From the NCBI RefSeq assembly GCF_024436035.1, contig NZ_JANFNG010000003.1, positions 1 to 64,000 of the forward strand: a stretch of 64,000 nt of DNA. The letters are read 5' to 3'. The position numbers and the translations under genes were made by a program. Positions 1 through 64,000 of this stretch are shown here, piece by piece; position 1 is the stretch's first letter, and the number at the start of each line of letters is the position of its first letter. The notes under the pieces are model-generated. The model saw only the letters and a program-made list of their open reading frames with translations. It was not told the origin of the DNA and did no database searches. The stretch comes from Streptomyces humicola. Lineage in GTDB: Bacteria > Actinomycetota > Actinomycetes > Streptomycetales > Streptomycetaceae.

Positions 1-120
1 CCCCGACCCCACCCACCCACACAGCGCCCACGTGACCCGCCCAGTCACGGCAACGGGCGGGCGGCGGGGAAAACACCCCACCCCAGCCGAGACGGCGGGG
101 AACAGGCGAACCGATCCCAG
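1..120. repeat. Intergenic repeat, left copy of a distant inverted pair
   Basis: The reverse complement of this stretch reappears, with scattered mismatches, at 5755-5922. Shared landmarks read on the minus strand are a GATCGGTTCG-like block, GGCTGGGGTGGGGTG, TTTTCCCCGCCGCCCG, CCGTTGCCGTGA and a GTGGGTGGGTGGGGTCGG block. Positions 31-49 carry the palindrome CGTGAC-N7-GTCACG, which recurs at 6268-6414. The function is unknown; it looks like a dispersed streptomycete intergenic repeat. The left end may extend beyond the window. Confidence 0.65.
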
Positions 121-143
121 AATGCCAGCGCAGCGTCACCGCA

Positions 144-149
144 TAAGGT
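144..149 (+). promoter_or_regulatory. Candidate -10 box (TAAGGT) giving a leaderless Nudix mRNA
   Basis: TAAGGT lies 6 nt before the ATG at 156, and no Shine-Dalgarno sequence fits between them. This is the geometry of an actinobacterial leaderless promoter. The same TAAGGT/TACCCT plus 6-7 nt arrangement occurs at four other genes in the window. Confidence 0.45.
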
Positions 150-155
150 TCATCC

Positions 156-572
156 ATGAGAACGCTGGTCGTAGGCGCGGCCCTGCTGGACACCGCACGG
201 GGCCGGCTCCTCGCCGCGCGCCGCTCCGCGCCGCCCGCGCTGGCGGGGCGTTGGGAGCTCCCCGGCGGCAAGGTGGAGCCGGGCGAGAGCCCGCAGCACG
301 CGCTCGTGCGCGAGCTGCGCGAAGAGCTCGGCGTCGACGCCGAACCGCTCGACCGCATCCCCGGCGAGTGGCCGCTCCGGCCCGGCCTGACCCTGCAGGT
401 GTGGACCGCCCGAATCGTCGCGGGCGAGCCCCGCCCGCTCGAGGACCATGACGCACTCCGCTGGCTCGCGCCCGCCGAGGAGGACGCCGTCGACTGGCTC
501 GACCAGGACCGGCCCGCGGTCGCGGAGGCCATGCGGCGCCTGGCTGCGCTGTCGTGCGATCCGACGGGGTGA
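156..572 (+). CDS. Nudix (MutT-like) hydrolase
   Basis: A 138-residue Nudix-superfamily hydrolase, expected to cleave nucleoside diphosphate derivatives such as oxidised (d)NTPs in the cytosol. The Nudix box is complete at about residues 36-58 (GGKVEPGE, then REL-REELGV), with the catalytic glutamates present. The length matches MutT/NudG-type house-cleaning enzymes. The N-terminal VVGAALLD and RLLAARRS segments are typical of that group. The ATG at 156 is chosen because a TAAGGT box 6 nt upstream suggests a leaderless start. It stands alone: the next gene begins 96 bp downstream behind its own promoter-like TATACT (601-606). Substrate cannot be read from sequence. Confidence 0.88.
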   Translation: MRTLVVGAALLDTARGRLLAARRSAPPALAGRWELPGGKVEPGESPQHALVRELREELGVDAEPLDRIPGEWPLRPGLTLQVWTARIVAGEPRPLEDHDALRWLAPAEEDAVDWLDQDRPAVAEAMRRLAALSCDPTG

Positions 573-668
573 ACGGAGCAACGCGGCGCGCCTGCGGACG
601 TATACTCCGTTGACCATGGGGTAAGGGGGTTTCGCCCACTTCGTCCATTTGCTCGGGAGGTGTGCCGC

Positions 669-3275
669 ATGAGCACCAGTCCCGAGCCGCTGCAGCCCTC
701 GGCGAAGCTGCCGCCGCCCCCTACCCATACGCATCTGCACCCGGCGTCCTCGCACGGACGCGGAGGGCTGCAGCCCGCGGGTCCGCCGTCGGCCGCGTCC
801 GGCGGACTCCTCGACACCCTGCGGGTGGGCGTTGTCATGCTCGACACCCGCGGCCGCGTCGTCCTCTGGTCCCCGCTCGCCGAGGAGATGCTCGGCTGGG
901 CCGGTGAGCACATCGTCGGCCGCCGACTGGACACGATCATCAAGCCGTGGGCCGGTACGGAGGCCCGCGAAGCCCCCGCGGGCTCCGGGGCCGAGGCGCC
1001 GCACCGCGGTCGCGTGCCGCCCCCCGGGCCCGCCGAGCGGCTGATGGCCGAGCTGCTGCGCTCCGGCCGCTGGGGCGGGGTGCTCCCGTTGCGCCACCGC
1101 GACGGGCACACGGTCTTCGCCGAGGTGCGCGCCTCGCTGCTCGTCGACGGCGACGGCAAACCGTTCGTCCTGGCCTCGATCGCCGAGACCCACCTGCTGC
1201 GCGGGGTCGAACACGACCTCGCCCTCATCGACGCCGTCTTCGACACCTCACCGCTCGGTATCGCCGTCTACGACACCGACCTGCGCTGCGTCCGCGTCAA
1301 CCAGGCGCTCTGCCGGATGGACGACCTCCCGGCCGAGGACCACATCGGCCGCACCGTCGACGAGATCCTCCTCGGCGAGACGGGCGACGACCTCGCCATC
1401 GTCCAGAAGACCGTGCTCGACACCGGCCGCACCGTGCTCGACCTGCGTACTCCCGGGCCCCACGGCCGCGGGATGCGATCCAGCTCGTACAGCAGGATCA
1501 CCGACCGCGCGGGGCATGTGCTCGGCGTCTCCGCCGTGGTCATGGACATTACCGACCGTTTCCTCTCCGCCGCCAAGGTCGAGCGGGCCCGCACGCGCCT
1601 GGCGCTGCTCAACGACGTCGGTGCGTCCCTCGCCGACCTCCTCGACGTCGACCGGATCGCGCGGGCGCTCGCGGAGGCGCTGGTGCCTGCCTTCTGCGAC
1701 TACGCGGGGGTGCTGCTGGTACGGGCCGTTCCGCGCGGCGGCGAGCTGCCGCGCCACTCGCACACCCCCGGTACCCCGCTCGTACTGCTCGGTGCGGCCA
1801 GCCCGCCCGGTGACGTGCAGATCGCGCCGCTCCTGCAGCCGGGCATGGTGATGACCTTCCCGGCCGGCTCGCCGCTGTCGGACGTGCTCGCGAGCGGCCC
1901 GGCCTGGTTCGCCGAGACCCCGGCCGACCTGGGCGGCGGCCTCCCCGTGGAGGCGCTCGACCCGCGCATCCGCAAGGCACTCGAACTGGGCATAGGCTCG
2001 GCGCTCGCGGTACCGCTGCGGGCCCGCGGCGTCGTGCTCGGGCTGCTGGTCGGCTGCCGCGACGGCGAACGCGAACCCTTCGACCCCGACGACCTGGCGC
2101 TCGCCACCGAGCTCTCGGACCGGGCCGGCGCGGCGCTGGACAACGCCCGGCTCTACGCGCGCGAGCGGCAGGGCGCGCTGATGCTCCAGCGCAGCCTGCT
2201 GCCGCAGCACGTCCCGGAGCCGCCGGGTATCGAGATCGCCTACCGCTATGTGCCCGGCAGCACCGGTGCCGAGGTCGGCGGCGACTGGTTCGACGTCATC
2301 CCGCTGGCCGGCGGGCGCACCGCGTTCGTTGTCGGCGACGTCATGGGTCACGGGCTGCGCGCCGCCGCGACGATGGGACGGCTGCGCACCGCCGTCCGCA
2401 CCCTCGCGGGGCTCGATCTGACACCCGACGAGTTGCTGCGCCGCATCAACAACCTCTCCGACGACTTCATGCAGACCCCCGAGGAGCCGATGATGGCGAC
2501 GGTGGTCTACGCGGTCTACGAACCGTCCACGCGGCGCTGCTCCATCGCCCGGGCCGGCCATCTGCCGCCGCTGCTGGTGCGCTACGACGACATCGGGTTC
2601 GACTGCACGGTGCAGCGGCTCGAACTGCCGTCCGGCACACCGATCGGCGTCGAGGGGAGCGATTTCGAGTCGGAGGAGCTCGATGTCCCCGACGGGTCGG
2701 TGCTCGTGCTCTACACCGACGGACTGGTCGAGCGGCGTGGTCAGGACCTCACCACCGGTATCGACCAGTTGGTCGCCGTGCTCGGCCGCAGGCACGCCTC
2801 GCTGGAGGACGCGTGCGACGAGGTGCTGTCGACGCTGGTGCCGCCGCTGGAGCCGGACGACGTCGCGGTGTTGATGGCCCGGCTCGGCGGACTACCGGAA
2901 GGCAGCGCGGCCTTCTGGGAATTCTCGGCCGAGGCTAGTGCGGTGCGGCAGGCGCGGCTGCACGTGGGGGAGACGCTGGCCGCATGGGGGCTCGCGGCGC
3001 TCACTGACGTGACGATCCTGCTGGTCAGCGAACTGGTAACGAATTCATTGCGACATGCTCACGGGCCCATCGGCGTGCGGATGGTGCGCGGCACCTCGCT
3101 GCTGGTAGAGGTCTCCGATCCGCTGCCGGAGCCGCCGCGTACGCGCTCGGCCGCACACGACGACGAGGGCGGGCGCGGGATGCAGCTCGTCGCCCGCGCC
3201 TCGCGTCGCTGGGGCACCCGGCAGGGGCCGCTCGGCAAGACCGTCTGGTTCGAACTCGCCTTGCCGGGTAACTGA
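669..3275 (+). CDS. PAS-GAF-SpoIIE phosphatase-HATPase regulator 1
   Basis: An 868-residue cytosolic regulator. A Pro/His-rich N-terminus is followed by two PAS-like sensor domains (about 40-170 and 175-295), a GAF domain (about 310-490), a PP2C/SpoIIE phosphatase (about 505-720) and a C-terminal HATPase_c_2 anti-sigma-type kinase domain (about 740-868). Phosphatase metal-site motifs are GGDWFDV, VGDVMGHG, YTDGLVE and DDVAVL. The ATPase has the N box SELVTNSLRH and the G motif DEGGRGMQLV. The ATG at 669 is preferred over GTG at 660 because GGGAGG at 655-660 sits 8 nt before it. A partner-switching role resembling RsbU plus RsbW in one chain is inferred from the domains. No anti-anti-sigma (STAS) gene lies nearby. 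It is a paralogue of the next gene; both end in the same GKTVWFELALPGN motif. Confidence 0.85.
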   Translation: MSTSPEPLQPSAKLPPPPTHTHLHPASSHGRGGLQPAGPPSAASGGLLDTLRVGVVMLDTRGRVVLWSPLAEEMLGWAGEHIVGRRLDTIIKPWAGTEAREAPAGSGAEAPHRGRVPPPGPAERLMAELLRSGRWGGVLPLRHRDGHTVFAEVRASLLVDGDGKPFVLASIAETHLLRGVEHDLALIDAVFDTSPLGIAVYDTDLRCVRVNQALCRMDDLPAEDHIGRTVDEILLGETGDDLAIVQKTVLDTGRTVLDLRTPGPHGRGMRSSSYSRITDRAGHVLGVSAVVMDITDRFLSAAKVERARTRLALLNDVGASLADLLDVDRIARALAEALVPAFCDYAGVLLVRAVPRGGELPRHSHTPGTPLVLLGAASPPGDVQIAPLLQPGMVMTFPAGSPLSDVLASGPAWFAETPADLGGGLPVEALDPRIRKALELGIGSALAVPLRARGVVLGLLVGCRDGEREPFDPDDLALATELSDRAGAALDNARLYARERQGALMLQRSLLPQHVPEPPGIEIAYRYVPGSTGAEVGGDWFDVIPLAGGRTAFVVGDVMGHGLRAAATMGRLRTAVRTLAGLDLTPDELLRRINNLSDDFMQTPEEPMMATVVYAVYEPSTRRCSIARAGHLPPLLVRYDDIGFDCTVQRLELPSGTPIGVEGSDFESEELDVPDGSVLVLYTDGLVERRGQDLTTGIDQLVAVLGRRHASLEDACDEVLSTLVPPLEPDDVAVLMARLGGLPEGSAAFWEFSAEASAVRQARLHVGETLAAWGLAALTDVTILLVSELVTNSLRHAHGPIGVRMVRGTSLLVEVSDPLPEPPRTRSAAHDDEGGRGMQLVARASRRWGTRQGPLGKTVWFELALPGN

Positions 3276-3502
3276 TTCCTCTGATGATGTCCTTGACGCG
3301 CTAGTTGAACACGGGAAGATTGCTGTGATCGACGGGACCATGAGGTGCGGGAGATCGCGGCCCCGCTAGTGGCTGTGGTCGACCCCGGGTTTGCTGAATA
3401 CTCGGTAGCGGCCGGTCCTTGAAGGAACTGGAGGGGTCGTGCGCTGCATACGCGGAGGAGACGCCCGTCCCCGGGTGAACGCCCGGGCCCGGGAGGCCGT
3501 CC

Positions 3503-5698
3503 ATGGGTGATGTGCCTCGACCACGGGACGCCGGTGCGTTCGACGAACAGCAGGAGGCGTCCCGGGCCGCGTTCGAAGCGATTTTCAGCCAGTCGTCCAT
3601 GGGATTCTTCCTGACGGACGCCCAGCCGAAGCTCATCCGCGTCAACGAGCGCTTCGCGCACGTCTACGGCAAGCCGCCAGAGGACTACCGCGGCCTGACC
3701 CCGCACGACTTCCTGCCGCGCGTCGAGGCCGACCGGCTCGCGGGGGCGCTGCGGCACGTCCTCGACACCGGCGATCCCGTCGTCGACATGCACGTGGTGG
3801 GGACCAGCTCGGTTGCACCTGGCCGCCGGCGCTGGGCGATCTCCCTGTACCGGTTGCACGGGGTAGCCGGCGAGCCGGTCGGAGTGGCTGGGCTCGCCAC
3901 CGATGTGACCACACGTCAGCGTGCCGAGCGGGAGGCCGCGCACACCCGCCGAGACCTCGCCCTGCTCAACGAGGCGGGCGCCCGCATCGGCAACTCCCTG
4001 GACTTGGAGACCACCGCGCGTCAGCTGCTCGACGTCGCCGTCCCGCACTTCTGCGACCTGGCCGCCGTCGACCTCTACCGGGCGCTGCTCACAGGCGACG
4101 AGGACCCCGTCGGCGTCACCGACGGATCGGGCGAGGTCCGCAGGGTTGCCGGGGCGAGCGCCGTCTCCGGCGGGCCCGGGACGCTGGGGGGCGAGGGTGC
4201 CGTCCCGGTGGGCGCGGTGCACCGCTACCCGTTCAACTCACCTGCGGCGAGCGCCCTGCGCACCGCCCAGGTCCAGGTCGTCGGCGCGCTTGAGGGCGGC
4301 GAGCCGGAGGGCGGTGAACGGGTCGAGCTCGGCGGCGTCGTCCATTCGACGCTCGTGGTGCCGATGGTGGCCCGGGACACCGTGCTCGGCCTCGTCCAGT
4401 TCTCACGCGCCAAGGGCAGTGAGCCGTTCGGCGAACGCGACACCGCGCTCGCCGCGGAACTGGCCGCACGCGCCGCCGTCTGCATCGACAACGCGCGTCT
4501 GTACCGCCGCGAGCACGAGCGCGCCCTGCTCCTGCAGCGCAGTCTGCTGCCGCCGGGCAACCCGGAGGCCGCCGGGCTCGACATCGCCTGCCGCTATCTG
4601 CCCGGCAACACGGCGGCGGAGGTCGGAGGCGACTGGTTCGACGTGATCGAACTGCCCGGCCACCGTACGGCGCTCGTCGTCGGCGACGTCATGGGCCGAG
4701 GGCTGCGCGCCGCCGTCGCCATGGGCGAACTGCGCATGGCCGTCCGCACGTTGGCGCTGCTCGACATGGAGCCGGTCGAGATCCTCAGTCAGCTCGACGA
4801 GATCGCCCGTGGCCTGTCCGACCCCTCGCGCGGGCGGCCGCGCCGCACCAAGGAACGCGACGGCTCCGACCTCGCCGAGGTGTACCTCGCCACCTGCGTC
4901 TACGCGGTGTACGACCCGGTGACGCGGCGCTGCACCATCGCCAACGCGGGCCATCTGCCGCCCGTCCTCGTCCAGCCGGGCGACCCCGCGCTGATGCTCG
5001 ACGTACCGTCCGGCATGCCGCTCGGCGTCGGAGGTGAGCCGTTCGAGGAGGTCGAGATCGAACTCCCTGACGGCGCACTGCTCGCCCTCTACACCGACGG
5101 CCTGGTCGAATCGCGCCGCCACCCCCTCGACGTCGGCCTGGAGGCGTTCCGCGACGCGCTCTCGGGCGCGGCGCAGCCGCTGGAGGACGTCTGCGACCAC
5201 GTGCTGACCAGCCTCGACACCCACCACGGCGAGGACGACGTCGCCCTGCTCATGGCCCGCGTCCACGGCCTGCCGGCCGAATCCGTCGGCGACTGGACGT
5301 TGCCGCCCGAGGGCCAGTCGGTCGCCAAGGCGCGCGATCTCGCGCGCGGGCGACTGGAGGAGTGGGGTCTGGAGGAGCTCGTCGACACCAGCGAGCTGCT
5401 CGTCAGCGAGCTGGTGACCAATGCCCTGCGGCACGGTGAAGGCGACATACGCCTGCGGCTGCTGCTCGACCGCACGCTCGTGTGCGAGGTGTGGGACTCC
5501 GGTCTCGTCCAGCCGCGGCGCCGGCGCGCGCGCGACACGGACGAGGGCGGCCGCGGGCTTCAGCTGGTGAGCCTGCTCAGCGAGAGCTGGGGCTCGCGCC
5601 GTACGCCGCATGGCAAGACGGTCTGGTTCGAACTGGCGCTCCCGGGAAACGACTCGCCGGGGCCGGACCTCACGGAAGCGCTTCTTAGTGTTTTCTGA
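3503..5698 (+). CDS. PAS-GAF-SpoIIE phosphatase-HATPase regulator 2
   Basis: A 731-residue paralogue of the preceding gene, with one PAS domain (about 20-140), a GAF domain (about 145-330), a PP2C/SpoIIE phosphatase (about 345-580) and a HATPase_c_2 domain (about 600-715). Metal-site motifs GGDWFDV, VGDVMGRG, YTDGLVES and DDVALL are intact. The ATPase keeps SELVTNALRH and DEGGRGLQLV. The start has GGGAGG at 3488-3493, 9 nt before the ATG. It lies 227 bp behind the first regulator, in a gap with no gene, so it may have its own promoter. The tail after ALPGN is 16 residues longer than in its twin. Having both phosphatase and kinase heads suggests dual control of an anti-anti-sigma factor. Signal and partner are not identifiable here. 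Confidence 0.85.
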   Translation: MGDVPRPRDAGAFDEQQEASRAAFEAIFSQSSMGFFLTDAQPKLIRVNERFAHVYGKPPEDYRGLTPHDFLPRVEADRLAGALRHVLDTGDPVVDMHVVGTSSVAPGRRRWAISLYRLHGVAGEPVGVAGLATDVTTRQRAEREAAHTRRDLALLNEAGARIGNSLDLETTARQLLDVAVPHFCDLAAVDLYRALLTGDEDPVGVTDGSGEVRRVAGASAVSGGPGTLGGEGAVPVGAVHRYPFNSPAASALRTAQVQVVGALEGGEPEGGERVELGGVVHSTLVVPMVARDTVLGLVQFSRAKGSEPFGERDTALAAELAARAAVCIDNARLYRREHERALLLQRSLLPPGNPEAAGLDIACRYLPGNTAAEVGGDWFDVIELPGHRTALVVGDVMGRGLRAAVAMGELRMAVRTLALLDMEPVEILSQLDEIARGLSDPSRGRPRRTKERDGSDLAEVYLATCVYAVYDPVTRRCTIANAGHLPPVLVQPGDPALMLDVPSGMPLGVGGEPFEEVEIELPDGALLALYTDGLVESRRHPLDVGLEAFRDALSGAAQPLEDVCDHVLTSLDTHHGEDDVALLMARVHGLPAESVGDWTLPPEGQSVAKARDLARGRLEEWGLEELVDTSELLVSELVTNALRHGEGDIRLRLLLDRTLVCEVWDSGLVQPRRRRARDTDEGGRGLQLVSLLSESWGSRRTPHGKTVWFELALPGNDSPGPDLTEALLSVF

Positions 5699-5754
5699 CC
5701 CCGGTGACGCGGCTTCCCGCGGTTGCGGTGTCGTTGCGCTGGGCGCTGGGCCTT

Positions 5755-5922
5755 TGGGGGTCGGTTCGCGTGTTTCCCGCGGTTGCGGCTGGGGTGGGGT
5801 GTTTTTCCCGCCGCCCGCGGTTGCGTGACACTGCGGCTTGCGCGAGGTGTTTTTCCCGCCGCCCGCCCGTTGCCGTGATCGGGTGGGTCGCGTGGGCGTT
5901 GCGTGGGTGGGTGGGGTCGGTG
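5755..5922. repeat. Intergenic repeat, right copy of the distant inverted pair
   Basis: This matches the reverse complement of positions 1-120. It is longer because the segment starting GGTGTTTTTCCCGCCGCCCG is present twice (near 5795 and 5849), as if tandemly duplicated. The CGTGAC palindrome inside it is degenerate compared with the left copy. Confidence 0.65.
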
Positions 5923-6243
5923 CCGCTGTGGGGTGTCTCCTCGGCGCTCGAACGTCACCTCGTACGGACAGTGGGCGTGGAATTGTTCTCGTCGCCTGCG
6001 GGGGCACCCCTGCGCGCCCCCTCCCGGGCCGGCTTCGCGCCTGCCACCCGGCAGCACGAGAGGGTTCCTTCTTTTGCGGCTCCCGCGGACAGAGGTGTCG
6101 GCGGAAGGTGCCACCGGCCCGCAGCCGCGCGACGGCAATGGAGGGGACGCGCAGGGGTGCCCCCGCAGGCGACGAGAACAACCGCGCGGCACACAAAGCA
6201 GGTCACGTGACGTTCGAGCGCCGAGGAGGCACCCCACAGCGGC
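5922..6243. repeat. Nested long inverted repeat (322 bp)
   Basis: Outer arms are 5922-5958 and 6207-6243 (37 nt, one mismatch). Inner arms are 5985-6024 and 6140-6179 (40 nt, one mismatch). The segments between the arms do not pair well. Only compensating-type single differences remain in arms that carry no coding pressure, so the structure is recent or maintained. It could fold as a cruciform or a very stable RNA hairpin. It resembles a miniature non-coding mobile repeat, but I see no target-site duplication. Confidence 0.75.
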
Positions 6244-6267
6244 CAAGGCGCAACGCGCCCCCGGGCA

Positions 6268-6414
6268 CGTGACCGGGCCAACCACGCCAGCGGTGCCGCG
6301 CGCACGTGACCAGACCGATCACGCCGACGGGCCGACGGCGCGCAGCGCCAAGGCGCACGTGACCGGGCCAGTCACGGCAGCGGCGCCGAGGCGCACGTGA
6401 CCCCACAGGTCACG
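6268..6414. repeat. Four tandem CGTGAC-N7-GTCACG palindromes
   Basis: Copies are at 6268-6286 (right arm imperfect, ACCACG), 6305-6323 (right arm ATCACG), 6358-6376 (perfect) and 6396-6414 (perfect), each preceded by GCA. Spacings are 37, 53 and 38 bp. A perfect fifth copy is at 31-49. They follow the sdhB stop codon on the minus strand. They could act in termination or as protein-binding sites. Confidence 0.7.
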
Positions 6415-6434
6415 GCGAACGGGCCCGCGCGACG

Positions 6435-7208
6435 TCAGTCGATGGCGCCGCGGCGGCGGATCACGGAGCCCAGCCAGACCAGCGGATCGTACTTACGATC
6501 CGCTGCCCGTTCCTTGAGCGGGATCAGCGCATTGTCCGTGATCTTGATGTGCTCCGGGCACACCTCCGTACAGCACTTGGTGATGTTGCAGTAGCCGAGC
6601 CCGTGCTCGTCCTGCGCCGTCGTCTTCCGGTCCAGGCCGGTCTCCTCCGCCGCGTCGAGCGGGTGCATGTCCAGCTCGGCCATGCGCATCAGGAAGCGCG
6701 GTCCCGCGAACGCGGTCTTGTTCTCCTCGTGGTCGCGCACCACGTGGCAGACGTTCTGGCACAGGAAGCATTCGATGCACTTGCGGAACTCCTGCGACCG
6801 TTCCACGTCCTCCTGCTGCATCCGGTACTCGCCGGGCCCCAGCCGCGGCGGCGGTACGAACGACGGGATCTCCCGCGCCTTGGTGTAGTTGAACGACACG
6901 TCGGTCACCAGGTCGCGCACCACGGGGAAGGTCCGCATCGGCGTGACCGTCACCGTCTCGGACTCGTCGAAGACCGACATCCGGGTCATGCACATCAGCC
7001 GGGGACGGCCGTTGATCTCCGCGCTGCACGAACCGCATTTGCCCGCTTTGCAGTTCCACCGCACGGCGAGGTCGTGCGCCTGCGTGGCCTGCAGCCGGTG
7101 GATGATGTCGAGGACGACCTCGCCCTCGTTCACCTCCACCTCGAAGTCCTGCAGTTCCCCGCCCCCGGCGTCTCCGCGCCAGACCTTGAAACGTCCTGTA
7201 TAGCTCAC
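6435..7208 (-). CDS. sdhB: Succinate dehydrogenase iron-sulfur subunit (Sdh1-type)
   Basis: A 257-residue iron-sulfur subunit that carries electrons from the flavoprotein to the membrane subunit. The N-terminal ferredoxin-like domain has the [2Fe-2S] cysteines in CKAGKCGSC and the downstream RPRLMC. The C-terminal helical domain has CIECFLCQNVCH and CNITKCCTEVCPEH for the [4Fe-4S] and [3Fe-4S] clusters. The GTG start at 7208 overlaps the sdhA stop (GTGA) and has GGAG 6 nt upstream, so translation is coupled. This is the last gene of the operon. Cluster spacing and gene order match the mycobacterial Rv0247c-Rv0249c type rather than the classical sdhCDAB operon. Direction in vivo (succinate oxidation versus fumarate reduction) is not decided by sequence. 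Confidence 0.93.
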   Translation of the reverse strand: MSYTGRFKVWRGDAGGGELQDFEVEVNEGEVVLDIIHRLQATQAHDLAVRWNCKAGKCGSCSAEINGRPRLMCMTRMSVFDESETVTVTPMRTFPVVRDLVTDVSFNYTKAREIPSFVPPPRLGPGEYRMQQEDVERSQEFRKCIECFLCQNVCHVVRDHEENKTAFAGPRFLMRMAELDMHPLDAAEETGLDRKTTAQDEHGLGYCNITKCCTEVCPEHIKITDNALIPLKERAADRKYDPLVWLGSVIRRRGAID

Positions 7209-9139
7209 GCGCTGAGCTCCTCGTCCGTCAGGTACTTCAGCAGCTCGTCCTTCTCGAAGAGAGCGAGCAGGTCGGCACGGATCGGCGGCATGTCGCTGCG
7301 GGTCAGTTTGATCTGGCCCATCGCCGGGTCCTGGCCCGCCGGACCCCCGCGGTAGTCGGCGAGTTCACACACCAGGTTCGACTTGCGCCACTGCCGGTCC
7401 ATCTCCGGGTAGTCGTCGCGGGTGTGGCCGCCGCGGCTCTCGGTGCGTTCCAGCGCGGCGCGTGCCACGCACTCGCTCACCAGCAGCATGTTGCGCAGGT
7501 CGATCGCAAGGTGCCAGCCCGGGTTGAACTGGCGGTGGCCCTCGACGCCCGCGGCCCGCGACCGGACGCGCAGGTCGGCGAGGCGGCGCAGCGCCTCTTC
7601 CATCTCGCCCGCGCGGCGGATGATGCCGACCAGGTCGTTCATGGTCTGCTGCAGCTCCTGGTGGAGCGCGTACGGGTTCTCGGCCCGGCCGCCGACCGTG
7701 CCGGTGTCCTCGGCGCTGAACGGGCGCAGCGCCTCGGCCGCCGCGTTGTCGATCTGCTCCTCGGCGATCCGGGGGCGGGAGCCGCCGAGATCCGCCGCGT
7801 ACGTGGCCGCGTGCAGTCCGGCGCGGCGTCCGAAGACCAGCAGGTCGGAGAGGGAGTTGCCGCCGAGGCGGTTGGAGCCGTGCATGCCGCCTGCGACCTC
7901 GCCGGCAGCGAAGAGGCCAAGGACGCCGGTGGCGGCCGCGGTGTCCGGGTCGACGTCGACGCCGCCCATCACGTAGTGGCAGGTCGGCCCGACCTCCATC
8001 GGCTCCGCCGTGATGTCCACGTCCGCCAGCTCCTTGAACTGGTGGTGCATCGACGGCAGGCGCCGTTTGATCTCCTCGGCCGGCAGGCGCGTCGAGACGT
8101 CGAGGAAGACTCCGCCGTGCGGGCTGCCGCGTCCCGCCTTCACCTCGGCGTTGATGGCGCGGGCCACCTCGTCGCGGGGCAGCAGCTCCGGCGGCCGCCG
8201 GTGGGTGTCGGGAGCGGTGTACCAGCCGTCGGCCTCGGCCTCGTCCTGTGCGTACTTCTCCTTGAAGACGTCGGGGATGTAGTCGAACATGAAGCGCTTG
8301 CCGTCGCTGTTGCGCAGTACCCCGCCGTCGCCGCGCACGGATTCGGTGACGAGGATTCCCTTCACCGACGGCGGCCAGACCATTCCGGTCGGGTGGAACT
8401 GCACGAACTCCATGTTGATCAGGGGCGCGCCGGCCAGCAGCGCGAGCGCGTGCCCGTCGCCGGTGTACTCCCAGGAGTTCGAGGTGACCTTGAACGACTT
8501 GCCGATGCCTCCGGTGGCCAGGACGACCGAGGGTGCCTCGATGACGAAGAAGCGTCCGGATTCCCGCACGTAGCCGAAGATCCCGGCGACCCGGCCGTCC
8601 TCCTTGAGCACGCGTGTGACCGTGCACTCCTGGAAGACCTTGATGCGGGCCTCGTAGTCGCCGAACTCCTTCTTGTCCTCCTGCTGCAGCGAGACGATCT
8701 TCTGCTGCAGCGTCCTGATCAGCTCCAGGCCCGTACGGTCTCCCACGTGCGCGAGCCGCGGGTATTCGTGGCCGCCGAAGTTGCGCTGGGAGATCTTCCC
8801 GTCCTTCGTACGGTCGAAGAGCGCGCCCCAGGTCTCCAGTTCCCAGACCCGGTCGGGCGCCTCCTTCGCGTGCAGCTCGGCCATGCGCCACTGATTGAGG
8901 AACTTGCCGCCCCGCATCGTGTCGCGGAAATGGACCTGCCAGTTGTCGTTCTCATTGACGTTGCCCATGCTGGCGGCGATGCCGCCCTCGGCCATCACCG
9001 TGTGGGCCTTGCCGAAGAGAGACTTGCAGATCACCGCTGTGCGCATGCCCTGACTTCGTGCCTCGATGGCGGCGCGAAGTCCCGCACCGCCCGCGCCCAC
9101 CACGACCACGTCGTACGAGTGCCGCTCGACTTGCGTCAT
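7205..9139 (-). CDS. sdhA: Succinate dehydrogenase flavoprotein subunit (Sdh1-type)
   Basis: A 644-residue flavoprotein that oxidises succinate to fumarate. The N-terminal dinucleotide fold is VVVVGAGGAGLRAAIEA (about 11-27). KAHTVMAEGG (about 48) includes the histidine expected to bind FAD covalently. HPTGMV and the RRPPELLPRDEVARAI region belong to the substrate domain. HGSNRLGGNSL is the family signature near residue 405. Two in-frame ATGs compete: 9151 sits directly against an AAGGGG, while 9139 (MTQVERHSYDVVV) fits the usual family N-terminus and leaves room for that Shine-Dalgarno. I prefer 9139. It lies between the membrane subunit and sdhB in one operon. Confidence 0.93.
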   Translation of the reverse strand: MTQVERHSYDVVVVGAGGAGLRAAIEARSQGMRTAVICKSLFGKAHTVMAEGGIAASMGNVNENDNWQVHFRDTMRGGKFLNQWRMAELHAKEAPDRVWELETWGALFDRTKDGKISQRNFGGHEYPRLAHVGDRTGLELIRTLQQKIVSLQQEDKKEFGDYEARIKVFQECTVTRVLKEDGRVAGIFGYVRESGRFFVIEAPSVVLATGGIGKSFKVTSNSWEYTGDGHALALLAGAPLINMEFVQFHPTGMVWPPSVKGILVTESVRGDGGVLRNSDGKRFMFDYIPDVFKEKYAQDEAEADGWYTAPDTHRRPPELLPRDEVARAINAEVKAGRGSPHGGVFLDVSTRLPAEEIKRRLPSMHHQFKELADVDITAEPMEVGPTCHYVMGGVDVDPDTAAATGVLGLFAAGEVAGGMHGSNRLGGNSLSDLLVFGRRAGLHAATYAADLGGSRPRIAEEQIDNAAAEALRPFSAEDTGTVGGRAENPYALHQELQQTMNDLVGIIRRAGEMEEALRRLADLRVRSRAAGVEGHRQFNPGWHLAIDLRNMLLVSECVARAALERTESRGGHTRDDYPEMDRQWRKSNLVCELADYRGGPAGQDPAMGQIKLTRSDMPPIRADLLALFEKDELLKYLTDEELSA

Positions 9140-9157
9140 TTGGTGCCGCATCCCCTT

Positions 9158-9976
9158 CTAGAAGAACCGTGGGTCGTGGAAGGCCCCGCTGGCGACCAGG
9201 TAGACGTAGAAATCGGCGAGCGCGACGCTCACCAGCGAGGCCCACGCCAGCGCCATGTGCCGTGCGTTGAGCTTGCCCACCCACGTCCACATCCGGTACC
9301 GCACCGGATGCTTGGAGAAGTTCTTCAGCCGGCCGCCGACGATGTGCCGGCAGGAGTGACAGGACAGGGTGTAGACCCAGATCAACGCGATGTTGACGAG
9401 CAGAACGAGAGTGCCGAGGCCCATGTGGCCCCATTGCCCGGCGGCGTTGCGGAATCCCAGCACCGCGTCGTAGCTCAGGATCACGGCGAAGATCACCGCG
9501 AAGTAGAAGAAGTAGCGGTGGATGTTCTGCAGGATCAGCGGGAAGCGGGTCTCACCGGAGTACTTGGCGTGTGGCTCGGCGACCGCGCAGGCCGGGGGAG
9601 CGGCCCAGAAACCGCGGTAGTACGCCTTGCGGTAGTAGTAGCAGGTGAGCCGGAAGCCGAGCGGGAAGATCAGCACGATCAGCGCGGGCGAGATTCCCCA
9701 CCACGGGCCGAAGATCTGCAGATCGGCGCCGCCCTTCATGGGCACGCAGTTCGAGGCGAGGCAGGGTGAGTAGAAGGGCGAGACGTAGGGCGCCGCGTAG
9801 TAGTCGCTGTTGGCGAAGGCGCGCCACGTGGAGTAGATGACGAAGGCGGTGAGCACCGCGACTGTCACGGTGGGCGCGAGCCACCAGCGGTCGGTGCGCA
9901 GATGCCGGTCGGGGATGGAGGCGCGGCCTGGCGTGCGGATGCCGGTTCCGGTGCCTGGGGTCTGGGTCGTGGCCAA
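9158..9976 (-). CDS. Succinate dehydrogenase membrane anchor subunit (Rv0249c-like)
   Basis: A 272-residue single membrane subunit that anchors the SdhAB dimer and passes electrons to quinone. About five hydrophobic helices are visible, starting with WWLAPTVTVAVLTAFVIYST. Histidine-rich motifs QNIHRYFFYF, TLSCHSCRHIVGG and LNARHMALAW are candidates for haem or quinone contacts. The length equals the mycobacterial homologue (about 273). I use the TTG at 9976 (MATTQTPGTG), which has CGGAG about 5 nt upstream; no ATG or GTG fits better. The Shine-Dalgarno lies inside a 14-bp perfect palindrome (9981-9994). The stop at 9158 is followed closely by sdhA. Confidence 0.85.
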   Translation of the reverse strand: MATTQTPGTGTGIRTPGRASIPDRHLRTDRWWLAPTVTVAVLTAFVIYSTWRAFANSDYYAAPYVSPFYSPCLASNCVPMKGGADLQIFGPWWGISPALIVLIFPLGFRLTCYYYRKAYYRGFWAAPPACAVAEPHAKYSGETRFPLILQNIHRYFFYFAVIFAVILSYDAVLGFRNAAGQWGHMGLGTLVLLVNIALIWVYTLSCHSCRHIVGGRLKNFSKHPVRYRMWTWVGKLNARHMALAWASLVSVALADFYVYLVASGAFHDPRFF

Positions 9977-9980
9977 GGGG

Positions 9981-9994
9981 ACTCCGTACGGAGT
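9981..9994. promoter_or_regulatory. Palindrome ACTCCGTACGGAGT over the sdhC ribosome-binding site
   Basis: This perfect 14-bp palindrome ends 4 nt before the TTG start (read on the minus strand), and its right half contains the CGGAG Shine-Dalgarno. It could hide the ribosome site in a small hairpin or be a protein site. Chance occurrence in GC-rich DNA cannot be excluded. Confidence 0.35.
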
Positions 9995-10061
9995 GAGGGG
10001 GATCGGGGCCGTGCGCGGACGTTGCCGGCAGTCGACTGAAGTCGGCGTTGGTGTTGGGGGA

Positions 10062-10352
10062 TTACGGCGCGTGCCGGCCCTGGTAACCCAGCCCCTCGTC
10101 CTCGGCGTCCTTCCAGAGGCTGGGGTCGTACGGCGCGTCCGGGATGGTGACCATCTCGGCGTCGGGGCGGCCGCCCCGTTCCTCACGCGCGGTCTCACGC
10201 AGCAACGACAACGAGTCGCGGAGGTGCTCGGCGTCGGTGCGGACCCGGCGCATGTCGAGGCCATGACCCACATGGTTCTCGAGTGTGCCGAGGCTGCGCA
10301 TCAGATCGTCGAGGCGTCGCTGAATTGCCGTCAAATCATCCTGAATTGACAT
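10062..10352 (-). CDS. Small coiled-coil protein upstream of sdh
   Basis: A 96-residue soluble protein of unknown function. The N-terminal two thirds (DDLTAIQRRLDDLMRSLGTLENHV, then DAEHLRDSLSLLRETAREE) is a predicted amphipathic coiled coil. The tail (PDAPYDPSLWKDAEDEGLGYQGRHAP) is acidic and proline-rich. The ATG at 10352 is preferred over the GTG nine bases upstream because a TAAGGT box (10360-10365, minus strand) lies 7 nt before it, as in leaderless actinobacterial genes. It ends 85 bp before sdhC on the same strand, so it probably leads the sdh transcript. An assembly or regulatory role for the dehydrogenase is only a guess from position. Confidence 0.72.
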   Translation of the reverse strand: MSIQDDLTAIQRRLDDLMRSLGTLENHVGHGLDMRRVRTDAEHLRDSLSLLRETAREERGGRPDAEMVTIPDAPYDPSLWKDAEDEGLGYQGRHAP

Positions 10353-10359
10353 GGTTGGC

Positions 10360-10365
10360 ACCTTA
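10360..10365 (-). promoter_or_regulatory. Candidate -10 box (TAAGGT) for the sdh operon
   Basis: Read on the minus strand, TAAGGT is followed by 7 nt and then the ATG at 10352. No separate Shine-Dalgarno is present, which supports leaderless transcription of the first gene of the sdh unit. Confidence 0.45.
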
Positions 10366-10804
10366 GCGGGAGCGGACTGGCGGCGACGTTCACGCGCAGA
10401 GAGTGTCGCGCGTCACGTGTGTGGTTGGGAAGACGGCGGTGGGCGATTCCCCCTCCGGGGGGACGGCATCCGGGCGCTACGGGCCGTGCGCGACCGCACG
10501 ACGGCATGCGGGCGGTCGGTTCTCTCCGCCCTCCCCATGCCTTGCGGCAGGGGCCCCCTCCGCCAGCTTGCGTGCGACGCTCACGGCGCTCGTGTCACCC
10601 GCCCGAGTGGCGTGGCGGCTCGCCCCGTCGTGTCGGCGCACCGGGTTCGTGTGCGTCACCTTCACTGGAGCCTGTCCTAAATAACCCAGATAAGAGCGAT
10701 AGCGACAAATACTGACATAAGCATATGTCACGCAGAAGTCTGCGGCCCACGCCGCCCTGCGGCCCGTGCCGTGGAGGCGGCGGTACATCCCGGAGGTAGG
10801 ACAC
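10366..10804. other. Divergent intergenic region with an AT-rich regulatory island
   Basis: About 440 bp between the sdh-leading gene (minus) and the LpqW-like gene (plus). Positions 10672-10735 are unusually AT-rich for this genome, with repeated AAATAA, AGATAAG, GATAG, AAATAC and ACATAA elements at roughly 9-11 bp intervals, ending in a palindrome at 10713-10730. The rest is GC-rich, without a convincing gene. Confidence 0.6.
10713..10730. promoter_or_regulatory. Palindrome TGACATA-AGCA-TATGTCA upstream of the LpqW-like gene
   Basis: Perfect 7-bp arms with a 4-bp spacer, inside an AT-rich island 75 bp upstream of the ATG at 10805. The shape is that of a dimeric repressor or activator operator. 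The regulator is unknown. Confidence 0.5.
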
Positions 10805-12661
10805 ATGCCGCACCCAGTCAAGGCCGCCGCCGCTCTCGTCGGTGCCTTCGCGCTGCTCCCCGCGCTCGGCGGGTGCGGCTCCTCCGGCGACGACGCCCCG
10901 GCCGCGATCGACATCGCCGCCGCCCCCCGCGCCCTCGTACGCGACGGAGGCACCCTGCGCTGGGCCGTCGACGACGTCCCCGCTACCTTCAACACCTTCC
11001 AGGCGGACGCGGACACGCAGACAGCGCAGATCGCCGCCGCGACGCTGCCTTCCCTCTTCACCATCGACGGGCGCGGCCGTCCGCAGCGCGACCCCGACTA
11101 TCTGCTCTCGGCCCACGTCGTCCAGCGCTCGCCACAGCAGATCGTGGACTACAAGCTCAACCCGAAAGCGGAGTGGAGCGACGGCAGGCCGGTCACCGCG
11201 GCCGACTTCATCGCCCAGTGGAAGGCGCTGAACGGCGGCGAATCCACGTACTGGGCCGCTCACAACGACGGGTACAACCGGATCGCCAAGGTCGAACAAG
11301 GCGCCGACGAGCACGAGGTGCGGGTCACCTTCGCCACCCCGCTGTCCACCTGGCAGTCGCTGTTCACCCCTCTCTACCCGCAGTCCGTCACCGAAAGCCC
11401 CGACGCCTTCAACGACGGCGCGCGCGGCAAGCTGCCGGCCACCGCGGGCCCGTTCACCGTGGAGCGCGTCACCGGCTCCACGGTCACGCTGGTGCGCAAC
11501 CCGCGCTGGTGGGGAGAGCGCGCCAAACTCGACCGGATCGAGCTGACCGTCGTGCCCCGCGACCAGCGCGCGGACGCCCTCGCCGACGGATCGATCGACG
11601 TGGCCGGGATCGACCCCTCCGCGCTGCCCGGCGTGGCGAGGGACCGCGGCGTCGTCGTGCGCCGCGCCCCGGGCGCCGCGTACACGCAGCTGACGATGAA
11701 TGGCAGCACCGGACCGCTTGCCGACGAGCGGGTGCGGCGCGCCGTTGCCCGTGCCATCGACCGCCAGGCCATCGCGACAGCGGTGCTGCGTCCGGCGGGC
11801 CTGCCCGTGCGGACGCTCGGCAACCATCTGGTGATGGCCTCGCAGTACGGCTACCAGGACAACAGCTCGGCGATCGGTTCCATGAGCCTGCAGTCGGCGC
11901 AGATGCTGCTCGCCGATGCCGGGTGGCAGGCCGGCCGGTCCGGGCAGAACGAGATCCCGGGGCAGGACCGGACGCAGGAGCAGGGCGCCAAGGCCGGCGG
12001 CCCCGGTCCCGGGAGCGCCGCTCCGGCGGTTCATACCTCCGCTCAACCGTCGGCGCAGCTGTCCGCGTCGGCCCCGGGCGGCCAGGCCGAGGCCGAGATG
12101 AGCGGGCCCGTGATCGAGCCCGCCGCCGTGCGCACCGACAAGGCCGGCCACCCGCTGACCCTGCGCTTCGTCCTGCCCGGCGACGACCCGACGCTCGTCT
12201 CGGTCGGCGAGCGGATCGCGCACATGCTGACCGCCGTAGGCATCCGCACCGAGATCACCCGCGTCTCGGGCGACAGCTTCTTCCGCGACCACATCGCCAA
12301 CGGCGACTTCGATCTCGCTCTCTACTCCTGGCCGGGCAGTGCCTACCCGGCGACCGATGCCCGCCCGGTCTACGCCAAGCCCGTCCCGGCCCCCGACGGC
12401 TCGCTCAACGTGGAGGAGAACTACGCCCGGGTCGGCAGCGACCGCGTCGACCAACTGCTCGACCAGGCCTCCACCACGCTCGACCCGAGCACGGCACGCG
12501 GCCTCGCGGAGCGCGCCGACACCCGGATCTGGGCCACGGCCGCGTCGATTCCCCTGTACCAGCGCCCCGAGCTGGTCGCCGAGCGGTGGACCATCGTCAA
12601 TGCCGGCGCCTTCGGCTTCGCCACGCCGCGCTATCAGGACATCGGCTTCCGGCGCCCCTAG
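10805..12661 (+). CDS. lpqW: Solo family-5 solute-binding lipoprotein (LpqW-like)
   Basis: A 618-residue extracytoplasmic lipoprotein of the peptide-binding SBP_bac_5 family. The signal peptide ends in the lipobox LGGC (cysteine near residue 24). The fold is recognisable from LRWAVDDVPATFNTFQ, LNPKAEWSDGRPVTAADFIAQW and AIDRQAIATAVLRPAG. A Gly/Pro/Ala-rich insertion at about 380-440 is unusual for the family. The ATG at 10805 has GGAGG 8 nt upstream. No permease or ATPase follows. The downstream gene is typA, as beside mycobacterial lpqW (Rv1166-Rv1165), where the protein affects lipoarabinomannan precursor synthesis rather than peptide import. The symbol rests on this context and family, not on an alignment. 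Its role in this organism is open. Confidence 0.8.
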   Translation: MPHPVKAAAALVGAFALLPALGGCGSSGDDAPAAIDIAAAPRALVRDGGTLRWAVDDVPATFNTFQADADTQTAQIAAATLPSLFTIDGRGRPQRDPDYLLSAHVVQRSPQQIVDYKLNPKAEWSDGRPVTAADFIAQWKALNGGESTYWAAHNDGYNRIAKVEQGADEHEVRVTFATPLSTWQSLFTPLYPQSVTESPDAFNDGARGKLPATAGPFTVERVTGSTVTLVRNPRWWGERAKLDRIELTVVPRDQRADALADGSIDVAGIDPSALPGVARDRGVVVRRAPGAAYTQLTMNGSTGPLADERVRRAVARAIDRQAIATAVLRPAGLPVRTLGNHLVMASQYGYQDNSSAIGSMSLQSAQMLLADAGWQAGRSGQNEIPGQDRTQEQGAKAGGPGPGSAAPAVHTSAQPSAQLSASAPGGQAEAEMSGPVIEPAAVRTDKAGHPLTLRFVLPGDDPTLVSVGERIAHMLTAVGIRTEITRVSGDSFFRDHIANGDFDLALYSWPGSAYPATDARPVYAKPVPAPDGSLNVEENYARVGSDRVDQLLDQASTTLDPSTARGLAERADTRIWATAASIPLYQRPELVAERWTIVNAGAFGFATPRYQDIGFRRP

Positions 12662-12707
12662 CCCCGTCCGCGCCTGGCGCCCTTCCCGGCCGCATGACGT
12701 GAACCTG

Positions 12708-12731
12708 CCGGGGCGGTTGTCCTCGCCCCGG
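12708..12731 (+). terminator. Hairpin after the LpqW-like gene
   Basis: CCGGGGCG and CGCCCCGG form perfect 8-bp arms around an 8-nt loop, 46 bp after the stop codon. No U-tract follows, as is common in high-GC genomes. A TACCAT -10-like box for typA lies shortly downstream. Confidence 0.5.
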
Positions 12732-12832
12732 CCCCGTACCATGGAGGAAGGCCGTGGCGTGACCCTGCCCGGCGAGCGCGCGTACCGGACCGTACGCGCC
12801 GCCACCCACGAACCCGGGAGAAGCGCCCCAGC

Positions 12833-14695
<1,863 letters not shown>

Positions 14696-14725
14696 CGACT
14701 TCGGCGCGTTCCACAAGTTCCCCGG

Positions 14726-14772
14726 GCTCCGCCACGTCCCCGCCTCACCGCTGAGTGGGGGCTTGGCGGAGC
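14726..14772 (+). terminator. Strong compound hairpin after typA
   Basis: Outer arms GCTCCGCCA and TGGCGGAGC (9 bp, perfect) enclose further pairs CCCC/GGGG and CTCA/TGAG around a CCGC loop. It lies 30 bp after the typA stop codon. Confidence 0.65.
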
Positions 14773-14848
14773 GCGTCGGCACAGCGCCAACGATCGATAC
14801 CCTCCGCGGGGTAAGGACGACACAGCTGCGTACGAGGGGTGGTTGCCC

Positions 14849-15208
14849 ATGAGCAGCCAACCGGCAGTCACTGGCGAGGGGCCGCTGATTCCGATGCCCG
14901 CCCTGGACGCCGAGTCCTTGAGAGCCGCAGTGGAGATGATCGTCCCGACGCGTCGGCCGGAGTTCGACCGGCATATGGCCCGGGCGATGCATCAGGCGCG
15001 GGATCAGGAGAGCCTGGCACCGCTGCGTCTGTTCTCCCTCCACTGGGGCATGATCATCGCAGTCGAACGCTGGCCTGATCGCGCCGCCCGGATGAGGGAA
15101 TGCGAGGCCCTGGCCGTTGAGGCCCCTGACGACAAGCGCCGGAGCACGGCGCTTGCAGAGATTCGCGCAATCCTCGACGTTGCCGAGCGTGAGGTCCGGG
15201 CTCTGTGA
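14849..15208 (+). CDS. Small hypothetical protein, antitoxin-like member of a gene pair
   Basis: A 119-residue soluble, mainly helical protein. The segment ALDAESLRAAVEMIVPTRRP, then FDRHMARAMHQARDQESLAPL, and the closing AEIRAILDVAEREVRAL resemble the DUF6247-type actinobacterial proteins as I remember them; this is not verified. The ATG at 14849 is preferred over TTG at 14843 because GGGGTGG lies about 7 nt upstream. TACCCT at 14798-14803 is a possible -10 box. Its stop overlaps the start of the next small gene (GTGA), so the two are translationally coupled, as in toxin-antitoxin operons. An antitoxin or regulator role is inferred from arrangement only. Confidence 0.6.
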   Translation: MSSQPAVTGEGPLIPMPALDAESLRAAVEMIVPTRRPEFDRHMARAMHQARDQESLAPLRLFSLHWGMIIAVERWPDRAARMRECEALAVEAPDDKRRSTALAEIRAILDVAEREVRAL

Positions 15209-15420
15209 GCGACGCGTGGTCGTGGTCGTACGACCCGGATCGTGAGCAGGTGGTGGCCGGCCTGCCGGACTCGATCACCAGTGTGGTCGAGCACACCGCA
15301 CGGCAATTGGCGGAGCTTGGCCGAGACGCGTGTGAAGTGGGCACGGGGCACCGGCTTCGCGTGGTCGACATCGACGGCGGAGCGATGTTGTGGTTCCTGC
15401 CGCTCGAGAACAGCAACTGA
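15205..15420 (+). CDS. Small protein, possible RelE/ParE-like toxin
   Basis: A 71-residue protein starting at GTG inside the upstream stop codon (4-bp overlap). The layout YDPDREQVVAGLPDSI, a helix (VVEHTARQLAELG), then a beta-rich end (HRLRVVDIDGGAMLWFLPLENSN) resembles a short RelE/ParE-superfamily fold. It lacks the final basic strand usually seen in such toxins, so it may be a truncated or divergent member, or something else. The operon with the preceding small helical protein is the main support. No experimentally known family is claimed. Confidence 0.5.
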   Translation: MSDAWSWSYDPDREQVVAGLPDSITSVVEHTARQLAELGRDACEVGTGHRLRVVDIDGGAMLWFLPLENSN

Positions 15421-15568
15421 TCGTCGTGGTGAGAGTGGTGTGGGCCGGCTGACCGGGCTGGACGGCATCACCGGTTTCGATCTGAGGGGCCCCGGCCCAG
15501 CTCCGGGCCAGGACCCAGGCTGGAGCGCTCGCGCCGGGACCCCCGGGGCCTCCGGCGTCGTCGGGTGC

Positions 15569-15588
15569 GTGTCTGGCGGGGCAGACAC
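15569..15588 (+). promoter_or_regulatory. Inverted repeat GTGTCTG-N6-CAGACAC before cassette 1
   Basis: Perfect 7-bp arms with a GCGGGG spacer end 26 bp before the SBP start codon. It could be an operator or an RNA hairpin in the leader. An AT-rich TTTATTTATA stretch follows directly. Confidence 0.45.
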
Positions 15589-15594
15589 CCAGGT

Positions 15595-15612
15595 ATGGGT
15601 GTTTATTTATAG
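15595..15612 (+). promoter_or_regulatory. Candidate five-codon upstream frame with a TTA codon
   Basis: ATG GGT GTT TAT TTA TAG encodes MGVYL and ends 2 nt before the ATG of the cassette 1 binding-protein gene. TTA is the rare leucine codon read by the bldA tRNA in Streptomyces. The main gene has no Shine-Dalgarno of its own, so its translation could be coupled to this frame. The frame has only a weak AGG one base before its ATG. The same bases could instead be part of a promoter, for example TTTATTTATA as an AT-rich -10 region. Confidence 0.3.
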
Positions 15613-15614
15613 GT

Positions 15615-17237
15615 ATGCGCGGATTCGGACGCGTCGCGTGCGCCGCCTGCGCGGTGATGGCCGTGGCGGCGGCGGCCGTCGGCTGCGGCGGCGGTGCGGG
15701 GATCGGGGGACCGGGCATCGTACGGGCCTCCTGGGGCGACCCGCAGAACCCGCTGGAGCCGGCCAACACCAATGAGGTGCAGGGCGGCAAAGTCCTGGAC
15801 ATGATCTTCCGCGGGCTGAAGAAGTACGACCCGAGGACCGGCGCCGCCGACAACTGGATCGCCGACTCGATCACCACCTCCGACCAGCAGAACTTCACGG
15901 TGAAGCTGAAGCCCGGCTGGAAGTTCTCCGACGGCGAGCCCGTCACCGCCCACTCCTTCGTGGACGCCTGGAACTACGGCGCACTCGTCACCGACAGGCA
16001 GCTCAACGCGCCGTTCTTCTCCTACATCGACGGGTACGACCAGGCGCACCCTGCCTCCGGCGCCCCCACCGCCACGACCATGTCGGGGCTGCAGGTCAAG
16101 GATGACCTCACCTTCACCGTCCGGCTCTCGCAGAAGTTCTCCACCTGGCCCGACACCCTCGGCTACTCCGCGTTCTACCCGCTTCCCCGGACGTTCTTCA
16201 CCGACCATTCCGGCTGGCTGAAGAAGCCGGTCGGCGACGGGCCGTACGAGATCACGTCGTACACCCGCGGCGCGGTCATGTCGCTGCGCAAGTGGGACGG
16301 CTACCACGGCTCCGACGCGGCGCGGAACAAAGGCGTCGACCTCGTCGTCTACACCGACAACAACACCGCTTACACCGATCTGCAGGCGGGAAATCTCGAC
16401 CTCGTCGACGAGATCCCGGCCACGCAGCTGAAGAACGTCACGAAGGACCTCGGCGGCCGCTACGTCAACGAGCCGGCCGGGATCATCCAGACGATCACCT
16501 TCCCCATGTACGACGCGAAATGGGGCGGCCCAAACACGGACAAGCTGCGGCGCGGCATCTCCATGGCGATCGACCGCGCGGCCATCACCGCGAAGATCTT
16601 CCGGAACACCCGCACCCCGGCCACCGACTGGACCTCGCCCGTGCTCGGCGCCAAGGGCGGCTACAAGGAGAACCTGTGCGGCGACGCCTGCACCTACAAC
16701 CCGGCCATGGCCAAGTCCCTGATCCAGCAGGGCGGCGGATTGCCCGGCGGGCACATGTCGATCGGATACAACGCCGACATCGGCGACAACAAGGAATGGG
16801 TCGACGCGGTCTGCAACAGCATCAACAACGTGCTCGGCAACGGAACGGCATGCGTGGGCGCGCCCGTCGGCACCTTCGCCGACTTCCGCAGCCGGATCAC
16901 GGCCAAGACCGAGACCGATCCCTTCCGCTCCGGCTGGCAGATGGACTACCCGCTGATCCAGGACTTCCTGCAGCCGTTGTACTACACCGGCGGATCGTCG
17001 AACGACGCGCATTTCAGCAACCCGGACTTCGACAAACTGGTGGACCGGGCCAACAGCGAATCCGACCCCGTGCTCGCCGTTGCCGAATTCCAGCGGGCGG
17101 AGCAGATCCTCGCCCAGCAGATGCCGGCCATCCCGTTGTGGTACCAGAACGGCAGCGTCGGTTATTCGTCGAACATCTCCCACGTGATGCTCAACCAGTT
17201 CAGCGTCCCGCTCTACAACGAGATCACGGTGAGCTGA
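15615..17237 (+). CDS. Cassette 1: oligopeptide-binding lipoprotein
   Basis: A 540-residue SBP_bac_5 lipoprotein. The signal peptide has an Ala/Val-rich core and the lipobox AVGC (cysteine near 24). The mature part has NPLEPANTNEVQGGKVLDMIF, LKPGWKFSDGEPVTAHSFVDAW and AIDRAAITAKIF, all typical of OppA/DppA-like binders. It delivers extracellular peptides to the permeases encoded immediately downstream. The start has no Shine-Dalgarno and sits 2 nt behind a tiny upstream frame (15595-15612). The gap to the first permease is 34 bp. It begins a plus-strand operon running to 21220. Ligand specificity cannot be read from sequence. Confidence 0.9.
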   Translation: MRGFGRVACAACAVMAVAAAAVGCGGGAGIGGPGIVRASWGDPQNPLEPANTNEVQGGKVLDMIFRGLKKYDPRTGAADNWIADSITTSDQQNFTVKLKPGWKFSDGEPVTAHSFVDAWNYGALVTDRQLNAPFFSYIDGYDQAHPASGAPTATTMSGLQVKDDLTFTVRLSQKFSTWPDTLGYSAFYPLPRTFFTDHSGWLKKPVGDGPYEITSYTRGAVMSLRKWDGYHGSDAARNKGVDLVVYTDNNTAYTDLQAGNLDLVDEIPATQLKNVTKDLGGRYVNEPAGIIQTITFPMYDAKWGGPNTDKLRRGISMAIDRAAITAKIFRNTRTPATDWTSPVLGAKGGYKENLCGDACTYNPAMAKSLIQQGGGLPGGHMSIGYNADIGDNKEWVDAVCNSINNVLGNGTACVGAPVGTFADFRSRITAKTETDPFRSGWQMDYPLIQDFLQPLYYTGGSSNDAHFSNPDFDKLVDRANSESDPVLAVAEFQRAEQILAQQMPAIPLWYQNGSVGYSSNISHVMLNQFSVPLYNEITVS

Positions 17238-17271
17238 TCCACTCCGGTTCCCCTCGTCTTTGGAAGGCATC

Positions 17272-18195
17272 ATGGGACGCTATGTGATCCGCCGGCTGCT
17301 GCAGATGATCCCGGTGTTCATCGGAAGCACGTTTCTGATCTTCTTCATGGTCTATGCGCTCGGCGACCCGGTGGCCGCCCTCTTCGGCCAGCGTGCACCG
17401 GACCCGGCGGTCGCCGCCCAGATCCGCAAGGACCTCTACCTCGACCATCCGCTCGGCGCCCAGTACGTCCACTACATGAGCCAGGTCTTCGCCGGGAACT
17501 TCGGCACCGCATTCAACGGACAGGCCGTCACCGCGCTGATGGGCAGTGCCTTTCCCGTCACCATGCGCCTCACCCTCGTGGCGATCGTCGTCGAGGCGGT
17601 CATCGGCATTGCGCTCGGTGTGGCGAGCGGGCTGCGGCGCGGACGCGCCGTCGACACCGGCGTGCTGCTGCTCACGCTCGTCGTGGTCTCCATCCCGACC
17701 TTCGTCAGCGGCTACGTGCTGCAGTACCTGTTCGGAGTGAAGTGGGGCCTGGTCAATCCGTCGGTCTCCTTCGCCGCCCCCATCAACCAGCTGATCCTGC
17801 CCGGCGTCGTCCTCGCCCTCGTCTCGCTCGCCTACGTCACCCGGCTGACGAGGACCTCGATCGCCGAGAACACGCGCGCCGACTACGTGCGCACCGCGAT
17901 CGCCAAGGGGCTGCCGCGCGGCCGGGTGATCCGGCGTCATCTGCTGCGCAACTCGCTCATCCCGGTGGTCACCTTCATCGGCACCGACATCGGCGCCCTG
18001 ATGGGCGGCGCCATCGTCACCGAGCGGATCTTCAACATCCACGGCGTCGGCTACCAGCTCTACCAGGGCATTCTCCGGCAGAACTCACCGACCGTCGTCG
18101 GCTTCGTGACCATCCTGGTGATCGTCTTCCTGGTGGCGAACCTGCTCGTCGACCTGCTCTACGCGGTCCTGGACCCGAGGATCCGGTATGCCTGA
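17272..18195 (+). CDS. Cassette 1: ABC permease, DppB/OppB type
   Basis: A 307-residue inner-membrane subunit with about six transmembrane helices, starting MGRYVIRRLLQMIPVFIGSTFLIFF. It has the typical B-type N-terminus and the cytoplasmic coupling loop RTSIAENTRADYVRTAIAKGLPRGRVI, which contacts an ATPase. It ends in LLYAVLDPRIRYA, the common C-terminus of these permeases. The ATG at 17272 has GGAAGG 4 nt upstream; an in-frame TTG 12 bp earlier is less likely. It overlaps the next permease by 8 bp and would form the translocation pore with it. Confidence 0.93.
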   Translation: MGRYVIRRLLQMIPVFIGSTFLIFFMVYALGDPVAALFGQRAPDPAVAAQIRKDLYLDHPLGAQYVHYMSQVFAGNFGTAFNGQAVTALMGSAFPVTMRLTLVAIVVEAVIGIALGVASGLRRGRAVDTGVLLLTLVVVSIPTFVSGYVLQYLFGVKWGLVNPSVSFAAPINQLILPGVVLALVSLAYVTRLTRTSIAENTRADYVRTAIAKGLPRGRVIRRHLLRNSLIPVVTFIGTDIGALMGGAIVTERIFNIHGVGYQLYQGILRQNSPTVVGFVTILVIVFLVANLLVDLLYAVLDPRIRYA

Positions 18196-19177
18196 CCCCC
18201 GCCGCAACATCAGCCGCTCCCGCGGCAGGCCGGACGAACCACCCGAGTCCGTCGCTCCCACCGGCTTCGGCGGGGCGATGGACCTCGCCGCGAGCGAGGC
18301 CGAGACGCTGGAGCGGGCGCCCGGCCCCGGCAGGCCACGCAGCCTGTGGTCGGACGCCTGGCGAGACCTGCGCCGCAATCCGGTCTTCATTGTCTCGGCG
18401 CTGATCATCCTGTTTCTGGTGGCGATCGCCATCTGGCCGAAGCTGATCGCCAGCGGGGATCCGCTCGCCTGCGACATCACCAAGTCCCAGGACGGCGCGG
18501 CACCCGGTCACCCCTTCGGCTTCGACACACAGGGGTGCGACGTCTACACCCGTACGGTCTACGGCGCGCGGGCGTCGGTCACGGTCGGGGTGTGCGCCAC
18601 GGCCGGGGCTGCGCTCCTCGGGTCCGTGCTCGGCGGGCTCGCCGGGTTCTTCGGCGGATGGTGGGACGCGCTGCTGTCGAGGATCAGCGACGTCTTCTTC
18701 GGCATCCCCATCATCCTCGGCGGCCTGGTCTTCCTCTCCGTCGTCACCAACACCACGGTCTGGCCGGTGATCGGCTTCATCGTGCTGCTGGGCTGGCCGC
18801 AGATCGGCCGTATCGCACGCGGCGCGGTGATCACCGCCAAGCAGAACGACTATGTGCAGGCGGCGCGGGCGCTCGGCGCGAGCGGCCCGCGGATCCTGCT
18901 GCGGCACATCGCCCCGAACGCCGTCGCGCCGGTGATCGTCGTCGCCACCATCGCGCTCGGCAGCTACATCGCGCTGGAGGCGACCCTCTCGTTCCTGGGA
19001 GTCGGGCTGCGGCCGCCGACGGTCTCCTGGGGCATCGACATCTCGTCGGCCTCGATCCAGATCCGCAACGCACCGCACATGCTGCTGTGGCCGGCGGGCG
19101 CGCTGTCCGTCACGGTGCTCGCGTTCATCATGCTCGGCGAGGCCGTCCGTGACGCTCTCGACCCCAGGCTGCGCTGA
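18188..19177 (+). CDS. Cassette 1: ABC permease, DppC/OppC type
   Basis: A 329-residue membrane subunit. A polar N-terminal tail of about 60 residues precedes the first helix (NPVFIVSALIILFLVAIAIW), then a periplasmic loop with HPFGFDTQGCDVYTRTVYGAR, typical for DppC proteins. The coupling loop is AKQNDYVQAARALGASGPRILLRHIAPN. The C-terminus, FIMLGEAVRDALDPRLR, is the family standard. The start overlaps the previous gene by 8 bp, giving tight translational coupling and 1:1 production of the pore subunits. Confidence 0.93.
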   Translation: MPDPRRNISRSRGRPDEPPESVAPTGFGGAMDLAASEAETLERAPGPGRPRSLWSDAWRDLRRNPVFIVSALIILFLVAIAIWPKLIASGDPLACDITKSQDGAAPGHPFGFDTQGCDVYTRTVYGARASVTVGVCATAGAALLGSVLGGLAGFFGGWWDALLSRISDVFFGIPIILGGLVFLSVVTNTTVWPVIGFIVLLGWPQIGRIARGAVITAKQNDYVQAARALGASGPRILLRHIAPNAVAPVIVVATIALGSYIALEATLSFLGVGLRPPTVSWGIDISSASIQIRNAPHMLLWPAGALSVTVLAFIMLGEAVRDALDPRLR

Positions 19178-19218
19178 CAGTGGGCGGAGAAGCGAACAAA
19201 GAACGGAGGAGCTCTTCG

Positions 19219-20203
19219 ATGACGAGTTCGCCGACCGCACTGCTCGACGTGCGCGACCTGCATGTCGCGTTCCGCACCCGGGAGGGCGTCGCCAAGGCCG
19301 TCAACGGCGTCAGCTACTCGGTGAACGCGGGCGAGACGCTTGCCGTGCTCGGCGAATCGGGATCCGGGAAGTCGGTCACCGCCCAGGCGATCACGGGCAT
19401 CCTCGACACCCCGCCCGGTTTCATCAGCAAGGGGGAGATCCTCTTCAAGGGCACCGACCTGCTGCGGATGAGCGGGGGAGAGCGGCGCAAGGTGCGTGGC
19501 GCGCAGATGGCGATGATCTTCCAGGACGCGCTCTCCGCGCTCAACCCCGTGCTCAACGTCGGCGACCAGCTCGGCGAGATGTTCGTGGTGCACCGGGGGA
19601 TGTCCCACAAGGACGCCAGGGCCAAGGCCGTCGAACTGATGGACAGGGTACGGATCCCCGCCGCACGTGAACGCGTCGGACAGTATCCGCACCAGTTCAG
19701 CGGCGGCATGCGGCAACGCATCATGATCGCGATGGCGATCGCCCTCGAACCCGAGCTGATCATCGCCGACGAGCCGACGACCGCGCTCGACGTCACCGTG
19801 CAGGCGCAGGTGATGGAGCTCCTCGCCGAGCTGCGCCGGGAGTTGGGGATGGGACTGATCCTGATCACGCACGATCTGGGGGTGGTCGCCGACGTCGCGG
19901 ACAAGATCGCCGTGATGTACGCGGGCAGGATCGTCGAGACCGCGCCCGTCCACGAGATCTACCGCAGCCCAGCGCACCCCTACACCAAGGGGCTGTTGGA
20001 GTCGATCCCGCGCCTCGACCAGAAGGGGCGCCAACTGTACGCGATCAAAGGTCTCCCGCCCAGCCTGCTCCGCATTCCGCCCGGTTGTGCGTTCCACCCG
20101 CGATGCCCGCTGGCGCGGCAGGTGTGCCGTACCGACGAACCGCCGCTCTACGAGGTCGGGCCGGGCCGGCGGAGCGCCTGCCACTTCTGGAAGGAGTGCC
20201 TCG

Positions 20204-20232
<29 letters not shown>
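19219..20232 (+). CDS. Cassette 1: ABC ATPase, DppD/OppD type
   Basis: A 337-residue cytosolic ATPase that powers import. Walker A is GESGSGKS (about 45-52), the ABC signature is FSGGMRQR (about 159) and Walker B is [12 protein letters not shown]. The C-terminal oligopeptide-family region includes HPYTKGLLESIPRLD and the cysteine cluster GCAFHPRCPLARQVC, which in DppD-type proteins can hold an iron-sulfur cluster. The ATG at 19219 has GGAGG 9 nt upstream. It overlaps the following ATPase gene by 29 bp. Confidence 0.94.
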
Positions 20233-21209
<977 letters not shown>

Positions 21210-21220
<11 letters not shown>

Positions 21221-22259
21221 CGGTCGTCGGGTCCTGCGGGTAGTGGCATGCGGTCAGGTGGCCTGTGTTGTTCCCTGCGATCTGCAGCAGTGGGGGTTCC
21301 TCGGTTGTGCACTTTTGCTGTGCTTTCCAGCAGCGGGTGCGGAAGCGGCAGCCGGTTGGGGGGTTGATGGGTGAGGGGACGTCGCCGGCGAGGCGGATGC
21401 GTTCTTGTTCGTCGTCGGGGTTGGCTTCGGGGGCTGCGGACAGGAGTGCGTGGGTGTAGGGGTGGCGTGGTGTTTCGTAGATGTCGGTGCGGTTGCCGAT
21501 TTCCATGATTTTGCCGAGGTACATGACGGCGACGCGGTGGGAGAAGTGGCGGACGATGGCGAGGTCGTGGGCGATGAAGAGGAAGGCGATGCCGAGTTCG
21601 TGCTGGAGTTTTTGCAGGAGGTTGACGACTTGGGCTTGGATGGAGACGTCGAGTGCGGAGACGGGTTCGTCGGCGATGATGAGTTTGGGTTGCATGCCGA
21701 GTGCGCGGGCGATGCCGATGCGTTGGCGTTGGCCGCCGGAGAATTCGTGGGGGAAGCGGTTGTAGTGCTCGGGGTTGAGGCCGACGGTTTCGAGGAGTTC
21801 GCGTACGCGTTTCTCGTGGCCGCCGGGTGGTTGGATGTGGTTGATTTCCATGGGGCCGGTGATGATCGTTCCGACTGTTTGTCGTGGGTTGAGTGATGCG
21901 TAGGGGTCTTGGAAGATCATCTGGATTTGTGAGCGGATGGGTGCGAGGTGTTTGCGGTCGGTGTGGGTGATGTTGTGGCCCTGGTAGAGGATCTGTCCGG
22001 CGGTTGGTTCGAGTAGTCGGGTCACGAGTCGTCCGGTGGTTGATTTGCCGCAGCCGGACTCGCCGACGAGGCCGAGTGCCTCGCCTTCGTGGATGGTGAA
22101 GTCGACGCCGTCCACGGCCTGGACGGCGCCGACCTGCCGCTTGAACAGGAAGCCGTCCCGGAGCGGGAAGTGCTTGGTGAGTCCCTCGACCTCAAGCAGC
22201 GGACCGCCCTTGCGCTGCGACGGTAGTGCGGGCTTGGCCAGGCTCAGCTGTTCACTCAT
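21210..22259 (-). CDS. Cassette 2: ABC ATPase, DppF/BldKE-like, with shortened C-terminus
   Basis: A 349-residue ATPase with Walker [10 protein letters not shown], signature [15 protein letters not shown], Walker [13 protein letters not shown] and cysteine motif [15 protein letters not shown]. Its first 346 or so residues are identical to the cassette 3 paralogue at 27340-28497. Cassettes 3 and 4 continue with an acidic tail ([15 protein letters not shown]...), but this copy stops after PTTATP. The last codons and the stop are antisense to the 3' end of the convergent cassette 1 gene. It therefore looks truncated at a recombination junction, though all catalytic motifs remain. AGGGGA about 6 nt before the ATG supports the start. 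Codons ending in A (GAA, CAA, CCA) are unusually frequent at 21240-22060. Confidence 0.9.
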
Positions 22260-23306
22260 CGTCGTTCCCCTGATTCCTGATCCTGATCAGCTCCGGCCCA
22301 GCAGCGGCCGGATCTGCTCGGCGAAGATCGACTTCTGCTGCTCGGCCGGGAGGTGGCAGGCCGCGCCCCGGCCGCTGTCGAGCGTGAGCATCGGTCGCTC
22401 GTCCTGGCAGCGCGTGTCACCCACATATTCACGGAATTCGCAGCGGGGGTGGAAGGGGCAGCCGGTCGGGGGCTTGAGCAGGCTCGGCGGGGTGCCCGGG
22501 ATCGGCCTCAGCGGCGCGTCGACGGGGGCCTTGCGTCGCGGGACTGAGCTGAGCAGTCCCCACGCGTAGGGGTGTCGGGGCGTGGTGAGGATGTCGCGTA
22601 CTGTTCCGCGTTCCACGCAGCGGCCTGCGTACATCACCAGTACGTCGTCGCAGATACGGGCGACCACGCCCAGGTCGTGGGTGATGAAGATGATCGCGGT
22701 GCCGGTCTCCTGCTGCAGTTGCTTGAGCAGGTCGAGGATTTGTGCTTGGACGGTGACGTCGAGTGCGGTCGTCGGTTCGTCGGCGATCAGCAGTTGTGGG
22801 TCGCAGACGAGTGCGAGTGCGATCACGGCGCGTTGTCGCATGCCGCCGGAGAACTGGTGGGGGTAGTCGTCGACTCGCAGCTCGGGTTGGGGGATGCCGA
22901 CCCGGCGCAACATCTCGACGGCTCGCTCCCGGGCCGCCTTCCTGCTTGCTCCGGTGTGCTTGCGGAACGGTTCGGCGATCTGGCGGCCCACGGTGTAGTA
23001 CGGGGAGAGCGCCGAGAGGGAGTCCTGGAAGATCATCGCCATTGTGTTGCCGCGCAGCTTTTCCAGTGTGCGTTGGGGGGCTCCGGTCAGCTCGTGGCCG
23101 TTGAGGACGATCTCGCCGGTGATGGCGGTGTTCCGTGGATTGTGCAGGCCGAGTACGGCGAGGTTGGTGACGGATTTCCCGGAGCCCGACTCGCCGACGA
23201 TGCCGAGCGTCCGGCCTCGTTCGACGTCGAAGGAGAGCCCGTCGACCGCCTTGACGATGCCGTCCTCGGTGGCGAACTGCACGGAGAGGTCATGCACAGA
23301 GAGGAA
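21220..23306. repeat. 2,087-bp near-identical repeat, copy A (cassette 2)
   Basis: This is a direct repeat of 27458-29544, offset by 6,238 bp with no indel seen. I noticed about three mismatches: one near 22826 (Val versus Met codon), one near 23216 and one near 23293. It covers the 3' part of one ATPase gene, the intergenic gap and the second ATPase gene up to codon 5 or so. Flanking sequences diverge sharply at both ends. Recent duplication or gene conversion is the straightforward reading. Confidence 0.95.
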
Positions 23307-23318
23307 GGGCATGGTCAC
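22287..23318 (-). CDS. Cassette 2: ABC ATPase, DppD/BldKD-like
   Basis: A 343-residue ATPase, nearly identical to its cassette 3 counterpart. It has Walker A GESGSGKS, signature [13 protein letters not shown], Walker [13 protein letters not shown] and the C-terminal [19 protein letters not shown] cysteine region. GTG at 23318 overlaps the permease stop (GTGA) and has GAGG 5 nt upstream; an ATG two codons later (MPFLSVHDL) is the alternative. The first residues differ from cassette 3, where a longer N-terminus is present, because the repeat boundary falls here. One residue differs in the signature region (Val here, Met in cassette 3). Confidence 0.92.
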
Positions 23319-24292
23319 GAGAGCCTCACTCGTGGGTCGATGACGGCGTATGAGGCGTCGATCAGGACGTTGAACAGCACGATCGCGGCGGCGCTGAAGA
23401 GCATCACGCCCATCTCCAACGGCAGATCGGTCTGGGTGACCGCGGAGACCGCAAGCTGTCCGAGCCCGTGCAGCCCGAACGTCGATTCGGTGATGATCGC
23501 GCCGCCGAGGATCGAGCCGAGGTCGATGCCGAAAATGGTGACGATCGGACCCATCGCACCGCGCAGCGCGTAGCGGAAGAAGACGTAGGCCGCGCTCATG
23601 CCCTTGGCGCGGGCGGTGCGCACATGGTCCTCTGCGAGCTGCTCCACCATCAACGAGCGCGTCTGGCGGCTGTAGTTGGACCAGAAGATCACCGACATCA
23701 CCAAGCACGGCAGGATCAGGCCGCTGATCGAACCGGCCGGGCCGTGGGACCAGTCCGGGTCGTGTCCGGGGTCGGTCCAGCCGAGGGTGTCGGCGAACAG
23801 ATAGATGGCAAGCGGCCCGATGAAGTAGATCTGCACCGACTGGCCCATCAGCGACACCGAGCCGGCGATCTTGTCGATGGGCTTGCCCTGCCGCCATGCG
23901 GAGATCAGGCCGAGCCCGACGCCGATGGTGAGAAAGGCCGCCGCGCCCCCGATGGCGAGCGAGAGGGTGGTCGGATATCGGCTCTTGATGATCTCCCAGA
24001 TCGGCATGTTGCCGGCGAAGGAGAGCCCGAAGCAGGGCGCCGGGCAGGTGCCGAGCGGCAGGTGACGGCCGAAGAGGATCCCGGCCATGTACTCCCCGTA
24101 CTGGACCGGTACGGGCTGGTCGAGGCCCAGGTTCTTGTGGATGAGGGTGACATTCTGGGGGCTGCAGTTCTTGCCGCAGGAGAGCAGCGCCGGATCGCTC
24201 GGCAGGGTGAAGAAGAGCAGATAGGTGATGGCGCTGATCAGCAGCAGGATGACGACGGCGCCGAGCATCCGGCGGACGAGGAATCTCAGCAT
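23315..24292 (-). CDS. Cassette 2: ABC permease, DppB/BldKC-like
   Basis: A 325-residue, six-helix permease starting MLRFLVRRMLGAVVILLLISAITYLLFF. A cysteine-containing periplasmic region (LLSCGKNCSPQN, then GTCPAPCFGLSF) is shared with cassettes 3 and 4 but not with cassette 1. The coupling loop is EQLAEDHVRTARAKGMSAAYVF. The C-terminus is [13 protein letters not shown]. It has the same length as the cassette 3 paralogue but clearly diverged sequence. Only 5 bp separate it from the upstream SBP stop, and GAGG lies 2 nt before the ATG. The paired cysteines may form an external disulfide (inference). Confidence 0.92.
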   Translation of the reverse strand: MLRFLVRRMLGAVVILLLISAITYLLFFTLPSDPALLSCGKNCSPQNVTLIHKNLGLDQPVPVQYGEYMAGILFGRHLPLGTCPAPCFGLSFAGNMPIWEIIKSRYPTTLSLAIGGAAAFLTIGVGLGLISAWRQGKPIDKIAGSVSLMGQSVQIYFIGPLAIYLFADTLGWTDPGHDPDWSHGPAGSISGLILPCLVMSVIFWSNYSRQTRSLMVEQLAEDHVRTARAKGMSAAYVFFRYALRGAMGPIVTIFGIDLGSILGGAIITESTFGLHGLGQLAVSAVTQTDLPLEMGVMLFSAAAIVLFNVLIDASYAVIDPRVRLS

Positions 24293-24297
24293 GGCCT

Positions 24298-26094
24298 CTA
24301 CTTCACGTAGAGCGTGGTCGGATTGATGGTGCCGATGGCCGGGTTGTAGGTGACGCCGCCGAGTCCCGTCCCGTAGACCTGGAAGTACTTGTCGTACAGG
24401 TAGGGGATCTCCGGGGTGTCGTGGCGCAGGATGTACGCCGACAGCTGCTCCCACTGGGCGGCCTGCTGCGTCAGGTCCGTGACCGCGTCGATCCGGTCGA
24501 TCTCGGAGTCCACGCGGCTGTCATGAAGATGTGAGTAGTCGGTGCTGTCGTCGCTCATCTGCCGGCCGTCCAGGGTGGGCGGGATGACGGTGGAGGCGTT
24601 GGGCCAGTCCGCGCCCCAGCCGCTGCGGTAGATGTCGTACGTGTTGGTGATCCTGCCGATCAGGCTGTAATAGGAGGTCGCGTCGATCGCCTTGGTCTGC
24701 AGGTCGATCCCGGCCCGGGCCATCGCCTTCTGCAGGATCACCGCGACATCCTGCCAGCGGCCGGTGTTGGCGTAGGCAAAGGTGAGCTTCAGGTGCGTCA
24801 CGCCCGCCTGCCGCAGCAGATGCCTGGCCTTCGCCGGGTCGCCGGCGGGCTCGGCCAGCTTCCCGAACGGGTCGTCGGGCCTGAAGCCGGTGACCGTGGG
24901 ACCGATCAGGTTGGTGGCCAGGTCGCCCTGCGCGGCGCCGCCGAGCGTGATCTGGATCTGCTTCATGGGAAAGGCGTACATGATCGCCTGCCGCACCCGT
25001 TCGTCCTTGACACGTGAGGTGTTGATGGTGAACACGTCGACGAACGGCTGGTACTGGCTGACGGTTCGTCCTCGGTACTCCGGCCCCGTCAGGATCGTCG
25101 GCGTCTGGGTCGGGTCGGCGCTCGACACCAGTGACACCGCGTTCCTGTCCTGCCCTGCGGAGGCCATCAACCGCTGCGTCAGTCCTGGCTGAGGGATACC
25201 CAGTTGGATGTTCCACTCGTCCGGATAGGCGTTGCGGATCGGGTCGGTCCTGGGATCCCAGGAGGCGTTGCGGGTGAGGATCATCTCCTTGCCCGGCTGA
25301 TAGCTCTTGATCTTGTACGGTCCGTCCGAGAACGGTTTCTGGTCATACCCCGTCCTCGTGTCCTTCGACGGGAGGACGGGCGAGGCCGCGGGAAGGGCCA
25401 TCGCATAGGGGGCGTCCGCGTGCGGGGCCCGGAAGTGGAAGACGACGGTGCGGCTGTCCGGCGCGGCGACCAACGAGTCCGGGAGCGACCTGCCGCCGTA
25501 CGGGCCCGGGTAGGCGCGGCGGTAGTCGGTGCCGGAGAGCCAGGTCTGGAGGTACTCGGGGCCCGCGGTCTCGAAGCTCGCGTAGAGCCGCTCGACGCCG
25601 TACTTGACCTGACTACTGGTGATCGGCTCGCCGTCCTGCCACCTCAGGCCTGACTTGAGGTGGTACGTCCAGGTCCTGCCACCGTCCGACGACTCACCCG
25701 TATCGGTGGCGAGGTCGCCCACGAGCACGGTCCGGCCCGTTCGCGGGTCGATCTTGTAGTCGGTGAGCGTGCGGACGAAGAGGGAGCCGATGGCCTGCTC
25801 GCGGTTGACATACACCTGAGCCGGGTCGAGATGGTTGAGCCCTGTCTCCTCAAGGTCGACGACCACCCCGCCGCGCCGTGCGCCCGGCACGGCGGGGGCC
25901 GGGCCGGCCGAATCGGCCGCCGCGCCGAGCCTCACGGTCTGCACCGAGGCGGTGGCGCCGCCCGCGCCCGTGCCCAGGCCGCCGCCGGGCGGGCTGCATG
26001 CGCCCAGTGCGCCCATCGCGCTGATGACGAGGACGCCCGCCGCCGTCGCCGCGAGACGGCGCACCGGATGCGGCCTCACCGGATGCGGCCTCAC
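24298..26094 (-). CDS. Cassette 2: peptide-binding lipoprotein, BldKB-like
   Basis: A 598-residue SBP_bac_5 lipoprotein. The signal peptide contains a duplicated RPHPV motif (a 15-bp DNA repeat) and a lipobox LGAC before SPPGGG. The GTG at 26094 overlaps the permease stop (GTGA) and has GAGGA about 7 nt upstream; GTGs at 26079 and 26064, created by the repeat, are alternatives. Body motifs include LNHLDPAQVYVNREQAIGSL, LKSGLRWQDGEPITSSQVKYG and ERVRQAIMYAFPMKQIQ. It ends in GTINPTTLYVK, very like cassette 3. The gene lies between the two permease genes, which is the bldK-type order. Confidence 0.9.
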   Translation of the reverse strand: MRPHPVRPHPVRRLAATAAGVLVISAMGALGACSPPGGGLGTGAGGATASVQTVRLGAAADSAGPAPAVPGARRGGVVVDLEETGLNHLDPAQVYVNREQAIGSLFVRTLTDYKIDPRTGRTVLVGDLATDTGESSDGGRTWTYHLKSGLRWQDGEPITSSQVKYGVERLYASFETAGPEYLQTWLSGTDYRRAYPGPYGGRSLPDSLVAAPDSRTVVFHFRAPHADAPYAMALPAASPVLPSKDTRTGYDQKPFSDGPYKIKSYQPGKEMILTRNASWDPRTDPIRNAYPDEWNIQLGIPQPGLTQRLMASAGQDRNAVSLVSSADPTQTPTILTGPEYRGRTVSQYQPFVDVFTINTSRVKDERVRQAIMYAFPMKQIQITLGGAAQGDLATNLIGPTVTGFRPDDPFGKLAEPAGDPAKARHLLRQAGVTHLKLTFAYANTGRWQDVAVILQKAMARAGIDLQTKAIDATSYYSLIGRITNTYDIYRSGWGADWPNASTVIPPTLDGRQMSDDSTDYSHLHDSRVDSEIDRIDAVTDLTQQAAQWEQLSAYILRHDTPEIPYLYDKYFQVYGTGLGGVTYNPAIGTINPTTLYVK

Positions 26095-27107
26095 CGGACG
26101 GTCCTCGGGTCGAGCGCGTCGCGGACGGCATCGCCCAACAGGTTGAATGCGACGACGAAGACGACCATCGCGATGCCGGGGAAGAACATGTATGTGATGT
26201 CGGAGCGGTAGTACTGCGCGGCGTCCTGGAACATCAGCCCCCAGTCGGGGGTGGGTTTCTGCATGCCGACGCCGAGGAAGGACAGGCCCGCCTCCGCGGT
26301 GACGTTCAATGGGAGCAGCAGCGTCGCCTGCACCAGGACGGTGCTCCACACGTTCGGCAGCAGCTCCCTGCGGATGATCCGCCCGGGCGAGGCGCCCGAA
26401 AGATGCGCCGCCTCGACGTACTCGCGCGTCCGCAGCGACAGCACCTGCGCCCTGACCAGCCGACCGAGGCTCATCCAGCCCAACGCGAACTGCACCAGGA
26501 CCAGCGCGGTGAACCGGATCCAGGTCGGCTCCTGGTCGCTGGGGCTGACGAACATCGCGATGATGACGGGCGTGAACGCGATGAAGAACAACTGGCTCGG
26601 AAACGCCATCATCAGGTCGGAGAAACGCCCGACGACGTAGTCCGTGCCGCCGCCCAGATACCCCTGGACCAGACCGACGCAGACGCCGAGCGCCACGGAG
26701 AGCAGCGTTACGCACAGGGAGATCCCGAGCGAGGTGCGGATGCCGTACACCAGCAGCGCGAAGATGTCGCGTCCCAGGCCCGGCTCGATGCCGAACCAGT
26801 GGTCTGCGTCGATGCCCCCGTTGGCCTTGACCGGCAGTCCGTAGGAGTTGAGCAGGTTGTCGTCCTGCCCGTAGAGCGTGTACGCGTTCTTGCCGTACAA
26901 CCAGGTGATCACCGGAGCGAATACCGCGACCAGGATGAAGAACGCGACGATCACCGCACAGACGATGCCGGTCCTGTCCCGCTTGAAGCGCAGCCAGGCC
27001 AGCTGCCGCGGCGAGCGCCCGACGATCTCCGCGGCCACGGTGGCGTCTGCACCGCCGGTGCTCCGTGAGGGCTCCGGGTACGTCGTGGCTTGGGTGGGGC
27101 TGGACAT
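26091..27107 (-). CDS. Cassette 2: ABC permease, DppC/BldKA-like
   Basis: A 338-residue permease and the first gene of the cassette. Its N-terminus MSSPTQATTYPEPSR is soluble, followed by the conserved RSPRQLAWLRFKRDRTGIVCAV and about six helices. The long periplasmic loop NAYTLYGQDDNLLNSYGLP is shared with cassette 3. The coupling loop is REYVEAAHLSGASPGRII. The C-terminus, NLLGDAVRDALDPRTVR, is standard. No good Shine-Dalgarno precedes the ATG at 27107. A leading C-type permease before the SBP is unusual for Opp/Dpp operons and matches bldKA. Confidence 0.9.
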   Translation of the reverse strand: MSSPTQATTYPEPSRSTGGADATVAAEIVGRSPRQLAWLRFKRDRTGIVCAVIVAFFILVAVFAPVITWLYGKNAYTLYGQDDNLLNSYGLPVKANGGIDADHWFGIEPGLGRDIFALLVYGIRTSLGISLCVTLLSVALGVCVGLVQGYLGGGTDYVVGRFSDLMMAFPSQLFFIAFTPVIIAMFVSPSDQEPTWIRFTALVLVQFALGWMSLGRLVRAQVLSLRTREYVEAAHLSGASPGRIIRRELLPNVWSTVLVQATLLLPLNVTAEAGLSFLGVGMQKPTPDWGLMFQDAAQYYRSDITYMFFPGIAMVVFVVAFNLLGDAVRDALDPRTVR

Positions 27108-27282
27108 CGTGACGCCCACTGTCGCGGCGAAGCCCCGGTCAAGTCCAAGAGGCGCACGGAGGAAGCGGGGCAAAAGGCCCGGAAGCCCCATCATGTCGTT
27201 TACGAACCGGCAACGTGATGCACTCGCCACCGACATGCGAACGCCGCAGGCTGAACTGCGTGCGGCCAGTGCGGGTGCCGTA

Positions 27283-27320
27283 GAACGGCCGGGGAGCGCA
27301 GATGCGCACTCCGGCCGTTC
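27283..27320 (-). terminator. Hairpin after cassette 3
   Basis: GAACGGCCGG and CCGGCCGTTC form perfect 10-bp arms with an inner GCGC/GCGC pairing. It lies 20 bp beyond the stop of the cassette 3 ATPase gene on the minus strand and should separate cassette 3 from cassette 2. Confidence 0.7.
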
Positions 27321-27339
27321 GTGTTGCGGGTGTCCCGGC

Positions 27340-28497
27340 CTACTGCTCCTCGGCGGAGCCCTCAGCGGACTCCTCGGCCGACTCCTCGGCCGACTCCTGG
27401 GCGTTCTGCTCCAGCGCCGCGAGCGCCGGGTCGAGGACGACATCCTCGTCGCGCGCCGCGGTCGTCGGGTCCTGCGGGTAGTGGCATGCGGTCAGGTGGC
27501 CTGTGTTGTTCCCTGCGATCTGCAGCAGTGGGGGTTCCTCGGTTGTGCACTTTTGCTGTGCTTTCCAGCAGCGGGTGCGGAAGCGGCAGCCGGTTGGGGG
27601 GTTGATGGGTGAGGGGACGTCGCCGGCGAGGCGGATGCGTTCTTGTTCGTCGTCGGGGTTGGCTTCGGGGGCTGCGGACAGGAGTGCGTGGGTGTAGGGG
27701 TGGCGTGGTGTTTCGTAGATGTCGGTGCGGTTGCCGATTTCCATGATTTTGCCGAGGTACATGACGGCGACGCGGTGGGAGAAGTGGCGGACGATGGCGA
27801 GGTCGTGGGCGATGAAGAGGAAGGCGATGCCGAGTTCGTGCTGGAGTTTTTGCAGGAGGTTGACGACTTGGGCTTGGATGGAGACGTCGAGTGCGGAGAC
27901 GGGTTCGTCGGCGATGATGAGTTTGGGTTGCATGCCGAGTGCGCGGGCGATGCCGATGCGTTGGCGTTGGCCGCCGGAGAATTCGTGGGGGAAGCGGTTG
28001 TAGTGCTCGGGGTTGAGGCCGACGGTTTCGAGGAGTTCGCGTACGCGTTTCTCGTGGCCGCCGGGTGGTTGGATGTGGTTGATTTCCATGGGGCCGGTGA
28101 TGATCGTTCCGACTGTTTGTCGTGGGTTGAGTGATGCGTAGGGGTCTTGGAAGATCATCTGGATTTGTGAGCGGATGGGTGCGAGGTGTTTGCGGTCGGT
28201 GTGGGTGATGTTGTGGCCCTGGTAGAGGATCTGTCCGGCGGTTGGTTCGAGTAGTCGGGTCACGAGTCGTCCGGTGGTTGATTTGCCGCAGCCGGACTCG
28301 CCGACGAGGCCGAGTGCCTCGCCTTCGTGGATGGTGAAGTCGACGCCGTCCACGGCCTGGACGGCGCCGACCTGCCGCTTGAACAGGAAGCCGTCCCGGA
28401 GCGGGAAGTGCTTGGTGAGTCCCTCGACCTCAAGCAGCGGACCGCCCTTGCGCTGCGACGGTAGTGCGGGCTTGGCCAGGCTCAGCTGTTCACTCAT
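27340..28497 (-). CDS. Cassette 3: ABC ATPase, DppF/BldKE-like, full length
   Basis: A 385-residue ATPase. Residues 1-346 equal the cassette 2 copy, with the same Walker A, signature, Walker B and cysteine motifs. It continues with [17 protein letters not shown] and an acidic repeat of ESAEESAEESAEGSAEE. The [14 protein letters not shown] segment is also present in cassette 4, so the tail is ancestral and was lost from cassette 2. The tail function is unknown. A strong hairpin follows the stop. Most of the gene lies in the conserved 2,087-bp repeat. Confidence 0.93.
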   Translation of the reverse strand: MSEQLSLAKPALPSQRKGGPLLEVEGLTKHFPLRDGFLFKRQVGAVQAVDGVDFTIHEGEALGLVGESGCGKSTTGRLVTRLLEPTAGQILYQGHNITHTDRKHLAPIRSQIQMIFQDPYASLNPRQTVGTIITGPMEINHIQPPGGHEKRVRELLETVGLNPEHYNRFPHEFSGGQRQRIGIARALGMQPKLIIADEPVSALDVSIQAQVVNLLQKLQHELGIAFLFIAHDLAIVRHFSHRVAVMYLGKIMEIGNRTDIYETPRHPYTHALLSAAPEANPDDEQERIRLAGDVPSPINPPTGCRFRTRCWKAQQKCTTEEPPLLQIAGNNTGHLTACHYPQDPTTAARDEDVVLDPALAALEQNAQESAEESAEESAEGSAEEQ

Positions 28498-29544
28498 CGT
28501 CGTTCCCCTGATTCCTGATCCTGATCAGCTCCGGCCCAGCAGCGGCCGGATCTGCTCGGCGAAGATCGACTTCTGCTGCTCGGCCGGGAGGTGGCAGGCC
28601 GCGCCCCGGCCGCTGTCGAGCGTGAGCATCGGTCGCTCGTCCTGGCAGCGCGTGTCACCCACATATTCACGGAATTCGCAGCGGGGGTGGAAGGGGCAGC
28701 CGGTCGGGGGCTTGAGCAGGCTCGGCGGGGTGCCCGGGATCGGCCTCAGCGGCGCGTCGACGGGGGCCTTGCGTCGCGGGACTGAGCTGAGCAGTCCCCA
28801 CGCGTAGGGGTGTCGGGGCGTGGTGAGGATGTCGCGTACTGTTCCGCGTTCCACGCAGCGGCCTGCGTACATCACCAGTACGTCGTCGCAGATACGGGCG
28901 ACCACGCCCAGGTCGTGGGTGATGAAGATGATCGCGGTGCCGGTCTCCTGCTGCAGTTGCTTGAGCAGGTCGAGGATTTGTGCTTGGACGGTGACGTCGA
29001 GTGCGGTCGTCGGTTCGTCGGCGATCAGCAGTTGTGGGTCGCAGACGAGTGCGAGTGCGATCATGGCGCGTTGTCGCATGCCGCCGGAGAACTGGTGGGG
29101 GTAGTCGTCGACTCGCAGCTCGGGTTGGGGGATGCCGACCCGGCGCAACATCTCGACGGCTCGCTCCCGGGCCGCCTTCCTGCTTGCTCCGGTGTGCTTG
29201 CGGAACGGTTCGGCGATCTGGCGGCCCACGGTGTAGTACGGGGAGAGCGCCGAGAGGGAGTCCTGGAAGATCATCGCCATTGTGTTGCCGCGCAGCTTTT
29301 CCAGTGTGCGTTGGGGGGCTCCGGTCAGCTCGTGGCCGTTGAGGACGATCTCGCCGGTGATGGCGGTGTTCCGTGGATTGTGCAGGCCGAGTACGGCGAG
29401 GTTGGTGACGGATTTCCCGGAGCCCGACTCGCCGACGATGCCGAGCGTCCGGCCCCGTTCGACGTCGAAGGAGAGCCCGTCGACCGCCTTGACGATGCCG
29501 TCCTCGGTGGCGAACTGCACGGAGAGGTCACGCACAGAGAGGAA
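27458..29544. repeat. 2,087-bp near-identical repeat, copy B (cassette 3)
   Basis: This is the partner of 21220-23306. Copy B is embedded in a complete ATPase gene pair (full C-terminal tail and extended N-terminus), so it is the more likely donor. Confidence 0.95.
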
Positions 29545-29598
29545 CGGTGCCCCATCGCGGCGACCGGATGGCTGCTCCGGCTTGGTGAGCGTGGTCAC
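28525..29598 (-). CDS. Cassette 3: ABC ATPase, DppD/BldKD-like
   Basis: A 357-residue ATPase with [33 protein letters not shown] and the C-terminal cysteine cluster. The GTG at 29598 ([14 protein letters not shown]) is chosen because AGGAGG lies 8 nt upstream. An in-frame ATG at 29637 overlaps the permease stop (ATGA) and would add 13 residues, but lacks a clear ribosome site. From [11 protein letters not shown] onward it is almost identical to the cassette 2 gene; the preceding N-terminus is unique. It would form the ATPase heterodimer with the following gene. Confidence 0.92.
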
Positions 29599-29633
29599 GT
29601 GAGGGGCCTCCTCTGGTGCGTTGCGCGCGCCGC

Positions 29634-30611
29634 TCATGAGAGCCGGATCCGCGGGTCGATGACGGCGTAGCAGGCGTCGACGATGATGTTGGCGATCACG
29701 ATCGCGGCCGCGCCGAACAGCATGACGCCCATCTCCAACGGCAGATCGGTCTGGGTGACTGCGGAGACCGCGAGTTGGCCGAGTCCATGGAGACCGAAGG
29801 TGTACTCGGTGATGATCGCGCCGCCGAAGACCGAGCTGAGGTCCATGCCGAAGATGGTGATGATGGGCCCCATGGCGCCACGCAGCGCGTAGCGCATGAA
29901 GACATAGCGGGACGTCATGCCTTTCGCCCGGGCGGTCCGTACGTGATCTTCGGAGAGTTGCTCGACCATCAATGAACGTGTCTGCCGACTGTAGTTGGAC
30001 CAGAAGATCACCGACATCACCATGGCCGGAAGAATCATTCCCGTGATCGAACCGACCGGGTCGTGGGTCCAGTCCGGGTCGTGTCCTCGGCTGAGCCAGC
30101 CGAGGGTGTCGGCGAACAAATAGATCGCGAGAGGGCCGATGAAGTAGATCTGTACCGACTGCCCGGTCAGCGAGACCGCGCTGGCGATCTTGTCGAACGC
30201 CGTGCCCTGGCGAGCCGCCGAGATCAGGCCGAGGCCCACACCGATAACAAGGAAAATCAATGCGCCCATCGCAGCGAGGGTCACGGTGGTCGGGTAGCGG
30301 TTCATGAGCGTCGACCAAACGGGCTGCTGGCTGGCGAACGAATATCCGAAACACGGGGCCGAGCAGTGGCCGATCGTCATATTCCGGCCCAAGAAGATCC
30401 CGATCATGTACTGCCAGTACTGCACTGGGACCGGCTCGTCGAGGCCGAGGTTCTTGCGGATGAGGGCAAGGGTCTGCGGATTGCAGTTCTTGCCGCACGA
30501 GAGGGCGGCCGGATCGGCCGGGAGGGCGAAGAAGAGGAAGTAGGTGACGGCGCTGATCAGCAGCAGAATGACGATGGCACCGAGCACCCGGCGTACGAGG
30601 AAACGCAGCAT
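29634..30611 (-). CDS. Cassette 3: ABC permease, DppB/BldKC-like
   Basis: A 325-residue six-helix permease starting MLRFLVRRVLGAIVILLLISAVTYFLFF. It shares the external cysteine pattern (ALSCGKNCNPQT, HCSAPCFGYSF) and coupling loop EQLSEDHVRTARAKGMTSRYVF with cassette 2. Silent and replacement differences are spread along its length, in contrast to the near-identical ATPase genes next door. It is separated from the SBP gene by 108 bp holding a stable hairpin (30663-30692), which may lower its expression relative to the binding protein. Confidence 0.93.
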   Translation of the reverse strand: MLRFLVRRVLGAIVILLLISAVTYFLFFALPADPAALSCGKNCNPQTLALIRKNLGLDEPVPVQYWQYMIGIFLGRNMTIGHCSAPCFGYSFASQQPVWSTLMNRYPTTVTLAAMGALIFLVIGVGLGLISAARQGTAFDKIASAVSLTGQSVQIYFIGPLAIYLFADTLGWLSRGHDPDWTHDPVGSITGMILPAMVMSVIFWSNYSRQTRSLMVEQLSEDHVRTARAKGMTSRYVFMRYALRGAMGPIITIFGMDLSSVFGGAIITEYTFGLHGLGQLAVSAVTQTDLPLEMGVMLFGAAAIVIANIIVDACYAVIDPRIRLS

Positions 30612-30662
30612 GGGGCGGGCTCTTCCCTAGGAGCGAGGACAGGACCGCAGATCCGGCCGGAG

Positions 30663-30692
30663 GCCGGTCCCGCCCGGTTGGGCGGGGCCGGC
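30663..30692 (-). terminator. Intra-operon hairpin between SBP and permease, cassette 3
   Basis: GCCGGTCCCGCCC and GGGCGGGGCCGGC pair over 13 positions with one mismatch around a GGTT loop. It sits downstream of the SBP stop codon and upstream of the permease. Typical function of such hairpins is partial termination or 3'-end protection, giving excess binding protein. Confidence 0.55.
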
Positions 30693-30719
30693 TGGACGTG
30701 CCGGATTCGGCGCCAGGAC

Positions 30720-32486
30720 TTACTTGACGTAGACCGTGCCCGGGTTGATCGTGCCGATCACCTGGTTATAGGTGACACCGCCGAGACCGTCACCGTAGAC
30801 CTGGTAGAACTTGTCGTACAGGAACGGGATCTGCGTGGTGTCGTGGGTCAGGATGTACTCTGACAGCTTCTCCCACTGGGCGTCCGCCTGGTTGACGTCC
30901 GTGATCTTGTTGATCGCGTCAATCTGTGAGTTCACGTACGGGTCGTTCAGGTGGGAGTAGTTGGGGCTTCCGTCGCCGATGGTACGGCCGTCGAAGGACG
31001 GCGGGATAACCGTGGAGCCCACCGGCCAGTCGGCGCCCCAGCCCGTGCGGTACATCGCGTACTGATTGTTCGCCTTGCCGACCAGCGTGTAGTACGAGGT
31101 CGGGTCGAGCGGAATGCGCTGGACGTTGATGCCGGCGTTGGCCAGCGCCTTCTGGATGATCAGCGAGACCTCCTGCCAGCGCGGGGTGTTGGCGTAGGCG
31201 AAGGAGAGAGTCAGGTTGTGTACGCCCGCCTGCTGGAGCAACTGCTTGGCCTTGGCAGGGTCTCCCTGTGGCTGCTTGAGCTTGTTGTACGGGTCGAAGG
31301 GCTTGAAGCCGCCGATGGTGGGGCTGAGGAGGTTGGTGCCCAGGTCGCCTTGTGCCGCGCCGCCCATGGCCTGCTGGATGCCGGTGAGCGGGAGCGCGTA
31401 GGCGATGGCCTGGCGTACCCGCTCGTCCTTGATCACGTTGGCATTGAGGTTGATGACCTCGACGTATGGCTGGTAGGCGCTCACAGTACGCGACGGGTAT
31501 TGCGAACCGCTGACCAGAGTGGACATCTGCGACGCGTCTGCTGGCTGAGAGAGTGCCAGGGCGTCCTTGTCGGTGCCGGACTCCGCCATCAGGCGCTGCG
31601 TCAGGCCCGGGTTGGCGATGCCGAGCTGAAGGTTCCATTCATCCGGGTACGCGTTGCGGATCGGATCCGTCTTGGGGTCCCAGTACTTGTTCCGGGTGAG
31701 GACCAGCTGCTTGCCGGGCTGATAGCTCTGGATCTGGTACGGGCCGGACGACACCGGGTGGTTGTTGTAGCTCTGCTTGTCGTCCTTGGACGCGGGGATC
31801 GGCGAGACGTTCGGCATCGCCATCGCGTACGGGGCGTCCGCGTGCGGCGCCTGGAAGTGGAAGATGATGGTCTTGGAGTCCGGCGTGGCGATGGCGGAGT
31901 CGGGCAGGGACTTGCCACCGTACGGACCGGAGTAGACGTTGCGGTAGTTCACACCGTCGAGCCACGTGGGGATGTAGGTCGGACCCTGGGTCTCGAAGTT
32001 GGCGTACAGCCGCTCGATGCCGTACTTGATGTCCTGCGAGGTGATGGGCGTGCCGTCCTGGAACTTCAGGTTGTCCTTGAGGTGGTACGTCCAGGTCTTG
32101 TCGCCGGCCGACGGTTCACCCGTGTCGGTGGCGAGGTCGCCGACGAGGATGGTCTTGCCTGTTTTCGGGTCGATCTTGTAGCCCGTGAGTGAACGGTTGT
32201 AGAGCTGGGCGATGGCAAGTTCGTTGCTGACGTAGACCTGCCCCGGGTCGAGATAGTCGATGCCGGTCGGCTCCAGATCGGTGACCGTCCCGCCGGTCTT
32301 CGCACCAGAGACGGGCGTGGCCGGGCCTTGGGAGTCGGCTGCGGTGCCGAGCCCGAAGTTCTGGACTGTGGCCGTCGGTCCGTTGCCGCTGGTTCCACTG
32401 CCGCCACCGCCGCCGGCGCTGCACGCACTAAGGGCCAGTGCCCCCACCGCCAGAATCGCGGCGTAATGAGCCTTACGCGTTCTCAT
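30720..32486 (-). CDS. Cassette 3: peptide-binding lipoprotein, BldKB-like
   Basis: A 588-residue SBP_bac_5 lipoprotein with signal peptide MRTRKAHYAAILAVGALAL and lipobox LSAC (cysteine about 22), then a Gly/Ser linker. Motifs include IDYLDPGQVYVSNELAIAQL, LKDNLKFQDGTPITSQDIKYG and ERVRQAIAYALPLTGIQ, and it ends GTINPGTVYVK. Similarity to the cassette 2 SBP runs over the whole length but with many substitutions, suggesting functional divergence of ligand range. Positioned between the two permease genes. GGCGGGA lies shortly before the ATG. Confidence 0.92.
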   Translation of the reverse strand: MRTRKAHYAAILAVGALALSACSAGGGGGSGTSGNGPTATVQNFGLGTAADSQGPATPVSGAKTGGTVTDLEPTGIDYLDPGQVYVSNELAIAQLYNRSLTGYKIDPKTGKTILVGDLATDTGEPSAGDKTWTYHLKDNLKFQDGTPITSQDIKYGIERLYANFETQGPTYIPTWLDGVNYRNVYSGPYGGKSLPDSAIATPDSKTIIFHFQAPHADAPYAMAMPNVSPIPASKDDKQSYNNHPVSSGPYQIQSYQPGKQLVLTRNKYWDPKTDPIRNAYPDEWNLQLGIANPGLTQRLMAESGTDKDALALSQPADASQMSTLVSGSQYPSRTVSAYQPYVEVINLNANVIKDERVRQAIAYALPLTGIQQAMGGAAQGDLGTNLLSPTIGGFKPFDPYNKLKQPQGDPAKAKQLLQQAGVHNLTLSFAYANTPRWQEVSLIIQKALANAGINVQRIPLDPTSYYTLVGKANNQYAMYRTGWGADWPVGSTVIPPSFDGRTIGDGSPNYSHLNDPYVNSQIDAINKITDVNQADAQWEKLSEYILTHDTTQIPFLYDKFYQVYGDGLGGVTYNQVIGTINPGTVYVK

Positions 32487-32558
32487 GATTCCCGCCTGTC
32501 ACTGGACTGCCTTTGGATGCCGACCTACCGGGGACCCGGACGGACGACGTGGACACAC

Positions 32559-33578
32559 TCAACGAATGGTCTTGGGATCGAGAGCGTCCCGGACCGAATC
32601 CCCAAGCAGGTTGAACGCGACAACGAAGATGAGCATCGCGATGCCGGGGAAGAACATGTAGGTGATGTCGGACTGGTAGTACTCGGCTGCCTTCTGGAAC
32701 ATCAGGCCCCAGTCAGGCGTCGGGTCCTGCATTCCAACGCCGAGGTACGACAGCCCTGCCTCGGTCGTGACGTTCACAGGGAGCAGCAAGGTGGTCTGTA
32801 CGAGGATGGTGCTGCCGATGTTCGGGAGCAGTTCCTTGGAGACGATCCGCCATGTGGATGCACCGGTGAGCTGGGCAGCCTCGACGAACTCGCGTTCGCG
32901 GAGCGAGAGCACCTGAGACCTGACCAGTCGGCTCACCGACATCCACCCGAGGAAGAACTGTACGAGCACCAGGGCGAAGAAGCGGATGTACGTCGGCTCC
33001 TGCTCGGTGGGCTTGACGAACAGCGCGATCACCACGGGCGTGAAGGCGATGAAGAACAACTGCTGGGGAAAGGACATCATCAAGTCGGTGAGCCGGCCCA
33101 GGAAGTAGTCCGTCTTGCGGCCGACGTAGCCCTGGATGAGGCCCACGAGTACGCCGAGTGCGACCGACAGGATCGTCACGCAGAGGGAGATCCCCAGGGA
33201 GGTGCGGATGCCGTACATCAACAAGGCGAAGATGTCGCGCCCCAGACCCGGCTCGATGCCGAACCAATGATTCGAATCAATACCGCCGTTGGGCTTGATG
33301 GGCATGCCGTACGAGTTGAGCAGGTTGTCGTTCTGCCCGTAGAGCGTGTAGGGATTCTTGCCGTACAGCGCGCAGATCAAGGGAGCGAAGATCGCGATGA
33401 GGATGAACGCTCCGACGATGCCCGCACAGATGACGCCGGTCCTATCCCGCTTGAAGCGGAGCCAGGCCAACTGCCGCGGGGAGCGCCCGATGATTTCCAA
33501 CGGCACAGCGGCGGTGTCAGCCGACGGGCCCTCAGGGATTTGATCATTCCCTGCAGTTGCCTGGGTGGAACTCGACAT
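32559..33578 (-). CDS. Cassette 3: ABC permease, DppC/BldKA-like
   Basis: A 339-residue permease opening the cassette, MSSSTQATAGNDQIPEG followed by IIGRSPRQLAWLRFKRDRTG. It keeps the periplasmic NPYTLYGQNDNLLNSYGMP, the coupling loop REFVEAAQLTGASTWRIV and the terminus NLLGDSVRDALDPKTIR. GGAG 5 nt before the ATG at 33578 supports the start; earlier in-frame starts have none. It is closely related to the cassette 2 homologue. An upstream leader segment is also shared between the two cassettes (27225-27292 and 33822-33893). Confidence 0.93.
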   Translation of the reverse strand: MSSSTQATAGNDQIPEGPSADTAAVPLEIIGRSPRQLAWLRFKRDRTGVICAGIVGAFILIAIFAPLICALYGKNPYTLYGQNDNLLNSYGMPIKPNGGIDSNHWFGIEPGLGRDIFALLMYGIRTSLGISLCVTILSVALGVLVGLIQGYVGRKTDYFLGRLTDLMMSFPQQLFFIAFTPVVIALFVKPTEQEPTYIRFFALVLVQFFLGWMSVSRLVRSQVLSLREREFVEAAQLTGASTWRIVSKELLPNIGSTILVQTTLLLPVNVTTEAGLSYLGVGMQDPTPDWGLMFQKAAEYYQSDITYMFFPGIAMLIFVVAFNLLGDSVRDALDPKTIR

Positions 33579-33980
33579 GGTGGCTCCATCCCCGCGCACG
33601 GCGGATCGGTGCAGCCTCTGTATTGCCTTGGTTTGACGGGACTTTCGCAATGGACTCATCGTTGAGTCAAGAGGCTGGCGAGGGTGGATGTGAAGTCCGT
33701 CACCTTCTTAGGCAGAAGTTTTGCAAATTGCTATGCCGTCGTGCTTGACGTGCCCCGATGGAGGGGGCGAATTCCCATAACCTGGAATCCGTTGGGTTTA
33801 CAGTGCAGCAACTTCTGTGTCGCACCGCCGACATACGAACATGTTGTGCCCAACAGCGTGTGGCCGGGCCGGTGGGGGTGCTGTAGAACGGCCGACGCGC
33901 TCTTGCCCACCTTTGCCAATTGCTTGTCTTCGGTTGATAGATCCGCACAGCCGACTTTCGGCCTACACAGAGGCAGGCAC
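33579..33980. other. Upstream region of cassette 3, no gene
   Basis: About 400 bp with AT-rich patches, notably near 33710-33735 (AGTTTTGCAAATTGCTATGCC) and 33795-33815 (GGGTTTACAGTGCAGCAAC). The GTTTACA-TGCA patch resembles 40626-40642 upstream of cassette 4. The block around 33826-33893 (CGACATACGAAC ... GTAGAACGGCC) is homologous to 27231-27290 upstream of cassette 2. I see no credible coding frame. Promoters for the minus-strand cassette are expected here. Confidence 0.55.
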
Positions 33981-34022
33981 GCCATCGGCCGGGGTGCACA
34001 CATGTGCACCCCGGCCGATGGC
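33981..34022 (-). terminator. Perfect 19-bp-stem terminator after cassette 4
   Basis: GCCATCGGCCGGGGTGCAC, loop ACAT, then the exact reverse complement. It lies 23 bp beyond the stop codon of the cassette 4 ATPase gene on the minus strand. This is the strongest hairpin in the window. Confidence 0.85.
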
Positions 34023-34045
34023 TCTGCTACCGCGCAGGCGGGCTC

Positions 34046-35245
<1,200 letters not shown>

Positions 35246-35271
35246 GCCATGCTCCTGTTCGTCCGCCGTCG

Positions 35272-36351
35272 TCACTTCGCGAGCCGGTCGGTCTTGTCGC
35301 GGGTGCCGCGGATCTCGGCCTTCTCCTCATCCGCGAGGTGGCAGGCCGCGATGTGCTTCTCATTGCCCGCCATGGGCCGCAGTTCGGGACGCTCCGTGGT
35401 GCAGCGCCCGTCGGGGACGCGGTCCTTGAAGGCGCACCGCGGGTTGAAGGCGCAGCCGCTTGGCAGATTGATCAGGCTTGGCGGGGTGCCCTTGATGGGG
35501 TTGAGCTTCGCGTGGACGTCCCCAGTGAGGCTGGGCATCGACTGGAGCAGACCCCAGGTGTAGGGGTGCTCGGGATGCTTGAGGACCTCCCGGGCCGATC
35601 CGTACTCGATGCGACGGCCCCCGTACATCACAAGGATGTCGTCAGCAACCTGCGAGACGACGCCCAGGTCGTGGGTGATGATGATGACCGCGGAGCCGTA
35701 CTCCTCCTGCAGGTCGGCGATGAGGTCGAGGATCTGCGCCTGGACGGTCACGTCGAGAGCGGTCGTCGGTTCGTCCGCGATGAGCAGCTCGGGGTTGCAC
35801 ACCAGTGACATGGCGATCATGGCGCGTTGCCGCATACCGCCCGAGAACTGGTGCGGGTAGTCGCTGACCCGGCGATCGGGCTGCGGGATGCCCACCCTCT
35901 TGAGCATCTCGACGGCGCGCTCCTTGGCCTCCTTCTTGGAGACCTTGTGGTGCACCATGTAGGCCTCGGCGATCTGGTTGCCGACCGTGTAAAAGGGGTG
36001 CAGAGCGGAGAGTGGGTCCTGGAAGATCATGGAGACCTTCTCGCCGCGCAGCGCGCGCATCTCGGCCTCCGAGAGTCCGACCAGCTCGTTGCCGTCGAGC
36101 CAGACCTCCCCGGAGACCTGGGCACGCGTTCCCTTGTGCAGGCCGAGCAGGGCGAGGCTGGTGACGGACTTGCCGGAGCCGGACTCGCCGACGATACCGA
36201 GCGTCTTGCCCTTCTCCAAGGCGAAGGAGACACCGTCTACTGACTTGACGAGGCCGTCCTCGGTGGGGAAGTGCACGCGCAAGTCCCGGACGTCGAGGAA
36301 GGTGGAGGGGACGGTGCCGTCCGCGGTCTGCGGCGAGAGTTCGATGGCCAC
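35272..36351 (-). CDS. Cassette 4: ABC ATPase, DppD/BldKD-like
   Basis: A 359-residue ATPase with Walker A GESGSGKS, signature [15 protein letters not shown], Walker [13 protein letters not shown] and cysteine cluster [19 protein letters not shown]. It is encoded 60 bp after the permease and just before its F-type partner. The ATG at 36351 begins [24 protein letters not shown], matching the usual start of the nucleotide-binding fold after a short leader. Confidence 0.93.
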
Positions 36352-36411
36352 TGGGTACTTCCTTGGTTTCCGGCCAGGGGCCCGGGGGTTTTCCCCGGGA
36401 TGGCACAGCAG

Positions 36412-37404
36412 TTATGCGAGGCGGACGCGGGGGTCGATGAGGCCGTAGACGATGTCGACCACGACGTTTGCGAGGACGATCGCCACCGCCGCGAAGAGCG
36501 TGGTGGCCAGGATGGTCGGCAGGTCGAAGTTGGTCACCGAGTCGACCGCGAGCTTGCCGATGCCGTTGAGGCCGAACACGCTCTCGGTGATGACGGCAGT
36601 ACCACCGATCAGGTAGCCGAAGTCCATGCCGAAGATCGTCACGATCGGGGTGATCGCGGCCCGCAGCCCATGCTTGAGGATCACTGTGCGGCGGGGGAGG
36701 CCCTTGGCCCGGGCGGTGCGGATGTAGTCCTCACTGAGCACCTCCAGCATCGACGAGCGCGACAGCCGGGTGTACATAGCGAGGAAGAGGATGACCAGCG
36801 TGGCCCAGGGGAGGATCAGCCCCTCGAACCAGGCGACCGGGTCCTGGGTGATCGGGGTGTAGCCGGGGGCCGGAAGCAGCTGCCACTTGTCCACGAAGGC
36901 CCACAGGAGTACCAGGCCGAGGAAGAAGGGCATCAGCGAGACGCCCAACAGGGCGAAGCCCACCGAGAGCTTGTCGGCGAGCCGTCCCTTGCGCACGGCG
37001 GCCAGCACACCGAGGCCGACGCCGACGATGAGGAAGATCACCGCGGAGCCCAGGGCCAGGGAGAGGTCGACGGGGAAGTCCTGCATCAGGGTCTGGAAAA
37101 CCGGGGTGTCGGAGGCGAAGGAGATGCCCAGGCAGGGGGCGCTGCACTGGACCACCACGCTGTTGTCGCCGAAGGTCCGTCCGGCGACGATTCCCTTGGC
37201 GAAGTTCCAGTACTGAGTGGCCAGGCTCTGGTCGAGCCCCAGCGAGTGCTTGATCTCCGCGAGCCGGGAGGGGCTGCACGTCTTACCGCACGCGAGCAGC
37301 GCGGGGTTCGACGGCAGCGCAAAGAAGATGACGAAGGTGATCAGGCTGATCACCACGATGACGACGGCCGCGGCCAGTAGGCGTCGGATCAGATAACGAA
37401 ACAT
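36412..37404 (-). CDS. Cassette 4: ABC permease, DppB/BldKC-like
   Basis: A 330-residue six-helix permease beginning MFRYLIRRLLAAAVVIVVISLITFVIFF. It has the external cysteine pattern LLACGKTCSPSR and QCSAPCLGISF seen in cassettes 2 and 3, coupling loop EVLSEDYIRTARAKGLPRRTVI and C-terminus YGLIDPRVRLA. It follows the SBP gene after a 169-bp gap that contains a perfect 14-bp hairpin (37500-37530). Confidence 0.93.
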   Translation of the reverse strand: MFRYLIRRLLAAAVVIVVISLITFVIFFALPSNPALLACGKTCSPSRLAEIKHSLGLDQSLATQYWNFAKGIVAGRTFGDNSVVVQCSAPCLGISFASDTPVFQTLMQDFPVDLSLALGSAVIFLIVGVGLGVLAAVRKGRLADKLSVGFALLGVSLMPFFLGLVLLWAFVDKWQLLPAPGYTPITQDPVAWFEGLILPWATLVILFLAMYTRLSRSSMLEVLSEDYIRTARAKGLPRRTVILKHGLRAAITPIVTIFGMDFGYLIGGTAVITESVFGLNGIGKLAVDSVTNFDLPTILATTLFAAVAIVLANVVVDIVYGLIDPRVRLA

Positions 37405-37499
37405 GCGGTGCTAAGACCTGGCGTGAAGCCTGGTCTGCCTCCCTCTCGCGGTGGACCGGCGGGGTGTGACCTGCGCTCGGGTGACGATGGTGGCGGAGT

Positions 37500-37530
37500 G
37501 CCCCGCCGGCGGCGTGGCCGCCGGCGGGGC
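37500..37530 (-). terminator. Intra-operon hairpin between SBP and permease, cassette 4
   Basis: GCCCCGCCGGCGGC, loop GTG, then the exact reverse complement (14-bp perfect stem). It lies 44 bp downstream of the SBP stop on the minus strand, the same relative place as the cassette 3 hairpin, and probably attenuates read-through to the permease and ATPase genes. Confidence 0.65.
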
Positions 37531-37573
37531 TGTGTTGTGCGGCGCGGTCACCGGGTCGCGGCGACCACCGGCA

Positions 37574-39238
37574 CTATTGCTTGACGTACACGTGGGCCAG
37601 GTTGAGCTCGGCCTCGACCGGGTCGGGGACGATGCCGCCGACCTTGGAGCCGGTCATGTCGCTGAAGTTCATGTAGAACAGCGGCACGACGGAGGCGTCC
37701 TTGAGAATCTGCTCGTCCAGGTTGCCGTAGGCGGCGTCGGCCTGGGCCGGGTTGGTGATCTTCGCGGCAGCGTCGATCGCCGAGTTGACCGCCGGGTCGT
37801 TCAGGTATGAGATGTCCTGGTTCGACTGCGGAAGCTTCGCGATCTGGCGGCCGTCGAAGAGAACGGGAAGCACGGTGCTGGGGTTCGGCCAGTCCGGGAT
37901 CCAGTCCATCCACGCCATGTCGTACTGGTTCTTGGTGTTGTCCAGCGTGGAGAAGTAGGTGCTCTGGTCGACCGGCGTGATGTTGACGTTGATGCCGATC
38001 TTGCCGAGGTCGTTCTTGATGCCGTCGGCGAAGTTCTCCTGGAAGGTGGAGTTCTCCACGGCCAGGGACAGCGTCAGCTTGGGGTTGCCGGCCTGCTGCA
38101 TGAGCGACTTAGCCTGAGTCAGGTCGCCCATGGGGTTGCTGGTGTAGAGGCTGAAGTCCTTGTGGCCCTCCACACCCGGGGCCAGCATGGTGGTGGCGTA
38201 GTCGCCATACACTGAACCGCCGAAGGCACCACGGGCGTTCTGCTTGTTGACCGCGTACTCGATCGCCTCGCGGACCCTGATGTCCTTGATGGTGTTGACG
38301 TTCAGGGCGAGGTAGGAGATGCCCGGCGACTTGATGATGTGATAACGCGACTTCACAGCCGGGTTGTTGGCCATCTGGCTCAGGTCCGCTCCGTCGAGCG
38401 GGTACTCCTGGAGGGCGTTCTGCGCCGAGGGGCCATCGGACGCGATCAACTGGTCGATGGCGGAGTGGCTCAGCCCCATCTTCACGTCGATCTCGTTGAC
38501 GTTCTGGTCGCGGATGGGGTCCGTCGACTTCGACCAGTACTTGTTCTTGACCAGGATCAGTTCCTTGTTCTTCGTGTAGGACTGAATCTGGTACGGGCCG
38601 TCGGCCCAGACGTGCTGGTCGTAGCTGGAGCCGGTGTCCTTCGCCTTGGGCACAGCGGACCAGCCGGACATGGCGGTGGTCTCGTTGAAGTCGTAGACCG
38701 GCTGGTTGAGGTGGAAGACGATCGTAGATGCGTCAGGCGTCTGGATGGAGTCCAGCGACTTGCCCTGGTACGGCCCGGTGTAATTGGCACCGCCGACCAG
38801 CCACTCGCTCGCGTAGGGCGGGCCACCGTTGATGTCGGGGGAGAACTGGCGCTCCACGCCATACTTGACGTCGTACGAGGTGACGGTGGTGCCATCCTGA
38901 TACTTGATGCCCGGACGGATGTGGAACGTCCACACCGTGTCATTTTGGCTGGCCTCGCCGGTGTCGGTCGCGAGGTCGCCGACCAGCTTCGGCTTGGAGC
39001 CGTCGACCGGCTCGTCCCAGCCGGTGAGCGTCCGGATGATGGAGTTGTCCATCTCCTGACCCTCAGTCGTGTACGTGCGCTGAGGGTCGATGTGGTCGAA
39101 GTCGCTGGGCGCGTAGTAAATGAGGGTGCCACCCTTGGTTGCCTGGCCGCTGCCTGAGGACCCACCGCAGGCGGTGGCGCCCAGGGCAAGCGCGATCGCG
39201 GCCGCCGTGAGGGCGGTCGTGCGCGTCCTGCGCATCAT
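37574..39238 (-). CDS. Cassette 4: peptide-binding lipoprotein, BldKB-like
   Basis: A 554-residue SBP_bac_5 lipoprotein. Signal peptide MMRRTRTTALTAAAIALALG, lipobox ATAC, then GGSSGSG. Motifs are FDHIDPQRTYTTEGQEMDNS, IRPGIKYQDGTTVTSYDVKYG and IRVREAIEYAVNKQNARG. AAGGAG about 8 nt before the first of two adjacent ATGs supports the start. It is more distant from the SBPs of cassettes 2 and 3 than those are from each other. It lies between the two permease genes, as in bldK; orthology to BldKB needs a tree. Confidence 0.92.
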   Translation of the reverse strand: MMRRTRTTALTAAAIALALGATACGGSSGSGQATKGGTLIYYAPSDFDHIDPQRTYTTEGQEMDNSIIRTLTGWDEPVDGSKPKLVGDLATDTGEASQNDTVWTFHIRPGIKYQDGTTVTSYDVKYGVERQFSPDINGGPPYASEWLVGGANYTGPYQGKSLDSIQTPDASTIVFHLNQPVYDFNETTAMSGWSAVPKAKDTGSSYDQHVWADGPYQIQSYTKNKELILVKNKYWSKSTDPIRDQNVNEIDVKMGLSHSAIDQLIASDGPSAQNALQEYPLDGADLSQMANNPAVKSRYHIIKSPGISYLALNVNTIKDIRVREAIEYAVNKQNARGAFGGSVYGDYATTMLAPGVEGHKDFSLYTSNPMGDLTQAKSLMQQAGNPKLTLSLAVENSTFQENFADGIKNDLGKIGINVNITPVDQSTYFSTLDNTKNQYDMAWMDWIPDWPNPSTVLPVLFDGRQIAKLPQSNQDISYLNDPAVNSAIDAAAKITNPAQADAAYGNLDEQILKDASVVPLFYMNFSDMTGSKVGGIVPDPVEAELNLAHVYVKQ

Positions 39239-39320
39239 GGGGAGTGCTCCTTCTTGTATTTCTCGGTTCGGACGTGCACCGGGATGGAACACGCCGCGCG
39301 ACCGACGGAGGGGGCGCGCG

Positions 39321-40367
39321 TCAGCTGCGGTTCGCGCGTGGGTCGAGTGCATCTCGCACGCCATCGCCGAAGAGGTTGAGGGCCAAGACGAGGATCAGCA
39401 GCAGGATGCCGGGGATGAACAGGTAGGCCGGGTCGTTGATGAAGAACTCGGCAGCGGTGGAGAGCATGGCGCCCCAGTCGGGGTTCGGTGGGACGACACC
39501 GACGCCGAGGAACGACAGCGACGCCTCGGTGGCGATGTTCTGCGGCACGGCCAGCGCGAACGAGATCAGGATCGGCGCCCAGAGATTGGGCAGCAGCTGC
39601 CGGAAGAGGATGTGCCTCCGGCCCGCGCCCATGATCTTCGCCGCTTCGATGAACTCGCGCCCGCGCAGGGAGAGCACCTGGCCGCGTACCAGGCGCGCTG
39701 TGTAGGCCCACGCGAACACGGAGATGTTGATGATCAGAACGAGCAGCCGCAGGTTCTCGTTAGTGCCGCCGTGGGCGTTGGTCTGCAGCGCGTTTTCGAT
39801 GACCGGGGTCAGTGCGATGAGGAACAGCAGCTGCGGGAAGGCCAGGACGATGTCCATGATGCGCGACAGGATCTGGTCGAGCTTGCCACCGAAGTAGCCG
39901 GCGGCCAGGCCGACCACGGTGCCGACCACGGTGGAGATGACCGCGGCGCTCAGGGCGACCTCAAGCGAGGTACGCAGGCCGTAGACGACGCGGGCGAAGA
40001 TGTCGTACCCGGTGCCCGGCTCCACGCCGAGCAGGTGCTTGGCGCTGATGCCGCCGAACGATCCGTACGGATAGTTACCCGTGTCCGGGTTGATCGCCTT
40101 GGAATCTGCGGTGATCGGTCCCCAGCCACCCACTTTCGCAAGCAAGGGGGCGCATATTGCTATCAAAATGAATGCGACAGTGACGCCTAGGCAGATCAAC
40201 GTCACGCGGTCGCGCTTCATTCGCTCCCACGCCATCCGGCCCGGGGAACGGCCTGCGATAGCCGGGGCGCCGCCCGCAGGCTGCGGGCTCTGCGGCGCTT
40301 CTGCCGATTCGTCAGCCGGCGAAGGGGTCTCGCGGGTGGCGTCGATCGGTTGGGGTTGCTGGGTCAT
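39321..40367 (-). CDS. Cassette 4: ABC permease, DppC/BldKA-like
   Basis: A 348-residue permease and first gene of the cassette. A hydrophilic 50-residue N-terminus leads into GRSPGRMAWERMKRDRVTLICLGVTVAFILIAI, which matches the opening of the cassette 2 and 3 homologues. The coupling loop is REFIEAAKIMGAGRRHILFRQ, and the terminus is NLFGDGVRDALDPRANRS. The ATG at 40367 is followed 82 bp after its stop by the SBP gene. A candidate operator (40595-40617) and AT-rich promoter-like DNA lie upstream. Confidence 0.92.
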   Translation of the reverse strand: MTQQPQPIDATRETPSPADESAEAPQSPQPAGGAPAIAGRSPGRMAWERMKRDRVTLICLGVTVAFILIAICAPLLAKVGGWGPITADSKAINPDTGNYPYGSFGGISAKHLLGVEPGTGYDIFARVVYGLRTSLEVALSAAVISTVVGTVVGLAAGYFGGKLDQILSRIMDIVLAFPQLLFLIALTPVIENALQTNAHGGTNENLRLLVLIINISVFAWAYTARLVRGQVLSLRGREFIEAAKIMGAGRRHILFRQLLPNLWAPILISFALAVPQNIATEASLSFLGVGVVPPNPDWGAMLSTAAEFFINDPAYLFIPGILLLILVLALNLFGDGVRDALDPRANRS

Positions 40368-41227
40368 CGTGCGGACATCCCCGGGAGTGAGATCAGTTGT
40401 TCATGGCGCTACGCGGTGAGGGGACTCTACGCATGAGTCATTTCAGCGCTCAAGAGACGTAGGCAGGCTGAGACCGGAATGAGATCAGGCGAGATTCGCA
40501 GCTTGTGAATGACTGCGGCTATTGTCCGTATTTGGGGTGCGCTTGATCCCGCTCCTGTAGTCCGTTTTAAGTTGTTTTTCTAGCAAATATCCTTTGCCAC
40601 CCCGACCAGTGGTGACTTGGCCAATTGTTTACACTGCAACCTTGATCGCCAATGGGCCGCCGTTGTAAAAGGTGCTGTGTGAGGCGTCGTCAGCCCATAG
40701 TGAAGAGATCTATGCAGAGCGTTTCCCCTCTGACCTTCCGGCAATCGTCCCGAGGAAGAACAACAGGGGAAGACGGGGAAAGAAATCAGCCTGCGTGGCG
40801 GCCTGTGCTAGCCCCGTCCAGGAGCGTGCTTGAGGCTTGCGCCAGCCTCTCCGTGGCTTGATCGGTGACATGGGAACGCCCAGAAGAACGCCGGTCAGCG
40901 ATGCACCTGGGCTCCGTGCGGGTGCGGCATCCCGCTCAGCAGTGGCCGACGGAGGATGGGGCACGTTGGGGAGTGCGGACCCACACGCGTGCGTAGGGGT
41001 GCGTCCCCGTACGCTCAGGGGCTGAGTGAAAGCAGTGCAGCCCGTGGCTGATGCGAACGTCCGTCTCCCCGCAAACGCGCGTGACCGGGCCGGATCCTGC
41101 GGCCAGCAGCCGCAGGTCGCGTCGTGAGGGGCTGCCTGCAGGGCGGCGGTGAAGCACGCCTGGTCGTTGTTGGCGCTGGGCATCGCCTCGATGGTGTAGA
41201 CCATCGCGCGGCGCAGTCCAAGGGAGC
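40368..41227. other. Long gene-poor gap between cassettes 5 and 4
   Basis: About 860 bp without a convincing gene; the longest frames have shadow-like composition. Near cassette 4, positions 40550-40680 are AT-rich, holding TTTTAAGTTGTTTTTCTAGC, the 9-5-9 palindrome (40595-40617) and GTTTACACTGCAACC. Further right are two small hairpins: GAGGCT-N6-AGCCTC near 40831 and CCTGCGG-N7-CCGCAGG near 41097. A regulatory leader for cassette 4 is expected. The central 400 bp remain unexplained. Confidence 0.6.
40595..40617. promoter_or_regulatory. Candidate operator upstream of cassette 4
   Basis: TGCCACCCC-N5-GTGGTGACT, a 9-5-9 inverted repeat with one arm slightly degenerate. It matches the perfect site at 47744-47766 upstream of cassette 5 and lies about 230 bp before the first gene of cassette 4. 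Confidence 0.45.
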
Positions 41228-41255
41228 GGGAGGGCCGGATGCTCCGGGCCCTCCC
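41228..41255 (-). terminator. Hairpin after cassette 5
   Basis: GGGAGGGCC and GGCCCTCCC form perfect 9-bp arms around a 10-nt loop, 12 bp beyond the stop of the fused ATPase gene on the minus strand. Confidence 0.7.
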
Positions 41256-41266
41256 GACGTCGCCCG

Positions 41267-43492
41267 CTATCGCGCAGCCGCTGCCTCTCCCCCCGACGTA
41301 CCTGCTGATTCGGCGGTTGGCGCCGACGGCTTCGCATCAACCACCGGCGCCTGCAACGGGAAGTGGCACGCGGCCACGTGGCCGTCCCCGAAGACACGCA
41401 TCTTCGGCTCCTCGACGGCGCATTGTTCCTGCGCGAACGGGCAGCGGGTACGGAAGCGGCACCCTGACGGCGGGTCCACCGGGCTGGGCAGCTCACCCTT
41501 GATGCCGCCGCCGCGCTTGCCGCGCTCGACCTCCGGCTCCGGGACCGGAATCGCCTCCAGCAGGCCCGCGGTATACGGGTGCGCCGGCCGCTCGTAGATG
41601 TCCTGGCCGCTGCCGAGCTCGACCATCTTGCCGAGGTACATCACGCCGATCCGGTCCGCCAGGTACTTCACCACGGCGAGGTCGTGCGAGATCACCACAT
41701 AGGAGAGGTCGTGGGCGGCCTGCAGCCGCTTCATCAGGTTGAGCACCTGCGCGCGGATGGAGACGTCGAGGGCCGAGACCGGTTCGTCGGCGACGATCAC
41801 CTTGGGGTTGAGGGTGAGCGCACGGGCAAGGCCGATGCGCTGGCGCTGACCGCCGGAGAACTCGTGCGGGAACCGCTCCAGCGCGCTCTTCGGCAGGCCG
41901 ACCTCGCCCAGTAGCTCGGTCACCCGGTCCAGCTGCTCTTTGCCGGAACCCATCCCCTGGATCCGCAGCGGCTCGCGGAGGATCGCCTCCACGCGCATGC
42001 GCGGGTCGAGCGAGGAGTACGGGTCCTGGAACATCATCTGCAGATCGCGGCGGAAGCGGCGCAGCTCGCGCTCCCGCATCGAGGCGATCTCGCGGCCCTC
42101 CAGGGTGACCGTGCCGCTGGTCGGCTTCTCCAGGCCCACGATCATCCGGCCGAGTGTGGTCTTGCCGCAGCCGGACTCGCCGACCAGGCCGAAGGTCTGG
42201 CCGGGACCGAGGGTGAGGGAGACGCCGGAGACGGCCTTGAGGCTCAGCTGCGACCGTCGGAACAGTCCCGAGGCGATCGGGAACTCCTTGGCCAGATCGG
42301 TGACCTCGAGCAGCGGATGTGAGGCGGGCTCCGGTTGGGCGCGCGTCGTGACCGTGGCGACGGGCGCAGCTGCCGGATCGGCCTCCGGCTCGGCGTCGGT
42401 TTCCGTCGCGGGCTCTGCCTGCGCATCGGCTTCGGCCTCGTCCTCGGACGGCGCCGAAGCGACCGTGGGGACGGTGAGGTCCAGCGGCCCGTCCACGGGG
42501 TGCCAGCAGGCGAACCGGTGATCTTCCTCGGAGCCGACCAGCTCCGGCTCCTCCTCCCGGCACCGGTCCGTCGCATAGGTGCACCGCGCGGCGAAGCGGC
42601 AGCCGGCCGGAGGGTCGGACAGGTCCGGCGGCAGACCGGGCACGGTGTAGAGCTTTTGCGCGTTGTCCTGGGCGAGGCGCGGAATGGAGGCCAGCAGCCC
42701 CTGGGTATAGGGGTGCCGCATCTCGGAGAACAGCTTGCCGGTCTCCGTCGTCTCGGCGATCCGGCCCGCGTACATGACATTGATGCGGTCCGCGTGCCCC
42801 GCGACCACCCCCATGTCATGGGTGATCAGGATCATCGCCATGCCGAGCCGGTCCTTGAGGTCGGCGAGCAGGGTGAGGATCTGTGCCTGGATCGTCACGT
42901 CGAGCGCCGTCGTCGGCTCGTCGGCGATGAGCACCTTCGGCTCGCAGGCGAGCGCCATCGCGATCATCACGCGCTGGCGCAGGCCCCCGGAGAGGTGGTG
43001 CGGATAGTCGTTCAGCCGCTCCTTCGGCCTGGGCAGGCCGACCAGGGCGAGAACCTCGGTGGCGCGTTCGAGTGCCTGCGCCTTGTCCGCGCCGCGGTGC
43101 AGCCGGACCGGCTCGGCCACCTGGTAGCCGATCGTCTTGGTCGGGTCCAGGGATGACATCGGGTCCTGGAAGACCATGGCGATCTCGTTGCCGCGGATCT
43201 TGCGCAGTTCGCTGTCCGGCAGTCCGACCAGCTCGCGTCCGTCGAGCCGGATGGAGGATTCGTCGAGCAGTCGGCCGCCCGGGGGCAGCAGCCCCATGAG
43301 GGACAGGCCCGTCATCGACTTGCCGCAGCCGGACTCTCCCACCAGGCCGAGCGTCTCGCCCGCTTCGAGGTGGAAGGAGACGTCCTCGACCGCGCGGACC
43401 GTCGACCGGGACAGCTGAATGTGAGTGGAGAGGTTCGAGACCTCGAGCAGGGGAGCCATCGTCTTCCTCGATTCCGTCGCTGTCTCGGCCAT
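41267..43492 (-). CDS. Cassette 5: fused double ABC ATPase (DppD-DppF)
   Basis: A 741-residue protein with two complete oligopeptide-family ATPase modules. Module 1 (about 13-340) has Walker A GESGCGKS (52-59), signature [15 protein letters not shown], Walker [13 protein letters not shown] and [15 protein letters not shown]. Module 2 (about 395-705) has [36 protein letters not shown] and [15 protein letters not shown]. An acidic Glu/Ala/Asp-rich linker of about 45 residues joins them, and a Pro/Ala tail follows. The fusion replaces the separate D and F genes of the other cassettes. The ATG overlaps the permease stop (ATGA). Such tandem ATPases are known among Opp/Gsi-type systems. Confidence 0.94.
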
Positions 43493-44430
43493 CAGCGCTT
43501 GCGCAGTCGGACGTCGACGGCGTCGCGGAGGCCATCACCGATCAGGTTGAACGCCATCACGACCAGCACCAGCGCGGCGCCGACCGGGAAGACCAGCCAC
43601 CAGTAGCCGTTGGAGAGTGCGTCCTGGGCGTCGGAGATCTGCGAGCCCCAGTCGGTGTCGGGGTAGTGGACGCCGAAGTTCAGATAGCCGAGGGCGGCGA
43701 GGGCGAGGATGGCGTCGGCGATCTGGAAGGTGATGTTGACGATCACCGTCCCCATCGCGTTCGGGATGAGATGACGGAAGATCAGGTGAGTGCGGGAGCC
43801 ACCCATCGTGCGTGCGGCGGAGACGAAGTCGCGGACGCGCAGGGTGAGCACCTCGCCGCGGACGAGACGCGCCGGCACCAGCCAGGAAAAGACACCCAGG
43901 ATCAGGCTGAGGTTCCAGATGTTGGAGCCGTAGCGGTGGGCGACGATCAGGACGACCAGAAGGAAGGGGATGGAGAGCAGGATGTCGACGACGCGCATCA
44001 GGGCGGCGTCGATCAGTCCGCCGATGAGTCCGGCGACAGCCCCCCAGAGCGTGCCGATGATGGTGGCGATGACGGCCGCGATGAAGCCGATCTCCAGCGA
44101 CGTCTGGCCGCCGAGCATGAGGCGCCCGAGCACGTCGAAGCCGTTGGTGTCGGTGCCCAGCGGATTGCTGCCGCTGGGTGCCTGATTAGTGTTGAGCAGG
44201 TCGGTGTCGATCTGGTTGGTGTGGTAGACCAGCGGCCCCAGGAAGCAGAAGGCGATAAAGAACACGAGGATCGCCACGCCGGCGACAGCCAGCTTGTTGC
44301 TCATGAACTCCCGGAGCGTGAGCTTCCAGCCGACGGTGGTGACGGTGCTCAAGTCACCGGCGTCGGAGGAGGCGGGGCCGGACCCGGGACCGCCGGGGCC
44401 GGCCGGGATGGGCTCGATGACTGTGGTCAC
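43492..44430 (-). CDS. Cassette 5: ABC permease, DppC/OppC type
   Basis: A 312-residue permease. A Gly/Pro/Ser-rich tail of about 30 residues precedes VGWKLTLREFMSNKLAVAGVAILVFF. The periplasmic loop has GSNPLGTDTNGFDVLGRLMLGGQ. The coupling loop is RDFVSAARTMGGSRTHLIFRH and the terminus is NLIGDGLRDAVDVRLRKR. The GTG at 44430 has GGAGGA 6 nt upstream, and frames starting earlier lack a site. It lies 53 bp after the B-type permease. Confidence 0.92.
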   Translation of the reverse strand: MTTVIEPIPAGPGGPGSGPASSDAGDLSTVTTVGWKLTLREFMSNKLAVAGVAILVFFIAFCFLGPLVYHTNQIDTDLLNTNQAPSGSNPLGTDTNGFDVLGRLMLGGQTSLEIGFIAAVIATIIGTLWGAVAGLIGGLIDAALMRVVDILLSIPFLLVVLIVAHRYGSNIWNLSLILGVFSWLVPARLVRGEVLTLRVRDFVSAARTMGGSRTHLIFRHLIPNAMGTVIVNITFQIADAILALAALGYLNFGVHYPDTDWGSQISDAQDALSNGYWWLVFPVGAALVLVVMAFNLIGDGLRDAVDVRLRKR

Positions 44431-44483
44431 TTCGACTCCTCCGTCGGGCCGATGGGTGCGGGGTGCATCAGTCGGGTCATGGG

Positions 44484-45431
44484 TCACACCAGCCTGATCC
44501 GCGGGTCGGAGACGGTGAGCGCGAGGTCGGCGATGAGGTTGCCGACGACGGTGAGGACGGCCGTCAGCAGCGTGTAGCCGAGCAGGACGTTGTAGTCGTC
44601 GTTCTGGAGGCTGTTGACGAAGAGCAGCCCGAGCCCGTTGATGTTGAAAGCGTATTCGATCAGCACATTGCCGGCGATCAGCGCGGGCAGGGAGAGCCCG
44701 ATGAGCGTGATCATCGGCAGGGAAGCGTTGCGGATCAGATGGCGCGAGTAGACCAGGCGATTCGAGAGCCCCTTGGCCCTGGCGACCTTGATGAAGTCCT
44801 GGGCGAGAACGTCGAGGGACGACGATCGCTGGTAGCGGGAGTACGAGGCGACGGCGGTCGTGGCGAGCGCGGCGATCGGCAGGATCAGGTCCTTCCAGTC
44901 GTTCAACGCGCCGCTGAGCGACTGGTCCTGCGAGACGTTGGGGTCGACCCATCCCAGACTGAGGGCGAAGACCTGGATCATGAGCAGGGCGACCATGAAG
45001 ACCGGCATCGAGTACAGGACGAAGGCGAGCGTGGTCGCGGTGATGTCGCCGATGCTGTTGCGCTTGACCGCCTGGTAGATCCCGAGCGGCATGGCGATGG
45101 CCACTGCCACGATGAGGGAGACTCCGGAAAGGAAGGCGCTGAGCGGAGCCTTCTCGGCGAAGATCGCGTTGACGGACTGGTTGGTCTTGTAGGACCAGCC
45201 GAAGTTGCCGTGCAGTACATGGTTCAGGTACGTACCGAACTGCTCGTACCACGGGCGGTCGAATCCGTTCGCGTGGTTGTAGGCGCGGATGGCTGCCTGT
45301 GAGGCCTTGGGCCCGAGCACGGTCTGACCCGGTGACGGAGCGACGATGTGCAGCATCAAGAACGTCACGAGGGTGATGCCGAAGACCACGACGATGGCCG
45401 TGGCCAGGCGTTTGATGAGATAGCCGGCCAT
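44484..45431 (-). CDS. Cassette 5: ABC permease, DppB/OppB type
   Basis: A 315-residue six-helix permease beginning MAGYLIKRLATAIVVVFGITLVTFLMLH. A periplasmic YEQFGTYLNHVLHGNFGWSY segment is typical for B-type subunits. The coupling loop is DVLAQDFIKVARAKGLSNRLVY, and it ends LTVSDPRIRLV. It lacks the external cysteine pattern of cassettes 2-4 and is closer to general Dpp permeases. It follows the SBP gene after 139 bp of GC-rich, hairpin-prone DNA. Confidence 0.92.
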   Translation of the reverse strand: MAGYLIKRLATAIVVVFGITLVTFLMLHIVAPSPGQTVLGPKASQAAIRAYNHANGFDRPWYEQFGTYLNHVLHGNFGWSYKTNQSVNAIFAEKAPLSAFLSGVSLIVAVAIAMPLGIYQAVKRNSIGDITATTLAFVLYSMPVFMVALLMIQVFALSLGWVDPNVSQDQSLSGALNDWKDLILPIAALATTAVASYSRYQRSSSLDVLAQDFIKVARAKGLSNRLVYSRHLIRNASLPMITLIGLSLPALIAGNVLIEYAFNINGLGLLFVNSLQNDDYNVLLGYTLLTAVLTVVGNLIADLALTVSDPRIRLV

Positions 45432-45570
45432 ATCCGGATCTCCTGCTTCATAGCGTTATGCGTGTGGGAGGATTGGTTGCTTTTGGGGAATACCCGGTTA
45501 CCGCGCAGGCCCGCCCGGCTTCGCTGAGCGGAGCTGAGCGGGCCGGGCTGACGCGGTGCGGGCTTCCGGA

Positions 45571-47454
45571 CTACTTGGTGAAGTACCAGTCCTCCGGGTT
45601 GAGCATTGTCTGGGTGGTCGCTGCGAAGGCGTCAGGGGAGCCAGAGAGCTTGGGGCTCCAGGCGACAATGGTGTCCGGGTTGGGCTGGAAGATGGCCGGT
45701 AGGGCTGCGTCCACTCCATTGATCTCGGCAGTCAGCGCGCTGGAGTTGGGCGAGTACATCGAGTTGTTGGTGAGGGCGTCGATCGTCTTGTCGGAGAAGC
45801 CCCCCTCGTTGTACGTGCCGGTGGTGTTGAAGAGACTGTCGGTCGTGGGGTAGATGTCCTGGGTGAAGCCGCCGAAGTCGGCCATGCCCCAGTTGTTGTC
45901 GTTCTTCGGGTTGGAGGCGTCGTCTTCCTGGGAGTACACGTTGTTGAATGTGTCGGTCTTCAGGGTGGCGTTGATGCCGATCTGCTTGAGGTTGGCAGCG
46001 AAGGCCGTGACCTCCTGCCCGATGACCTTCGGGGTGGTCGCGTAGTAGAACGTGAAGTCCAGGTTCTGCCCCTTGGCGATACCCGCACCGCACTGGTTGG
46101 CGCCTGTGCCCGGGTTGGTGCATGTGGTGGTGCCGTTGGGGACGACCGTCCAGCCGTGGCCGGTCAGCAACTGCTTGGCGGTGTCGACGGAGAACGGGAA
46201 CGGGTTCTTCAGCGCGTTGGCCGGGGTGTACGGCGACTTGGGCACCACGCCGAGCGGGCCGTACGCGGGCGCTGCCTTGTTCTGGAAGATGCCTTTGATC
46301 TCGGCGTCCTCGTCCTGCAGGTGGGCGAAGGCCTGGCGGATGTAGAGCTGGTTGACGGCCTTGTCGAAGCCGCCGGTCGCGTCCTTGAAGTTGAAGTACA
46401 TGTCGTTGAACGCGAAGGTGGGCAGGCCGTAGAGGTTGAAGTTCTTGGTCTTGAGCCTGTTGAGCTGTGGCCAGTCCTCTGTGTCGACGTAGCCGAAGTC
46501 GAGCTTGCCGCTGAGCAGATCGTTGAACTCAGAGGTCGGAGAGGTGTACGAGAGCAGATCCACCTCGGAGATGTTCGGCTTGCCCTCGCCGGTGTAGGTG
46601 GTGTTGGCCGCGAAGTCAGCTGCACCGGTGGAGGTGTTGTATGACTTGATCTTGTACGGTCCGTCCACGACCTGCCACAGCGGGTTGGTGCCGTAGGTGG
46701 ACAGATCCTTCGACTGGGCGGCGAGGTAGTCGTAGATGGCCTTGGCGTTCGACGGGTTGGTGTAGTCGACCACGGGGCCGTTGGCGGAGGTCTTGCTCCA
46801 GGCATGGGCGGGCATTGGCACGATCAGGGCGAACGCCGTACCCATCAACCAGTCTGGGTTGTAGACCTTGTCGAAGGTGAAGGACACGGTCTGGTCGTCC
46901 ACGGCTGTGGCGGAGGTGACGTTGTCCGGGAACTGGCCGGGGACGTAGTTCCCGGAGTTCGAGGGGTTCTCCTTCAGCGCGGCTTTGTAGACGTCGAACC
47001 AGAACAGCACGTCCTTGGCCGAGACCTTGGTCCCGTCGCTCCAGGTGTACTTGCCGTTGAGCTTGATGGTGAAGGTCTTGCCGCCGTTGGAAACGGTCGG
47101 CTTGCCGTCGGTCATCGAGCGGGACCAGTCCCACTCCGGGCTGGACCCCTTGGGCGACCAGAGCAGTGTCCGCCAGCTCAGGTACTGGAACTGGTCGATG
47201 TCGTACACGGACGAGTTGGCGGACGGGGTGATCGGGAAGATCCAGTTGGGCGCCGAACCGGGGTATTCGGGGACATGTAGCACCCCGCCCTGCTTCACGC
47301 TCGACGAGGCGGCGGGGATGCTCCCGTAGGAGTAGGCCGTGGCGGCCGTACCAGCCGCGGAGGACCCGGAACTGCTGCTGCACCCGGAGAGGGCCAGTGC
47401 GCCGGCGGCGAGAACCGCCATCCCCCCGATGACCCGTTCTTTCCCGCTTCTCAT
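45571..47454 (-). CDS. Cassette 5: peptide-binding lipoprotein
   Basis: A 627-residue SBP_bac_5 lipoprotein. The signal peptide is MRSGKERVIGGMAVLAAGALAL with lipobox LSGC (cysteine about 25) and a Ser-rich linker. Motifs are NSSVYDIDQFQYLSWRTLLW, LNGKYTWSDGTKVSAKDVLFW and LYIRQAFAHLQDEDAEIKG. The ATG at 47454 has GGGGAA about 4 nt upstream; a GTG 12 bp earlier is less likely. It is the first gene of the cassette, so this operon has the ordinary SBP-first order. It belongs to a different SBP subgroup from cassettes 2-4. Confidence 0.92.
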   Translation of the reverse strand: MRSGKERVIGGMAVLAAGALALSGCSSSSGSSAAGTAATAYSYGSIPAASSSVKQGGVLHVPEYPGSAPNWIFPITPSANSSVYDIDQFQYLSWRTLLWSPKGSSPEWDWSRSMTDGKPTVSNGGKTFTIKLNGKYTWSDGTKVSAKDVLFWFDVYKAALKENPSNSGNYVPGQFPDNVTSATAVDDQTVSFTFDKVYNPDWLMGTAFALIVPMPAHAWSKTSANGPVVDYTNPSNAKAIYDYLAAQSKDLSTYGTNPLWQVVDGPYKIKSYNTSTGAADFAANTTYTGEGKPNISEVDLLSYTSPTSEFNDLLSGKLDFGYVDTEDWPQLNRLKTKNFNLYGLPTFAFNDMYFNFKDATGGFDKAVNQLYIRQAFAHLQDEDAEIKGIFQNKAAPAYGPLGVVPKSPYTPANALKNPFPFSVDTAKQLLTGHGWTVVPNGTTTCTNPGTGANQCGAGIAKGQNLDFTFYYATTPKVIGQEVTAFAANLKQIGINATLKTDTFNNVYSQEDDASNPKNDNNWGMADFGGFTQDIYPTTDSLFNTTGTYNEGGFSDKTIDALTNNSMYSPNSSALTAEINGVDAALPAIFQPNPDTIVAWSPKLSGSPDAFAATTQTMLNPEDWYFTK

Positions 47455-47743
47455 CAGTTTCCCCACTTCTCAAGATGACAGGTCGCCTGTTGACTGCCGC
47501 TCGTGCTCGCCCGGCGGTGGCATCGATCTCCCCACCGGCCGGACCGGTCCGCAGCGCAGACCCGGGCGGACGCGATCCGATGGCGAAAGTTCTCGTCCGC
47601 GGGGTGGTCTGGCGCAAGAGTTTGGTTCCAACGGCTTGGCGACTCATCTTGCTGATATGCACAGATCATGTCGACACACCATCGATTAAAGATTGATAAC
47701 GCTCGGCTTTATGTAATGGATGACTTGACCGATTGCCAGTCCT

Positions 47744-47766
47744 TGTCACCACCCAAAGTGGTGACA
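47744..47766. promoter_or_regulatory. Candidate operator upstream of cassette 5 (perfect 9-5-9 palindrome)
   Basis: TGTCACCAC, five bases (CCAAA), then GTGGTGACA. Perfect arms and a half-turn spacing suggest a dimeric DNA-binding regulator. It lies 290 bp before the SBP start codon, and related sites are at 40595-40617 and 48000-48022. No regulator gene is adjacent. Confidence 0.6.
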
Positions 47767-47999
47767 TCTGAGGATGTTTGAGGAGGTGTCACCCGTTTGA
47801 GGGTCTGTAATCCGGACACTCGGGCATCCGGCCCGCTCTGGTCTTGCATGCACCGTATCAAGGGGCAGCAAACCGGGCATCGGTGCAGCGGCGCCCTGGT
47901 GGAGTGGGTGGCACCCGGCGCGGGCCGACATGTAGCTGTCGAGTTGTTGACCGGTCAAATTCCGGTGCGTATGCGCGCCGCGAATCTCTGTGCCAGTTG

Positions 48000-48022
48000 T
48001 GCCACCACTGTGAGTGGTGCTC
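48000..48022. promoter_or_regulatory. Weaker copy of the 9-5-9 palindrome
   Basis: TGCCACCAC-N5-GTGGTGCTC has a perfect CACCAC/GTGGTG core with the same 5-bp spacer as the site at 47744. It lies between the peptidase gene and cassette 5. Confidence 0.4.
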
Positions 48023-48096
48023 TAATGGCGGGACTTGCGGAGGTCCGCCCGGCGGCCTTCCGTTTTTCCGCGTGCATTCAGTCGTGCATCCGACTG

Positions 48097-50253
48097 CTAC
48101 GCCACTCCCAGTGAACGCCTCAGGAATGCCACCTGCAGCAGCAACAGGTTTTCCGCGACCTGTTCCTGAGGCGTCATGTGCGTGACGCCGGAGAGCGGAA
48201 GCACCTCATGCGGCCGTCCCGCGGCCAGCAGCGCGGAGGAAAGCCGCAGCGTATGGGCTGCGACGACGTTGTCGTCCGCGAGGCCGTGGATGATCATCAG
48301 CGGGCGGGCGGGAACGGTGGCGCCCGACAACTCACCGCCCTCGACGAGCGAGTTGGCGGTATAGACCTCCGGTGACTGAGACGGATCGCCCAGATAACGC
48401 TCCGTGTAGTGGGTGTCGTACAGACGCCAGTCGGTGACGGGCGCCCCCGCCACGCCCGCGTGGAACACATCCGGCCGCCGCAACACTGCGAGAGCCGCCA
48501 GATAGCCGCCGTACGACCAGCCGCGAATACCCACCCGCGTGAGGTCCAGCGGATACCCATCGGCCAGCGCATGCAGCGCGTCGACCTGGTCCTCCAGCGT
48601 GGCCCCGGCGAAGTTCCCCGCCACGGCCTTCTCCCACGCCGGGGAGCGGCCGGGCGTGCCGCGGCCGTCCGCCACGACCACCGCGAACCCCTGGTCGGCG
48701 AACCACTGCGAGGTCAGATGCGGATTGTGCGCGGCCACGACGCGCTGGCCGTGCGGGCCACCGTAGGGATCCATGAGCACCGGGAGCGGACCGTCCCCCT
48801 CCCGGTAGCCGGACGGGAGCAGCACCGCGGCCGGGATGCGCCGCTCGCCCGCCTCCACCAGCCGCGGCCGCGCCGTGATCACGGGGGTCTGCGCATACGA
48901 GGCGATCTCGGCGACCGGCTTGCCCTCCCGCAGTACGCGGACCACCGCCCCCGGACGGCCCGGCACCGCGGAGGCGAGCACCGTCAACGGCCCGCCACGC
49001 ACGGCCGAGTGACAACCGGGCTCCTCGGAGAGGCGGAACGCCCCCTGTGCGCTCACCCGGTAGACGTGCACCTCGCCCGTGCCCGGATCGTCCGCCTCGG
49101 GCCCGGCGGAGGCGGCGACGAGCACGTCCTCGTCCGCGACGTCGAGTACCGCCCGCACATGCAACTGCGCTCCGGTCAGCGGACGGTCGCCGACCACGAC
49201 CACCCGCGCCCCGCCCTTGTCCTCGATGCGCACCAGACGCCGGTCGGGCGTCCAGGCCGGCACCCCCGAGAACAGGTCCAGCCATACCGGATCCTCGTCC
49301 GCGTGCAGCGGAGTCGTCGCCCCCGTCCCGGCGTTCACCGACAGGCACACCTGGCTGCGCTGGTCGCGCGCCTGGACGAGAATCAGCGGAGGCCCGGCCG
49401 CGGACCAGTGGACGCGCGCGAGATACGGATAGCGCTCGCGGTCCCATTCGACCGCGGTGTGCGAGCCGTCCAGACCGATCAGGGCGAGCGAGACATCCGC
49501 GTTCGGCGTGCCGGCCGCCGGGTACGCCACCTCGGCAGGCTCCTGGTCCGGGTTGGCCGGATCGGAGATCCACCAGCGCCGCACCGGCGCGTCGTCGACC
49601 CGGGCCGCCAGCAGCCGGTCGCCCTCCGGCGACCACCAGAAGCCGCGGGAGCGGCCCATCTCCTCGGCGGCGATGAACTCGGCCAGGCCCCAGCTCTCGT
49701 GCTCGCCCGCCGGCTCGGCGAGCGGGCGGTCACCGGTACCGTCAGCGTCGACGACGCGCAGCGCGCCCGTCGCCACATAGGCGATGCGGCGGCCGTCGGG
49801 GGAGGGACGGGGGTCGGTCACCGGCCCCGGCACGGGCAGTTCGCGGGTGGTGCCGGCCCGCAGCTCGGCGGTGAAGAGCCGCCCCGACAGCGCAAACGCC
49901 GCCAACTCCACGGCGTCGTCGGTGGCGTAGCCGACCACACCGGCAGAGCCCTCGCGGCTGCGCTCGCGCCGCGCCCGTTCCTCGGCCGTCAGCTCCTCCT
50001 CGGCACCGGCGAGCAGTACGCGGGGGTCGGCGGCGATGCGTTCCGTACCGGAGCCGACGTCGAGCACCCACAGCATGGTGGCCCGGTCGGTCCCGGAAGC
50101 GGAGCGCAGGAAGGCGACGCGCTCGCCGTCGGGTGAGGCCGAGAAGGTACGGGGGGCACCGAGCGTGAACCGCTGGGTGCGGGCGTACTGCTGGGGGAAG
50201 GACACGTGCTCGTGGTCGCCGTCGTCGTGAGGCTGCTGCTCGTGATCGCTCAT
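48097..50253 (-). CDS. S9-family prolyl oligopeptidase (dipeptidyl peptidase IV-like)
   Basis: A 718-residue serine peptidase. A beta-propeller-like DPPIV N-terminal region (about 40-430) precedes an alpha/beta-hydrolase domain. The catalytic triad is visible: Ser580 in GWSYGG, Asp660 in HGLADDN and His692 in GVTHMT. The motif DGRGTPGRSPAWEKAVAGNF is also family-typical. No signal peptide is seen (N-terminus rich in His, Asp and Glu), so it is probably cytosolic. It would cut short peptides, often after proline or alanine, which fits a gene beside five peptide importers. The ATG at 50253 begins MSDHEQQPHDDGDHEH. Confidence 0.93.
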   Translation of the reverse strand: MSDHEQQPHDDGDHEHVSFPQQYARTQRFTLGAPRTFSASPDGERVAFLRSASGTDRATMLWVLDVGSGTERIAADPRVLLAGAEEELTAEERARRERSREGSAGVVGYATDDAVELAAFALSGRLFTAELRAGTTRELPVPGPVTDPRPSPDGRRIAYVATGALRVVDADGTGDRPLAEPAGEHESWGLAEFIAAEEMGRSRGFWWSPEGDRLLAARVDDAPVRRWWISDPANPDQEPAEVAYPAAGTPNADVSLALIGLDGSHTAVEWDRERYPYLARVHWSAAGPPLILVQARDQRSQVCLSVNAGTGATTPLHADEDPVWLDLFSGVPAWTPDRRLVRIEDKGGARVVVVGDRPLTGAQLHVRAVLDVADEDVLVAASAGPEADDPGTGEVHVYRVSAQGAFRLSEEPGCHSAVRGGPLTVLASAVPGRPGAVVRVLREGKPVAEIASYAQTPVITARPRLVEAGERRIPAAVLLPSGYREGDGPLPVLMDPYGGPHGQRVVAAHNPHLTSQWFADQGFAVVVADGRGTPGRSPAWEKAVAGNFAGATLEDQVDALHALADGYPLDLTRVGIRGWSYGGYLAALAVLRRPDVFHAGVAGAPVTDWRLYDTHYTERYLGDPSQSPEVYTANSLVEGGELSGATVPARPLMIIHGLADDNVVAAHTLRLSSALLAAGRPHEVLPLSGVTHMTPQEQVAENLLLLQVAFLRRSLGVA

Positions 50254-50631
50254 GGCGCCGAGCGTATTCGTCCGGAGCGCGATTGCCCGCGGGGACGACG
50301 CGCGCCTGTTACCCGCAAACGGGCGTGGCCAAAGATCGCACGTGTGATCCCTGGCGATCCCACATGCCGGACGGTTTCGGACGGCTCGCGGCCCCGCTTC
50401 CGAGGGCGTGTACGCATGAGGCCGGCGGCATGTGCCGGCCCGCCGCGCTCTTACTCCCAGGTCGGGGCTGTCGATGCGTCAACTGGCGGACGAGGGTGCG
50501 TACATGCGTGCGCCCCCACGTGCTTCCGTGCACCGACGTATGCGGTCGCGCGGAAAGTTATGATCGTCGGGCGTAGGTGGGTAATGACCTGCCGGCACGG
50601 TCCGGCCTTGCGTACGTGGAGGTGAGCCGCT
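50254..50631. other. Divergent promoter region, no gene
   Basis: 378 bp between the peptidase (minus) and the small membrane protein gene (plus). AAAGTTATGATCG near 50555 and TAATGACC near 50581 are AT-rich spots that could belong to promoters. No convincing gene or long repeat is present. Confidence 0.5.
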
Positions 50632-50826
50632 GTGGCACTTTCGGTATCGGCGGTGCTGCTGCTGCTGATCGTCGTCTTCCTTCTCATTCGCAAGTCCGGA
50701 CTGAAGGGCGGCCACGCGCTGGTCTGCGTGCTGCTCGGCTTCTACCTCGCCAGCTCTTCCATCGCGCCCACCATCCACCAGCTGACGACGAACGTGGCCG
50801 GGATGATCAGCAGCTTCAAGTTCTGA
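50632..50826 (+). CDS. Small two-helix membrane protein
   Basis: A 64-residue protein with a first helix at about 3-20 (LSVSAVLLLLIVVFLLI), a basic loop RKSGLKGGHA, a second hydrophobic segment (VCVLLGFYLASS) and a short amphipathic end (SIAPTIHQLTTNVAGMISSFKF). The GTG start has a very strong GGAGGTGA Shine-Dalgarno 6 nt upstream (50618-50625), which makes the gene credible despite its size. It ends 57 bp before mshB. Function is unknown. I recall similar short proteins in other streptomycetes but cannot name a family. Confidence 0.75.
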   Translation: MALSVSAVLLLLIVVFLLIRKSGLKGGHALVCVLLGFYLASSSIAPTIHQLTTNVAGMISSFKF

Positions 50827-50870
50827 CCCGCGCTGACCCGCGCTGATTCAGGATCCGGGCCGGAACGTCA

Positions 50871-50876
50871 TACCCT
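50871..50876 (+). promoter_or_regulatory. Candidate -10 box (TACCCT) for leaderless mshB
   Basis: TACCCT is followed by 7 nt and the ATG at 50884, with no ribosome-binding site between. This implies transcription starts at or next to the start codon. Confidence 0.45.
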
Positions 50877-50883
50877 GCGTGGT

Positions 50884-51786
50884 ATGAGCCAACCGCCCGA
50901 CCACCGACTCCGCCGTCTGCTGCTCGTGCACGCCCATCCCGACGACGAGTCGATCAACAACGGCGCGACCATGGCCAAGTACGCCGCCGAGGGCGCTGCG
51001 GTGACGCTGGTGACGTGCACGCTCGGTGAGGAGGGCGAGGTCATCCCGCCCGGCCTCGCCCATCTGGCGGCCGACCGCGACGACATCCTCGGCGAGTACC
51101 GGATCGGGGAACTGGCCGCGGCCATGAAGGAGCTGGGGGTGACCGACCACCGCTTCCTCGGCGGTCCCGGCCGCTACCGCGACTCCGGGATGATGGGCGC
51201 TCCGCAGAACGAGCGGCCGGGCTGCTTCTGGCAGGCCGACCTGGACGAGGCGGCGGGGGATCTGGTCGAGGTAATCCGCGAAGTACAGCCTCAGGTGCTC
51301 GTCACCTACGACACCAACGGCGGCTACGGGCACCCCGACCACATCAAGGCACACCAGGTCGCGATGCGCGCCGCCGACCTCGCCGCCGACCCGGCCCACG
51401 GCGACGGCGAGCCGCACACCATCTCCAAGATCTACTGGAACTGCGTGCCGCGCTCCGTCGTCGAGGAGGGCTTCCGCCGGCTGCGGGCGGCCGGTCGTTC
51501 GTTCCCCTTCGAGGGGATCGCCACCGCCGACGACGTGCCGGGCGTCCTGGACGACGCTCAGGTGACGGCGGCGATCGACGCAGGCGCCCACGCGGAGCGG
51601 AAGTCGGCGGCGATGCGGGCGCACGCGACGCAGATCGCGGTGGACGGGCCGTTCTTCGCGCTCTCCAACGACCTCGGGCAGCCGGTCTTCGCGACCGAGT
51701 ACTACCGGTTGGTGCGGGGGACGCCGGGAACCGGCGGAGGAGCGGACGCGCGTGAGGACGATCTGTTCGCCGGGCTGGGGGTGTGA
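50884..51786 (+). CDS. mshB: Mycothiol biosynthesis deacetylase MshB
   Basis: A 300-residue zinc hydrolase that deacetylates GlcNAc-inositol to GlcN-inositol in mycothiol synthesis, in the cytosol. Metal-site motifs of the LmbE/PIG-L fold are AHPDDE (His18, Asp21) and GHPDH (His near 149). SRRR-type N-termini of the related amidase Mca are absent, and the length fits MshB. The start appears leaderless (TACCCT at 50871). The next membrane-protein gene begins 2-4 bp around its stop, so they are cotranscribed. The chromosomal context near typA/lpqW agrees with the mycobacterial mshB neighbourhood (Rv1170). Confidence 0.93.
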
Positions 51787-51788
51787 CG

Positions 51789-52181
51789 ATGTCGCGTAAC
51801 CGCCCGTTCATCTCGTCCATCGGATATGTCGGTTTGGCCGTGCTCGGCTGTCTCGTCGCGGTGGCTGGTGCGCTTGTCCAGGACGGCTGGTTTCCCGGCG
51901 GTTTGATCCTGGCCCTGGTGGGTACGGCTGCGCTCTTCTATGGCGGCAGGACGCTGATGGAGAGCCGACTGGGCGCCGTGGTCCCCCTGGTGGCGTGGTT
52001 CCTCACCGTGATGTACCTCAGCGTCTCGCGGCCGGAAGGAGACTTCCTCTTCGCCGCCGAAATCGGCCCGTACATCTTCCTGCTCGGTGGTATGGCCGCC
52101 GGGGTGATCTGCGCTACGGTGCAGCGTCATTCGCCATCGGGCCCGCCACCGAGTGTGCGGGGCGCCCGACTTGGGCAGTGA
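51789..52181 (+). CDS. Four-helix membrane protein (DUF6113-like)
   Basis: A 130-residue integral membrane protein with four hydrophobic segments: SIGYVGLAVLGCLVAVAGALV, GGLILALVGTAALFYGG, GAVVPLVAWFLTVMYLSV and GPYIFLLGGMAAGVICATV. The polar C-terminal tail is about 20 residues. I recall the DUF6113 label for proteins at this position beside mshB, but have not checked it. GTG 51783 overlaps the mshB stop (GTGA). The ATG at 51789 follows a GGGGGTG stretch and is preferred slightly. Function is unknown; coupling to mshB suggests co-expression only. Confidence 0.8.
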   Translation: MSRNRPFISSIGYVGLAVLGCLVAVAGALVQDGWFPGGLILALVGTAALFYGGRTLMESRLGAVVPLVAWFLTVMYLSVSRPEGDFLFAAEIGPYIFLLGGMAAGVICATVQRHSPSGPPPSVRGARLGQ

Positions 52182-52355
52182 TGAGAGCTGCGTCCCGGAA
52201 GCTGACTCGCCGGCGGGGCATCGGTCGTGCATCGGTATCGGTTCGGATCGGCGGTCCCGGGGCCCTGCCTGGCGCAGGCCAGTATGGTGGTGCGCGCCGG
52301 CGAGCCGCCTGCGGATGGCCGTGACGGGTGGCGAAGCTAACCGGGAGAACCTGCA

Positions 52356-54587
52356 TTGAGCCGTGAAACTGACAGTTCGTCCTCAGGACCCCAGGGGCGC
52401 GGCGGTGCCGCGTACCCGTCCGGGACCCCGCCGTACGGAACGCGCCAGTATCCGTCGCTGCATCCGCAGGAGGATCCGCTGGGCGGCGGTGACGGCCCCG
52501 CAGGGAGCGGGGCGGCCGCGGAGAGCGCGGGCGCGGCCGAGCGCCGCCCCGATGGGCCGAAGACCGAGACCACGCTGACCACCCGGATCCGGATCAACAT
52601 CCCCGGCTCCCGGCCGATTCCGCCGGTGGTGGTGCGTACTCCGGTAACGGAGGGCAAGGACGGCTCGGCGAAGAGCCAGGGCAGCGCGGGTGCTGCGGGG
52701 GAGGTGCCCTCTGCCGACTCGGGGCAGGCGCCTGCTCCTTGGCCGCCACCGGGCGTCGGTTCCGCGGGCGCTGCCGGTGCTGCGAGTGCGGGCGCGGCTG
52801 CGGGTATGGCTGCGGCCGAGGCCGGTGCGCCGGGCGGCGGTACGGAAAAGCCTCCCGCCAGCGACTGGTTCGCGCCACGCAAGCCGCCGAGCGCGTCCGG
52901 CTCGTCCGGCTCAGCCGCATCGTCCGGTGCGGTAGGTGAATCCGGGGGCCCGTCGTCCGGCGGGATGCCGTCGGCCACGGGCGGCCCGGGCGCCGGTGTC
53001 CCGCGTCAGCCCAACATCCCGTACCTGAACGGGAATGCGGGCGTGCCGCACCCCGCGGGGCCCGTCGAGCAGGAGGCGCCCTCCCGCACGGCTCCGCCGT
53101 GGCCGCCGGAGACGGGTCCGTCGTCCGATCAGGAGCAGGGCCCGGTCGCCGGGCCGCCGGCCGGCAGCGTGCCGTTCCCGACGCAGACGTCACCCGCGGC
53201 CGGGCAGGAGCCGCCCGCCGGTCCCACTGTCGGCCCGATGACGGGCGGGCTGCGTACGCCGACGGAGTCGCCGCGGCCCGGGTACCGTCCGCCGAGCGGC
53301 GGCACCGGGTCCTTCCGCCCACTCTCCGACGCCGCGGCCGACGCACCGGCAGCGGCTCCCGGCCCGCTGGGTTCGCCGGGTGTGCCGGGAGTGCCGGGTG
53401 CGCCCGCTGCGCCGAGAATGTTTGATATGCCCGGTCCGACGCCCGAGGTGCCGAACGCGTCGGCAGCGTCGTCCATGTCCTCGGCTGCCGACGACGGCCC
53501 GGGGGCGCACGTCTCCGGCGACACGCTGATCAGCGGCGTGCGCACGGTGCCCCCGCCGGGGGCGAACCCCCTCACGCCGCAGGCTGCGGGCTCCGCTTCG
53601 TCCTCCCGAAGGGGGGTGGGCGCCAAGCCGGCGTCCAAGGGGCGTTCCAAGCTGGTGCTGGCGGGTGCCGGCCTGGTCGGCGTGCTCGCTGTCGCCTACG
53701 GCGCGGGCCTGCTCATGGACCACGCGGACGTTCCCAACGGCACCGTCGTGCTGGGGACGAACATCGGCGGGAAGAGCAAGGACGACGCGGTCAAGGCGCT
53801 GGATGCGGCTATGGGCAACCGGGCCACCGCACCGCTGCAGATCGAGGTCGGCAACCAGTCCAAGCAGTTGGACCCGCAGCTCGCCGGGCTCGGCATCGAC
53901 ACGGACGAAACGGTCCGCGAGGTCGCGCACCGCGACTACAACCCGATCTCCGTGATCAGCTCACTCTTCGGAGGAACGCACGACGTCGCACCGGCGATCA
54001 CCGTCGACCAGGACAAACTGGGCAGCGCGCTGCAGACGCTGACGGCGGGCACGGGCTCCGGCTCCGGCTCAGACGGCATGGTCAAGTTCGTCGACGGCAA
54101 ACCGGTCGCCGTCCCGGGCAGGCCCTACCAGGCCGTCGATCCGAACTCCGCCGCGCAGAAGATAACGGCGGAGTACACGCAGCGCGCCGAGACCGGCCAG
54201 AACCAACCGGTGCCGCTTCAGGTGACCGTCCAGCAGCCCAAGGTCACGCAGGCCGCGCTCGAAAAGGCGATCATGACGATCGGTGATCCGGCGATGTCCG
54301 GAAGGATCACCGTGGTCGCGGGGACGAAGGAGGTCCCGTTCAGCCCGCAGAAGTCGCTGAGCAAGATCCTCACGATCGTCCCGGACGCGCAGGGGCAGCT
54401 CACGCTCCACTTCGACCTGCAGGTGCTGCAGCAGCTGTACGGCAACTCCTTCGACGGTGTCCTACTGGTGCGCGGCGACGGCTCCAAGACGCCGGTCACC
54501 CCGCAGGACGTGGCGTCGGCGATGATGCCGGAGCTGCGCAAGACCGCGGCAACGAAGATCGCGACGATCCCCAACGTGGCGAAGTAG
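52356..54587 (+). CDS. Membrane-anchored protein with disordered N-terminus and PG_binding_4-like repeats
   Basis: A 743-residue protein. Residues 1-430 are low complexity, rich in Gly, Pro, Ala and Ser. One transmembrane helix follows (about 431-455, KLVLAGAGLVGVLAVAYGAG). The external part (about 456-743) has two segments like the YoaR/PG_binding_4 fold: VVLGTNIGGKSKDDAVKALDAA ... LAGLGIDTDETV, and a second one around residues 640-720. No VanW or L,D-transpeptidase domain is present. The TTG at 52356 has GGGAG 8 nt upstream. Topology would put the disordered half inside the cell. A cell-wall role is inferred from the repeats. Confidence 0.75.
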   Translation: MSRETDSSSSGPQGRGGAAYPSGTPPYGTRQYPSLHPQEDPLGGGDGPAGSGAAAESAGAAERRPDGPKTETTLTTRIRINIPGSRPIPPVVVRTPVTEGKDGSAKSQGSAGAAGEVPSADSGQAPAPWPPPGVGSAGAAGAASAGAAAGMAAAEAGAPGGGTEKPPASDWFAPRKPPSASGSSGSAASSGAVGESGGPSSGGMPSATGGPGAGVPRQPNIPYLNGNAGVPHPAGPVEQEAPSRTAPPWPPETGPSSDQEQGPVAGPPAGSVPFPTQTSPAAGQEPPAGPTVGPMTGGLRTPTESPRPGYRPPSGGTGSFRPLSDAAADAPAAAPGPLGSPGVPGVPGAPAAPRMFDMPGPTPEVPNASAASSMSSAADDGPGAHVSGDTLISGVRTVPPPGANPLTPQAAGSASSSRRGVGAKPASKGRSKLVLAGAGLVGVLAVAYGAGLLMDHADVPNGTVVLGTNIGGKSKDDAVKALDAAMGNRATAPLQIEVGNQSKQLDPQLAGLGIDTDETVREVAHRDYNPISVISSLFGGTHDVAPAITVDQDKLGSALQTLTAGTGSGSGSDGMVKFVDGKPVAVPGRPYQAVDPNSAAQKITAEYTQRAETGQNQPVPLQVTVQQPKVTQAALEKAIMTIGDPAMSGRITVVAGTKEVPFSPQKSLSKILTIVPDAQGQLTLHFDLQVLQQLYGNSFDGVLLVRGDGSKTPVTPQDVASAMMPELRKTAATKIATIPNVAK

Positions 54588-54623
54588 CGCGCCGACAGCT
54601 GGGATCCACCGCTGGGATGTCAC

Positions 54624-54655
54624 GTCCTGGGGATGACAGATGTCATCCCCAGGAC
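54624..54655. promoter_or_regulatory. Perfect 32-bp palindrome upstream of the ABC/two-component operon
   Basis: GTCCTGGGGATGACA, spacer GA, then its exact reverse complement (15-bp arms). It lies 51 bp before the ABC ATPase start codon, where a promoter would be expected, and 36 bp after the stop of the preceding gene. It could be the operator of the LuxR-type response regulator encoded at the end of the operon, or a terminator, or both. Confidence 0.6.
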
Positions 54656-54706
54656 ACGACGGGCGGCACTGCCGCGAGGGCGGGCGGGTTGGCGAAGCTG
54701 TATGCC

Positions 54707-55672
54707 ATGAGCGCTACAGCCGCACCGACATCCGCATCCACGCCGCCGCCAAAACGTGACACGGGAACACCCGTCGTCCGCTTCTCGGGCGTGAACAAGA
54801 GCTACGGACAGGTCAAGGCCGTCCAGGAGCTCCATCTGAATCTGCACTCCGGCGAGACGGTGGCACTGCTCGGGCCGAACGGCGCGGGCAAGTCCACCAC
54901 CCTCGACCTGCTGCTCGGACTGCGCAACGCCGATTCGGGCACCGTCGAGGTCTTCGGGTCCACGCCCGCGCGTGCCATAGCCAGGGGCAAGGTGGGCGCG
55001 ATGCTGCAGAGCGGCGGCCTGATGGAGGAGGTCAAGGTCCGCGAGCTGGTCAAGCTCGCCTGCGACCTGCACCCGCGCGCCTATCCGGTCGAGAAGGTGA
55101 TGCAGAGCGCGGGCGTCCAGGACATAGCCGACCGCATGGTCAACAAGCTCTCCGGAGGCCAGGAGCAGCGGGTGCGCTTCGCCCTCGCCACTGCGGGCGC
55201 GAGCGACCTGATCATCCTCGACGAACCGACCACCGGCATGGACGTCACCGTCCGCCAGGCCTTCTGGGCGAAGATGCGGGAGCAGGCGGCCCAGGGCCGC
55301 ACGGTCCTGTTCGCCACGCACTACCTCGAAGAAGCCGACGCCATCGCCGACCGGGTGATCGTCCTGCACCGGGGGCGGATACTCGCCGACGGCTCGGCCG
55401 CGGAGATCAAGGCGAAGGCCGGTGCCCGTCGCATCGTCTTCGACCTTGAGGGGCCGATCGACGAGGCCGCGCTCCGCGGGCTGCCGTCCCTCACCACGCT
55501 CTCCGTCTCGGGCCGCACGGTCCGCATCCAGTCCACCGACGCCGACGCGACCACACACGCGATCTACGGGCTCGGTCTCTACCCCCGCAATCTGGAAGTC
55601 TCCGGCCTTGGCCTGGAGCAGGCGTTCATAGCGATCACCGACGCCGCGACCGCCGAGGAGGCAGCCCGATGA
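54707..55672 (+). CDS. ABC-2 exporter ATPase
   Basis: A 321-residue cytosolic ATPase of the drug/lipid exporter (DrrA/CcmA-like) class. It has Walker A GPNGAGKST, signature LSGGQEQRVRFALA, Walker B LIILDEPTTGMD, the switch histidine in FATHYLEE, and a C-terminal regulatory domain ending LGLEQAFIAITDAATAEEAAR. The ATG at 54707 (MSATAAPTSAS) gives the normal start of the fold after a Thr/Pro-rich leader; in-frame starts further up run into the palindrome. The stop overlaps the permease start (ATGA). It forms an operon with a permease, a histidine kinase and a response regulator. Confidence 0.9.
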   Translation: MSATAAPTSASTPPPKRDTGTPVVRFSGVNKSYGQVKAVQELHLNLHSGETVALLGPNGAGKSTTLDLLLGLRNADSGTVEVFGSTPARAIARGKVGAMLQSGGLMEEVKVRELVKLACDLHPRAYPVEKVMQSAGVQDIADRMVNKLSGGQEQRVRFALATAGASDLIILDEPTTGMDVTVRQAFWAKMREQAAQGRTVLFATHYLEEADAIADRVIVLHRGRILADGSAAEIKAKAGARRIVFDLEGPIDEAALRGLPSLTTLSVSGRTVRIQSTDADATTHAIYGLGLYPRNLEVSGLGLEQAFIAITDAATAEEAAR

Positions 55673-56409
55673 AGACGCTCGTCAAGCTTGAGATCATCCG
55701 CACCGTGCGCAACAAGCGGTTCATGTTCTTCTCGGTGATCTACCCGTCGGCGCTGTTCATGCTCATCGCCGGCCCGGCGAAGAACGACACGGCGATAGGC
55801 GGCACCGGCCTGACCATGCCGCTGTACTACATGGTCGCCATGGCCTCGTTCGGCGCCCTGACGGCGGTGCTGATGGGCAACAGCGAGCGCATCGCCAAGG
55901 AGCGCGAGAAGGGGTGGGTACGGCAGCTTCGGCTCACCTCGCTGCCCGGCCGGGGATACGTCATAGCCAAGATCGCCTCGGCGGCCACGGTGACCCTGCC
56001 CTCGATCGTGATGGTCCAGATAGTGGCGGCCGCCTTCAAGGGCGTGCGGCTGGACGCCTGGCAGTGGGGCGCGCTCACGGTCTCCATCTGGGCAGGGAGC
56101 CTCGTCTTCGCGGCCCTGGGCGTGGCCATCGGCTACATGGCCTCCGGTGACGCCGTGCGCCCGCTCACCATGCTCGTCTACTTCGCCCTGTCGATACTCG
56201 GCGGCCTGTGGATGCCGTTCACGATCTTCCCGCACTGGCTGCAGGAGACCGCCAAGTGGCTGCCCACCCACCCCTACACCGCTCTCGGCCAGGCGATCGA
56301 GCTCGGCAATGCACCGCACGTCAAGGACATGGCGATCCTCGCCGCATATCTCGTGATCTTCGTAGGTGCGGCAGCATGGCTGTACCGCAAGGACACCCGC
56401 AAGGCGTGA
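55669..56409 (+). CDS. ABC-2 type permease
   Basis: A 246-residue membrane protein with six hydrophobic segments, including FFSVIYPSALFMLIAGPA, LYYMVAMASFGALTAVLMG, WAGSLVFAALGVAIGYMAS and LTMLVYFALSILGGLWMPF. The last, with the following PHWLQETAKWLPTHPY, is a typical ABC-2 feature. It forms the pore for the ATPase encoded just before it (start overlaps that stop). Substrate is unknown; in related loci such pairs export lipids or give resistance to membrane-active compounds. Confidence 0.9.
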   Translation: MKTLVKLEIIRTVRNKRFMFFSVIYPSALFMLIAGPAKNDTAIGGTGLTMPLYYMVAMASFGALTAVLMGNSERIAKEREKGWVRQLRLTSLPGRGYVIAKIASAATVTLPSIVMVQIVAAAFKGVRLDAWQWGALTVSIWAGSLVFAALGVAIGYMASGDAVRPLTMLVYFALSILGGLWMPFTIFPHWLQETAKWLPTHPYTALGQAIELGNAPHVKDMAILAAYLVIFVGAAAWLYRKDTRKA

Positions 56410-56419
56410 GGACGTGACC

Positions 56420-57634
56420 GTGAGGGAGACCCGCCTCGGAATGGGGGACGCGCCGGAGACCCGGCGGGAGCAGTGGATCAAGCTGTGCTGGACCTCGGTC
56501 TACCTGCTGTACATGGCATCCACGGTCGGCGACCTGGTCAGCGGGCGTCACACCCCGTTGGCCACCGCGCTGGGCTGGCTGGGGCTCGCGGCCTTCCTGG
56601 TCCCGTACTACTACCTGGTGCTCAGCCGACGCCCCCGCGACCCGCTGGCGTGGTGGCAGGTCGCCATTCTCTCCTGGCTGTACACGACGGCGGGGGTCCT
56701 GACGCTGATGCTCGGGGTGCCGTGGCTGGTGCTGTTCGTCTACGTGACGATCGGGACGGGCATTCTGCTGCCGTACCGGCGCGCGAGGTGGGCGGTGCCG
56801 TTCTCGGCGCTGTCGCTGCTGGGATTCGGCAAGCTGGTGGGCGCCGGCGGCTGGGTCCTGGCCGGCGAGTTCCTTCCGGCGATGATGGGCGGTGCGGCGA
56901 TGATGGGCGTCGCGCAGATGCGGCGCACCATGCGCGAGCTGCGCGACGCCCGGGAGACCATCGCGCATCTGGCGGCCAACGAGGAGCGTCTGCGGCTCGC
57001 CCGCGATCTGCACGACCTGTTGGGGCACTCGCTCTCGCTCATCACGCTCAAGAGCGAGCTGGCGGGCCGCATGCTTCCCGACCGCCCGGAGGACGCGGCC
57101 AAGCAGGTCGCCGACATCGAACAGGTCAGCCGCCAGGCGCTCGTCGACGTGCGGGAGGCGGTCAGCGGCTACCGGCGGCCGACGCTGGGTGTGGAGCTCG
57201 CGGGCGTGCGCACGGCGCTGCGCACGGCGGGGGTCGAGGCGAGGATCGCACCGTCACTCGACCGCCCGCCGCAGGAGCAGTACCCCGGGCTCGGAGCGGA
57301 GGAGGAAGGCGCGCTCGCCTGGGCGCTGCGCGAGGCCGTGACCAACGTCGTGCGGCACAGCAGCGCCAAGCGCTGCGATCTCGCGCTCGACGAGGTGTGG
57401 GACGCCGACGAGGGCCGCTACCTGCGTCTCGAAGTCGTCGATGACGGTCACGGCCCGGCGCGTGGCCACCGCATGGGGAATGGGCTGAACGGTCTGGAGG
57501 AGCGCCTGCTGCTCTCCGGCGGCCGCCTGGAGACCGGTTCGCCCGGGCGCGGCGGCTTCTCTCTGAAGGCGTATGTGCCGTTGCGCAGGGTGAATGAGAC
57601 GGAGACCGAGGCGGTCACCTCCCCGCGAGGCTGA
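56420..57634 (+). CDS. DesK/NarL-class sensor histidine kinase
   Basis: A 404-residue membrane sensor. Five or six transmembrane helices lie in residues 20-165. The HisKA_3 dimerisation domain follows, with phospho-accepting His198 in ARDLHDLLGHSLS, and a HATPase_c domain with N box REAVTNVVRHSSA and G motif GNGLNGLEERL. The GTG at 56420 has GAGGA 8 nt upstream; GTG 56414 is a near alternative. Long membrane-embedded sensors without an external loop usually sense the membrane or their partner ABC exporter. It probably phosphorylates the response regulator encoded 73 bp downstream. Confidence 0.9.
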   Translation: MRETRLGMGDAPETRREQWIKLCWTSVYLLYMASTVGDLVSGRHTPLATALGWLGLAAFLVPYYYLVLSRRPRDPLAWWQVAILSWLYTTAGVLTLMLGVPWLVLFVYVTIGTGILLPYRRARWAVPFSALSLLGFGKLVGAGGWVLAGEFLPAMMGGAAMMGVAQMRRTMRELRDARETIAHLAANEERLRLARDLHDLLGHSLSLITLKSELAGRMLPDRPEDAAKQVADIEQVSRQALVDVREAVSGYRRPTLGVELAGVRTALRTAGVEARIAPSLDRPPQEQYPGLGAEEEGALAWALREAVTNVVRHSSAKRCDLALDEVWDADEGRYLRLEVVDDGHGPARGHRMGNGLNGLEERLLLSGGRLETGSPGRGGFSLKAYVPLRRVNETETEAVTSPRG

Positions 57635-57695
57635 CCCAGAGGCGGCCGACCCGGGCAGTTGTCCACAGGCCCGGATCGGGTGCGCGGCCAGTCGC

Positions 57696-57701
57696 TACCC
57701 T
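57696..57701 (+). promoter_or_regulatory. Candidate internal -10 box (TACCCT) for the response regulator
   Basis: TACCCT is followed by 6 nt and the ATG at 57708, with no Shine-Dalgarno between. This suggests an extra leaderless promoter inside the operon for the regulator gene. Confidence 0.4.
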
Positions 57702-57707
57702 GCTCGC

Positions 57708-58313
57708 ATGATCAGGGTGCTGCTGGCGGAGGACCAGGGGATGGTCCGCGAGGCGCTGGCCACGCTTCTCGGGCTCGAGGACGACATCGAGGTGGTTGCG
57801 CAGGTCGCGCGCGGCGACGAGATCGTCCCGGCGGCCCGGGAGCACGGGGTGGACGTCGCGCTGCTCGACATCGAGATGCCGGGGATGACCGGTATCGACG
57901 CGGCTGCGCAGCTGCGCAAGGAGCTCCCCGGTGTGAAGGTGGTGATCGTCACCACCTTCGGCCGTCCCGGCTATCTGCGCCGCGCCATGGAGAACGGCAC
58001 GGACGCCTTCCTCGTCAAGGACGCCCCCGCGGCGCAGCTCGCCGACGCGGTGCGCGCAGTGCTGCGCGGTGAGAAGGTCATCGATCCGACGCTGGCGGCC
58101 GCTGCGCTCTCCGAGGGCGCCGACCCCTTGACCGCCCGCGAGCGTGATGTGCTGCGGGCCGTGGCCGGGGGCTCGGTCAACGCAGAGATCGCCACCGCCC
58201 TCCACCTCTCCGAGGGCACCGTGCGCAACTACCTGTCCACGGCGATCCAGAAGACCGGTGCCCGCAACCGTTCCGAGGCGGTCCGCATTGCACGGGAGAA
58301 GGGCTGGCTTTGA
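57708..58313 (+). CDS. NarL/LuxR-family response regulator
   Basis: A 201-residue DNA-binding regulator. Receiver domain: acidic pocket Glu8/Asp9, phospho-accepting Asp54 in ALLDIEMPGM, and the conserved lysine in FLVKDAPA. LuxR-type helix-turn-helix: LTARERDVLRAVAGGSVNAEIATALHLSEGTVRNYLS. The best binding-site candidate in the locus is the palindrome at 54624-54655. The start codon follows a TACCCT box, so it may also be made from its own leaderless transcript. It would control the linked ABC exporter. Confidence 0.92.
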   Translation: MIRVLLAEDQGMVREALATLLGLEDDIEVVAQVARGDEIVPAAREHGVDVALLDIEMPGMTGIDAAAQLRKELPGVKVVIVTTFGRPGYLRRAMENGTDAFLVKDAPAAQLADAVRAVLRGEKVIDPTLAAAALSEGADPLTARERDVLRAVAGGSVNAEIATALHLSEGTVRNYLSTAIQKTGARNRSEAVRIAREKGWL

Positions 58314-58325
58314 CGGGCCGCGCGG

Positions 58326-59159
58326 TCAGTTGAGCATCGCCCGGGCCGCGCGGGCCCGCCGGCGTACGGTTTCCGCGGCCGCTGGGTCCAGCTCCTCCAC
58401 GACCTGGGCGTACTCCTCCATCTCGACGGCGCCGTCGATGAACTTCCCGCGCTGCACGAGCAGTTGGGCCCGCTCGAAGCGCAGCCGTGCGGGATGGCGG
58501 GGGAGCAGCAGAGAAAGATCGACCGCCCACAGCTGCACGCCGGTGTGTTCGGGGCGCGCGGCGGCCCAGGCCCTTATGTTGTTGAGGATCCGGGCGATGA
58601 TGTCGAGCGGCTCCGCGGGTTCCAGCATCGAGGGGGCGAGCGCGGTGCCGGCGGCGCCGGTGACGAGCAGCTCGGTGTCCTCGACGGTCAGTGGCTGTCC
58701 GCCCCGGAACGGATCGGCGAGCACATGCGACCCGTCCGGATCGCCGATTCCCACCACGAAGTGCCCGGGCAACGCCACCCCGTACACCGGGGCGTCCAGC
58801 CTGCGCCCCACCTCCATCCACACCACCGACAGCAGGATCGGCAGCCCACGCCTGCGCCGTAGCACGTGCTGGAGCAGCGAGGAGTCCAGGCGCCGGTAGT
58901 CCGACTGCAGCCCGTGGAAGCCGTAGCCCTCGCCGAGGACGTCGGCGAGGGCTTCCGCCCAGTCGTGCGGATCCTCCGGGACGCGGTGCTGCACCACAGC
59001 CTCCGCAAGCCGGTCGAGCTCGTCCATGCAGGCCGCCATCTCGGGCGTGCCGAACTCCGGATCCGCCTCAGCGCCCACGAGCAGGCACAACAGTGCGAGG
59101 TTCGGCTGCTCGGCACGCACCTCCTCGAAGAAACGTTGGCGACGGCCGGCCTCGTCCAT
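58326..59159 (-). CDS. SirB1-family transglutaminase-like protein
   Basis: A 277-residue protein with a SirB1/Transglut_core2 fold. The core is VLRRRRGLPILLSVVWMEVGRRLDAPVYGVALPGHFVVG. The classical cysteine of active transglutaminases is not evident there, as in most SirB1 proteins, so enzymatic activity is doubtful. A C-terminal helical repeat resembling TPR (LRFERAQLLVQRGKFIDGAVEMEEY) completes the family layout. The ATG at 59159 (MDEAGRR) is chosen; a GTG nine bases upstream is the alternative. It lies 9 bp after the GNAT gene on the same strand, so they are likely cotranscribed. It is convergent with the response regulator, 12 bp apart. Confidence 0.82.
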   Translation of the reverse strand: MDEAGRRQRFFEEVRAEQPNLALLCLLVGAEADPEFGTPEMAACMDELDRLAEAVVQHRVPEDPHDWAEALADVLGEGYGFHGLQSDYRRLDSSLLQHVLRRRRGLPILLSVVWMEVGRRLDAPVYGVALPGHFVVGIGDPDGSHVLADPFRGGQPLTVEDTELLVTGAAGTALAPSMLEPAEPLDIIARILNNIRAWAAARPEHTGVQLWAVDLSLLLPRHPARLRFERAQLLVQRGKFIDGAVEMEEYAQVVEELDPAAAETVRRRARAARAMLN

Positions 59160-59168
59160 GCTCCACAC

Positions 59169-60212
59169 CTACCCGTTGGCGCCGAGCGGAGCGCGTCGGT
59201 AGTGATAGGTGTGGTGTGTGGTGAAGCCCATCCGGTCGTAGAGCGCGTGCGCCCCTTCGTTGCCGTCCTCGACCTGCAGATACGCGCCGGCCGCGCCCTC
59301 GTCGAGCGCCTTGCGCGCGAGTGCTGCCATCACCGCGGTCGCCAGGCCCTGCCGTCTGCGCTCGAGGGCGACCTCGACGGCCCCGAACAGCGCCCAGGGG
59401 GCACCGCCCGGGCCGTTGGGCCCGGGGGGACCGTCCACCACGCAGCGGCCTATCGCCGCGGGACCGGGTGCTGCGCCGGGCACGGTCGCAAACCACACCG
59501 ACGGCCCCCCGGCCAGCACCTTCAGCGCGTCGTCGGCGAGGTCGCCGGTGCGGTGATAGGCGGCCAGCCACGCCGGGTCGGGTTCGCGGGACAGGACGAC
59601 GCGTTCGGCCCCGGCGGCGTCGGCGAGCGGGGCCAGCGCCGCGGTGCGCAGCGTGGCGTGGCCCTCGGCGGTCCAGCCGCGCCGCTCCAGCTCCGCCGCG
59701 AGCCGGGCGTCGCGCTCCGCGTCACCCGTGGTCACCTGCACATAAGCCGGCAGCCCGCGCTCGCCGTACCAGTCGACGACACGTCGCAGCGCGGTGTCGA
59801 GCGGAACGCCCGGGTCGCCGTGCGGCAGGACGGAGTTGGCGCGCCGCGTGAAGCCGCCGGATGCGCGCAGGGTCCACTCCCCGAGGCGTTCGTTCTCCAG
59901 CGCGGGCCAGCCGCGCGCCGCCATCTCCTGCAGCTCGCGCGCGGAGACGGAGGGCGGCCGCGCACCCCGTCGACGGGCCGGCGCGTCCGGCACGACCTTG
60001 CCCGCCACCACCGAGGATTCCGTGATGTGGACGGCCTGTCCGTCCCGGCGTGTGATGATCAGCACACCATCGGCCCACGATGTGAGAACGCCGACCGCAT
60101 CGGAGAACACGGGACGCCCTCCCACGATCTCCGCTACCCTCCGCACCGATACGCGTTTGCCCACGTCAGCGGGGGTAAAGCGGATGTCGAGCCGTGCTCC
60201 GCCAGAGAACAT
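59169..60212 (-). CDS. GNAT-family acetyltransferase, two-domain actinobacterial type
   Basis: A 347-residue protein. The N-terminal 70 residues form an SH3-like beta domain (DVGKRVSVRRVAEIVGG, WADGVLIITRRDG). The C-terminal GNAT domain has the acetyl-CoA loop VALERRRQGLATAVMAALARKAL and the ending NEGAHALYDRMGFTTHHTYHYR. This layout fits the Rv0428c/CG3035-type acetyltransferases as I recall them; some are labelled N-acetylglutamate synthase, which I would not assume. Two adjacent ATGs (60215, 60212) follow GGGAGG; the second has the better 7-nt spacing. Substrate unknown. Confidence 0.82.
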   Translation of the reverse strand: MFSGGARLDIRFTPADVGKRVSVRRVAEIVGGRPVFSDAVGVLTSWADGVLIITRRDGQAVHITESSVVAGKVVPDAPARRRGARPPSVSARELQEMAARGWPALENERLGEWTLRASGGFTRRANSVLPHGDPGVPLDTALRRVVDWYGERGLPAYVQVTTGDAERDARLAAELERRGWTAEGHATLRTAALAPLADAAGAERVVLSREPDPAWLAAYHRTGDLADDALKVLAGGPSVWFATVPGAAPGPAAIGRCVVDGPPGPNGPGGAPWALFGAVEVALERRRQGLATAVMAALARKALDEGAAGAYLQVEDGNEGAHALYDRMGFTTHHTYHYRRAPLGANG

Positions 60213-60328
60213 CATGGTGCCTCCCGCCCTGAAGTTCGTATGCCGACCGGGAACGGAGATACTAGAGGCGGGCATCGACGACGCCGCGCTCCCGCGCGAG
60301 ATGAGCCCTACCGAGGAGGAACGACAGC

Positions 60329-60655
60329 GTGACCTACGTCATCGCGCAGCCTTGTGTCGACGTGAAGGACAAGGCGTGCATCGAGGAGTGCCCCGTCGAC
60401 TGCATTTACGAGGGCGCCCGGTCCTTGTACATCCACCCGGACGAATGCGTGGACTGCGGGGCATGTGAGCCGGTCTGCCCGGTGGAGGCGATCTTCTACG
60501 AGGATGACACGCCGGAGGAGTGGAAGGACTACTACAAGGCGAATGTCGAGTTCTTCGACGAGCTCGGTTCGCCCGGTGGCGCCTCCAAGCTGGGCCTGAT
60601 CGAGCGTGACCACCCCATCATCGCCGCACTGCCCCCGCAGAACACGGACGCCTGA
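60329..60655 (+). CDS. fdxA: Seven-iron ferredoxin
   Basis: A 108-residue soluble electron carrier. Eight cysteines are visible at 9, 17, 21, 25, 40, 43, 46 and 50. By analogy with seven-iron ferredoxins, Cys9, Cys17 and Cys50 would bind the [3Fe-4S] cluster and Cys21, Cys40, Cys43 and Cys46 the [4Fe-4S] cluster. The C-terminal extension (DDTPEEWKDYYKANVEFFDELGSPGGASKLG) is typical of the actinobacterial FdxA/FdxC group. The GTG at 60329 has GAGGAGGA 8 nt upstream. It precedes dapC by about 100 bp, as in mycobacteria (Rv1177-Rv1178). The redox partner is unknown. Confidence 0.94.
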   Translation: MTYVIAQPCVDVKDKACIEECPVDCIYEGARSLYIHPDECVDCGACEPVCPVEAIFYEDDTPEEWKDYYKANVEFFDELGSPGGASKLGLIERDHPIIAALPPQNTDA

Positions 60656-60759
60656 GCGCGTCTGACGAGCGGACTTGCGGCGACTGGACAGCCGAGGCGG
60701 TTCCGTGCGGCAGCGCGCCGTACGGGACCGCTTTTCCGAGTTTGAGGAACACGAGGAAA

Positions 60760-61872
60760 GTGAGCAGCACCGTGGCCCGAGTCTCCGACCGGCTTCCCGT
60801 CTTTCCCTGGGACCGCCTCGAGCCGTACAAGACCGCGGCCGCGGCACACCCCGACGGTGTCGTCGACCTGTCCGTGGGCACTCCGGTCGACCCGGTTCCG
60901 GCCATCGTCCAGCAGGCGCTCACGGCCGCGGCCGACAGCCCCGGCTACCCCACCACCTACGGGACGCCCGCGCTGCGCGAGGCGATCGCCGGCTGGCTGC
61001 GCGAGCGTCTCGGTGTGGCGGCCGACCCGGCGCACGTGCTGCCGCTGATCGGCTCCAAGGAGCTGGTCGGCTGGCTTCCGACGCTGCTCGACCTGGGCCC
61101 CGGTGACCAGGTGGCCTACCCCGAGCTGGCCTACCCGACCTACGAGATCGGTTCGCGCGTCGCCCGGGCGGAGGCGGTCGCCTACGCAGACCCCGTGGCC
61201 GGTCTCGACCCGGCGCGCGTCAAGCTGCTGTGGCTCAACACCCCGTCGAACCCGACCGGCCGCACGCTCGACGCGGCCGAGCTGCGCCGCATCGTGGGGT
61301 GGGCGCGCGAGCACGGCGTCCTCGTCGTCTCCGACGAGTGCTACATCGAGTTGGGCTGGGAGACCGAACCGGTCTCGGTGCTGCATCCGGACGTGTGCGG
61401 GGGCTCGCACGAAGGCCTGCTGGCCGTCCACTCGCTCTCCAAGCGCTCCAACTTCGCCGGCTACCGCGGGGCGTTCCTCGCGGGTGACCCGGCGGTGGTC
61501 AAGGAACTGCTCGGGGTGCGCAAGCACCTGGGCCTGATGGTGCCGACGCCCGTGCAGAACGCGATGATCGCAGCGCTCGGCGACCGTGCTCACGTCGAGG
61601 AGCAGCGTGCCCGGTACGCCCGGCGTCGCGCTGCGTTGCGCGGTGCCTTCGAAGGGGCCGGGTTCCGCATCGAGCACAGCGAGGCGAGCCTGTACCTGTG
61701 GGCGACCCGGGACGAGCCGTGCTGGGACACCGTCGGCGGTCTCGCCAAGGACGGCATCCTCGTCGCACCGGGCGAGTTCTACGGGCGGGCGGGGGAGACG
61801 TTCGTGCGCATCGCGTTCACCGCAACCGACGAGCGGGTGGAGGCGGCGGTGCGGCGGCTGAGCCGGGCGTAG
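60760..61872 (+). CDS. dapC: N-succinyl-diaminopimelate aminotransferase DapC
   Basis: A 370-residue fold-type I PLP enzyme that makes N-succinyl-LL-diaminopimelate in lysine and peptidoglycan synthesis. PLP lysine is Lys228 in HSLSKRSNFAGYRG. NTPSNPTG and SDECYIELGW are aspartate-aminotransferase-class motifs, and RIAF near the C-terminus holds the substrate-binding arginine. The conserved actinobacterial start RLPVFPWDRLEPYKTAAAAHPDG lies about 12 residues from the chosen GTG 60760, which follows GAGGAAA. TTG 60742 and GTG 60772 are alternatives. dapE, for the next pathway step, lies 1.9 kb downstream. Confidence 0.93.
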   Translation: MSSTVARVSDRLPVFPWDRLEPYKTAAAAHPDGVVDLSVGTPVDPVPAIVQQALTAAADSPGYPTTYGTPALREAIAGWLRERLGVAADPAHVLPLIGSKELVGWLPTLLDLGPGDQVAYPELAYPTYEIGSRVARAEAVAYADPVAGLDPARVKLLWLNTPSNPTGRTLDAAELRRIVGWAREHGVLVVSDECYIELGWETEPVSVLHPDVCGGSHEGLLAVHSLSKRSNFAGYRGAFLAGDPAVVKELLGVRKHLGLMVPTPVQNAMIAALGDRAHVEEQRARYARRRAALRGAFEGAGFRIEHSEASLYLWATRDEPCWDTVGGLAKDGILVAPGEFYGRAGETFVRIAFTATDERVEAAVRRLSRA

Positions 61873-61925
61873 CGGGCGGTAGCGGGCGCGCAACAGCGGC
61901 GAAGCCGCAGCGCCGAAGCGACGCG

Positions 61926-61955
61926 CGGGGCCCGGAGAACATGCGCCGGGCCCCG
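61926..61955. terminator. Bidirectional hairpin between dapC and a convergent gene
   Basis: CGGGGCCCGG and CCGGGCCCCG form perfect 10-bp arms around a 10-nt loop, 53 bp after the dapC stop and 42 bp after the stop of the convergent secreted-protein gene. Confidence 0.75.
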
Positions 61956-61997
61956 ATGCCTCTGCGAGACGTCACCCGCCCCGCTTCCGCTCCTGTC

Positions 61998-62465
61998 TCA
62001 GCTGAGCGGCAGACCCTGGATCGGTGCGTTGAGCGGCTGGGCCTGCGCGCCCTGCAACGGCAGGTCCTGGACCGCCTGCAGTCCGCGCCCCACCAGGTCG
62101 GAGGCCGTCGGCATGCCGGCGGTCTGCACGGGCATCGCGCTGTTCACCAGGTCGCCATTCTGCAGGGACTTCGATGCCTGGTCGGTGACCTGACCCAGCA
62201 CCTTGGAGGCGTCGCCCGTGGCTTCCTGCGTGGCCGGTACGGCGTTCTTGCCCGCACTGTCGACGAGGCCGGCGGCCGCCGGCGTGGCGTCGTTGACGGT
62301 GGTGCCGAGGGGGACGGCGTTGTCCAGGCTGCTCATTCCACCCAGGCCGGCCGCCTGGGGCTGCTCGGCGGCCGACGCCGTGGTGGCGCCCATTCCGATC
62401 ACGGGGGCAGCTGCCGCCACGAGCAGGGCGGCCCGGGCGATCCGGCTCTTGAGGGGGAGGGACAT
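61998..62465 (-). CDS. Small secreted protein of unknown function
   Basis: A 155-residue exported protein. A clear Sec signal peptide (MSLPLKSRIARAALLVAAAAPVIGMGATTASA-A) is followed by a mature part of about 124 residues, rich in Ala, Gln, Gly and Leu, without cysteines and with several LGxVTDQASKSL-like amphipathic segments. AAGGAG lies 4-5 nt before the ATG at 62465. The long AT-rich region upstream suggests strong or developmental control. I do not recognise a domain. Similar proteins occur in other streptomycetes, sometimes carrying an unsupported ATP-binding label. Confidence 0.8.
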   Translation of the reverse strand: MSLPLKSRIARAALLVAAAAPVIGMGATTASAAEQPQAAGLGGMSSLDNAVPLGTTVNDATPAAAGLVDSAGKNAVPATQEATGDASKVLGQVTDQASKSLQNGDLVNSAMPVQTAGMPTASDLVGRGLQAVQDLPLQGAQAQPLNAPIQGLPLS

Positions 62466-62781
62466 GGTGCTCCTTTTACGGAGAGAAACGACAGAGAACT
62501 TCAGACGTTGCAGAGTCCGGCGGGCGGACGCCGTGACTACCGTCCGAGGAGCCCTAAAGTTGCGGCTGTTCGAAGTAAAGAATTGGCAATGCATCGCATA
62601 ATATCGTTTCGGGAGAATGGGGCATTCCGCTCGACTCGGCTCTGTGTGAAGAATCGTCACAGCGCCACGGCCGCTTGTTAAGTCAGGGCAATACGGGGGA
62701 GCGCGGGAGAACGCCTCGACCGGCCGCGCGACGCGAACCCGCCATTAATCCGGAGGAGTTAACCGCCGTACCCCTGCACGC
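62466..62781. other. AT-rich upstream region of the secreted-protein gene
   Basis: 316 bp without a gene. Positions 62556-62660 are clearly AT-rich (TAAAGTTGCG, GTAAAGAATTGGCAATGC, CATAATATCG), and GTGA-N-rich-TCAC half-sites occur near 62646. TTAATCCGGAGGAGTTAA near 62745 is a near-palindrome close to the end of the neighbouring gene. Minus-strand promoters are expected here. Confidence 0.5.
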
Positions 62782-63726
62782 CTATCGGGCGACCGCGATC
62801 CGAACGTCTTCGTACGGCTGTCCGGACGCACCCGGCCGGCCCGGGGCGTCCGCGGCGGGATCCTCGACCCACCCCTTTCCCGAGTGCGAGGCCCGCCACA
62901 CCCGGCCCGCATACGAGACCTCGGCGATCCGCAGAGCCTGCGCATGGGCCACCGCCCATTGCGCCAGCACCCATCCATGCTGCGATGCCTGGCCGGCCGA
63001 AGCGCCGGCGCCGGGAGCGACGACAGGCACGTCGACCGACGCCTGCGACGCGTCCTGCTGGGGCAGCGCCTGCTGCCCGAACTCCCGCGCCAGCTGGGCC
63101 CGCACCGCGGCCGCGTTCCCGGCGCCCTCGTCCGGCACCACCCGGCACGTCAGACTCGGCACCCGCCCGGAGAGCGCCGAGGCGAGCACCGAGGCGTCGC
63201 CCTCGCGCTTCGCGTAAGCCTGCGGGTAACCGCTGTGCTGCACCCGCTGCGCGGCGACGGTCAGCGGGAGGTCGGCATAGCCGGGGATCTTGACCAACTG
63301 GTCGAAGAACTCGTTCGCCGAGTACACCGGGTCCACGATCTGCTGCGCCGTGCCCCAGCCCTGAGAGGGACGCTGCTGGAAGAGACCGAGCGAATCGCGG
63401 TCGCCGTCACGGAGATTGCGCAGCCCCGACTCCTGCATGGCGGTGGCGAGAGCTATCGCCAACGCACGCTCCGGCAGATCGCGGGAGGAGGCCACCGCGC
63501 CGATCGTCGTGGCGTTGGCCGCCTGCTCCGGCTGCAGCGCCACGCGCTCGCCGTTCGCCTCCACGGTGCACTCCGTGGCCGCGCCGGTGAGCGTACGGAA
63601 GGTCACATAACCGACAACCGCCAGCAGCGTGAGCAGCGCGGCGCCGTACCGCACCCGGCGACGGCGCCGCCCGGCAGGAGCGGCCGCAGAGCTCCCGCGC
63701 TGCGAAGATCGCTCGGACTCGCGCAT
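62782..63726 (-). CDS. Membrane-anchored lysozyme-like protein
   Basis: A 314-residue protein. A basic N-terminus ([10 protein letters not shown]) precedes one transmembrane helix ([14 protein letters not shown], about 37-50). The external part has a goose-lysozyme/transglycosylase-like motif [41 protein letters not shown], where the glutamate in MQESGL is the candidate catalytic acid. Further conserved lines are [13 protein letters not shown] and [17 protein letters not shown]. Peptidoglycan cleavage is inferred, not shown. The ATG at 63726 is used; upstream codons overlap the divergent dapE. Such proteins are sometimes labelled heavy-metal transporter, which the sequence does not support. 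Confidence 0.78.
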
Positions 63727-63770
63727 GGTCCACACCGTAGACCACACCGCGGCCGAGACCTGCGCGCCGG

Positions 63771-63776
63771 TAAGGT
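63771..63776 (+). promoter_or_regulatory. Candidate -10 box (TAAGGT) for leaderless dapE
   Basis: TAAGGT is followed by 7 nt and the ATG at 63784, within a 57-bp divergent gap that has no room for a leader. Confidence 0.5.
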
Positions 63777-63783
63777 CGCGCAC

Positions 63784-64000
63784 ATGAGCAATCCCGCACT
63801 CGATCTCAGCCAGGACGCCGTGGCCGTGACCGCGCAGCTCGTCGACATTCCGTCGGTCAGCCGTGAGGAGAAGACCCTCGCCGACGCCGTCGAGCAGGCG
63901 CTGCGCGCGCTGCCGCACCTGACCGTCGACCGGGACGGCGATGCGGTGGTGGCCCGTACCGAACTGGGCCGGGCCGAGCGCGTGGTGCTCGCCGGCCACC
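63784..64000 (+). CDS. dapE: Succinyl-diaminopimelate desuccinylase DapE, 5' part
   Basis: Only the first 72 codons are in the window. The sequence [40 protein letters not shown], then [17 protein letters not shown] and RVVLAGH, is the N-terminus of actinobacterial DapE (M20 zinc peptidase family). The final histidine is the expected first zinc ligand. The enzyme releases succinate and LL-diaminopimelate for lysine and cell-wall synthesis. It is transcribed divergently from the lysozyme-like gene and probably from a leaderless promoter. It would use the product of DapC, encoded 1.9 kb upstream. Confidence 0.88.

Follow-up and report, generated by a model that had tools for sequence, protein, structure and literature searches.

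A single palindrome in the window, by which we mean the whole stretch of 64,000 nucleotides analysed, probably serves both of its neighbours (we put this at about two chances in three): as DNA it would carry a DesR-like operator for the ABC-exporter operon downstream, and as RNA it would form the 3′-end hairpin of the gene upstream. Across relatives, the core of the palindrome is conserved and stands at a fixed spacing from the promoter, the outer arms differ in sequence and stay complementary, and hairpins spanning the core replace separate ones. That the palindrome is so long and so perfect is best explained by this second function, the ending of the upstream transcript.

The palindrome occupies positions 54624–54655 (no strand assigned) and reads GTCCTGGGGATGACA-GA-TGTCATCCCCAGGAC. 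Its 15-base arms are exactly complementary around a 2-bp spacer, so that the perfect 32-bp palindrome described in the earlier note is confirmed. With interruptions, the inverted repeat reaches 20-nt arms (54619–54660, 90% complementary). The start lies 36 nt beyond the stop codon of the upstream gene (54585–54587) and the end 51 nt before the likely ATPase ATG (54707). The full sequence GTCCTGGGGATGACA-GA-TGTCATCCCCAGGAC has a single match in the 64-kb window with up to 3 mismatches allowed, and none of 100 shuffles contained one. Perfect 15-bp palindromes with a spacer of 0–8 nt were absent from 60 simulated 64-kb windows (first-order Markov), and the same criterion gave 5 counts in the real window, which we read as two palindromes, the one at 54624–54655 and nested counts of another at 33981–34022. 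The 32-bp palindrome is real and not due to chance. In the 7.07-Mb genome, one occurrence was found of the inner pattern GGATGACA-N2-TGTCATCC, one of the 24-mer of the palindrome (up to 3 mismatches) and one of the ATGACA-N2-TGTCAT core; the relaxed form RTGACA-N2-TGTCAY has a further site at G000:C41:30198. A repeat or mobile element was considered and rejected because the palindrome is unique in the genome. Among 249 family genomes the 24-mer, again with up to 3 mismatches, is present in 9. In five of these a copy lies upstream of the ATPase gene (the window and L006–L009), and the 3-kb stretches L003, L004, L005 and L010 contain no gene of the exporter operon. No Rfam family reached its gathering score in 53500–58500.

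Downstream, four genes form a single run on the + strand. The ABC exporter ATPase (54707–55672; ABC_tran, 4.8e-28) has DrrA as its best NCBIfam model, with a score under the cut-off; its start was placed by conserved spacing and its mRNA is likely leaderless. It is followed by an ABC-2 membrane permease (55669–56409; ABC2_membrane families), a DesK-like HisKA_3 histidine kinase (56414–57634, start codon uncertain), whose nearest solved structures are of DesK (E=2e-30), and a DesR-like response regulator with Response_reg and GerE domains (57708–58313). The solved structure nearest to the regulator is DesR 4ldz (E=1.8e-51), followed by 4zmr (3.8e-47) and 4hye (4.8e-47), both entitled ‘Response regulator’, and by VraR (3.8e-33). 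Neither kinase nor regulator reached an NCBIfam cut-off, the best models being MctR and MctS. This regulator is the presumed binder of the core. The upstream gene is codirectional (52356–54587, + strand, start uncertain), and the hairpin is its putative 3′ end. From a TTG start it encodes 743 aa with a long N-terminal part rich in proline, glycine and serine. The product is tentatively labelled VanW-like. A Pfam search with the protein read from 52383 returned no family at 0.001, and one with the last 295 residues gave only two weak matches below cut-off.

The conservation of the site was examined around orthologous operons. A regulator match at E≤1e-60 was present in 108 of 121 family genomes, and in many genomes, among the matches listed, a second regulator match is a paralogue of about 70% identity. 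We analysed 177 loci (L041–L080, L103–L182, L183–L238 and the window) and excluded 20 stretches around paralogues (L081–L100). The named loci belong to Streptomyces, Kitasatospora and near genera, apart from the Streptosporangium-titled L127 and an actinomycete assembly, L114; S. coelicolor is not among them. Thirty-two of the 177 lack an ATPase with 55% identity or more in the fetched stretch and 8 are cut by a contig edge, which leaves 137 testable loci. Of these, 125 are unique; some genomes occur in two sets, and the removal of identical promoters corrects this partly. All 137, nearly every one from Streptomycetaceae, contain the pattern [ACG]TGAC-N4-GTCA[TCG] between −130 and +20 relative to where the ATPase starts in the alignment.

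The earlier note had proposed autoregulation of the operon through a dimer site, a proposal open to refutation had the palindrome been absent upstream of orthologues. The presence of the core at 137/137 testable loci lends this proposal support. In the window the conserved core is ATGACAGATGTCAT (54633–54646, no strand assigned), and it also stands out in the column conservation of 92 unique promoters. Exactly ATGACATCTGTCAT is found at 70 of the 125 unique loci, and the window carries the reverse complement of its spacer, GA. In 98 genomes drawn from the class, ATGACATCYGTCAT-N20-CWCTG with 1 mismatch was detected in 4. Three of these are among the 6 genomes from the window's family (its own included in the 6) and the fourth is G264; the window's genome escapes the pattern, as its core carries GA in place of TC.

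Some loci depart from the common arrangement. The regulator orthologue is inverted, or lies kilobases away from the ABC and kinase genes, in L055, L057, L060, L047 and L051–L053, and L055, L057 and L060 retain the operator core upstream of the ATPase gene. The stretches L081, L083, L092 and L099 carry an ABC/kinase/regulator operon related to this one, the regulators sharing about 70% identity, with a similar but less symmetric site, RTGACATTYGTC, before the ATPase gene, which suggests diverged specificity. Upstream of the ATPase gene in L238, an additional CATGACATCC stands immediately 5′ of the core (CATGACATCCATGACATCTGTCAT), possibly as a tandem site.

Beyond the core, the 92 unique promoters share conserved columns at CACGAC (+22 to +27 from the core), RCACTGCC (+33 to +40), A (+62) and T (+66). 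In the window the half-site CACGAC lies at 54655–54660 (+ strand), and 79 of the 125 unique loci have 5–6 of its 6 letters at the same offset. A weak upstream half-site, GTCACG (54619–54624, + strand), mirrors CACGAC about the core, and GTCAY occurs at −14/−15 of the core at 46/125 loci, so the operator has some larger symmetry. The putative −35 region is GCACTGCC (54666–54673, + strand); CACTG stands at exactly +34 of the core at 103/125 loci, and we infer that the −35-like box CACTGCC acts as the −35 region. The putative −10, GAAGCT (54694–54699, + strand), has A and T at the conserved positions +62 and +66.

An in-frame ATG is located at +72 to +74 from the core at 100/125 loci. Counted from this ATG, −11 is A in 79 and −7 is T in 77 of the 100 aligned loci, −1 is C or T in all of them, and a Shine–Dalgarno-like GGAG, GAGG or AGGA is seen in 8. 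The window has its ATG at +74 and, counted from it, A at −11 without T at −7, a poor −10 fit; a simple scan returned no consensus sigma-70 match. The ATPase mRNA is probably leaderless, starting at or next to the ATG, and we read the centre of the operator as about 66 nt upstream of this predicted start, a place fit for an activator. Upstream of the first gene, the inverted repeat is accompanied by a direct repeat, CACGAC resembling the left half CATGAC. The operator reading of the core is well supported: most likely an autoregulated, DesR-like exporter operon has its operator here, to which the regulator would bind.

The outer arms behave differently from the core. They differ between species with complementarity retained, and they lie outside the conserved operator although they give the palindrome its length; the earlier suggestion that the entire 32 bp is a dimer site has to be narrowed, since the conserved part comprises only the 14-bp core and the flanking half-sites. 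At least 6 contiguous pairs beyond the 14-nt core were found at 15/125 loci and at least 8 pairs at 12/125. When right flanks were swapped among loci, the maximum in 5000 shuffles was 5 loci (at least 6 pairs) and 4 loci (at least 8 pairs). Among 14 long-arm loci there are 10 distinct outer-arm sequences, and 9 of 10 outer pairs are changed on both sides (44 such cells, a level that 0/500 shuffles attained). The flank-swap test over 125 loci is the cleaner of the two because the pair-change test used loci chosen for their long arms. Outer complementarity in the remaining 110 loci is in slight excess (3.25 of 9 versus 3.01 expected, sd 0.11). In L067, L162 and L194 the left outer arm stands apart from the core, but the outer stem GAGTGCCGC/GCGGCACTC is still paired; in L219 and L221 the inner part is interrupted and an outer stem persists.

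Folded as RNA, a 50-nt segment containing the repeat reaches −32.2 kcal/mol with a 4-nt loop (shuffled mean −16.1), and the 32 nt of the palindrome reach −28.1 kcal/mol. The hairpin lacks a T-tract (the 8 nt past 54655 include 0 T, the 10 nt past 54660 include 1) and is not a canonical intrinsic terminator composed of a GC-rich stem-loop and a T-tract. Judged by its sequence, it is instead of the U-lacking 3′-end type, with a stem of about −23 kcal/mol or lower past the stop and fewer than 3 U among the 8 nt that follow; this definition, in the available part of PMC8269248, applies to 40 nt folded at 30°C and is roughly comparable with our folds. The same part reports 353 of 535 highly structured 3′ ends of S. 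clavuligerus as U-lacking, and hairpins in Streptomyces are described, in the accessible portion of PMC12207403, as having few Us and as the longest and most stable. The operon mRNA probably begins beyond the repeat, so that only transcripts arriving from upstream would contain the hairpin as RNA.

Two other palindromes of the window, both on the − strand and without T-tracts, also follow genes. That at 33981–34022 is perfect, with 20-nt arms and a 2-nt spacer, 23 nt beyond the stop of an Opp-type ABC ATPase-like gene, and is a probable U-lacking terminator. That at 37500–37530 has perfect 14-nt arms and a 3-nt spacer; it follows the stop of a substrate-binding-protein-like gene at a distance of about 40 nt and precedes a permease-like gene, probably as a terminator or an attenuating hairpin within a transport operon. 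The tiny loop had previously been held against a terminator. That argument is not supported, in view of the 4-nt loop and −32.2 kcal/mol of the 50-nt fold, of the position of these two palindromes with 2–3 nt spacers just past stop codons, and of the exchange of hairpins between relatives described below.

A recognised codirectional gene ends within 450 nt of the core at 102/125 loci; it is of the window type at 75 and an S9 peptidase at 27. In the interval from stop to core, 0 of 13 loci with contiguous long arms contain a further hairpin at least as strong as −25 kcal/mol, versus 66 of 89 loci lacking such arms (Fisher p=2.5e-7, uncorrected for kinship). We then counted as merged the contiguous-arm loci together with five displaced- or interrupted-stem loci picked by hand, these five and the hairpin classes having been defined after inspection of the data. 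With the window-type upstream gene (n=75), 11 loci have a core-spanning hairpin, 63 another hairpin of −20 or stronger and 1, L108 (−18.2), neither; L172 is the sole locus among the 11 to combine a merged hairpin with another, at −23.8. In core-only loci of this group, with a gap of at most 200 nt, a separate hairpin was found at 62/63 versus 14.8 expected from shuffled sequence. The S9-peptidase group (n=27) includes 7 merged loci, 6 with another hairpin and 14 with neither, and a hairpin is therefore not obligatory.

Outside these groups, among the 23 loci with no recognised gene in reach, L079 has a different upstream gene, for a predicted membrane protein, with its stop 26 nt before the core and a merged hairpin of the same kind, and L188 has a core-spanning hairpin scoring −32.9. 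With the same upstream gene, core-spanning hairpins largely substitute for the separate hairpin of relatives. The gap between stop and core is 16–45 nt in the 13 contiguous-arm loci and longer in 68 of the 89 loci without such arms, as would be expected after deletion of the former hairpin. Such a short gap limits the room for a separate hairpin and therefore contributes to the replacement pattern.

On a tree of the ATPase (121 rows; 44 of 118 inner branches poorly supported), the merged state requires at least 12 changes, and contiguous arms only at least 10. Kinship-aware pairs on starred, that is well supported, branches numbered 6, with about 3 in the expected direction and 0 in reverse (p 0.125–0.5), a weak result. 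As the treekit test takes starred branches only, we wrote our own Python code to pair merged with core-only loci over all branches of the best tree, many of them poorly supported. This gave 11 pairs, of which 7 (threshold −20; p 0.016) or 8 (−25; p 0.008) are as expected and 0 in reverse. Streptomyces sp. AcH 505 (L152), for instance, is merged, and its neighbour on the tree, Streptomyces sp. 150FB (L157), has a separate hairpin. The merger of operator and terminator seems to have arisen several times.

Taken together, these observations suggest the following scheme. The core with the half-site CACGAC would be the operator for the phosphorylated DesR-like regulator, upstream of the −35 region, and the bound regulator would activate its own ABC-exporter/kinase/regulator operon, from which a leaderless transcript would start at the ATPase ATG or an adjacent base. 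Transcribed from the upstream gene, the palindrome with its outer arms would fold into a long, small-loop hairpin that may form the 3′ end by termination. Most window-type relatives would carry two elements, a separate hairpin and then a short operator; in the window the separate hairpin is missing and the arms of the operator would have been lengthened in replacement.

Could the whole palindrome be a protein site, for example for a dimer of dimers, with long arms devoid of any RNA role? The conserved core and half-sites, and the mirror relation of the weak upstream half-site to CACGAC, are in keeping with this. However, the bases between core and half-sites are conserved as complementarity and not as sequence, in some lineages only; long arms are found where another hairpin is absent; and L067, L162 and L194 keep their stem despite a displaced left outer arm. 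We therefore regard an operator alone as unlikely. At the opposite extreme, an ordinary hairpin ending the upstream gene and unrelated to the regulator would account for a −32 kcal/mol fold 36 nt past a stop codon and for the resemblance to the two other palindromes past stops in the window. It fares far worse, and we give it very little credence: the core is present at all testable loci, also where the hairpin is separate or where there is no strong one, and a promoter box and an ATG keep a fixed distance from it at most loci.

Mutation by itself offers another route. Template switching makes imperfect palindromes perfect, and in replication it may have lengthened a short palindromic operator without selection, which would give perfect arms that differ between lineages, as seen here. 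This explains neither why long arms occur at loci that lack the other hairpin nor why stems are retained with a displaced arm, and we consider it improbable, somewhat less so than a terminator alone. The palindrome shared between operator and upstream 3′ end remains the reading we prefer.

Counterparts of several parts of this system have been described. The B. subtilis YvfRSTU genes have the same order of ATPase, permease, kinase and regulator, and B. subtilis DesK/DesR provide the solved structures nearest to the window's kinase and regulator. Both come from a different phylum, and the comparison covers genes and structures; the window differs from them in its probably leaderless start and in an operator merged with the hairpin of the upstream gene. 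A possible counterpart in S. coelicolor is the SCO5131/5132 pair, a lead from gene neighbourhood. In the available part of PMC9739842, SCO5131/5132 are tabulated as a NarL-type pair without a name. SCO2165/66, considered for the same role, were rejected: they are AbrB1/B2, in which the gene for the regulator precedes that for the kinase, according to the accessible text of PMC7581861.

In the polyene-sensing LnrJK-LnrLMN system of B. subtilis, a two-component system drives the adjacent ABC transporter, as may occur in the window's operon. The neighbouring transporter is reported there as the sole target of the regulator, in the part of PMC7472640 at hand, and the ATGACA-N2-TGTCAT core likewise occurs once in the genome here. 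In contrast to the window, that part gives the order as kinase-regulator-transporter and draws a separate terminator between lnrK and lnrL. The U-lacking ‘I-shaped’ 3′ ends of Streptomyces, as their source presents them in the portion available, have a long stable stem, a short loop and few U, like the window's hairpin; those ends were mapped experimentally, whereas ours is predicted from sequence, and the apex of the stem is here also a conserved operator. Word and phrase searches of open-access literature for this operator or for operator/terminator mergers returned nothing pertinent, although a described case may well be missed by them, and no paper returned by one of these searches contained the core 14-mer. 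The parts are known and ordinary (a DesR-like operator, a U-lacking hairpin), and the repeated merger is new as far as limited literature searches show.

A bolder and more doubtful extension, which we consider unlikely though not remote, is that short palindromic operators seed terminators, an operator being lengthened into a hairpin once the neighbouring one that ends the upstream gene is lost, many independent times in one family, and that the merger couples both genes. If true, the core-bound regulator would be a roadblock to polymerases from upstream and so make termination there sharper, and read-through in turn would remove the regulator from its site, linking upstream transcription to induction of the exporter.

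For the family, the analysis provides a concrete operator and promoter map of a conserved Streptomycetaceae exporter/two-component operon. It also carries a warning that shape alone cannot assign long pre-operon palindromes to ‘operator’ or ‘terminator’. Finally, the loci form a natural series in which the same element is either split into terminator and operator or fused into one palindrome, and this series makes the origin of double-duty sites, which a protein recognises in DNA and which fold in RNA, directly testable.
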